Notes under the pieces: generated by a model
What the model was told of the DNA's origin: nothing
What the model saw: the letters and a program-made list of their open reading frames with translations, nothing else
Databases searched by the model: none
Part shown: positions 1-33,626 of the stretch, piece by piece
How positions within the stretch are numbered: position 1 is the stretch's first letter
Layout: each line of letters starts with the position of its first letter
Source of the DNA: Intestinibacillus massiliensis
GTDB lineage: Bacteria; Bacillota; Clostridia; Oscillospirales; Butyricicoccaceae
Assembly (NCBI RefSeq): GCF_900155735.1
Contig: NZ_LT707059.1
Span: forward strand, 325,839 to 359,464
Direction: 5' to 3'
Length of the DNA stretch: 33,626 nucleotides
Program-made: the position numbers and the translations under genes

Positions 1-1355
1 GGCGCGCCCTTGACCAGGTGCAGCGTCCCGCCCTTGCCGCTGATGCTGACGGAAGCGTATTTGTGCGCGCTGTCAAACGGCAGGCCGCCGGTTTTCTGCC
101 AGCCGGATAGCGTGCCGGGGAGGGGGAGCACGGCTTGCAGCAGGGCGCGGTCGGTCGCGTTGCCGCCCAGCGCCTTTTTCCCGGAAGGCGTGCTGGCGGT
201 GTTATAGGCGCAGCTCAGCGCGGCAAGTTGCCAGAGCAGCTGGTCACGCTTGAGGCCTTCCATCCCGGCGTAGGCCTGCCCATCACCGCTGACAAAGGCG
301 CTTACGCGCAGCTTGCCGCGGGTGAGCGTGCCGGTCTTGTCGGTGAACAGGATATTGAGGCTGCCGGAGGTCTCGATGCCGACCAGCTTCCTGACCAGCA
401 CATGGTCGCGCAGCATACGCGACATGTTGGAGGAAAGCACGACGGTGATCATCATTGGCAGCCCCTCCGGCACGGCCACGACCACGACGGTGATCGCCAG
501 CGTGACCGCGTGAAGCACGTGGCCGAAGCATACGGTGGGCTGGGAAAACTGTTGCGCGATGCGGGCGGGATCCATACCATTGGCCAGGAAGAAGGACAGG
601 AACAGGTCTGCCGCGGCGACAAAGACGGCCGCTGCAAGCCCCAGCCAGCTCAGCGTGCCCGCAAGCTTTTCCAGGCGCAGCTTCAGCGGGCTTTCCCGCG
701 TTTCCTCCTGCATTTCCTGCGCCATGCTGCCGTAAAACGTGCTGTCCCCGACGCGCGTCACTTGCATCACGCCTTCGCCGGAACAGACGGTGCAGCCGCG
801 GAACAGGCCGCTTGCCGAAAGAAGGTCCCCGGCGTCCCCGCCGGGGGATTTTTTTTGTTCGGCGGTTTCGCCGTTCAGGGCGGACTGGTCGACAGCCACG
901 CCGCCCTCGAGCAGCACGCCGTCCGCTGGCACGCCCTCGCCCGCCTGCAAGTACACAAGGTCTCCGACGACAAGCTCCGCGACCGGCAGGGCGGACATGC
1001 GCCCGTCGCGCCGCACGCGGCAGGACTGCGCCGCGGCCTCCTCCTGCAACTTGCGGAACGCGGATTCGCTCCCGTATTCCGACAGGGTTGAAACGAATGT
1101 CGCAAGGAAAATGGCAAGGGCGATGCCCACGGTCTCGAACCAGTTTGCATCCCGCAGCAGCATGAGCACGTTGATCGCCAGCGCGACCAACAGGATTTTA
1201 ATGATCGGGTCGCCAAAATTGGAGAGGAAGACCCGGAAAAAGGTCGTCCGTGTTTTTTGTGTCAGTTCGTTTGCGCCATGCGCCGCGCGCGCCGCTTTTA
1301 CTTGTTCCTGGTTCAGCCCGGGCGGCAGCCGTCCGGGGGAAAGTCCATTTTTCAT
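1..1355 (-). CDS. P-type cation-transporting ATPase, calcium type (N-terminal part, cut by window edge)
   Basis: This is the first ~451 residues of an ATP-driven cation pump in the cytoplasmic membrane; the gene runs off the left edge. The start is ATG at 1355-1353 with an AAGGAG ribosome binding site 8 bases upstream. The order fits the family: a short cytoplasmic cation-ATPase N domain (about 1-50), two membrane helices (about 52-90), an actuator domain with SALNGET at about 158-164 (the TGES equivalent), helices 3 and 4 with the ion-binding VPEGLP motif near 300, and the phosphorylation motif DKTGTLT with the acceptor Asp at about 339. VPEGLP and the absence of N-terminal CxxC metal-binding domains point to the Ca2+/PMCA-like branch rather than to Cu/Zn pumps. 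Nucleotide-binding and C-terminal membrane regions lie outside the window. The substrate ion is inferred, not proven. Confidence 0.93.
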   Translation of the reverse strand, partial: MKNGLSPGRLPPGLNQEQVKAARAAHGANELTQKTRTTFFRVFLSNFGDPIIKILLVALAINVLMLLRDANWFETVGIALAIFLATFVSTLSEYGSESAFRKLQEEAAAQSCRVRRDGRMSALPVAELVVGDLVYLQAGEGVPADGVLLEGGVAVDQSALNGETAEQKKSPGGDAGDLLSASGLFRGCTVCSGEGVMQVTRVGDSTFYGSMAQEMQEETRESPLKLRLEKLAGTLSWLGLAAAVFVAAADLFLSFFLANGMDPARIAQQFSQPTVCFGHVLHAVTLAITVVVVAVPEGLPMMITVVLSSNMSRMLRDHVLVRKLVGIETSGSLNILFTDKTGTLTRGKLRVSAFVSGDGQAYAGMEGLKRDQLLWQLAALSCAYNTASTPSGKKALGGNATDRALLQAVLPLPGTLSGWQKTGGLPFDSAHKYASVSISGKGGTLHLVKGA

Positions 1356-1372
1356 AAATTGTCACTCCTTAC

Positions 1373-1396
1373 TAGGACAATCCTATTTGGACAAAC
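1373..1396. promoter_or_regulatory. Possible operator in the ATPase leader (GGACAA direct repeats)
   Basis: GGACAAnCC occurs twice 14 bases apart (from 1375 and from 1389), and TAGGA-CAA-TCCTA forms an inverted repeat at 1373-1385. The block lies directly upstream of the ATPase ribosome binding site. Position suggests a repressor site, but the motif matches no family I recognise. Confidence 0.2.
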
Positions 1397-1529
1397 CCGG
1401 CAATATGACCGCGGCGGCTGCAAGCCTGCATATGTTTTTCTAAAATTGAATTTGCTTCAAAAATATTACTTAAACTGTAAAAATAAAAGGGAAAATGCAT
1501 AAAATCGCATGCAAATGTGAATGTTGTAC

Positions 1530-1558
1530 TTTAAAGTGACAAAATCTGCGGGTATAAT
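1530..1558 (+). promoter_or_regulatory. Promoter of the sigma / anti-sigma operon
   Basis: TATAAT at 1553-1558 lies 35 bases before the sigma-factor start. The best -35 at 17 bp spacing is TTTAAA (1530-1535), a weak match to TTGACA. The upstream DNA is AT-rich. The weak -35 may mean dependence on an activator or on the operon's own sigma factor; this is inference. Confidence 0.55.
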
Positions 1559-1592
1559 ATTAGTGCTACTATTTTGTAAAGGGGGATACGAC

Positions 1593-2162
1593 ATGAAGCA
1601 GGATCTGTCCAGCGAACAAAAAGAGAAATTCTTGCGGTTGCACGAGAAATACTCCAGGCTTTTACTGAAAGTTGCGCTGGAATCGACAGATGACCCGCAT
1701 CTTGCACATGATGCCGTACAGCAAACGTATGAACGCGTTTTAACCATGATCGATAAAATACGGGAAGGGAACCAAAAGGAGACCGGCGGCCTTTTGATAC
1801 GGATGTGCCAGCAAATGGTTCATTATTTATACAGCAAGAAGATCAAGGCGGTCGGCAAACAGCCAAACCCGGATGAATTTGATATGGAACAGATTCCCGA
1901 CGAATCGACACGGGATATCATGAAGGACTTAATCCAGAAGGAAAGCACGGAAGAACTGGTGGAAAGCTTGTCTTGGCTGCATGAAGATTTCCGGAACCCT
2001 CTGATCTATCGTTACGTCTATGATATGACGACAAAAGAAATTGCTGAAATGCTGGGAATTAATGAGAACCTAGTGTATAGTAGAATACATAGGGCAAAGC
2101 TGAAAATCAAGAACCGGTTAAAGAAGAATGGAGGGAGCAGCGGTGAAGGACGAGCACTTTGA
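1593..2162 (+). CDS. RNA polymerase sigma factor, sigma-70 family, ECF-like
   Basis: A 189-residue cytoplasmic protein that would direct RNA polymerase to a small regulon. The start is ATG at 1593, with GGGGG about 8 bases upstream; reading upstream of it crosses the promoter. An N-terminal region-2-like helical segment (about 15-80, with an acidic DAVQQTYERVLTM stretch) is followed by a charged linker. The C-terminal region 4 helix-turn-helix at about 130-180 shows the typical pattern MTTKEIAEMLGINENLVYSRIHRAK. Length and two-domain layout fit ECF-type sigma factors; region 2 is divergent. The next gene overlaps its 3' end by 20 bases and encodes a one-pass membrane protein, the usual arrangement for sigma and cognate anti-sigma. 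The target promoters are unknown. Confidence 0.87.
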   Translation: MKQDLSSEQKEKFLRLHEKYSRLLLKVALESTDDPHLAHDAVQQTYERVLTMIDKIREGNQKETGGLLIRMCQQMVHYLYSKKIKAVGKQPNPDEFDMEQIPDESTRDIMKDLIQKESTEELVESLSWLHEDFRNPLIYRYVYDMTTKEIAEMLGINENLVYSRIHRAKLKIKNRLKKNGGSSGEGRAL

Positions 2163-2889
2163 AAAGTTGTTTGAAGAAATGCTGCGTGAATCCGGCACAG
2201 AATCACTGGAACGCCTTTATGATGAATATACAAAGAAATACCCGGACGAAAACGAGCCGATCCCGGACGAGCTGGATGAAATGGTGCGCTCCCTGGTTGA
2301 CGACGTGACGGAAGCCCCAGCGGCCGCTGCCGCAGAACACGGATCGGCCGAGGTGGCCGAGCTGTCGGGACACAAAAAGAAAGGCTTTTTCAGAAGGCAT
2401 TACCGCATTGTCGCAGTGCTTGCGCTTGTTGTATTTATTGGCGGCGCATATACCATGAGCGTTGAAGCATGGCGCATTAAAATATTTAATTTGGTGTTGG
2501 AAGTTACTAATGGGAAAATTATGGTTGGTGCTCAGTCAGAAGAAGGGACAAAGGATTTAGTAGAAATATCTGATGATGTTAAATTCCCTAGAGAGGCTCC
2601 AAAAGGCTATCATATTACTGACCAACAGCAAAGCGATAATGGCGTTATTTTTGCCTATTCAAATGGTGAAAATCAGATATTGTTTGAACAACGAGGAGCG
2701 GAAGATTCTGTTTTTTATGAAAGTCCTATAGGACAAGAGCGAGAAATATATATAAGTGGAAACAAAGGCTATATTCTTGAAGAAAATGGATATATAAAAA
2801 TTGTGTGGTCTGATGGTACAAACGTTTATAAGCTAAGTGGAGACTGCATCAAAGAAGATTTAGTGAAAATGGCGAATAGCGTCAAATAA
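2143..2889 (+). CDS. Membrane anti-sigma factor with extracellular DUF4367-type domain
   Basis: A 248-residue single-pass membrane protein. I place the start at GTG 2143, because GGAGGG at 2130-2135 is correctly spaced for it; an ATG at 2128 would overlap that site. The acidic cytoplasmic segment (about 1-80, with repeated Glu/Asp and FEKLFEEML) is the likely sigma-binding part. It is followed by a basic GHKKKGFFRR stop, a membrane helix at about 89-105 and an extracellular C-terminal domain. That domain has the DUF4367 pattern: P-x-G-Y near 155, then I-x-F-x-Y, then I-x-F-x-Q and a final D-x-x-K-M-A-N. DUF4367 domains are common in membrane regulators paired with sigma factors in Firmicutes; their ligand is unknown. 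Base composition changes inside the gene: 68% GC at 2281-2340 against 32% at 2461-2520 by hand count, right after the membrane helix. Confidence 0.84.
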   Translation: MKDEHFEKLFEEMLRESGTESLERLYDEYTKKYPDENEPIPDELDEMVRSLVDDVTEAPAAAAAEHGSAEVAELSGHKKKGFFRRHYRIVAVLALVVFIGGAYTMSVEAWRIKIFNLVLEVTNGKIMVGAQSEEGTKDLVEISDDVKFPREAPKGYHITDQQQSDNGVIFAYSNGENQILFEQRGAEDSVFYESPIGQEREIYISGNKGYILEENGYIKIVWSDGTNVYKLSGDCIKEDLVKMANSVK

Positions 2890-2912
2890 CGGTAAGATTT
2901 CCTCTAATGAAA

Positions 2913-2926
2913 ATGATATATATCAT
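2913..2926. promoter_or_regulatory. 14-bp perfect palindrome between anti-sigma and secreted-protein genes
   Basis: ATGATATATATCAT is a perfect palindrome 25 bases before the next start codon, in a 61-base gap. It could be an operator or part of an internal promoter (it contains TATATAT). In AT-rich DNA a chance palindrome is also possible. Confidence 0.25.
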
Positions 2927-2950
2927 GACTGGTTCATCGGAGGAAATTTT

Positions 2951-3385
2951 ATGAAACACTTAAAGAAACTAGCTTTAGCGATTGTATGTGTTATGGCTAT
3001 AACATCGTTATCTGCCATGGCCATGGATTTTGACAATGCCAATGTAATTACAAAGGCTACTTCATCTCCACTTGATGGTAGTTCGTTATCGTTCAAAATT
3101 AATACAAGCAGTGGGTTAGCAACTTATGATGCAACTGTTACGGGTAATACCTCTGTTACCAAAGCCAGGGTATCCTCTGTTGTGCAGAAAAGTGTAGGTG
3201 GAGACTGGGTAAGTGTTCCTGGTACTTATGAGGAAAGCACACAGAATGGCCGATATGCTACGGTAAAGGGATCTCAGTACGTAGCAAAGGGATACTATTA
3301 TCGTTTACAGACTGTAAATACAGTTTGGGTAGGATCTACGGAGTATACCGAAACTCACTATAGTTCGCTTAAAGACTATACCTGA
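2951..3385 (+). CDS. Small secreted protein of unknown function, partner of the sigma module
   Basis: A 144-residue exported protein. The ATG at 2951 has GGAGG 7 bases upstream. A signal peptide is clear: MKHLKK, a hydrophobic core, and S-A-M-A before the likely cleavage site near residue 24. The mature ~120 residues are rich in Ser, Thr, Tyr and Val with alternating polar/hydrophobic strands, suggesting a compact beta fold; there is no Cys, no sortase motif and no membrane helix. I do not recognise a family. It lies 61 bases after the anti-sigma gene and before a strong terminator, so it is probably the last gene of that operon and may be an effector or signal for the DUF4367 domain (inference). 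Its AT-rich composition (about 40% GC at 3001-3060) matches the 3' half of the anti-sigma gene, not the rest of the window. Confidence 0.8.
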   Translation: MKHLKKLALAIVCVMAITSLSAMAMDFDNANVITKATSSPLDGSSLSFKINTSSGLATYDATVTGNTSVTKARVSSVVQKSVGGDWVSVPGTYEESTQNGRYATVKGSQYVAKGYYYRLQTVNTVWVGSTEYTETHYSSLKDYT

Positions 3386-3426
3386 TTGTTTACATATAAA
3401 CACATTATAAAAAATCAACCAGTCCG

Positions 3427-3458
3427 AAAACCCTTGGAGAGTGCTCCAAGGGTTTTTT
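3427..3458 (+). terminator. Rho-independent terminator of the sigma operon
   Basis: A perfect 9-bp stem, CCCTTGGAG (3431-3439) with CTCCAAGGG (3444-3452), has a 4-base loop and is followed by six T. A-tract and T-tract pairing extends the stem. Confidence 0.93.
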
Positions 3459-3463
3459 CGTGC

Positions 3464-3573
3464 AATGAAAATCCCGCCCCAGACAAAAACCGTCTGGGGC
3501 GGGGGAAAGAAGAAGGAGAATTCATTCAGGGATCACATAAACAATGAGGAAGCTGATCCCTGTTTGATTTTGT
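3464..3573 (-). ncRNA. Candidate small RNA, about 110 nt, minus strand
   Basis: No protein is supported in 3459-3774. On the minus strand a TATAAT box (3585-3580) is followed by a 9-bp inverted repeat (CAGGGATCA 3527-3535 with TGATCCCTG 3554-3562). Next comes a pyrimidine-rich single-stranded stretch (minus-strand TCTCCTTCTTC and TTTCCCCC, 3521-3500), then a 12-bp GC-rich hairpin (3473-3484 with 3492-3503, 7-base loop) followed by ATTTTCATT. This hairpin has a T-tract only in the minus direction. Promoter, hairpin, C-rich anti-Shine-Dalgarno-like segment and terminator is the layout of trans-acting small RNAs in Gram-positives. Weak points are the absence of a clear -35 and a short T-tract. 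No known RNA family is recognised. Confidence 0.4.
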
Positions 3574-3774
3574 GCTTTCATTATAACGCATCCGGGAAGG
3601 ACGGGATTATGGGAAGTTGCGATTTCACCCGCAAATTTGCCGCCAATAGTGCACAAAAAACACGCGTCCGGTTTTATCTTTATGGATTCTTGCGGTATCG
3701 CGACAGCGGTAAAACGCCAGTCCGTCCGGAAAGCCCAGCCGGGAAATTCGCCTAAAAAAATTAAGCAAAGGCAC

Positions 3775-3803
3775 TTGACATTTCTGAGCCAAATAACTAT
3801 AAT
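3775..3803 (+). promoter_or_regulatory. Consensus promoter of the tRNA gene
   Basis: TTGACA (3775-3780), a 17-bp spacer and TATAAT (3798-3803) form an exact housekeeping-sigma consensus, 27 bases before the tRNA. Confidence 0.95.
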
Positions 3804-3830
3804 TATAACTCGTGATGGTTAAGGGAATTT

Positions 3831-3907
3831 CGAGGTGTGGCTCAGCTTGGTAGAGCGCTTCGTTCGGGACGAAGAGGCCGCAGGTTCAAATCCTGTCACC
3901 TCGACCA
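3831..3907 (+). tRNA. tRNA-Pro, anticodon CGG
   Basis: A 77-base cloverleaf with encoded CCA. The acceptor stem is CGAGGTG pairing CACCTCG, with unpaired A then CCA. The D arm contains GCTCAGCTTGGTAGAGC. The anticodon stem CTTCG/CGAAG (3858-3862, 3870-3874) encloses TTCGGGA, so the anticodon is CGG at 3865-3867, decoding CCG. The T arm contains GGTTCAAATCC. It stands alone between its own promoter and terminator. A dedicated CCG reader fits the high GC of this genome. Confidence 0.97.
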
Positions 3908-3915
3908 TACCAGAT

Positions 3916-3950
3916 GGCCTTATAGCATGAAGATGCTGTAAGGCCTTTTT
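3916..3950 (+). terminator. Rho-independent terminator of tRNA-Pro
   Basis: A 13-bp stem (3916-3928 with 3933-3945, one G-U pair), loop GAAG, then five T. It begins 8 bases after the tRNA CCA. Confidence 0.93.
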
Positions 3951-4003
3951 ATGCCATGAAGGCAGGAGGGCGCCGGCGGCAATGCCCATCCCTCCTTTGC
4001 ACG

Positions 4004-4035
4004 AAAAGCGGGGCGATCTATCGATCGCCCCGCTT
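4004..4035 (-). terminator. Rho-independent terminator of the SLH surface-protein operon
   Basis: A 13-bp stem (4006-4018 with 4023-4035) with a 4-base loop. On the minus strand it is followed by TTTTCGT and starts 5 bases after the stop codon of the SLH gene. Confidence 0.9.
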
Positions 4036-4040
4036 CATTG

Positions 4041-7000
4041 TTATGATCCGCCTTGCAGATACCGCATGAGCATGGCCGCCGTTTCCGCGCGGGTGGCCTG
4101 GCCCATGGGGTCGAGGATGCCGTCGCCCTTGCCGGAAAGGATACCTTGCCCGGTTGCCCAGCGCATCGCTTCCTGTGCGTAGCCGGAAACCGCCGCCGCG
4201 TCGGTGAAGCGCTCCAGCGTCCCGCCTGCGCCCACGTCCTTGCCCTTATATTGGGCGTAGCGCCAGAGGATGGCGGCGAGCTGTTCCCGGGTGATAGTGT
4301 CCTCGGGGCCGAACTTGCCGTCCCCATAGCCCAGGACAATCCCATTGCCATCCGCCCAGGCCACGGCATCGGCATAGTAAGCCCCGCTGCCCACGTCGGT
4401 GAAGGCGTGGATGCCGGCAGCCTCCGGCTGGCCTTCCATGCGCCACAAAACCGTGACGATCATGCCGCGCTCCGTGCTTGCTTCGGGGGAGAACGCAGAG
4501 GGGGATGTACCAAGCATGAGGCTATGCCCATAGGCGTACTTCACGCTGTCATAGAACCAGTCGCCTTCCCGCACGTCCGTAAAGGGGTTCCAGGCGGCCT
4601 TGCCTGTTTCTTCCCGGAAGCTGGCGGCGATGGTGTGCGCCTTGGTGACTTTTTCAAAGGTGTAGCGTTCCACCGCGCCCACGCTCTTGCCGTCCACCAG
4701 CACGTCGTCCACCACATAGCCGTCCGCCGGCTGGATGGTAAAGGACTTGCTGCTGTTGCGGCTGACACGTACCTTGCCGCTGGGGGAGATGCTCCCGCCC
4801 GTCCCCGCCGTGGCGGTGATGGTGGAACTGCTTGCGCCGCTGCCGCTGCTGGAGTGGCTGGGATTGGGCTCGGGCGGCGTTACCACTGGGATGTAGCCCA
4901 CGGCATAGGTGGAGAATTTGCTGGCGTAGATGTGGATGCACCCGTTTTCTCTGTCCAGGGAAAAGGTGCCATCGTCTCCGCTGTCATTCTGCATCAAAGC
5001 CTGGGCGGCTTCGCTCCCGTGTTTGCGGTAGACCGTCACATCCTGCTTATCCGTGAAGTCGTAGGGAACCGTAATCCCCAACACCTTGCCTTTGGCGTCC
5101 GCCAGGTTTTCGATAACGGAATCGTCTTTCAGCAGCAGCAGGCTCAGGTCGAGATAAAGATCCATGGCCTTTCCGGCGGCATGGGCGTCGATTTCCGCCT
5201 TGTCGGCGGGGGCGTCCACGGCCTCCGCCGTCAGCTTGACCGTATAGGCGGTGGAGCCTTGAGTGTTAGGTATCAATGCGGCGACCTGTTCCAGCCCGCC
5301 CACGGACACGGGGGGCGTACCCCCCGTGACCTCGACCTCGCTGCTGACATAGAAGCGATGATCCCAGCCCATCGCAACGTCGGTCACATCCCGGTCGGCG
5401 ACGGTGACCTGCTGAGTGTCGGTCATGCATGTGCTTCCTGTGCCGCCCTTTGTGTTGGTGGCCACCAGGGTATAGATCCCCGGCGCCACGCCGGAGAACG
5501 TGAAGGCGCAGGGGGTACTCCCCAGAGCGACCGTCTGCAAGACCCGTCCCCACTGCACGAGCTGCACGGTGCCGCTCAGGTTAGCGGCATACGAGTCCAT
5601 TACCGAGCCGGAAATGCTGTAATGAGGTTTGGAGATGGTAATGGAAAGCGCCTTGGTGGCGCTGCCCGCGCTGTTTTCCGCCTTGACGGTGAAGCTGGAG
5701 GTTCCCGCCGCCGTAGGGGTGCCGCTGATAACGCCGGTGCTACCGTTCAGGGACAGGCCGGCGGGCAGGCTGCCGCTTGCCACGCTCCATGTGATGGCCG
5801 TGCCGCTGGTGGCCGCAAGTGCCTGGCTATACGCCGTCCCGATCGTGCCGTCCGGCAGGCTGGTGGTGGTGATGGTGGGCGCGTCGCCGGTGGGCGGCGT
5901 TGTGGACAATTTTACCACGATGGTATTGTTCTCAAACGCGGCTGTTTTTCCCGTGGCCCCGTTGCCGGTGAGGTGGATTTTGGCGAGGTCGGCCTGCACC
6001 GCGCCGGTCGCAATCGTGCCGGTGGCGTAGCCCGCGGGCAGCACAACGTCCACGCTGGCGTTGTCCGTCAGGCTGGGGTCGATTTTAAAGCTATCCACGC
6101 CGTTTGTGACTTCGGTGCCCCCTGAGCCGCCGTTGATGGTGACGCCATAGCTGTTTTCGCCATCGGTAGCGCCAATTTTTGCACTGCCACCGACGGTGAC
6201 GGTTCGCGTGCCGGTGACGGTGGCTCCATTAGCGCCGCCGCCGTAAATGGAACCGGTCACTGTGCTGTCGGCCACGGTAATGGCCGCATTTGCGACGGCG
6301 GCAGAGCCGAAATAACGTATGGCCCCGCCGCCATTGATGCTCGCGACCTGACTGTTCCCGGTAACGCGGATGGTGGCCGTGCCGCCGACATCGGCGGTGC
6401 CAGAGTCAGTAAAGCCGCCGCCGTAGACGCCACCGCCCACCGTGCTGCCTGTGATCGTAACGTTGGTGTCTTGTGTAACGGAACCTTCATTGCCGCCGCC
6501 GTAGACGTTGCCGGTAACCGCGCCGTCCGTGATCGTGACAGCGGTGTTTTGATTAGCTGAGCCGTCATCGACGCCACCGTATACGCTGCCCTTTACCGTG
6601 CCGCTTATCGTGACGGCGGTGCCGCCGGTGACCGGGCTATAGAAGTCTCCGCCGCCATAGACGGAACCTGACACCGTGCCGCTGACGGTAACTTCGGTGT
6701 CGCCGTTGATTTGGTTGTGGTTTGTACCGCCGCCGTATACGCTGCTCGCCGTCCCCGAAACGGTCACCTTTACGGTGTTATTTGCTCCTGCTGTTCCCAC
6801 CGCAGTTGTTTTAGCGCCACTGGACTCTCCGCCGCCATAGACTCTACGAGCCGTACCGCTGACGGTAACTACCGTATTGCCGCTGACATTGCCCATATAT
6901 CCGCCGCCATAGACGTTGTTGTAGACAACCGCGCCCTCTCCGACGGTAACTTCCGTGTTGCCGGTAACGTCGCCTTTGTACCCGCCGCCAAAAATGGAAT

Positions 7001-7415
7001 GTACCTTGCCGCCGGTCATAGTGATTTTTGTGTTGCCTGTGTGACCGGCGCTCTTGCTGCCGCCGTAGATAGGATATGCCGAGAGGTCGGCGTCGTCCGC
7101 TGGCGCATTGGTAATACCTAGTGCCGCAAGGGACTGCTCCCCGCTGTCCAGCACACCGTCCCCGTCCGCGTCTACATAGACGGTGGTCTTGGTGGGGGTG
7201 GTGGTGCTGTCGCCGGCGATGATCAGCGCCGCGCCGTTGGCGAAAATGTACTTGATCCCCCCAAAGGTCTCCACCGTGGGCGCGGCGGGCGTATCCTCCG
7301 CCCGCGCCTCCATGGGGAGCATGGCCAGCACCAGGCAGGCCGCCAGAGCCGAGGCCATAACGCGGCGTGTGTGCCGCCGGATAGCCTGAGCCAGCTTCTT
7401 CATTGTTTGTTCCAT
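4041..7415 (-). CDS. Large SLH-anchored surface protein with Y-G-G-G repeats
   Basis: A 1124-residue exported cell-wall protein. The ATG at 7415 follows AGGAGG by 9 bases; a second ATG four codons on is possible. Domains in order: signal peptide (about 1-39, ending A-R-A); an N-terminal segment with a D-A-D-G-D-G-V-L-D calcium-loop-like motif (about 78-90); about ten 20-35-residue repeats built on VYGGG...G(N/D)T.VTVSG (about 135-410), probably a right-handed beta-solenoid; a putative Ig domain of the He_PIG type, with LPDGTIGTAYS and ISGTP (about 510-598); a carboxypeptidase-regulatory/Cna-B-like domain (about 600-690); a Ser-rich linker; a bacterial-repeat domain with GGSISPSG and GYVVDDVLVDG (about 862-930); and three SLH domains (about 945-1120) that bind wall polysaccharide. 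No sortase motif. It lies 36 bases after a small gene and is probably co-transcribed with it. Adhesion or S-layer function is inferred. Confidence 0.9.
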   Translation of the reverse strand: MEQTMKKLAQAIRRHTRRVMASALAACLVLAMLPMEARAEDTPAAPTVETFGGIKYIFANGAALIIAGDSTTTPTKTTVYVDADGDGVLDSGEQSLAALGITNAPADDADLSAYPIYGGSKSAGHTGNTKITMTGGKVHSIFGGGYKGDVTGNTEVTVGEGAVVYNNVYGGGYMGNVSGNTVVTVSGTARRVYGGGESSGAKTTAVGTAGANNTVKVTVSGTASSVYGGGTNHNQINGDTEVTVSGTVSGSVYGGGDFYSPVTGGTAVTISGTVKGSVYGGVDDGSANQNTAVTITDGAVTGNVYGGGNEGSVTQDTNVTITGSTVGGGVYGGGFTDSGTADVGGTATIRVTGNSQVASINGGGAIRYFGSAAVANAAITVADSTVTGSIYGGGANGATVTGTRTVTVGGSAKIGATDGENSYGVTINGGSGGTEVTNGVDSFKIDPSLTDNASVDVVLPAGYATGTIATGAVQADLAKIHLTGNGATGKTAAFENNTIVVKLSTTPPTGDAPTITTTSLPDGTIGTAYSQALAATSGTAITWSVASGSLPAGLSLNGSTGVISGTPTAAGTSSFTVKAENSAGSATKALSITISKPHYSISGSVMDSYAANLSGTVQLVQWGRVLQTVALGSTPCAFTFSGVAPGIYTLVATNTKGGTGSTCMTDTQQVTVADRDVTDVAMGWDHRFYVSSEVEVTGGTPPVSVGGLEQVAALIPNTQGSTAYTVKLTAEAVDAPADKAEIDAHAAGKAMDLYLDLSLLLLKDDSVIENLADAKGKVLGITVPYDFTDKQDVTVYRKHGSEAAQALMQNDSGDDGTFSLDRENGCIHIYASKFSTYAVGYIPVVTPPEPNPSHSSSGSGASSSTITATAGTGGSISPSGKVRVSRNSSKSFTIQPADGYVVDDVLVDGKSVGAVERYTFEKVTKAHTIAASFREETGKAAWNPFTDVREGDWFYDSVKYAYGHSLMLGTSPSAFSPEASTERGMIVTVLWRMEGQPEAAGIHAFTDVGSGAYYADAVAWADGNGIVLGYGDGKFGPEDTITREQLAAILWRYAQYKGKDVGAGGTLERFTDAAAVSGYAQEAMRWATGQGILSGKGDGILDPMGQATRAETAAMLMRYLQGGS
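6190..7010 (-). repeat. Degenerate tandem repeat inside the SLH gene (Y-G-G-G units)
   Basis: About ten units of 60-105 bases are visible by the recurring plus-strand CCGCCGCCGTA (minus-strand TACGGCGGCGG, Y-G-G-G) followed by a G-N/D-T and V-T-V-S-G block. Units vary in length and sequence, and one has Y-G-G-V. Copy number could vary between strains. Confidence 0.75.
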
Positions 7416-7451
7416 CCGTTTCTTCCTCCTTTATCGTAATCCCTTGTTGTT

Positions 7452-7691
7452 TCACTTTTTTGGGTACTGGCAGATGCCGACCTCCAACGCCTTGTCCTGC
7501 CCCAGGTGGAAGTCCGCAAAGGCGCAGCACCAGCACTCATGGTCGGGATTGGCCAGCAGCGTGTACCGCCGCGCCGTCCAGCAGGGGCAGCCCTGGTGGG
7601 GCCATACGCTCTCGCCGGGCTTTGGCGCGGGGAACAGCTCGTATTCCGGCTGCCCCTTGTAAATCGTGCGCAGGTCGATCTTTTCCACCAC
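7452..7691 (-). CDS. Small Cys/Trp-rich protein upstream of the SLH gene
   Basis: A 79-residue protein starting at GTG 7691, with AAGGAGG 7 bases upstream, an excellent site. It has no signal peptide or membrane helix, so it is probably cytoplasmic. Visible features are an acidic/aromatic N-terminal segment (DLRTIYKGQPEYELFPAPKP), H-Q-G-C-P-C-W near 32-38, an R-R-Y-T-L-L-A-N-P stretch and then H-E-C-W-C-C near 51-56, before F-A-D-F-H-L-G-Q-D. The two Cys clusters could bind a metal, but the spacing matches no zinc-finger family I know. I do not recognise the family. The strong ribosome binding site and 36-base spacing to the SLH gene support a real gene co-transcribed with it. Confidence 0.7.
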   Translation of the reverse strand: MVEKIDLRTIYKGQPEYELFPAPKPGESVWPHQGCPCWTARRYTLLANPDHECWCCAFADFHLGQDKALEVGICQYPKK

Positions 7692-7840
7692 ACCACCTCC
7701 TTGGTGTCCTGGGCTTGCGCGCCGCTGCGTGAAAGGGGGCGCTGGGGCTTGCCTTACGCCGTGTTCCCGTCATTTTTACTGTCTCGCACCTCCTGTTTGA
7801 TAATAGGCATACCTTTTGTCAAAACATCTTTTCCGCATGG

Positions 7841-7866
7841 GAGCCTTGAAAAAGGCTCTTTTTTTT
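7841..7866 (+). terminator. Terminator-like hairpin upstream of the response-regulator promoter
   Basis: GAGCCTT (7841-7847), loop GAAA, AAGGCTC (7852-7858) and eight T (7859-7866) make a convincing plus-strand terminator. No plus-strand gene precedes it: 7692-7840 holds no supportable gene on either strand. It may insulate the regulator promoter that starts 24 bases later, or be a remnant. Confidence 0.65.
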
Positions 7867-7889
7867 GTCCAAAATGCCGATTGCACCGT

Positions 7890-7918
7890 TTGACAAAGAG
7901 TATAAGTTTCGTTAAAAT
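7890..7918 (+). promoter_or_regulatory. Promoter of the LytTR regulator / kinase operon
   Basis: TTGACA (7890-7895), 17-bp spacer, TAAAAT (7913-7918): a near-consensus promoter giving a leader of about 115 bases before the regulator start. Confidence 0.8.
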
Positions 7919-7938
7919 GGATGAAAGGTTCTGCCTGT

Positions 7939-7967
7939 ATTGTAGCGTATATTTGGGGAAGCGGCGC
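7939..7967 (-). promoter_or_regulatory. Predicted activator-dependent promoter of the surface-protein operon
   Basis: On the minus strand, TACAAT occupies 7944-7939. The -35 position at 17 bp (7967-7962) reads GCGCCG, which is not a -35 element, so the promoter would need an activator. Two LytTR-type repeats start just upstream, at about -41 to -72 relative to the inferred start near 7932. The resulting leader to the small Cys-rich gene is about 240 bases. Confidence 0.45.
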
Positions 7968-7972
7968 ACGTT

Positions 7973-8004
7973 ACACGTACTTTGTATCTGAAAACACGTA
8001 CTTT
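7973..8004 (-). promoter_or_regulatory. Two LytTR-type direct repeats, 21 bp apart
   Basis: The 11-base word ACACGTACTTT occurs exactly twice, at 7973-7983 and 7994-8004, two helical turns apart. On the minus strand each reads AAAGTACGTGT, whose first nine bases match the published LytTR consensus [TA][AC][CA]GTTN[AG][TG] at eight positions. They lie next to a LytTR regulator gene. Confidence 0.7.
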
Positions 8005-8038
8005 ACATAAAGCGATGGAAAAAAGGGGAGGGGGAAGC

Positions 8039-8794
8039 ATGGTGCAGATTGCCCTGTGCGACGACAACATCCAGGAACTGGAATGGATTGGGCGGCTGGT
8101 CTCGGGGTATCTCGCCGGGCGGCCGGAACTGGACGGCTCCCTGCGGCGCTTCCAGTCGGCATATGACCTGATGGACTGCATCCGGGAGCGGGGCGGGTTT
8201 GACGCCTACCTGCTGGACGTGATGATGCCCCACATGAACGGGATTGAGCTGGGGCAGGCCATCCGGGAGGCGGGCGGCAAGTCGCCTATCGTCTATCTTA
8301 CCTCGTCCCCGGACTATGCGGTGCAGTCCTACCGGGTGCGGGCATATGACTATCTCCTAAAGCCCGTGGCCGCAGACGCGCTGGCCGCCCTGCTGGACAA
8401 GCTGGCGGCAGAGCTGCAAGAGCGCCGGGAGACGCCGCTGCTGGTGCGCACCAGGGATCAAGTGACGCCCGTCCATCCCGGCGAGCTGCTCTATGTCCGG
8501 GTGCGGGACCATGTGCTGGAATACCATATGGCGGACGGCTCGGTGGTGGAGAGCGGCACCATGCGGGAGCCGCTGGATCAAACTGCCGCGCCGCTGCTGG
8601 GGGACGGGCGGTTCGTAAAGATTAACGTCAGTTATATCGTCAACATGAGCTTTGTGCAAAAGCTGGCCGGGGGCAGCTTCCTCATGCGGGACGGCACGGT
8701 GCTGAATATCTCCCGCGCCCTGGCAGCCTCGGTCAGGGAAACCTATATCGAATACATCTTAGAGCGGGGCAAGCTGCCCCAAATCGGCGTATAG
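8039..8794 (+). CDS. LytTR-family response regulator (AgrA/LytR type)
   Basis: A 251-residue cytoplasmic transcription factor. The ATG at 8039 is preceded by GGGGAGGGGG; reading further upstream would run into the repeats. The receiver domain (about 1-120) has the acidic pair D8-D9, phospho-acceptor D60 in the stretch YLLDVMMPHMNG, T88 and K108 in YLLKP. The C-terminal half (about 145-245) is a LytTR DNA-binding domain, with the pattern L-Y-V-R-V-R-D-H...Y, a G-R-F-V-K-I-N-V-S-Y-I-V-N core and R-D-G-T-V-L-N-I-S. All phosphorylation residues are present. The kinase gene begins 11 bases downstream, so they form one two-component operon. Target sites are probably the 21-bp-spaced repeats at 7973-8004. 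Confidence 0.95.
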   Translation: MVQIALCDDNIQELEWIGRLVSGYLAGRPELDGSLRRFQSAYDLMDCIRERGGFDAYLLDVMMPHMNGIELGQAIREAGGKSPIVYLTSSPDYAVQSYRVRAYDYLLKPVAADALAALLDKLAAELQERRETPLLVRTRDQVTPVHPGELLYVRVRDHVLEYHMADGSVVESGTMREPLDQTAAPLLGDGRFVKINVSYIVNMSFVQKLAGGSFLMRDGTVLNISRALAASVRETYIEYILERGKLPQIGV

Positions 8795-8805
8795 GGGGGA
8801 CGGCC

Positions 8806-10695
8806 ATGCAAAGCAAGAAAACCGGGCGCGTCCCGGCGTGGGCGCTGGCGCTGCTGTACCTTGCCCTGGCGGTGGCGGCGCTGGCACTGTTCCATTCCTA
8901 CACCGTGACGGATGAGGACCAGTTGTTCCTTACCCCGATATTTACCGACGCCAAAGGCTGGGACATCTACCGCCTGGATGGTGCGGGCGGGCGCGTGGCG
9001 CTCACCCCGAAAGAGGCGGCGGAGGCAACCGGCACGGTATACCTCTCCCGTGTGCTGGACCCGGCCTATGAGACGGCTGGTTATACCACGCTGGAACTGG
9101 ATGGGCCGGTCAGCGTCTTCCTGGATGGGGTGCTGCTCTATACCACAGCCCCCGGTTCCGGTGATAAACCGGAGGGCGTGGAGTTGCCCGCAGGTTATGA
9201 GGTGCCGGCGGCTGGGGAAATCCCCCGTCTGACACTACCTCCCGGCTACGGCGGCAAAATGCTGACGCTGGCCTTTGAACGGGGCGCGGATTCCTACGGG
9301 ACGCCGGGTGTGATCCTCTCCAGCAGGGCGGCGGAAACCGCCCTGGCCGCCGCCCAGGCAAACGGGCTGGGGATGCCCGCCGCGGCCTATATGACCGCCG
9401 CCTTTTTGCTGCTAGGGCTGCTGCTCTACGGCGGATTCCAAGGCAAATGGGACGGCCCCATGCTCCTGCTGACGCTGGCGGCGGCGTTGCAGGCGTTTTA
9501 TCAGCTCCGGGAATACGATATGCGGTTTGTGTATCGCTCCGCGCTGGATATGCGGTTGGCGGCGCTGATCCCACCCCTCTTTGTGGCGCTGCCGCTGGCG
9601 TATCTGCTGTGCCGGATGGAGCGTGCGCACAGGAGGCGCAGGGCGGCCGTTATCCTGATCCCTGCCGCGGTTGCCCTATTGCCTCCGTTGTTCTATGTCC
9701 TGGGGTCGTCCCTGCTCGCCCCTTTTTATGAGCTGTGTACCCAGGCGCTCTATCTCTCCATCGCCGCCGTACTGGCGTGCGCCGTGTTGGAAGCGCGGCG
9801 CGGCAGCCGGGCGTTCCGGTTGTTCTTTATGGGGCTCGGGGCGCTCATCGCATCGCTGGCCGTTACCTGCCTGTTTTCCGGCGGGCTTGCCGCCCAAGTA
9901 GGCGCGGTGCTGAAACAGGCGATCCACGGCCTGCCCGCTTTGCCCCTCTACTGGTGCGGCGCTGCGCTGTTTGTGCTGTGCGCCGGTATGAGCGTGGGCG
10001 ATGCCATCCGGCGTATGGCGGAAAACCAGAGCAAGGCGGATATGCTCGCCATGCAGGTCTCCGCCCTGCGCCGCCAGGCGGCGGCGATCCACGCGGGTGA
10101 GACGCGGCTTGCCACTATCCGGCACGATACCCGCTTTTATATGCAGAATATCGGCGCGCTGCTGCAAGACGGCAAGCCGGAGGAAGCCCTGCGCTTCGTG
10201 CAGCAGTACGACGAGAGTATCCTGGCTACCAGGCGGCGGCGCTGGTGTGAAAACACCACCCTCGACGCGATTTTGAGCCTCTATCTGGAACAGGCGGAAC
10301 AGGAGGGGGTCGCGGTCAGCGCCCGCCTGGACATCCCGGAGGATTTGCCCGTGGATATTGTGGAGCTGTCCACGGTGTTTGCCAACGCTATTGAAAACGC
10401 ACTGACTGCCTGCCGCCGCCAGCCCGAGGGGGCGGCACGCCGCATAGAGCTGAACGCCGTGACGGAGCCGCAGTTTGCTGTCGAGATCGCCAACACTTTT
10501 TCCGGGCAGGTGCGCTTCGGGCGGGACGGCCTGCCGGTGACGGATCAGCCGGGGCACGGCTTCGGCACGCGCAGTATCGCGGCCTATGCCCGCAAGCATG
10601 GGGCAAGCCTCCATTACAAGGCGAAAGACGGGATGTTCCGGCTGTACCTGCTGGCCGGCGCGGACTTGCCCGCGGGCAAAACGGCGGAGCTTTAA
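8806..10695 (+). CDS. Sensor histidine kinase with GHKL ATPase domain, partner of the LytTR regulator
   Basis: A 629-residue membrane kinase; ATG at 8806 after GGGGGGA. Layout: one N-terminal helix (about 10-28); an extracytoplasmic domain of about 150 residues (30-185) with a beta-rich pattern like the jelly-roll sensor modules seen with 7TM receptors; a block of about seven helices (about 190-400); a short coiled segment; a dimerisation/phosphorylation region with H440 in I-R-H-D-T-R-F; and a GHKL-type ATPase with the N box N-A-I-E-N-A-L (N527) and glycine box G-H-G-F-G (about 583). This matches the kinases (AgrC/LytS-like, HPK10) that partner LytTR regulators. The extracytoplasmic domain suggests an external ligand, perhaps a saccharide or a surface state, but nothing identifies it. 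GC is about 70% in the 3' part, in contrast to the next gene. Confidence 0.92.
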   Translation: MQSKKTGRVPAWALALLYLALAVAALALFHSYTVTDEDQLFLTPIFTDAKGWDIYRLDGAGGRVALTPKEAAEATGTVYLSRVLDPAYETAGYTTLELDGPVSVFLDGVLLYTTAPGSGDKPEGVELPAGYEVPAAGEIPRLTLPPGYGGKMLTLAFERGADSYGTPGVILSSRAAETALAAAQANGLGMPAAAYMTAAFLLLGLLLYGGFQGKWDGPMLLLTLAAALQAFYQLREYDMRFVYRSALDMRLAALIPPLFVALPLAYLLCRMERAHRRRRAAVILIPAAVALLPPLFYVLGSSLLAPFYELCTQALYLSIAAVLACAVLEARRGSRAFRLFFMGLGALIASLAVTCLFSGGLAAQVGAVLKQAIHGLPALPLYWCGAALFVLCAGMSVGDAIRRMAENQSKADMLAMQVSALRRQAAAIHAGETRLATIRHDTRFYMQNIGALLQDGKPEEALRFVQQYDESILATRRRRWCENTTLDAILSLYLEQAEQEGVAVSARLDIPEDLPVDIVELSTVFANAIENALTACRRQPEGAARRIELNAVTEPQFAVEIANTFSGQVRFGRDGLPVTDQPGHGFGTRSIAAYARKHGASLHYKAKDGMFRLYLLAGADLPAGKTAEL

Positions 10696-10767
10696 TTCCT
10701 GCTTTGTTTATATGCCGGGATGTAAAAATGGGATAAAATGATTGCGGTGCGGAAAAGGGGGGCGCTT

Positions 10768-11802
10768 ATGTTTGCCACAGGCATGTATCCTACGGGAGAC
10801 GCAAAGCTTGATGAATATATCCAAGACTGTTTTATCGGCATGATTGAAATGGAAGTTTTAGACCATTTAAATTCTTGCTGGGACAAAAAGGGATCCCCGG
10901 AGGAGTATTTGGACGGGATTTTCCCACGCGCGTTTATCTACCGGAACCCACAAAAAGCGGTTGAAATTATCTATGATTTGGATGATATTGCGCGCAGCCC
11001 TGTCGTCCGGGAAAGCCTGCCGCCGCTGCACCTGTATGCAATGTATCGCATTATCCGCGACTATGAGGCGTTCAAAAACGATATGGGGGCGACGGAATAC
11101 GACCAGGAGGTCGAAAGCTATATCCGCGGCCATTATACAAAAGAGGACGCCGATTGGTATTGCTTTTTCTTTGCGGAACCGTCTGAAATCTTCGTGGAAC
11201 AATATGACGACGAATATATCTGGCTCGACCTATGGGAGCACCGCTTTGTCTGGTATTTAAACCATCCGGAGGAATTCCCGGTATTGACGCCCCAGGCGGA
11301 GGAAATGCTACAGCTCATGCCAAACGATATCTTGGAGATGTGGAGGCTTTGCGAAAAAATGCACAAGGATAAACCGTCCGGCGTTTACAACGAATATGAT
11401 TTTTTCGTGTCACATGCCACGGAGGATAAAAAAGCGGTTGCGGAACCCCTGGCGCTGGAATTGCGTGCAATGGGGGCAAAGGTTTGGCTGGATAAATTTG
11501 AGATGACTGTAGGCAGCAGCCTGCGCACTTCCATTGATTACGGGATTGCGCATTCAAAGCATGGGATTATTATCTTATCAAAAAACTATATGCGTAAGTT
11601 TTGGACGGAAAAGGAAATGAACGCCCTTTTTGCGAAATTATCGTTGGATGATAAAAACAGTAAAATCCTGCTCCCGCTGTGGCATGGCGTCACCCGGGAG
11701 GAGGTCGCACAGTATTCCCCTATGATGGCGGATTTATTAGCGCTGGATACCGGATGCTTCACAATCCATGAGTTGGCGGAAGAGCTGTTCCGCGTGCTGT
11801 AA
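10768..11802 (+). CDS. TIR-domain protein with unrecognised N-terminal domain (probable NADase-type defence effector)
   Basis: A 344-residue cytoplasmic protein from ATG 10768, which follows GGGGGG by 7 bases; an ATG at 10738 has no good site. The C-terminal TIR domain (about 210-330) shows YDFFVSHATEDK, then K-V-W-L-D-K-F-E with G-S-S-L-R-x-S-I-D, then I-I-I-L-S-K-N-Y, and W279-T-E-K-E283-M, whose last Glu is at the position of the catalytic Glu of NAD-cleaving TIR enzymes. The first ~205 residues are helical, acidic and rich in Trp/Tyr/Phe, with no family I recognise; they may sense a trigger. Bacterial TIR proteins commonly act in anti-phage abortive infection, alone or with ThsA, STING or Argonaute partners, none of which is visible here. 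GC is about 40-43% in sampled stretches against about 70% in the preceding gene, suggesting horizontal transfer. I see no clear promoter in the 72-base gap. Confidence 0.86.
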   Translation: MFATGMYPTGDAKLDEYIQDCFIGMIEMEVLDHLNSCWDKKGSPEEYLDGIFPRAFIYRNPQKAVEIIYDLDDIARSPVVRESLPPLHLYAMYRIIRDYEAFKNDMGATEYDQEVESYIRGHYTKEDADWYCFFFAEPSEIFVEQYDDEYIWLDLWEHRFVWYLNHPEEFPVLTPQAEEMLQLMPNDILEMWRLCEKMHKDKPSGVYNEYDFFVSHATEDKKAVAEPLALELRAMGAKVWLDKFEMTVGSSLRTSIDYGIAHSKHGIIILSKNYMRKFWTEKEMNALFAKLSLDDKNSKILLPLWHGVTREEVAQYSPMMADLLALDTGCFTIHELAEELFRVL

Positions 11803-11835
11803 TGCATATTAGGGGTGCTGTGTGCAGCATGGAAA

Positions 11836-11892
11836 AACGAAAAAGCAGGCCGCTGTGGGGAGTTATCCCGCAGCGGCCTGCAATGCTTTTTA
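11836..11892. terminator. Bidirectional terminator between TIR and methyltransferase-like genes
   Basis: An 11-bp perfect stem, 11845-11855 with 11871-11881, with an inner GGG/CCC pairing. Plus-strand reading is followed by CTTTTTAT; minus-strand reading by TTTTTCGTTTTT. It serves two converging genes. Confidence 0.88.
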
Positions 11893-11908
11893 TCGATATC
11901 AGGATGCC

Positions 11909-12919
11909 TTACTTGCTGTAAAACTCATCCACAGCGCTGAAAAATGCGTCGATATTTGCCCATGGGGACATCGGCGGGATGTCGCAGCCGGTGGAAATGA
12001 CGAAGTTCGGGTACTTGCAGCATTCGCCCATGACCTTGAGCGTCGCTTCACGGACGGATTCCGGCGTGCCGTTGCGGATTTCAACCGCGGGGTCGACATT
12101 GCCCATCGCGATGGTGCTCTCGGGGATGTGGGTCATCATTTCCGCCATGGAAATGGCGTTGCCGAAATGATAGGCCGCGGAACCGGTTGCGAGGATGGAG
12201 TCGATCATTTGGATGGTGCAGTTGCCGCAGTTGTGATAAATCACGATAAAATCGTCGTCCTGTACCGCGTCCACGATGCGCTTGACATACGGGCCGGAGA
12301 ACTCCTCGGACAGGGCGGGGGACAGCAGGCCGGCAAGCGGTTCCGCCATTACGATGCCGTTGGCGCCGACAGCCTTATATGCCTTGCAATAATCGATCAG
12401 GAAGGTGCTGACTTTGTCCAGCAGGGTTGCTACCATATCGGGGTCTTCATAGCAATAGATCATGGCTTCGGTCACGTCCATCAGGCGGCCGGCCAGTGAG
12501 AAGGGGCCGATCACGCCGGCGAATACCGGGCGGTCCTCAATCAGCTTGACCGCTTTCTCGATCGCCTCGATGTAAATGCCGGTACGGCAGGCGCCGACCT
12601 TGGGGATCTCGAGGGCTTCGGCCTCGTCGCTGTCGTTAACGATAGAACCGACGACCGTCGGCACCTCGTCGTCAGAAACACGGATCTCCGCGCCGAAGCA
12701 CTCGGCTTCCACGGACAAATCCATCAGGCTGACGGAAGCGGCGGACGGGACGCGGCCTGCGACAAGCTTCATCCCCTTGGCCTGCAGGTCGCTGCTGGAA
12801 ATCAGCTCGCGGACGGAGATATCCATAAGCTGGATTGCGGGGAAGGAGAGGACGGGCATTGCGGTCTTGCGGGGGGCGGCGAGCATGTCTTCCAGCCATT
12901 TTTTCATATTCATCTTCAT
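11909..12919 (-). CDS. UroD/MtaA-family protein, likely corrinoid-dependent methyltransferase
   Basis: A 336-residue cytoplasmic TIM-barrel protein. The ATG at 12919 follows AAAGGAG by 10 bases. It belongs to the uroporphyrinogen decarboxylase superfamily, but carries the H-x-C...C zinc site of the MtaA/MtbA/CmuA methyltransferases: H229-N-C231 in the motif I-Y-H-N-C-G-N-C, and C312 in S-T-G-C-D-I-P-P. In that branch zinc activates a thiol that accepts a methyl group from a methylcobamide protein. The conserved G-P-F-S-L-A-G segment (about 138-144) and M-A-E-P (191-194) also fit. True UroD instead has an N-terminal R-x-A-G-R motif, absent here. No corrinoid protein or reactivating enzyme is adjacent, so the methyl donor and acceptor are unknown. 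Expressed from its own promoter; terminator at 11836-11892. Confidence 0.88.
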   Translation of the reverse strand: MKMNMKKWLEDMLAAPRKTAMPVLSFPAIQLMDISVRELISSSDLQAKGMKLVAGRVPSAASVSLMDLSVEAECFGAEIRVSDDEVPTVVGSIVNDSDEAEALEIPKVGACRTGIYIEAIEKAVKLIEDRPVFAGVIGPFSLAGRLMDVTEAMIYCYEDPDMVATLLDKVSTFLIDYCKAYKAVGANGIVMAEPLAGLLSPALSEEFSGPYVKRIVDAVQDDDFIVIYHNCGNCTIQMIDSILATGSAAYHFGNAISMAEMMTHIPESTIAMGNVDPAVEIRNGTPESVREATLKVMGECCKYPNFVISTGCDIPPMSPWANIDAFFSAVDEFYSK

Positions 12920-12990
12920 TTGGGAAGGCTCCTTTCGGACGTCAAATTATGTACTAGGCTTATGAGTCTGTTTTGTTTTTTGCTGAATGC

Positions 12991-13000
12991 ATTATACCAT
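12991..13000 (-). promoter_or_regulatory. Extended -10 promoter of the UroD/MtaA-family gene
   Basis: Minus-strand TGGTATAAT (TATAAT at 12996-12991 with the TG extension) lies about 72 bases before the start. No -35 is recognisable. The same TGGTATAAT occurs before the second SLH gene and before recJ. Confidence 0.5.
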
Positions 13001-13105
13001 GGTGGGTGGCACGGCTACTTGTACAATTATCCGTGTCTTTGAAAAATATCAGCATTTTCCGTTCAGGGGACCGCGGGTTTTCTGTGGGGGGCGCATGTTT
13101 TCCGG

Positions 13106-13134
13106 CAAAGGGAAAGCCGCCCGTTGGGGGCGGC
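13106..13134 (-). terminator. Probable terminator of the 50-residue / HMA-like gene pair
   Basis: GCCGCCC/GGGCGGC stem (13116-13122 with 13128-13134), 5-base loop, followed on the minus strand by TTTCCCTTT, starting 8 bases after the stop. The T-tract is interrupted. Confidence 0.6.
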
Positions 13135-13142
13135 CGCGCACG

Positions 13143-13349
13143 TCAGGAGTGCATCCGGTAATTGGGGTTATTCAGGCACGCTTCGATCCGGATGGCGGAA
13201 ATCCTTGTATCGTCATAGCGCACATCCACGGCGTGGGAGCTGGAATCAATGTTCATCTCAATAACGCCCGGCAGCGCGCCAAGCTGCGTTTTCATGGCGT
13301 CGTCATCGGCAAGGCCGACGCACTGGAATGCAATCTGTTTAATAGACAT
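13143..13349 (-). CDS. HMA-like small protein lacking the CxxC metal motif
   Basis: A 68-residue cytoplasmic protein. I choose ATG 13349, which has GAGGTG 6 bases upstream; an in-frame start 21 bases earlier has none. The pattern beta-alpha-beta-beta-alpha-beta, with QIAFQCVGL, an alpha segment DDDAMKTQLGALPGV, then EMNIDSSSHAVDVRYDD, then an alpha segment and a final N-N-P-N-Y, resembles the heavy-metal-associated (ferredoxin-like) fold. The usual metal-binding MxCxxC loop is replaced by F-Q-C-V-G-L-A-D with a single Cys, so copper-type binding is unlikely; a regulatory or protein-interaction role is possible. The 50-residue gene ends 21 bases upstream, so the two form a small operon. I cannot give a function. 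Confidence 0.7.
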   Translation of the reverse strand: MSIKQIAFQCVGLADDDAMKTQLGALPGVIEMNIDSSSHAVDVRYDDTRISAIRIEACLNNPNYRMHS

Positions 13350-13370
13350 TTTTTCGCACCTCGTTATCAC

Positions 13371-13523
13371 TCAGGAATGGGTATCTTCGTTCACAATCTG
13401 TTCCAGCACGTGGATCAGGTCATGCAGGTTTTCCAGGCGCACATTGCGCTTTAAAATCTCGTCCTTTAGTTCAATGGAAAGGGACTCGAACTGCGTCTGG
13501 ATTTTCGGGTTAACATATGACAT
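13371..13523 (-). CDS. 50-residue protein of unknown function, partner of the HMA-like gene
   Basis: A short gene from ATG 13523 to TGA 13371, with CGAGGTG 6 bases before the start. The product is hydrophilic and helical: MSYVNPKIQTQFESLSIELK, then D-E-I-L-K-R-N-V, then E-N-L-H-D-L-I-H-V-L-E-Q-I-V, consistent with two amphipathic helices that could form a coiled coil. No Cys, no export signal. The ribosome binding site sequence (GAGGTG) is the same as that of the HMA-like gene 21 bases downstream, which supports a co-expressed pair, perhaps a complex (inference). No clear promoter is seen in 13524-13590. Confidence 0.65.
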   Translation of the reverse strand: MSYVNPKIQTQFESLSIELKDEILKRNVRLENLHDLIHVLEQIVNEDTHS

Positions 13524-13592
13524 GGGAACACCTCGCTTTCCCGCTTAGTATGTCCGTTTCGGGAAGGGATACGCATAATTGGGAAGAAAGGC

Positions 13593-13622
13593 TTAACAGG
13601 ATGTGGCGCGTTATGCTATGAT
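13593..13622 (+). promoter_or_regulatory. Promoter of the SRAP gene
   Basis: TTAACA (13593-13598), an 18-bp spacer and TATGAT (13617-13622). The leader to the start is about 107 bases. No LexA/DinR-type box is seen here. Confidence 0.55.
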
Positions 13623-13736
13623 AAAGGCGGAAAGCAGGGGACGGGATGAAGTCCTTTGACGATACTTCACTGCGTAAATTTGTAAGCCCGGTGCGATCGG
13701 ACGTGGCGGAGCAGCGGTAAAACAGGAGGGTGCATG

Positions 13737-14327
13737 ATGTGCGGGAGATATCAGTTTGACGCGGACGCGCCGGCGTTTGGCGAAATCGTGCGGGGGCTGC
13801 GGGAGGCCGGCGGGGCGTTTTGCAGCGGCGAAGTGTTCCCCACCGACCGGGCGCCCGTGCTGCTTGCACAGGATGGGGCCGTCCGCCCGGCGGCCTTTGT
13901 CTGGGGATTCCCAAACCCGCACGGCAAGGGCGCCGTCATCAATGCGCGTGCGGAAACCGCGGGGATGCGGCCGATGTTCCGCGAAGCGCTGCGGATACGG
14001 CGCTGTGCGGTGCCGACGTCCGGTTTTTACGAATGGTCGCACGATGGGTCGCGGCGCAAATACCGCTTCCGCGCGGCGCACGCAGACAGCCTGTACCTGG
14101 CCGGGCTTTACCAGTATTTTGACGGCGCAGGGCATTTTGTGGTGCTGACCACCGCGGCGGACGCTTCCATGCAGGACGTGCACGACCGCATGCCGGTAGT
14201 GCTGCGGCAGGCGGAAATCCGCCCGTGGCTGCTGGATAACGACAGTGTGTTCCCTATTTTGGAAAGGGAACACCCGGCGCTTACGCGCGAGGCGCAGCAA
14301 GAGGATGCGGAAATCTGCCTGTGGTAG
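13737..14327 (+). CDS. SRAP-domain protein (YedK/HMCES type), abasic-site protection
   Basis: A 196-residue protein that cross-links to abasic sites in single-stranded DNA and shields them. Two ATG codons lie in tandem at 13734 and 13737 behind AGGAGGG. I take the second, because the catalytic Cys must be residue 2 (M-C-G-R-Y) and becomes the N-terminus after Met removal. The other active-site elements are present: N-A-R-A-E-T (about 67-72), the Glu of S-G-F-Y-E-W (about 99-104) and the His of V-H-D-R-M-P (about 142-147). The family is linked to the SOS response in many bacteria by gene context, although no SOS box is visible. It stands alone between its own promoter and a strong terminator. 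Confidence 0.93.
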   Translation: MCGRYQFDADAPAFGEIVRGLREAGGAFCSGEVFPTDRAPVLLAQDGAVRPAAFVWGFPNPHGKGAVINARAETAGMRPMFREALRIRRCAVPTSGFYEWSHDGSRRKYRFRAAHADSLYLAGLYQYFDGAGHFVVLTTAADASMQDVHDRMPVVLRQAEIRPWLLDNDSVFPILEREHPALTREAQQEDAEICLW

Positions 14328-14336
14328 GGCAATAGG

Positions 14337-14364
14337 AAAGCGGCCGGGAAATCCCGGCCGCTTT
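14337..14364. terminator. Bidirectional terminator between SRAP and second SLH gene
   Basis: A 12-bp stem AAAGCGGCCGGG (14337-14348) with CCCGGCCGCTTT, 4-base loop, TTTTATG on the plus strand and TTTCCTATT on the minus strand. It lies between converging genes. Confidence 0.85.
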
Positions 14365-14380
14365 TATGTGAAAATATGAA

Positions 14381-16720
14381 TTATTCTGTGACAGTCACAG
14401 TGCAGGTTGCAGTTTTCTCCCCGTCTTCTGTGGTAACAGTGATGGTCGCTGTTCCGGCAGAAACGGCCGTAACCACGCCGTTATCGACGGTTGCTATCTC
14501 GTTATCGCTGGAAGACCAGGTAACATTTTTGTTGGTAGCATTTTCGGGCTTGAATTTTGCATTTAGCTTTGCAGATTGTTGATTCTCGTCGCTCGTTGAA
14601 AGATTGAGAGATGTAGTATCAAGGGTTACATCTTCTACAGGAATGGCTTTAGGTGGTTCGTCAGCTTTTACAGTAACAATACAGGTTGCGGATTGATCCC
14701 CTGCTGTAGCAGTAATAGTGGCTGTACCCGCAGCGACAGCGCTGACCACACCGCCCGCCACAGTTGCGATCTTTTCATCGCTGGAAGACCAAGTTACCGT
14801 TTTGTCAGCATTGCCCGTAGCTTGTACAGTTGCCGTTAATGTGTTAGTTTCGCCTTTTTCAAGGGATAGGCTGCTTGCACTAAGAGAAATTTTAGTAACG
14901 ATATCAGTTTCGGACTTAACGGTAACTGTGCACTGTGCGGTTTTACCGCCATCGTTTGTTTTCACCGTAATAGTCGCGTTGCCATTTTTAACAGCAGTCA
15001 CCTTGCCGTTCGCGTCTACCGTGGCAATGTTAGCGTCGCTGGAAGTCCAGGAAACTTTTGGGTTAGAAGCATTTGTTGGCGCAACAGTTGCGGTGAGCTG
15101 TTCCGAATTGCCTTCAACCAGGCTTAAGGTGGTGGGAGTCAAGGTGACGCCGGTCACGCTTACCGTAGAGGAAGAACCCGTAACCGTAATTTTGCAGGTT
15201 GCGGATTTGCCGCTGCCGTCATTTGCTTTTGCGGTAATGGTGGCGGTGCCGGCCTTCACGCCCTTAACTACGCCGCTGTCGCTGACCGTTGCAATATTGG
15301 TGTTATTGGAAGACCAAGTAACCGTTTTGTTCGTTGCATCCGAGGGGCTGACAGTCGCGGTAAGGTCAACCGTTTTATCGACCGCAACGCTAGCGGAAGC
15401 TGGGGAGATGGAAACGCCTGTTACCTTGGTGCTGTTTTCCACCGTCACTTTGTCCGTAACCGTAATGGTGCTGTTTTTGCCGCTTTCCAGTTTGGAAATC
15501 GTACCGCTGCCCTTGATGGTTGCACTGGAACGGGAATTCGGCGTCAGGGTGCTGATCGTACCGTTTACCGTAAGCGTCGTGCCGGTTGCGCTGCTGTCCA
15601 GCGTCAGGGTGGAGACGGTGACGCTGGATTCGATGGTAACCTTAAGGTTTTTGCTCTCGATCACAACATCGCTGATCTTTGGGTTGCTGCTGTTCTTCGC
15701 AATTGTCGTATCGTTTTGAATGCGCAGGTTCCCCTTGATGGAAGTGTCCTTGTCAAATTTCAGCGCAACGATTTCGCTGCCGCTGCTGCTGCTTTTGTCG
15801 GAAACCACATCGCCGTCAATCTGGCAGTCTGTAAAAACGATGGAGTTTTGGCCGCCGCCGTAAACGTAAATATCGCCCTTGACACGCACGTCTTCCAAAG
15901 TAACGGAACCATTCTTGACGTCGCCCGTAATGGTAAGGTCGCCCTCGGCGGTGATGTTTTTAAGCTTTGCGCCGGAGACCTTAATGTCGATGTCGTTATA
16001 AGTGCCGCCGCTGTAGGATTTTTTGCTGGAATCGACCGTCAGGTTGTCCGCGCTGCTGGTCGGCTTGTTGGCGTTGTTGTTATTGTTTTGATTGTTATTG
16101 TTGTTCGACGAAGATTCGCTCCGGCGGGAGGACAGCGCCTTGTTGATCGCGACGACCGCCTCGGCGCGCGTCAGCGGCTTGCCCGGCCCGAACGAGTTGT
16201 CCGGATAGCCGTTCATCACTTCGGCCAGCGACGCGGCGCGGACATACGGCTTTGCCCAGCTGGAAATGGAAGCGTCGTCGGTAAAGGCGGTTTCGGAGGA
16301 CGAAATTTTGAGGTTGTCCACCTTGGCCAGCATGACGGCCGCCTGTTCACGTGTCAGCGGCTTGTCCGGCTGGAACGTGCCGTCCGAATTACCGGAGATG
16401 TAGCCGTTGCCTACGCCCTTCTGGATTTCCGCATAGGCCCAATAATCGCTTTTAACGTCGGAAAAAGTGGCGGAAGAACCGGATGTGAAGCCAAATGCGT
16501 TATTGACCAGCTTCACCATTTCTGCGCGCGTCACCTTGTTGTCCGGTTTGAATGTACCGTCCGGATAGCCGCTGATGCGGCCGCTGTCAATCCAGGACTG
16601 GATCGTAGATTGTGCCCAGTGGCCGTTTATGTCCTTAACGGCGGCAGCCCCTGCGGGCAGCGTACCGAGCAGGGTGACGGCGGCGAGTACCGCGGCCAAC
16701 CCCTTTGTCCCTTTTTTCAT
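14381..16720 (-). CDS. SLH-anchored surface protein with beta-solenoid and Big_2 Ig-like domains
   Basis: A 779-residue exported wall-bound protein. ATG at 16720 follows AGGAGGG by about 10 bases. Order: signal peptide (1-27, ending G-A-A-A); three SLH domains (about 30-200, each with I-S-G-Y/N-x-D-G-T-F-x-P-D and T-R-A/E), so the wall anchor is N-terminal here, opposite to the other SLH protein; an Asn-rich linker with two five-Asn runs (about 203-217); a segment of short beta repeats such as LTITGDVKNGSVTLEDV (about 225-430), solenoid-like; and four or five bacterial Ig-like Big_2 domains (about 432-779) marked by V-T-W-S-S-x-x-x-x-I-A-T-V and G-T-A-T-I-T. The only Cys residues apart from one in the solenoid recur at the same place in each Ig repeat. 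Likely adhesion or matrix scaffolding. GC is lower than in neighbours, mainly from Ser/Thr/Asn codons. Confidence 0.9.
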   Translation of the reverse strand: MKKGTKGLAAVLAAVTLLGTLPAGAAAVKDINGHWAQSTIQSWIDSGRISGYPDGTFKPDNKVTRAEMVKLVNNAFGFTSGSSATFSDVKSDYWAYAEIQKGVGNGYISGNSDGTFQPDKPLTREQAAVMLAKVDNLKISSSETAFTDDASISSWAKPYVRAASLAEVMNGYPDNSFGPGKPLTRAEAVVAINKALSSRRSESSSNNNNNQNNNNNANKPTSSADNLTVDSSKKSYSGGTYNDIDIKVSGAKLKNITAEGDLTITGDVKNGSVTLEDVRVKGDIYVYGGGQNSIVFTDCQIDGDVVSDKSSSSGSEIVALKFDKDTSIKGNLRIQNDTTIAKNSSNPKISDVVIESKNLKVTIESSVTVSTLTLDSSATGTTLTVNGTISTLTPNSRSSATIKGSGTISKLESGKNSTITVTDKVTVENSTKVTGVSISPASASVAVDKTVDLTATVSPSDATNKTVTWSSNNTNIATVSDSGVVKGVKAGTATITAKANDGSGKSATCKITVTGSSSTVSVTGVTLTPTTLSLVEGNSEQLTATVAPTNASNPKVSWTSSDANIATVDANGKVTAVKNGNATITVKTNDGGKTAQCTVTVKSETDIVTKISLSASSLSLEKGETNTLTATVQATGNADKTVTWSSSDEKIATVAGGVVSAVAAGTATITATAGDQSATCIVTVKADEPPKAIPVEDVTLDTTSLNLSTSDENQQSAKLNAKFKPENATNKNVTWSSSDNEIATVDNGVVTAVSAGTATITVTTEDGEKTATCTVTVTE

Positions 16721-16800
16721 AGGTTATCATCCCTCCTATAGTTGCTATGGCCGTTGGCTGCCGCATCTCGCGGCAACATGAAATGTACCATATAAGAACT

Positions 16801-16830
16801 ATTATACCAACTCCTGTGTGAAAGGAAAGG
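16801..16830 (-). promoter_or_regulatory. Extended -10 promoter of the second SLH gene
   Basis: Minus-strand TGGTATAAT (TATAAT at 16806-16801), with CTTTCC at the -35 position 17 bp upstream. A TTCTTAAGAA palindrome (16852-16861) lies further upstream. The leader of about 72 bases contains a GCCGC/GCGGC hairpin (16761-16775). Confidence 0.6.
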
Positions 16831-16934
16831 GGGGCGGGATAAAAATTAATTCTTCTTAAGAAATTCCCGGCGGGGCGGGGCAATAGGAGCCACATCATCT
16901 TGCGTATCACCCGTCTTCGATGACATGCTCTGTG

Positions 16935-16967
16935 CAAAAAAGCGTGAAGCCTTTTGGGCTTCACGCT
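16935..16967 (-). terminator. Terminator of the 39-residue gene
   Basis: An 11-bp perfect stem (16941-16951 with 16957-16967), 5-base loop, followed on the minus strand by six T. It lies 68 bases beyond the stop of the small gene. Nothing else is seen in 16862-16934. Confidence 0.85.
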
Positions 16968-17034
16968 GACACGGTATACGCGTTAAAAGAATTGAGTTGA
17001 AACAGCCGGACTAATGGGTTTGCCGCAAAGAGGC

Positions 17035-17154
17035 TTATTGCCCTTGCGCATTTTTCCCGCCGCCGTTGCCGCCCTTTTTCTTGTGCTGGTGCCGGAAAGC
17101 AATGCGCCGCAATTCATCTTCCCGCACACGGACGATCTCCTTGAATAGCCGCAT
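17035..17154 (-). CDS. 39-residue basic protein with Lys/Gly-rich tail
   Basis: ATG at 17154 to TAA at 17035, with GGAGGTGATACC just upstream, a near-perfect Shine-Dalgarno match (GGAGGTGAT is complementary to the 16S rRNA 3' end). The product begins with an amphipathic helix (MRLFKEIVRVREDELRRIA) and ends in H-Q-H-K-K-K-G-G-N-G-G-G-K, strongly basic and probably unstructured. It is flanked by the lrgB terminator upstream and its own terminator downstream. No family is recognised; nucleic-acid or membrane association is possible. The optimal ribosome binding site and flanking terminators are the evidence that it is real. I found no clear promoter, so it could be expressed by read-through from lrgB. 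Confidence 0.6.
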   Translation of the reverse strand: MRLFKEIVRVREDELRRIAFRHQHKKKGGNGGGKNAQGQ

Positions 17155-17209
17155 GGTATCACCTCCGGGTTCAGTTTGCGCGGAAACTGCACATCTGATA
17201 ACGGGAAAC

Positions 17210-17243
17210 AAAAAAGGCCCTGCCGCAGGCAAAGCCTTTTTTT
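17210..17243 (-). terminator. Terminator of the DUF4364-lrgA-lrgB operon
   Basis: AAGGC...GCCTT outer stem with a G-U-containing inner stem and TGC loop; T-tracts on both sides. It starts 5 bases after the lrgB stop. Confidence 0.85.
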
Positions 17244-17247
17244 GTTT

Positions 17248-17937
17248 TTACAGGAAAATTGCCACGACCGATGCGACAAGCGCCGTAATCAGCCCCGCGA
17301 CGCCGATCGCAAGCCCGCTCATCGCGCCTTCCGTTTCGCCCAGCTCAATGGCGCGCGACGTACCGACCGCGTGGGAGGAGGTGCCGATCGCAATGCCGGT
17401 GGTGACCGGATGGTTCACGCCGAGCTTTTTCAGGAAGCCAGGCAGGCAGACCGCGCCGAACAGGCCGGTAACAATGATGGCGATCGCCGTAATCGACGGC
17501 ACGCCGCCGAGCGAACGGGCGACCTCGACGCCAATCGGCGTGGTGACCGATTTGGGCAGCAGGGAAGCGATGACCGAGCTGTCCAGCCCAAACAGCTTGC
17601 ACAGCACAAATACGCTGCCCATGGAGGCGAGCGAACCGACGAACGCGCCCAGCAAGATGGGCAGCAGGTGCTTTTTTAGCGTTCCGAGCTGCCGGTAGAT
17701 CGGGATGGCGAGCGCGACGGTGGCGGGCGTCAGGAACATCGAGATAAACGCGCCGCCGGTATTGTAGGTTTCTGTCGAGGTGCCGGTGGCGACCAGCAGG
17801 GCGCACATCAGCACCATGGCGATCAGCAGCGGGTTGGCGACCGGCGTTTTCAGCCTGCGGTTGGCCAGCAGGCCAATTTCATAGGAAAGTACTGAAAGCG
17901 CCAGCCAGGCGAGCGGGGAAGTCAGTACGTCTTTCAT
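17248..17937 (-). CDS. lrgB: LrgB/CidB family membrane protein
   Basis: A 229-residue integral membrane protein with about six or seven helices. ATG at 17937 overlaps the lrgA stop as ATGA. Family features are N-P-L-L-I-A near 36, F-L-T-P-A-T-V-A-L-A-I-P-I-Y (about 68-81), P-K-S-V-T-T-P-I-G (about 128-136) and G-x-x-S-H-A-V-G-T (about 186-194). LrgA/LrgB pairs were described as murein-hydrolase and lysis modulators. The Bacillus subtilis relative PftAB (YsbAB) forms a pyruvate transporter controlled by the LytST two-component system, so a small-carboxylate transport role is equally possible. Translationally coupled with lrgA; last gene of the operon. Confidence 0.93.
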   Translation of the reverse strand: MKDVLTSPLAWLALSVLSYEIGLLANRRLKTPVANPLLIAMVLMCALLVATGTSTETYNTGGAFISMFLTPATVALAIPIYRQLGTLKKHLLPILLGAFVGSLASMGSVFVLCKLFGLDSSVIASLLPKSVTTPIGVEVARSLGGVPSITAIAIIVTGLFGAVCLPGFLKKLGVNHPVTTGIAIGTSSHAVGTSRAIELGETEGAMSGLAIGVAGLITALVASVVAIFL

Positions 17938-18347
17938 GAAAGCGTCGCCTCCTCGCTATGTACCGTTTCGGCGGGGACGGCAGTCTCCACAGGGGCGCGC
18001 CGCGCCTGCATCTTCAGGACGAGATGGACGGTGCCGGCGGTCACGGCCGCCGTGATGAGCGTCGTCAGGATAATGACCGCGAGGATGGGCACAAGCTGGG
18101 ACTTGATCTGGGGGAAAACGTCCAGGATGCCGAGGCAGGCCGGCAGAAAGAAGAACGCCATATTTTTCAGGAAGAAGTCTGCGGCTTCTTCCACGTGGCT
18201 TAGCTTGATTACGCCAAAGGCCAGCAGGATAAATAACAGGCTCATGCCGAGCACATTGCCCGGCAGCTTGCCCGCGCACAGCACGGAGAGCAGGTCGCCG
18301 GCGACGCACAGGGCAAAGAGAATTGCGAGTTGTCTCAAGTATTTCAC
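17934..18347 (-). CDS. lrgA: LrgA/CidA family membrane protein
   Basis: A 137-residue membrane protein with four predicted helices (about 5-23, 31-49, 64-82, 88-112), holin-like in size. The start is GTG at 18347, overlapping the DUF4364 stop as GTGA, so translation is coupled. The G-N-V-L-G-M-S-L-L-F (about 29-38) and F-F-L-P-A-C-L-G-I (about 71-79) stretches are typical of the CidA/LrgA family (usual F-x-P-A-x-V-G). It is thought to work in a complex with LrgB in the cytoplasmic membrane. The C-terminal tail is charged and cytoplasmic, and is a little longer than usual. Confidence 0.92.
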   Translation of the reverse strand: MKYLRQLAILFALCVAGDLLSVLCAGKLPGNVLGMSLLFILLAFGVIKLSHVEEAADFFLKNMAFFFLPACLGILDVFPQIKSQLVPILAVIILTTLITAAVTAGTVHLVLKMQARRAPVETAVPAETVHSEEATLS

Positions 18348-18901
18348 AGCGCGGGGTCATCTTCCTTTTCTTCTTCGTAGTTTTGGGTCAACGCGTCGAG
18401 CAGCACATGGTAAATCTTTTCCGCGTTTTTGCGGAACCGGCGTTCCAGCAGGGACGCCTGCGCACGGCTTACCACATGCATGCGGATGGAAAAGACCTCC
18501 TCAAGGCCAAGCTCGACGACCAGGTCGTTATCGGCGCAAGGCTCGACGCTGGTCGAGATCGCGGCGTCCCGCCGCAGCGCGCGCACGACCCGCAGCGCGG
18601 ACGCCTGCGCGGATTCGCGTACGGTATAGGGCAGGCTGGTTTCGAACAGTTCGGCGGTTTCCCGGCCCATGGCAGTGATGCGGTAGAGCGGTTCGCCTTC
18701 CCCGGGCGCACGTTCGATATGGCCGGTCTCGACCATTTCGTAAAACGCCTCCTGCAGCTCAAAATAACTGAAGCCGTCGTCGCACCAGGTGCAGATATCG
18801 ACAACCGATTCAAAGCTGACCGGGAAATCCAGGAAGCCCATGGAGTACAGCACCAGGAATTTGATGTCTTCCTTGGTGCGGATAAAGCCGTAGCGTACCA
18901 A
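18344..18901 (-). CDS. DUF4364 family protein, winged-helix-like, first gene of the lrg operon
   Basis: A 185-residue cytoplasmic protein. The start is TTG at 18901, with AAAGGAGG 9 bases upstream; the resulting N-terminus, followed by Y-G-F-I-x-T-K-E-D-I-K-F-L, fits the family. The N-terminal ~85 residues look like a winged helix (F-S-Y-F-E-L-Q-E-A-F-Y-E-M-V-E-T-G-H-I, then a wing Y-R-I-T-A-M-G-R-E), followed by an alpha/beta region ending in an acidic tail E-E-E-K-E-D-D. DUF4364 is widespread in Clostridia and treated as a probable transcriptional regulator. Its 4-base overlap with lrgA suggests it controls or assists the LrgAB pair; I infer this from context only. Confidence 0.9.
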   Translation of the reverse strand: MVRYGFIRTKEDIKFLVLYSMGFLDFPVSFESVVDICTWCDDGFSYFELQEAFYEMVETGHIERAPGEGEPLYRITAMGRETAELFETSLPYTVRESAQASALRVVRALRRDAAISTSVEPCADNDLVVELGLEEVFSIRMHVVSRAQASLLERRFRKNAEKIYHVLLDALTQNYEEEKEDDPAL

Positions 18902-18940
18902 ACGGTTCGCCTCCTTTCAAAAGCACTCAATTTATCAACA

Positions 18941-18969
18941 GTATACCATAAGGCATGCGAAATGGAAAG
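18941..18969 (-). promoter_or_regulatory. Extended -10 promoter of the DUF4364-lrgAB operon
   Basis: Minus-strand TGGTATACT (TATACT at 18946-18941), with CTTTCC at the -35 position. The same CTTTCC/TGG pair occurs before the second SLH gene. Confidence 0.55.
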
Positions 18970-19000
18970 ACAGACTGTGCGCTATTTTGTAAAGATACGG

Positions 19001-19030
19001 TTGCAAATGGATTTGTATTTGCAGTATAAT
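19001..19030 (+). promoter_or_regulatory. Promoter of the GNAT-radC-uvrB gene group
   Basis: TTGCAA (19001-19006), 18-bp spacer, TATAAT (19025-19030), 37 bases before the GNAT start. It diverges from the DUF4364 promoter. Confidence 0.75.
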
Positions 19031-19067
19031 AAAAGTCTAGGAATTCTGTCGAAACAGGAGGAAAACC

Positions 19068-19673
19068 ATGCCTGAAATTACGATTAAACCGGCGACGGTG
19101 GAGGATGCACGGGAGATGCTCGCCATCTACGCGCCCTATGTGGAGGCCACTACGGTTTCAAGCGAGTACGAGGCGCCGTCGCTGGGGGAGTTTATCGGGC
19201 GTATCGAGCGTTTTACGCAAAAGACCCCGTGGCTGGTCTGCCGGATTGACGGCGCAGTCGCAGGGTATGGTTACGCCTCCCCGCACCGCGCCCGCGCGGC
19301 ATACCAGTGGTCGGTCGAGACCTCGATCTATGTCGCGGAGGCGTTCCACCGCTGCGGCGTGGCGCGCGCCCTGTATTCCGCGCTGTTCGAGCTGCTGACG
19401 CGGCAGGGCTATTATAACATCTTTGTCGGCATCACATCGCCGAACGAGCGCTCCATCAAGTTCCACTCCGCGATGGGGTTTGTGATTTCGGGCGCATACC
19501 AGGTCAGCATGTACAAGTTCGGCCAGTGGCGGGACGTTATCTGGATGGCGAAGTCCCTGCGGCCCCATACCGGCGAGCCGCACCCGACTCTGCCGTTCCC
19601 GCAGCTTGCGGGGCTGCCGTTCGTCACGGATATTTTGGGGAAAGCTGCGGCGGCCATCCGCGCGCCGCAATAG
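19068..19673 (+). CDS. GNAT N-acetyltransferase, phosphinothricin-acetyltransferase-like
   Basis: A 201-residue cytoplasmic acetyl-CoA-dependent acetyltransferase. ATG at 19068 after AGGAGG. The GNAT fold (about 4-165) includes the early I-K-P-A-T-V-x-D-A segment, Y-A-P-Y-V-E-x-T-T-V-S-S-E-Y typical of the Pat/Bar group, V-E-T-S-I-Y-V (beta4), the acetyl-CoA loop region R-C-G-V-A-R-A-L-Y (about 103-111; R-x-x-G-x-A with Cys at one x) and N-E-R-S-I-K-F-H-S-A-M-G-F near 124-136. The substrate is unknown; relatives acetylate amino-acid analogues such as phosphinothricin or methionine sulfoximine. The last ~35 residues are a Pro-rich extension beyond the usual fold. radC starts 14 bases downstream. 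Confidence 0.92.
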   Translation: MPEITIKPATVEDAREMLAIYAPYVEATTVSSEYEAPSLGEFIGRIERFTQKTPWLVCRIDGAVAGYGYASPHRARAAYQWSVETSIYVAEAFHRCGVARALYSALFELLTRQGYYNIFVGITSPNERSIKFHSAMGFVISGAYQVSMYKFGQWRDVIWMAKSLRPHTGEPHPTLPFPQLAGLPFVTDILGKAAAAIRAPQ

Positions 19674-19687
19674 GGAGGGGCGTAACC

Positions 19688-20371
19688 ATGGCAGTGCATG
19701 ACGACCACCGCAAGCGCATGAAGCAGAAGTTTCGCGAAAACGGCCTGGATGCGCTGCATGACCATGAGGCGCTTGAACTGCTGCTGTTTTACGCCATCCC
19801 GCGGGTCGACGTAAACCCGGTTGCGCACCGGCTGATGGAACGGTTCGGCAGCCTGCACCGCGTGCTGGAAGCGCCGGTCGAGGAACTGGCGCAGGTGGAC
19901 GGCATCGGCGAGAACAGCGCGTTGCTGCTCCAGCTTTGCAGCCAGCTTGCCCGCCGCTGCGAGGTCGACCGTTCCGAGCACAGCCTCCGGCAGAAGCCGC
20001 TGACTTCGACGGCGCTCATCGGCGCGTTTATGGCGCCCCGGTTCCGCGGCCTGCGGGATGAAGCGGTGCTGCTCGCCTGCGTGGACAACCGCGGCATCGT
20101 GCTGGACTGCCAGGAGATCGCGCGCGGCACGGTGAACGAGACCGGCGCGCCGGTGCGCAAAATCGTCGAGCTTGCAATCCGTTTTAACGCGAGCGGCGCC
20201 ATCCTTGCGCATAATCACCCGAACGGCCTAGCGCTGCCGTCGCGGGAGGATATCGCAACGACCAGGAGGATACAGGCCGGCCTGGAGGCGGTCGGCGTGC
20301 GGCTGATCGACCATATCATTGTGGCGGATGACGATTTTGTTTCGCTCCGCGACAGCGGCATCGTGAATTGA
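19688..20371 (+). CDS. radC: RadC family JAB-domain protein
   Basis: A 227-residue protein of the RadC/UPF0758 family; ATG at 19688 after GGGAGGGG. An N-terminal helix-hairpin-helix region (about 15-90, with [12 protein letters not shown]) precedes a JAMM/MPN+ metallo-domain with an intact zinc motif, H-N-H-P-N-G...S-x-x-D (about 177-191). Despite its name, a direct repair role of RadC has been doubted; the biochemical function is unsettled. Position between an acetyltransferase and uvrB in one orientation suggests co-expression with excision repair. Length is normal. Confidence 0.93.
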
Positions 20372-20432
20372 GGCTGATTTGGAATGCGCACGGGCGCTGC
20401 GGCGCATCCTGTGCATAGAGGGGAGGGGCGAT

Positions 20433-22400
20433 ATGCCAAAATTTAAAGTGGTGAGTGAATATAAGCCGGCCGGCGACCAGCCGGAGGCGATCGACAAGCT
20501 GGTGCAGGGGGTGGAACTGGGGTTCCGCGAACAGACGCTGCTCGGCGTGACCGGCTCGGGCAAGACCTTTACCATGGCGAACATCATCGAGCGCACCCAG
20601 CGGCCGACGCTGGTGCTCGCGCACAACAAGACGCTTGCCGCGCAGCTGTGCTCGGAGCTGCGGGAGTTTTTCCCGGAAAACGCGGTCGAGTATTTCGTTT
20701 CCTATTACGATTACTACCAGCCTGAGGCGTATATCGCCTCGACCGATACCTATATTGAGAAGGACAGCGCGATCAACGACGAAATCGACCGCCTGCGCCA
20801 TTCGGCGACTTCGGCGCTTTCCGAGCGGGAGGACGTCATTATTGTCGCGTCGGTCTCGTGTATTTATTCGCTCGGCGACCCGATCGACTATAAAAGCATG
20901 GTCATTTCCCTGCGCCCGGGCATGGAGCTGCGGCGCGAACAGCTTTTGCAGCGCCTGATCGATATCCAGTATGAGCGCAACGATATTGCATTTGAACGCA
21001 ACCGTTTCCGCGTGCGTGGCGACACGGTCGAGATTTGGCCGGTTTATTCGGATACGGACTGTGTCCGGGTCGAGTTTTTTGGCGACGAAATCGACCGCAT
21101 CAGCCAGATCAACCCGCTCACCGGCACGATGGTGCGCGAGCTGGGGCACATCGCGGTTTTCCCGGCAAGCCACTATGTCACGCCGCGGGAGAAAATGCAG
21201 GCGGCGATTGAAAACCTGCGCAGCGAGCTGGACGCGCGCGTGCGGTATTTTGAGGAAAACGGCAAGCTGGTGGAAGCGCAGCGCATCCGCCAGCGCACGA
21301 ACTATGACCTTGAAATGATGGAGGAAATCGGCTTTTGCAGCGGCATCGAGAACTATTCACGCGTGCTCAGCGGGCGCGAGCCGGGTTCCGCGCCGTTTAC
21401 GCTCATTGATTATTTCCCGAAGGATTTCCTGCTGATCGTGGACGAGAGCCACGTAATGCTGCCGCAGGTGCGCGCCATGTACCACGGCGACCGCGCCCGC
21501 AAGGAGAGCCTGGTGGAAAACGGCTTCCGCCTGCCCTCGGCCTTCGACAACCGGCCGCTGAATTTTGAGGAGTTTGATGAGCGCCTCAACCAGGTCATCT
21601 ACGTGTCCGCCACGCCGGGCGACTACGAGAAGGAACGCTCCTCGCAGATCGTCGAGCAGGTCATCCGGCCGACCGGCCTGCTCGACCCGGAGATCGACGT
21701 CCGCCCGGTCGAGGGGCAGGTCGACGACCTGATCGGCGAAATCAACGCGCGCGCCGAAAAGAAGGAGCGCGTGCTTGTGACGACGCTGACCAAAAAGATG
21801 GCGGAGGATTTGACCAGCTATTTGGAGGGCGCGGGCATCCGCGTGCGTTACATGCACCATGACGTCAAGACGATCGAGCGCATGGAGCTGCTGCGCGACC
21901 TGCGTCTCGGCATGTACGACGTGCTCGTCGGCATCAACCTGCTGCGCGAAGGCCTGGACCTGCCCGAGGTCTCGCTCGTCGCGATCCTGGACGCGGACAA
22001 GGAAGGCTTCTTGCGTTCGGAGACCTCACTCGTCCAGACGATCGGGCGCGCCGCGCGCAATGCAGAAGGCAAGGTCATCATGTATGCGGACACGGTCACG
22101 GCCTCGATGCGCCGCGCGATTGGCGAGACCAACCGCCGCCGTGAGAAGCAGATGGCCTTCAACAAGGCGCACGGCATCACGCCGCGCACGATACACAAAA
22201 ACGTACACGATATTATTGAGATTTCCGCCGAGGCGAATAGCAAGGCTTCCGGCAAGAAAAAGTATATGACCAAGGGCGAGCGGGCGGAGAAGATCGCCCA
22301 GCTCACCCGCCAGATGAAGGAAGCCGCCAAGCTGTTGGAGTTCGAGGTCGCCGCGGAACTGCGCGACCAGATCAAGGCGCTGGAGGCGGAAGGGGCATGA
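20433..22400 (+). CDS. uvrB: Excinuclease ABC subunit B (UvrB)
   Basis: A 655-residue DNA helicase-like subunit of nucleotide excision repair, which verifies damage delivered by UvrA and recruits UvrC. ATG at 20433 is preceded by GGGGAGGGG; reading further upstream lacks a ribosome binding site. Walker A G-V-T-G-S-G-K-T lies at 38-45, the damage-probing beta-hairpin [10 protein letters not shown] at about 92-101, Walker B D-E-S-H near 337, and helicase motif [11 protein letters not shown] near 535-543. The C-terminal UVR domain (about 615-655) is complete. No LexA-type box is visible in the 61-base gap upstream. Confidence 0.98.
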
Positions 22401-22693
22401 AGGCTTATTTTATCGTTTCCGTGCAGGCCGGCGACCCTGCCAAGCGCGCGTTATACGACGACTATATCCAAAAGGTGCGCCCGGTTGTGGAGCGCCATGG
22501 CGGGAAATACCTGGTGCGGACAGAGCGCATCGGCTATCTGTCCGCGCACTGGCAGCCTGACCGGCTGATCGTGGTGGAGTTCCCGGACAGGGAAGCGCTC
22601 GGCCGCTGCTTTGCCTCGGACGAATACCGGGAAATCATGCATTTGCGCGAGGGTTCGGTGCAGGCGGACGCGGTCATCGTGGACGGGATATGA
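22397..22693 (+). CDS. DUF1330 family protein
   Basis: A 98-residue cytoplasmic ferredoxin-like alpha/beta-barrel protein. Its ATG overlaps the uvrB stop (ATGA), so the two are translationally coupled. DUF1330 features are A-Y-F-I-V at the start, Y[21 protein letters not shown] (about 20-45) and [11 protein letters not shown]...C-F-A-S-D-E-Y (about 58-77). The function of the family is unknown. It sits between uvrB and uvrA, but no repair role is established. Confidence 0.9.
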
Positions 22694-22821
22694 GGCTTTG
22701 TAGCGGTTGGAAACGGATTATAGCGTGTGCGGCCATGCCTGCACAGCGTTTGGGCGGACGGGTAAACGCCGCCCCATCCAGGCAGATATAAAGGAAGCGA
22801 TGGAGGGATGAAGGAACTATT

Positions 22822-25665
22822 ATGCACGAATTTATCCATGTCAAAGGTGCCAGGGAGCACAATTTAAAGGATATCGACGTCAAGATCCCGCGCGATAAGC
22901 TTGTCGTGATGACCGGCCTGTCAGGTTCGGGCAAGTCGTCCCTGGCGTTCGACACGATCTACGCGGAAGGGCAGCGGCGCTATGTCGAGTCGCTGTCCTC
23001 TTATGCGCGCCAATTCCTGGGACAGATGGAAAAGCCGGACGTGGATTACATCGAGGGGCTGTCGCCCGCGATCTCCATCGACCAGAAGACCACGTCCAAG
23101 AACCCGCGCTCGACGGTCGGCACAGTGACCGAGATTTACGATTACCTGCGCCTGCTTTGGGCGCGTATCGGTGTGCCGCATTGCCCGAAATGCGGCAAGG
23201 AAATCCATCAGCAGACAATCGACCAGATCATCGACCAGCTGATGACGCTCCCGGAGCGCACCAAGCTGCAGGTGCTCGCGCCGGTCGTGCGTCAGCGCAA
23301 GGGCGAGCATGTCAAGACGTTTGAGGAAGCGCGCAAGTCCGGCTATGTGCGTGTGCGCGTGGACGGCATCATATATGACCTTTCCGAGGAGATCAAGCTC
23401 GAAAAGAATAAAAAGCATTCGATTGAAATCGTGGTAGACCGTATCGTCGTCAAGCCGGACGTGCGCGCCCGCCTGACCGATTCGGTCGAGTCCGCTTCCG
23501 CGCTGACTGGCGGCCTGGTCATCGCAGACGTGGTCGACGGGGAGGAAATCATGTTTTCCCAGAACTATGCCTGCCCGGACTGCGGCATTTCGATCGAAGA
23601 GCTGACGCCGCGTATGTTTTCCTTCAATAACCCGTACGGCGCCTGCCCGACCTGTACCGGCCTCGGCATCCAGATGAAGCTCGACCCGGGGCGCGTCCTG
23701 CCGAACCGCAAGCTGTCCATTAAAAACGGCGCGATCCAGGCAAGCGGCTGGGGCAACGCCGAGCCGGGCAGCATCGCGCGCATGTACTTCGACGCGCTCG
23801 GCAAAAAGCACGGCTTTACCGTCGATACGCCGATTGAGGAGATGTCGGAGGAAGCGGTGGACGCGCTGCTTTACGGCACGGGCAAGGAAGCGCTGGAACT
23901 CAAGGTGCAGCGCTTTTCCGGCGGCACGATGAAGCAGCCCTTTGAGGGCATCATCAATAACCTCGAGCGCCGCTATAAGGAGACAAGCAGCGACTATATG
24001 CGCGCGGAAATCGAGGACTGCATGAGCGAGGTGCCGTGCCCGGATTGCAAGGGGCGCCGCCTTAAAAAGGAGATCCTTGCCGTCACGGTAGGCGGGCTTA
24101 ACATCATGCAGTTCAGCGAGCTGTCCGTGACCGCCGCGCTCGATTTCCTCGACCATCTGGAACTGAGCGAAAAGCACATGATGATCGCGGAGCGTATCCT
24201 CAAGGAAATCCGCGAGCGGCTGGGCTTCCTGCAATCGGTCGGCCTGGAGTACCTGACGCTTTCGCGCGCTTCCGCGACCCTGTCGGGCGGCGAAAGCCAG
24301 CGTATCCGCCTCGCGACGCAGATCGGCTCCTCGCTGATGGGCGTACTCTATATCTTAGACGAGCCGTCGATCGGCCTGCACCAGCGCGACAACGACAAGC
24401 TGCTCGCCACGCTTAAGCGGCTGCGCGACCTGGGCAATACGCTGATCGTGGTCGAGCACGACGAAGACACCATGTACGCCGCGGATCACATCATCGATAT
24501 CGGCCCGGGCGCGGGCGTGCACGGCGGCCATATCATTTACCAAGGCGATGTGGACGGGCTCCTGAAATGCGAGGCGTCGCTGACAGGCCAATACCTCACC
24601 GGGAAAAGGCGTATCCCCGTGCCGGAAGTGCGCCGCCTGGGCAACGGCAAGCGCCTGACGGTGCGCGGCGCGTCGGTCAATAACCTGAAGAACACGGATT
24701 TCACCATCCCGCTCGGCACGCTGACCTGTATCACCGGCGTATCCGGTTCGGGGAAATCCTCCTTTGTCAATGAAATCCTGTACAAGCGCCTGGCCGCCGA
24801 ACTCAACGGCGCCAAGACGCGTGCGGGCGCGCACGAGGGCATGGACGGCATCGAGCACCTCGACAAGGTGATCGATATCGACCAGTCGCCGATCGGCCGC
24901 ACGCCGCGTTCCAACCCGGCGACCTATACCGGCGTATTCGGCGACATCCGCGAGCTGTTTGCGTCCACGCAGGACGCCAAGATGCGCGGCTATGGCCCGG
25001 GACGTTTCTCCTTTAACGTCAAGGGCGGGCGGTGCGAAGCCTGCGCGGGCGACGGCCTGCTGAAAATCGAGATGCATTTCCTGCCGGATATTTATGTCCC
25101 CTGCGATGTTTGCAAGGGCAGAAGGTATAATAAGGAGACGCTTGAGGTACGATATAAGGGCAAGAATATCTTCGAAGTGCTGGATATGACGATAGACGAG
25201 GCGCTGCGCTTCTTTGAAAACGTGCCGAAGATCGCCCGCCGTATCCAGACGCTGCAGGAGGTCGGGCTGGGCTATGTCAAGCTCGGGCAGTCGTCCACGA
25301 CGCTGTCGGGCGGCGAAGCCCAGCGCACCAAGCTTGCGACCGAGCTGAGCCGCCGCGCGACCGGCAAGACCATCTATATCCTGGACGAGCCTACGACCGG
25401 CCTGCACGTCGCAGACGTGCACCGTTTGGTGGAAGTGCTCCAGAAGCTGGTGGACGCCGGGAACACGGTTGTCGTCATCGAACACAACCTGGACGTGATC
25501 AAGACCGCCGATTATATCATCGACCTTGGCCCGGAGGGCGGCGACGGCGGCGGCGAAGTCGTGTGCTGCGGCACGCCCGAAGATATTGTCAAATGCGAAA
25601 AATCCTACACCGGGCAGTATTTGAAGCGCTACCTGCATCCGGAGGGGGAACAGAAGGAGCGATAA
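22822..25665 (+). CDS. uvrA: Excinuclease ABC subunit A (UvrA)
   Basis: A 947-residue ABC-type ATPase that detects bulky DNA lesions as a dimer and loads UvrB. ATG at 22822 after GAAGGA. Two nucleotide-binding domains: Walker A G-L-S-G-S-G-K-S (about 32-39) and G-V-S-G-S-G-K-S (about 639-646), with signatures L-S-G-G-E-S-Q-R (about 488-495) and L-S-G-G-E-A-Q-R (about 830-837). Zinc modules include C-P-D-C-G...C-P-T-C and C-E-A-C-A-G-D-G...C-D-V-C-K-G-R. Full length for the family. The 128-base gap upstream holds no clear promoter, so co-transcription with uvrB is possible. Confidence 0.98.
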
Positions 25666-25667
25666 GT

Positions 25668-25829
25668 TTGGCAAAGTATGTGTGCGTGCCCTGCGGCTGG
25701 GTCTATGACGAGGCGGAGGGCTACGAAGAGGGCGGCATCGCCCCCGGCACCAAGTGGGAAGACGTCCCTGACGATTTCCTCTGCCCGCTGTGCGGCGTCG
25801 GCAAAGAGGACTTTGAAAAACAGGACTGA
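25668..25829 (+). CDS. Rubredoxin
   Basis: A 53-residue one-iron electron carrier. The start is TTG at 25668, with AAGGAG 10 bases upstream and only 2 bases after the uvrA stop, so it is almost certainly co-expressed with uvrA. The four iron ligands are present in C-V-P-C-G near 6-10 and C-P-L-C-G near 39-43, with the conserved W-V-Y-D and aromatic/acidic core W-E-D-V-P-D-D-F. Rubredoxins in anaerobes pass electrons to peroxide and superoxide reductases and flavodiiron proteins. No such partner is adjacent. A terminator follows after 13 bases. Confidence 0.95.
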   Translation: MAKYVCVPCGWVYDEAEGYEEGGIAPGTKWEDVPDDFLCPLCGVGKEDFEKQD

Positions 25830-25842
25830 CAGGCCAAATGGG

Positions 25843-25877
25843 AAGCGGATGTTCCTTTTCAGGGATGTCCGCTTTTT
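25843..25877 (+). terminator. Terminator after rubredoxin
   Basis: AAGCGGA (25843-25849) pairs TCCGCTT (25868-25874), with an inner G-U-rich stem and T-tract; it ends the uvrA-rubredoxin transcript. Confidence 0.85.
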
Positions 25878-25951
25878 CTATGCCGTAATAGTTGCAAAAT
25901 CATCAGTTTTTTCACATATCCGGGTGCTTATGCAGGATGACCAGTAAAGTG

Positions 25952-25980
25952 TTGAGTTTGTGATGAGGTTTTGGTATAAT
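25952..25980 (+). promoter_or_regulatory. Promoter of the recJ-rel operon
   Basis: TTGAGT (25952-25957), 17-bp spacer, extended -10 TGGTATAAT (TATAAT 25975-25980), 34 bases before the recJ start. Confidence 0.88.
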
Positions 25981-26013
25981 ATACTCAATATGAAATACTG
26001 TTGAGGAGATTGC

Positions 26014-28086
26014 ATGAAAATGAAAAAATGGGTGACCGCGCAGCCGGATCTTGACCGGGCACGGGCGCTCTGCAAAGAGTGCGGCTTCACGCCGCTCGCC
26101 GCGGCCGCGCTGTGCGCACGCGGGATAGATACGGCGGACGGGGTGCGCGCGTTCCTGAATACCGACCCCTCCGGCCTGCACGACCCGATGCGTTTGCCGG
26201 ATATGGCGCGCGCGGTCGCGGAAATCCGCCGCGCGATGGACGCGGGGGAGAAAATCGTAGTGTTTGGCGATTACGACGTGGACGGCGTGACGGCAACGTG
26301 CGTCCTCGTCGATTTTTTACGGCAGCAGGGCGCGCAGTGCGACTATTACATCCCCGACCGTGTGAGCGAGGGCTACGGCCTGAGCTGCGCGGCGCTCAAG
26401 AGCCTGTATGATGACGGCGCGCGCCTGGTGGTCACGGTGGATTCCGGCATCACGGCGCTGCCGGAGATCGCATATGCTGCGGGGCTCGGCCTGCGCGTCG
26501 TGGTGACCGACCATCACGAGTGCCGCAGCGAACTGCCAGCGGCCGCAGCCGTCGTCGACCCGCGGCGTGCGGACTGCGAATACCCCTTTGACGAGCTGGC
26601 CGGCGTCGGCGTCGCATTCAAGCTTGTCTGTGCGCTCGCGGGCGACCAGCGGGCGATGCTGGCGCAATATGGCGACCTGGTGGCGATGGGCACGGTCGCG
26701 GACGTAATGCCGATTGTCGGTGAAAACCGCATTATCGTTGCGGCCGGCTTGCGGCAGATGGAAAAGCCAAGCCGCCCCGGCCTTGCCATGCTGCTGCGGG
26801 AAGCCGGGCAGGCAGGCCGCAAGCTGACGAGCGGGACGGTGAGCTTCGTCCTCGCGCCGCGTATCAACGCGGCGGGGCGGCTCGGGCAGGCGTCCCGCGC
26901 GGCCGAACTGTTTTTGACCAAAGACCCCGCGCGCGCGCAGGAGCTGGCCTCCTGGCTGTGCGAGCAGAATAAAGCCCGCCAGACGGCGGAAAGCGAGATC
27001 CTGGAGCAGGCGCTGACGCAGCTGCGCCGCGAATACAACCCGATTGAGGATAAGGTCATCGTGCTTGCCGGCGAAAACTGGCACCACGGCGTCATCGGCA
27101 TCGTGTCCTCCCGCATCTGCGACCGGTACGGCTGCCCGGTCATCCTGATCGCGCTCGACCAGGACACCGGCAAAGGTTCCGGGCGTTCGCTACATGGGTT
27201 CAACCTGTTTGAGGCGCTTGAGAGCTGCGAGGACATCCTCCAAAAATACGGCGGGCATGAGCTGGCTGCCGGGCTGACGATCGGCCGCGGGCAGCTCGCG
27301 GCGTTTAAGGCGCGCATCCGGGCATATGCGGACGCGCACATCCACCCCGGCGACCTGATCCCGGTGCTGGAGATCGACAGCCGCATTACGCCGCCCTACA
27401 TCACGCAGGAAAATGTGGAAGGGCTGTCCGCGCTCGAACCCTTCGGGATGCGCAATGCGCAGCCGGTCTTTTCGATGGAAGAAATGTACGTCGAGGATAT
27501 CACCCCGATTTCGAGCGACCGCCACGTCCGCCTAACGCTTGTCAAGGACGGCGTGCCGTTTACGGCGATGCTGTTCGGTACGGGCGCAGGCGGGTGCGGC
27601 TTCGCGCAGGGCAACTATGTGGACGCCGCGTTCCATCTGGAGATCAATACCTACCGTGGCAAAAAAACGGTGCAGCTTGTCCTGAAGGACGTGCGCCTGA
27701 GCGCCTGCGAGATGGTCGCAGACCAGAAGCTGCTGGAGATTTACAACCGCTATATGAACGACCAGGGGCTGACCGAGCGCGAGGCGCGCATCCTGCTACC
27801 AGACCGCAAAGACCTTGTGGCCGTGTGGCGGCATATCAACAGCCGCGCCGAGGAAGGGCGGCTCAGCGTGCCGTCGAACGCACTGTCGCGCCGCGTGCAG
27901 TGGGAAAGCAAAAGGGATATCAATATTGGCAAGCTGTTTGTTTGCCTGGATGTATTTAGTGAAAGCAGCTTGCTGAGCTACCATTTTAAGGATGGGCTTC
28001 TCAATATCCTCCTCAAGCCGCACGAGGGCAAGGCCGATATTTCCGGTTCGGTCGTGCTTGCGACGCTGAAGAGTATGAGCAAATAG
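26014..28086 (+). CDS. recJ: Single-stranded-DNA-specific exonuclease RecJ
   Basis: A 690-residue 5'-3' exonuclease acting in recombination and mismatch/base-excision repair. ATG at 26014 after GAGGAG. The DHH phosphoesterase core shows D-Y-D-V-D-G (86-91) and D-H-H (about 166-168), followed by the DHHA1 domain with a G-x-G-R-S motif near 388-392, where the protein has G-K-G-S-G-R-S, and an OB-fold nucleic-acid-binding region (about 460-560). A C-terminal ~130-residue extension beyond the OB domain is typical of Firmicutes RecJ. First gene of a run recJ-rel-dtd-MBL-hemZ. Confidence 0.97.
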   Translation: MKMKKWVTAQPDLDRARALCKECGFTPLAAAALCARGIDTADGVRAFLNTDPSGLHDPMRLPDMARAVAEIRRAMDAGEKIVVFGDYDVDGVTATCVLVDFLRQQGAQCDYYIPDRVSEGYGLSCAALKSLYDDGARLVVTVDSGITALPEIAYAAGLGLRVVVTDHHECRSELPAAAAVVDPRRADCEYPFDELAGVGVAFKLVCALAGDQRAMLAQYGDLVAMGTVADVMPIVGENRIIVAAGLRQMEKPSRPGLAMLLREAGQAGRKLTSGTVSFVLAPRINAAGRLGQASRAAELFLTKDPARAQELASWLCEQNKARQTAESEILEQALTQLRREYNPIEDKVIVLAGENWHHGVIGIVSSRICDRYGCPVILIALDQDTGKGSGRSLHGFNLFEALESCEDILQKYGGHELAAGLTIGRGQLAAFKARIRAYADAHIHPGDLIPVLEIDSRITPPYITQENVEGLSALEPFGMRNAQPVFSMEEMYVEDITPISSDRHVRLTLVKDGVPFTAMLFGTGAGGCGFAQGNYVDAAFHLEINTYRGKKTVQLVLKDVRLSACEMVADQKLLEIYNRYMNDQGLTEREARILLPDRKDLVAVWRHINSRAEEGRLSVPSNALSRRVQWESKRDINIGKLFVCLDVFSESSLLSYHFKDGLLNILLKPHEGKADISGSVVLATLKSMSK

Positions 28087-28115
28087 GGGAGAGGGCTGTC
28101 CGGGGAGAGAAAACT

Positions 28116-30308
28116 ATGGAAATGAAAAATAAGATAGACTTTTTGATCGAACGGGTGCAAAAACAGAACCCGTCCGCCAATGTCAAGAAGATCCGCGCCG
28201 CCTATGAATGCGCGGCGGCCGCGCACGAGGGGCAAAAGCGCCGCAACGGAGAACCGTACATCATCCACCCGGTCGCGGTCGCGGAAATCATCGTCGAAAT
28301 GGGGCTGGACACGGATTCGATCTGCGCCGGCCTGCTGCACGACTGCATCGAGGACACCCCCTTCGGCTACCGTGAGATTGAAAACAAGTTCGGCACCTCG
28401 GTGGCCGAGTTGGTGGACGGCGTGACCCGCCTGGGCATGCTGCGCTATTCCAAGGAGCAGGAGCAGATGGAGGACCTGCGCAAGATGTTTATGGCCATGG
28501 CCAAGGACATACGCGTCATCCTCATCAAGCTGGCAGACCGCCTGCACAACGCGCGCACCTTCCAACACCTGCCCGAGCGCAAGCAGCGCGACAAGGCGCT
28601 CGAAACCATGGAAATCTACGCCCCGATCGCGCACCGCCTGGGTATGCAGCGCATCAAGTGGGAACTTGAGGATTTGTCGCTCAAGTGCCTGGATCCGATC
28701 GGCTATAACGAGATCGTCGAAGGGCTGAAGGCGCAGAGCGCGCAGCACGAGGAGTTCCTCGAGCACATCAAGGACACCATCGATTCCAAGCTGGAAGAAG
28801 CGCACATCACGCATGAGATTTCCGCGCGCGTCAAGCATATCTACTCCATATACCGCAAAATGTACGCCCAGCACAAGACGATCAATGAGATTTACGATAT
28901 TTGCGCGGTGCGCGTGATCGTGGGCACGGTGGCGGACTGCTACAACGTGCTGGGCTATATCCACGACCTGTATAAGCCGATCCCCGGGCGCTTCAAGGAC
29001 TATATTTCCACCCCCAAGCCGAACGGCTACCAGTCCCTGCACACGACGGTCATCGGCCGCGCGGGCGTGCCGTTCGAGGTACAGATCCGCACGGCGGAGA
29101 TGCACCGCATGGCGGAATACGGCGTTGCAGCGCACTGGAAATACAAGCAGGGGCTGGACCGCAAGGGCAGCGAAGAAGCGTTCGCCTGGATCCGCCAGCT
29201 CCTCGAGGCGCAGCAGGATACCGAGGCAGAGGATTTTATCAAAAACATCAAGGTCGACCTGTTTGCGGATGAGGTGTTCGTATTCACCCCCAAGGGCGAC
29301 GTCGTCAACATGCCCGCGGGCGCGATCCCGATCGACCTGGCGTACGCCATCCATTCGGCCGTCGGCAACCGCATGGTGGGCTGTAAGATCAACGGCCGCA
29401 TTGCGCCGATCGATACGCCACTTAAAAACGGCGATATCGTTGAAATCCTGACCTCCAAGGAGACGCACGGCCCTAGCCGCAACTGGGTCAAGATCGTGCG
29501 CACCACCGAGGCGCGCAACAAGATCAAGCAGTGGTTTAAAAAGGAATGCCGCGAAGAGAATATCGTGCAGGGCAAGGAAGAGCTTGACCGCGAATTGCGC
29601 GCCAACCTACTCTATAACGGTTTTTACGAAAACGGGGAAATCCAGAAAGACGTGCTGGATAAGTTCTCCTTCAAGGCGCTGGATGAGATGTACGCCTCCA
29701 TCGGCTACGGCGGCATCACAGTCACCAAGGTGGTCAATAAGGTCAAGGACGACGTCACCCGCCTGCGCCGCCAGACGGCGCAAGCCGACCATGCCGCGCA
29801 CCCGGTCACGGTCAAGCGCCACGGCAAGTCCCAGTCCGGTGTCATCGTGGAGGGGATTGACAACTGCCTGATCAAGTTCGCGCGCTGCTGCACGCCGATC
29901 CCGGGCGACGACATCATCGGCTTTATCACGCGCGGCTATGGCGTGTCCATCCACCGGCGCGACTGCGTCAACGTCCATACCAATGGCAGCGAAGAGGACA
30001 AGGCGCGCTGGGTCAACTGCTGGTGGGACGAGGACTTGGTCGCAAGCAACCCGCAGCGCGACAAGTTTTCCACCGGCCTGCAGATTTCGACCAAGAACCG
30101 CATTGGGATCCTGGCCGATATTGCAACACTGTTTTCCAGCGCGCACGTCAATGTGCATGAACTGAGCGCGCGCGACCTGGCGGACGGTTTTGCGGTGATC
30201 AACGCGATGATCGACGTGACGGGCATTGCGCAGCTTGACAATATCATGTCGCGCCTGCGGGGCACCAAGGGCGTGGTGGACGTCATCCGCACGGTTGACG
30301 GCAACTAA
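28116..30308 (+). CDS. relA: Bifunctional (p)ppGpp synthetase/hydrolase (Rel/SpoT family)
   Basis: A 730-residue enzyme that makes and degrades the stringent-response alarmone (p)ppGpp. ATG at 28116, with GGGGAG 10 bases upstream, 29 bases after recJ. The hydrolase HD domain has H51, H75-D76 and E79-D80 in L-L-H-D-C-I-E-D-T; the synthetase domain has G-R-F-K-D-Y-I-S-x-P-K-x-N-G-Y-Q-S-L-H-T (about 290-309) and E-V-Q-I-R-T; then a TGS domain (about 385-445), a zinc-finger/RIS region with C-C-T-P-I-P-G-D (about 590) and a C-terminal ACT domain (about 655-728). Both active sites look intact, so it should be bifunctional, as expected for the single long Rel of Firmicutes. Confidence 0.97.
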   Translation: MEMKNKIDFLIERVQKQNPSANVKKIRAAYECAAAAHEGQKRRNGEPYIIHPVAVAEIIVEMGLDTDSICAGLLHDCIEDTPFGYREIENKFGTSVAELVDGVTRLGMLRYSKEQEQMEDLRKMFMAMAKDIRVILIKLADRLHNARTFQHLPERKQRDKALETMEIYAPIAHRLGMQRIKWELEDLSLKCLDPIGYNEIVEGLKAQSAQHEEFLEHIKDTIDSKLEEAHITHEISARVKHIYSIYRKMYAQHKTINEIYDICAVRVIVGTVADCYNVLGYIHDLYKPIPGRFKDYISTPKPNGYQSLHTTVIGRAGVPFEVQIRTAEMHRMAEYGVAAHWKYKQGLDRKGSEEAFAWIRQLLEAQQDTEAEDFIKNIKVDLFADEVFVFTPKGDVVNMPAGAIPIDLAYAIHSAVGNRMVGCKINGRIAPIDTPLKNGDIVEILTSKETHGPSRNWVKIVRTTEARNKIKQWFKKECREENIVQGKEELDRELRANLLYNGFYENGEIQKDVLDKFSFKALDEMYASIGYGGITVTKVVNKVKDDVTRLRRQTAQADHAAHPVTVKRHGKSQSGVIVEGIDNCLIKFARCCTPIPGDDIIGFITRGYGVSIHRRDCVNVHTNGSEEDKARWVNCWWDEDLVASNPQRDKFSTGLQISTKNRIGILADIATLFSSAHVNVHELSARDLADGFAVINAMIDVTGIAQLDNIMSRLRGTKGVVDVIRTVDGN

Positions 30309-30340
30309 GGGACACACAGGGGGAAGACCCCGTATTTTGC

Positions 30341-30365
30341 AGCGCCGCCCATACCGGGCGGCGCT
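30341..30365 (+). promoter_or_regulatory. Strong hairpin between rel and dtd
   Basis: A perfect 10-bp GC-rich stem, AGCGCCGCCC (30341-30350) with GGGCGGCGCT (30356-30365), 5-base loop, 16 bases before the dtd start. There is no T-tract, so it is not a standard terminator; RNA processing, pausing or control of dtd translation is possible. Confidence 0.45.
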
Positions 30366-30381
30366 CAGGCATGGAGGCTTT

Positions 30382-30831
30382 ATGAGGGCGATTATTCAGC
30401 GCGCCGCGCGTGCATCCGTCACGGTTGACGGCGGGGAGGCACGCGCGATCGGCCGCGGCTTTGTAGTGCTACTCGGCGTGGAAGAGGGCGACGGGGCGGA
30501 CGACGCCGATTATTTGGCGGATAAATGCGTGGGTTTACGCATTTTTACAGATAATAATGATAAAATGAATTTATCCCTTGCGGATGTCGGGGGCGGCCTG
30601 CTGATCGTCTCCAATTTTACCCTGTATGGGGACTGCAAAAAGGGCAAGCGGCCGAGCTTTGTGCGCGCCGCGCGCCCGGAAACCGCGATCCCGCTGTATG
30701 AACGGTTTGTCGCACGCTGCCGCGAAAGCGGCCTCGCGGTCGAGACCGGGGAGTTCGGCGCGGATATGCAGATTGAACTGGTGAACGACGGGCCGGTGAC
30801 CATTTTTATGGATACCAGCCTGATGAGATAG
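30382..30831 (+). CDS. dtd: D-aminoacyl-tRNA deacylase
   Basis: A 149-residue cytoplasmic homodimeric enzyme that hydrolyses D-aminoacyl-tRNA (and Gly-tRNA-Ala), protecting translation. ATG at 30382, with GGAGG 5 bases upstream; the product begins M-R-A-I-I-Q-R, as in the family. The cis-Pro selectivity motif is intact as N-D-G-P-V-T (about 135-140). The other active-site motif, usually S-Q-F-T-L, reads S-N-F-T-L-Y-G-D here (about 77-84), an Asn for Gln replacement. K-x-G-x-R-P-S-F follows as expected. Gene order rel-dtd is conserved across Firmicutes. Confidence 0.96.
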   Translation: MRAIIQRAARASVTVDGGEARAIGRGFVVLLGVEEGDGADDADYLADKCVGLRIFTDNNDKMNLSLADVGGGLLIVSNFTLYGDCKKGKRPSFVRAARPETAIPLYERFVARCRESGLAVETGEFGADMQIELVNDGPVTIFMDTSLMR

Positions 30832-30846
30832 ACGGAGGTGGCCGCA

Positions 30847-31479
30847 ATGAAGATTTTACACCTGTGTGTCGGCGTGGTCGGCACAAACTGCTATATTGTA
30901 TTTGACGGGGCGACCAAGGAAGGCGCGGTCATCGACCCGGGCGATAACGCGGACGCGATCCTGGGGCAGGTGCGCAAGGAAGGCGTTGACGTCAAGTATA
31001 TCTTGCTGACCCATGCGCACTTTGACCATGTGCTCGCGGCGAAGGCCATAAAGGAGGCGACGGGCGCAAAGCTGGTGCTGCACCAGGCCGACGCGCCGCT
31101 GATGGCAAAGGAAGCCATGACGGATTTCCGCCCCTTCATCAAGAATTACGAGGAGCCGGCGGTCGACCTTTACGCGGAGGAGGGCACGCAGGTTTCCTTC
31201 GGCGGGATGACGGCAACTTATCTACACACGCCGGGGCACACGCCCGGTTCGTGCGTCATCATGCTGGGCGATTGCCTGTTTACCGGCGATACGATGTTCC
31301 GCCACGAATGCGGGCGCTGCGACCTGCCGGGCGGCAATTTCGACGATATGCTCCGCTCGCTCAAGCGCCTGCACGACCTGGAGGGCGACTACCATGTCCT
31401 CCCCGGTCATGAGGGCGCGTCCACGCTCGAGGAGGAGCGCCGCCACAACCCCTATGTGCGCCAGGCGCTGGCACGATGA
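30847..31479 (+). CDS. MBL-fold metallo-hydrolase (glyoxalase-II-like)
   Basis: A 210-residue cytoplasmic metallo-beta-lactamase-fold hydrolase. I choose ATG 30847, 7 bases after GGAGG; an in-frame GTG at 30838 is part of that site. Metal ligands are present: T-H-A-H-F-D-H (about 55-61), H of P-G-H-T-P-G-S (about 132-138), D of G-D-T-M-F and H of L-P-G-H-E-G. It resembles the YcbL/GloB-like group without the C-terminal glutathione-binding domain of true glyoxalase II. The substrate is not identifiable. hemZ overlaps its stop by 4 bases. Confidence 0.93.
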   Translation: MKILHLCVGVVGTNCYIVFDGATKEGAVIDPGDNADAILGQVRKEGVDVKYILLTHAHFDHVLAAKAIKEATGAKLVLHQADAPLMAKEAMTDFRPFIKNYEEPAVDLYAEEGTQVSFGGMTATYLHTPGHTPGSCVIMLGDCLFTGDTMFRHECGRCDLPGGNFDDMLRSLKRLHDLEGDYHVLPGHEGASTLEEERRHNPYVRQALAR

Positions 31480-32948
31480 ATTATATCCTACAGGGGCATG
31501 ATTACCGGCATGCGGTCGAGGAAATGCTGCTGCACCTGCTGCCGGCCGAAATACCGTCTTGCACGGTGCAGCCGTCCGGTGATGTGTGCGTTTCCAGCCT
31601 TACCGCCGAAAACGGCGTTGCGCGCGCGGTTGCCCGCGTGACGTACGCCGGCGCTTCGAGGGAGTGCGCGCGGGAAGCCGATATCACGGGCTGCGACGTG
31701 CTGGCGCGCCGCAGGCTGGAAAACGAAATCGTAAAGCTTTCGATCTACGATGCGCTCGTACCATTTTTGCCCGCGCCGCCTGTCTGGGGCAGCCTGACCG
31801 GGGTGCGTCCCGCCAAGCTGGCACGCGGCATGATGGAGCGCGGCATGACGAACGCCGAGGTGGCGGCTCGCCTGCGCGGCCATTTTTACGTTTCCAAGGC
31901 GCAGGCCGCGCTGACGGTGCGCGCAGCGGCTGTCGCACTCGACTGTAAGGCACAGCTCCAGCCAGGCGATATATCGATGTACGTCGGCATCCCATTCTGC
32001 CCGTCGCGTTGCGCGTATTGCTCGTTCGTGTCGTCCAGCATTGAGAAATCGGCCGCACTGATCCCCCCGTACCTGGATGCGCTCTGCGCGGAGGCCGAGA
32101 TGACAGGCCGCCTGCTGAGGGAAAGCGGCCAGCGCGTCGTCACGCTGTATATCGGCGGCGGCACGCCGACCACGCTGTCCGCGGGGCAGCTTGCTCGCCT
32201 GATGGGCACGCTGGCCGACGCGGTAGACCTTTCCGCGCTGCGGGAATACACGGTAGAGGCCGGCCGCCCGGATACGATCACCCGGGAGAAGCTCGCCGCA
32301 ATCGCCGCGGGCGGCGCGACGCGCGTCAGCATCAACCCGCAGACCATGAACGATGCGGTGCTGCGCCGCATCGGCCGCCAGCACAGCGCGGCGCAGGTGC
32401 TGGAGAGTTTCGCGCTCGCGCGGGAGGCCGGTTTTGAATGTATCAACATGGATACGATCGCGGGGCTGGACGGCGACACGCCGGAAAGCTTCGCACAGAC
32501 GATGGAAACCCTGATAAACCTGGATCCGGAGAATATCACGGTGCATACGCTGGCCATCAAGCGCGCGGCCGACCTCTCCGACAAGGCGGAAAACGCCGCC
32601 AAGCGCGGCATGGCAGCCGCCATGCTGGAAGACGCGGGCAGGCAGCTCACGGCGGCGGGCTATGCGCCCTATTACCTGTACCGGCAAAAATTCACGGCGG
32701 GCGGCTTTGAAAACGTCGGCTGGTGTAAGCCGGGCACGGAAAGCCTTTACAATGTGTACATGATGGAGGAACTGCAAACCATCGTTTCGCTGGGCGCGGG
32801 CGCGGTCAGCAAACGCTGCGACCCCGCCACCGGCAAGATCACGCGGTTTGCAAACCCGAAGTACCCAACCGAATATTTGGGCGCCGGCGAACGCATCCGG
32901 GCGGCACGTATGAAGCTGCTCGCGGGCGGCGGCGCGAATGAGGGATAA
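31476..32948 (+). CDS. hemZ: Coproporphyrinogen III oxidase-like radical SAM protein HemZ
   Basis: A 490-residue radical SAM enzyme; ATG at 31476 overlaps the previous stop (ATGA). The iron-sulfur motif C-x3-C-x2-C is at about 175, 179 and 182 in C-P-S-R-C-A-Y-C-S-F, followed by Y-I-G-G-G-T-P-T (about 226-233). The HemZ-specific N-terminal domain (about 1-160, beginning M-N-Y-I-L-Q-G-H-D-Y-R) and S-L-T-G-V-R-P-A-K distinguish it from HemN/HemW. HemZ is annotated as an oxygen-independent coproporphyrinogen dehydrogenase; in heme-poor Clostridia its exact substrate is less certain. The position after the MBL gene matches the usual Clostridial order. Confidence 0.94.
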   Translation: MNYILQGHDYRHAVEEMLLHLLPAEIPSCTVQPSGDVCVSSLTAENGVARAVARVTYAGASRECAREADITGCDVLARRRLENEIVKLSIYDALVPFLPAPPVWGSLTGVRPAKLARGMMERGMTNAEVAARLRGHFYVSKAQAALTVRAAAVALDCKAQLQPGDISMYVGIPFCPSRCAYCSFVSSSIEKSAALIPPYLDALCAEAEMTGRLLRESGQRVVTLYIGGGTPTTLSAGQLARLMGTLADAVDLSALREYTVEAGRPDTITREKLAAIAAGGATRVSINPQTMNDAVLRRIGRQHSAAQVLESFALAREAGFECINMDTIAGLDGDTPESFAQTMETLINLDPENITVHTLAIKRAADLSDKAENAAKRGMAAAMLEDAGRQLTAAGYAPYYLYRQKFTAGGFENVGWCKPGTESLYNVYMMEELQTIVSLGAGAVSKRCDPATGKITRFANPKYPTEYLGAGERIRAARMKLLAGGGANEG

Positions 32949-32950
32949 GC

Positions 32951-33626
32951 ATGACCTATAAATTGGAGCAAATTAACGACCAGGCGGCGCGCGACCCCAA
33001 GGGTTTTATCGAGGGAAGCGAGCGGCGGTACCATACCCAGGTGGAGCAAACGGCTGCAAGCATTGTTGCCTGCATGAAGCAGCGTCCGATTGTGCTGCTG
33101 AACGGCCCCTCCTCCAGCGGCAAGACAACGACGGCCAGGCTTCTGGGCGAAGCGCTGATGGGGCACGGCGTCCATGCCGAGGTCATCTCGATGGACGATT
33201 ATTACCGCACGCGCTCGGAATACCAGATCCCGAAGGACGAGGAGGGCGTGGACGACTTCGAGTCCCCGCTCTGCATGGACCTGCCGCTGCTGAACGACCA
33301 TTTGCAGCGCCTGGCGGCGGGCGAGGAAATCTGCGTGCCGCATTTTGACTTTGAAAAGCAGAGCCGCACCGACGAGGTCGAGTGCCTGAGCCTGGACCCG
33401 GACGAAGTCGCGGTCATCGAGGGCATCCACTCCTTCAGCGACACGATTACAGGCGGGCTGGAGGACAAGGCGACCTGCCTGTACCTCAGCGTGGCAAGCA
33501 GCGTCTCGCTTTCAGACGGGACGGTGCTTGCGCCGGAAATGCTGCGTTTCATGCGCCGCGCGATCCGCGACCGCAACTTCCGCGGCGCGCCCGTCGAGGC
33601 GACGCTGCGCCAGTGGCGTTCGGTGC
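32951..33626 (+). CDS. Nucleoside (uridine-type) kinase, P-loop (C-terminus beyond window)
   Basis: The first 225 residues of a cytoplasmic kinase of the phosphoribulokinase/uridine kinase family; it is open at the right edge. ATG at 32951 lies 2 bases after the hemZ stop, with GAGGGAT upstream, so it is in the same operon. Walker A is G-P-S-S-S-G-K-T-T (about 52-60); then S-M-D-D-Y-Y (about 80-85) and D-F-E-S-P (about 98-102) match the uridine kinase pattern for base binding, and V-I-E-G-I-H (about 156-161) is the lid-side strand. An N-terminal ~45-residue extension precedes the P-loop. Substrate preference cannot be told. Confidence 0.9.
   Translation, partial: MTYKLEQINDQAARDPKGFIEGSERRYHTQVEQTAASIVACMKQRPIVLLNGPSSSGKTTTARLLGEALMGHGVHAEVISMDDYYRTRSEYQIPKDEEGVDDFESPLCMDLPLLNDHLQRLAAGEEICVPHFDFEKQSRTDEVECLSLDPDEVAVIEGIHSFSDTITGGLEDKATCLYLSVASSVSLSDGTVLAPEMLRFMRRAIRDRNFRGAPVEATLRQWRSV

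Follow-up and report, generated by a model that had tools for sequence, protein, structure and literature searches.

A sensor-controlled LytTR regulator probably turns on its neighbouring surface-protein operon in Intestinibacillus massiliensis

Genes of the locus

The window, that is, the whole stretch of 33,626 nucleotides that was analysed, covers positions 325839-359464 of contig C33 in the 2.84 Mb, 34-contig genome of Intestinibacillus massiliensis. On its plus strand a response regulator gene is followed by a histidine kinase gene, and on its minus strand a gene for a small protein with four conserved cysteines is followed by a gene for a large SLH-domain surface protein (Table 1). VirR is a regulator of the LytTR kind, and the kinase of the AgrA system is of the GHKL type. 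The receiver and LytTR domains of the regulator and the GHKL-type kinase adjoining it are both features of an AgrA/VirR-type pair. A crude hydropathy analysis of the kinase showed one membrane segment, a stretch of about 160 residues and six further segments, followed by the GHKL part.

Table 1. Features of the regulator and surface-protein locus, in window coordinates
Feature	Coordinates	Strand	Remarks
Surface protein gene, 1124 aa	4041..7415	-	SLH and He_PIG domains, signal-like N terminus; begins 37 bp past the small gene
Small protein gene, 79 aa	7452..7691	-	GTG start; C35, C53, C56 and C74 conserved in the alignment of relatives
Terminator-like hairpin	7839..7860	+	T-run on plus strand; within the leader of the minus operon; 0.5 expected in shuffles
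Regulator promoter, TTGACA-17-TAAAAT	7890..7918	+	faces the minus promoter; 11/12 in promoter scan
Minus promoter -10 box, TACAAT (ATTGTA on plus)	7939..7944	-	without a -35; predicted start near 7932
Proximal LytTR-type box, AAAGTACGTGT on minus	7973..7983	-	about -51 to -41 from predicted start; exact repeat of the distal box
Distal LytTR-type box, AAAGTACGTGT on minus	7994..8004	-	about -72 to -62 from predicted start; same word as the proximal box, at an offset of 21 bp
LytTR response regulator gene, 251 aa	8039..8794	+	Response_reg 54.9 bits (above cut-off); LytTR 26.3 bits (cut-off 22.6)
GHKL histidine kinase gene, 629 aa	8806..10695	+	HATPase_c_5 35.7 bits (cut-off 22)

The small gene is read in a different frame from a 98-aa ORF at 7400-7696. 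In the right frame, the small four-cysteine protein matched no NCBIfam or Pfam family at the thresholds used and no PDB entry by sequence at E up to 1, and a comparison with PHROGs gave a single weak match (0.012). An AlphaFold2 model, calculated from a 53-row alignment of the window protein and 52 of 74 small proteins, had a mean pLDDT of 49.6 and was set aside as a basis for a fold search.

Several neighbouring genes were also recorded. A TIR-domain gene (10738-11799, plus strand) lies directly behind the kinase gene, with PADLOC matches to PDC-S66 (9e-56) and ThsB (4e-34), and may be directed against phages. At the related locus L059 of Bacilliculturomica massiliensis (Anaerovoracaceae), no counterpart was found by tblastn at E up to 1e-8. 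Just past the end of the surface-protein gene there is a tRNA-Pro (CGG) gene at 3831-3907 on the plus strand, and in the Rfam scan of the window tRNA alone reached the threshold.

A repeat pair and promoters between the divergent genes

Between the regulator gene on the plus strand and the small four-cysteine and SLH genes on the minus strand lie two identical 11-bp words, which read ACACGTACTTT on the plus strand and are offset by 21 bp. As the original prediction had stated, this pair occupies about -41 to -72 of a minus-strand TACAAT that has no usable -35, the best -35-like hexamer at spacers of 15-19 bp matching at 2/6 positions. In its extended context the window -10 reads CGCTACAAT, and the relatives often have an extended -10 of the form TGcTAnAAT. 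The weak minus promoter is thus preceded by direct repeats that are separated by about two turns of the helix, as in a LytTR-activated promoter. The predicted near-consensus promoter of the regulator was also found, facing the minus promoter: a promoter scan of 7700-8060 gave three promoter-like sites, all on the plus strand, and this one scored highest. The hairpin between the regulator promoter and the small gene was considered weak evidence because of the number expected in shuffles (Table 1).

The word AAAGTACGT occurs twice in the window compared to 0.08 expected occurrences, and the pair, when up to three mismatches were allowed, occurs once in the window and in none of 100 window shuffles. 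Shuffling of the region 7692-8038 produced an exactly repeated 11-mer at offset 21 in 1/2000 shuffles and at any offset of 12-40 in 10/2000. The words had also been said to match the LytTR consensus at eight of nine positions. The count holds for the consensus reportedly given by Nikolskaya and Galperin, but it is uninformative on its own, because six words in the same 347 bp reach 8/9, both boxes among them; 261 of 67,236 window positions do so as well.

Elsewhere in the window, an LrgB gene and a 134-aa ORF were seen at 17251-18360 on the minus strand, 9 kb from the LytTR regulator gene. The lrgAB genes are the classical target of LytSR. Upstream of the ORF next to lrgB the best offset-21 pair matches at 8/10 and is G+C-rich, and upstream of a second SLH gene (14384-16720) the offset-21 match is 6/10.

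Conservation of the repeat pair and the facing promoters

The small protein was present in 7 of 87 family genomes (E up to 0.001), in 7 of 394 genomes of an order sample (E up to 1e-6) and at 78 loci in a wider collection of genome contigs, which were labelled mostly Clostridia, with a few labelled Leptolinea, Lentisphaerae or Paenibacillaceae. The 78 loci and seven places from whole genomes made up a sample of 85 places, in which at least one place was counted twice (L051, L062). A related regulator lay near the small gene in 58 of the 85, either divergent within 700 bp (31 places) or on the same strand within 3 kb (27 places), and the remaining 27 had no regulator within those limits. After similar upstream regions were merged, 57 clusters remained (20 divergent, 18 one-strand and 19 without a regulator), and the region upstream of the small gene was searched for its best direct repeat of 10 bp at each offset from 12 to 40.

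Offset 21 alone stood out among the 57 clusters, with a mean best match of 7.91/10 compared to 6.19-6.82 at the other offsets and 6.46 ± 0.11 (sd) in shuffles, where the largest of 60 values was 6.70. A pair matching at 8/10 or better was found at this offset in 34 of the 57 clusters (1-13 clusters at other offsets) and at 9/10 or better in 18 (0-3 at other offsets), while 23 clusters had no offset-21 pair of at least 8/10 upstream of the small gene. Some of the 34 pairs are probably due to chance, since other offsets also reach 8 in 1-13 clusters. The enrichment was seen in all three arrangements before merging (means of 7.58, 8.33 and 7.93), and removal of the window lineage left 54 clusters in which offset 21 still gave 7.85. 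The box words vary by lineage: the window has AAAGTACGTGT, TTTAAGTGTAAA recurs in many one-strand loci, and GCAAATTnTGCGCA is the consensus of 19 chosen loci, mostly divergent. For LytTR systems of Streptococcus mutans a conserved repeat spacing with variable words is likewise described (PMC6193735). When the relatives were anchored on the -10, both boxes lay at nearly equal distances, a regularity that is partly built in, together with the hexamer and TG features, because the -10 picks were scored on repeat, hexamer and TG; a few picks (e.g. L082, L114 and L143) appear wrong.

A model built from 16 relatives without the window lineage (R2) recovered L065 and L078, two B. massiliensis loci that had been held out. 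It missed the window site, also when run unfiltered, and found no site at the B. massiliensis loci L059 and L060 or in a second copy of the locus on contig C28; the window words have drifted. The lineage-specific words, with the exact window pair in 1 of 87 family genomes, and the miss by R2 would fit a chance repeat or a functionless remnant of a duplicated promoter, but the rarity of such a pair in shuffles of the region (1/2000) and the enrichment of offset 21 in the 54 clusters outside the window lineage make this very improbable. A second model (R1) includes the window and recovers its site by construction. Among 34 further loci, mostly cluster mates of the training set, it placed a site upstream of the small gene in 13, and it gave no site at the one-strand loci of this group. 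Two further R1 matches in the I. massiliensis genome, at C32 (22.9 bits each), at near copies of one secreted protein, showed no clear pair by eye and were discounted.

According to the original prediction, the pair serves the surface operon rather than the promoter of the regulator. In the window, however, the boxes also lie downstream of the strong regulator promoter, at about +48 to +79 of the predicted regulator transcript (about 50-80 bp), as would suit a mainly autoregulatory role, with the surface operon incidental, in which binding of the regulator to its own 5' leader would either repress its synthesis as a roadblock or activate it. The one-strand loci offer a natural test, since there the regulator and the small gene each have an upstream region of their own. 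In the 18 one-strand clusters, offset 21 gave 8.17 upstream of the small gene, with 7/18 clusters at 9 or above, versus 6.89 upstream of the regulator, with 1/18 at 9 or above; the other offsets from 15 to 30 gave 6.28-6.89 on the regulator side. The pair is therefore enriched upstream of the small gene and not of the regulator, and the boxes go with the small-gene operon, as predicted. The exceptions were L117 and L135, in which the best repeat word of the small-gene region is also found with 9 or 10 of 10 matches somewhere upstream of the regulator; in L135 this match is T-rich. The 27 places without a regulator within the limits also keep the enrichment (mean 7.93), and a mainly autoregulatory role is thus unlikely.

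By eye, a terminator-like hairpin, AATGAGYC ... GGCTCATT, followed by a T-run, was seen at about 6770-6830 of L104 and likewise in L118, L120, L121, L126 and L130, which are mostly one-strand loci. The loop of the hairpin is the second box, TTTTAAGTGTAAA, and at loci of this type there may thus be a coupling between binding of the regulator and termination of the kinase transcript. At about 9920 of L057, a related regulator faces a transporter gene, which we take to be CstA-like, with a similar repeat pair and a TATAAT. No small gene was found around this position, and the L057 layout suggests that the arrangement may serve other targets as well.

In the divergent clusters the small-gene -10 could be located in 18 of 20. 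A TTGACA-type promoter pointing the opposite way was found just past this -10 in 14 of the 18, compared to a mean of 0.62 (largest 4) in 200 shuffles. The facing -10 boxes were 7-8 bp apart in 11 of the 18, compared to a shuffle mean of 0.025 (largest 1). In the window and at B. massiliensis L059 the distance is 26 bp, versus the usual 7-8 bp.

The predicted switch, its second copy and known systems

We consider it likely, with a probability of roughly 0.8, that the intergenic region works as a switch in which the regulator binds the boxes, activates the surface operon and the facing promoters interfere with each other. The phosphorylated LytTR regulator would bind as a dimer to both boxes, which lie on the same side of the helix, as 21 bp corresponds to two helical turns, and would recruit RNA polymerase to the minus promoter that lacks a -35. 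This promoter would then drive the small four-cysteine gene and the SLH surface-protein gene. Since the regulator promoter faces and overlaps the minus promoter and the boxes lie inside the regulator transcript, each polymerase should cross or exclude the other, and activation of the surface operon should at the same time dampen regulator synthesis. We infer the signal, phosphorylation, binding, activation and interference, and the facing promoters are read from the DNA sequence.

A genome-wide search for the pair, which the original prediction had proposed as a check, gave two exact pairs, one in the window and one at C28:6229-6258. The same two were the only pairs with up to 3/18 mismatches, but only the two exact pairs are meaningful because a backward control pattern had six matches at this stringency. 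The C28 place shares 787 bp with the window at 96.8% identity and has its own small gene; it is a duplicate and not independent evidence. Its regulator is broken, with a match over residues 1-56 that contains a TAA and a further 137-bp piece at 80%. Of its kinase, the last 626 bp alone are in common with the window (98.7%), and the sensor part is different. The C28 small gene is followed by an ORF of 1717 aa. A second ORF, of 743 aa, overlaps it and has a stretch that is 92.9% DNA-identical to the C-terminal half of the window surface gene. The region at about 4534-14061 of C28 (L010) is a second copy of the module and looks like the result of recombination between surface cassettes. The original prediction of a local loop was thus borne out in so far as the repeats are tied to the adjoining surface operon, but the loop is perhaps not only local because the regulator is broken in the copy that has the second exact pair. 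The intact regulator of the window may be the natural driver of both promoters, in which case the circuit would also act in trans.

At B. massiliensis L059 the regulator is 83%, the kinase 75% and the small protein 83% identical to those of the window, and the matched parts of the surface protein show 37-38% identity. The proximal word at L059 equals that of the window and the distal word differs at 2/10 positions. The B. massiliensis genome resembles that of I. massiliensis in this respect: a regulator is present at L059, and the 14 kb of another locus, L060, contain both words without a regulator; an exact AAGTACGTG pair occurs once in the B. massiliensis genome, at L060. It could be argued that another LytTR regulator of the I. 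massiliensis genome, or another factor, binds the boxes and that the adjacent regulator acts elsewhere. Six LytTR domains in the genome scored above the cut-off, and the LytTR-domain distances and box distances showed no correlation beyond shared ancestry (Mantel partial r of 0.09 for 31 loci and 0.06 for 18). The presence of a related regulator near the small gene in 58 of the 85 places, and the combination of an 83% identical regulator and the same proximal box word in B. massiliensis, speak against this explanation, which we regard as quite improbable.

The promoter mechanism in the predicted switch is of the known LytTR type, as for VirR and AgrA. In VirR/VirS of Clostridium perfringens, a response regulator likewise acts at a pair of direct repeats that share a helix face and have a fixed place upstream of the -35 of the promoter, but the repeats are 7-8 nucleotides apart and the targets are toxin genes; the part of that account at hand mentions neither a small four-cysteine gene nor a facing regulator promoter (PMC2838878). 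AgrA of Staphylococcus aureus is also a LytTR regulator with direct repeats upstream of suboptimally spaced promoters, P2 and P3, although these repeats are described as lying in the agr operon's own intergenic region (PMC4227749). Furthermore, unlike in agr, a Pfam scan found neither AgrB nor AgrD among 18 window proteins, one of which is another frame of the small gene. In the LytTR Regulatory Systems HdrRM and BrsRM of S. mutans, 9-bp repeats 12 bp apart lie upstream of a promoter and drive positive autoregulation, with a membrane inhibitor as the partner of the regulator (PMC6193735). Here, a receiver-LytTR regulator is combined with a kinase, and the repeats are aimed at another operon. 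They lie downstream and not upstream of the regulator promoter, the 18 one-strand clusters showed no regulator-side enrichment, and the gene after the regulator encodes a GHKL kinase domain in place of a membrane inhibitor.

The module and its nested facing promoters appear to be the new part, and no description of them was found in the titles and abstract openings of open-licence papers. As a tentative generalization, which we rate at somewhat less than an even chance, the locus could represent a widespread, mostly clostridial surface-display module, in which a LytTR/GHKL pair is combined with a new family of small four-cysteine proteins that often precede large secreted or S-layer-type proteins. 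Where the module is divergent, with facing, overlapping promoters, turning the surface operon on would physically turn the regulator off. The cargo would be exchanged, with the sensor, the small protein and the promoter geometry retained, and the small protein could serve as a partner in feedback or secretion. This would provide a testable wiring rule, spanning many genera, for the way in which Clostridia of the gut, the rumen and elsewhere may select their large surface proteins. A further gain is a small protein family, unnamed in Pfam and NCBIfam, with a link to LytTR-type control, and the facing promoters form a natural series in which target activation should suppress the activator.

The cargo varies between loci: in 26 of the 57 clusters, the small gene is followed at no more than 120 bp by the start of an ORF of at least 350 aa. 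A Pfam scan of 31 downstream proteins found no family in more than five, in a search where C-terminal domains can be missed because 30 of the 31 were scanned over at most 1150 residues. GLUG was found in five, Big_3_5, the Listeria-Bacteroides repeat, Big_2 and the prepilin methylation motif (N_methyl) in four each, and SLH in three. Downstream of the small gene in L102, L110, L122, L125 and L129 there are ORFs of more than 2100 aa, open at the end of the locus, with a prepilin-like N terminus.
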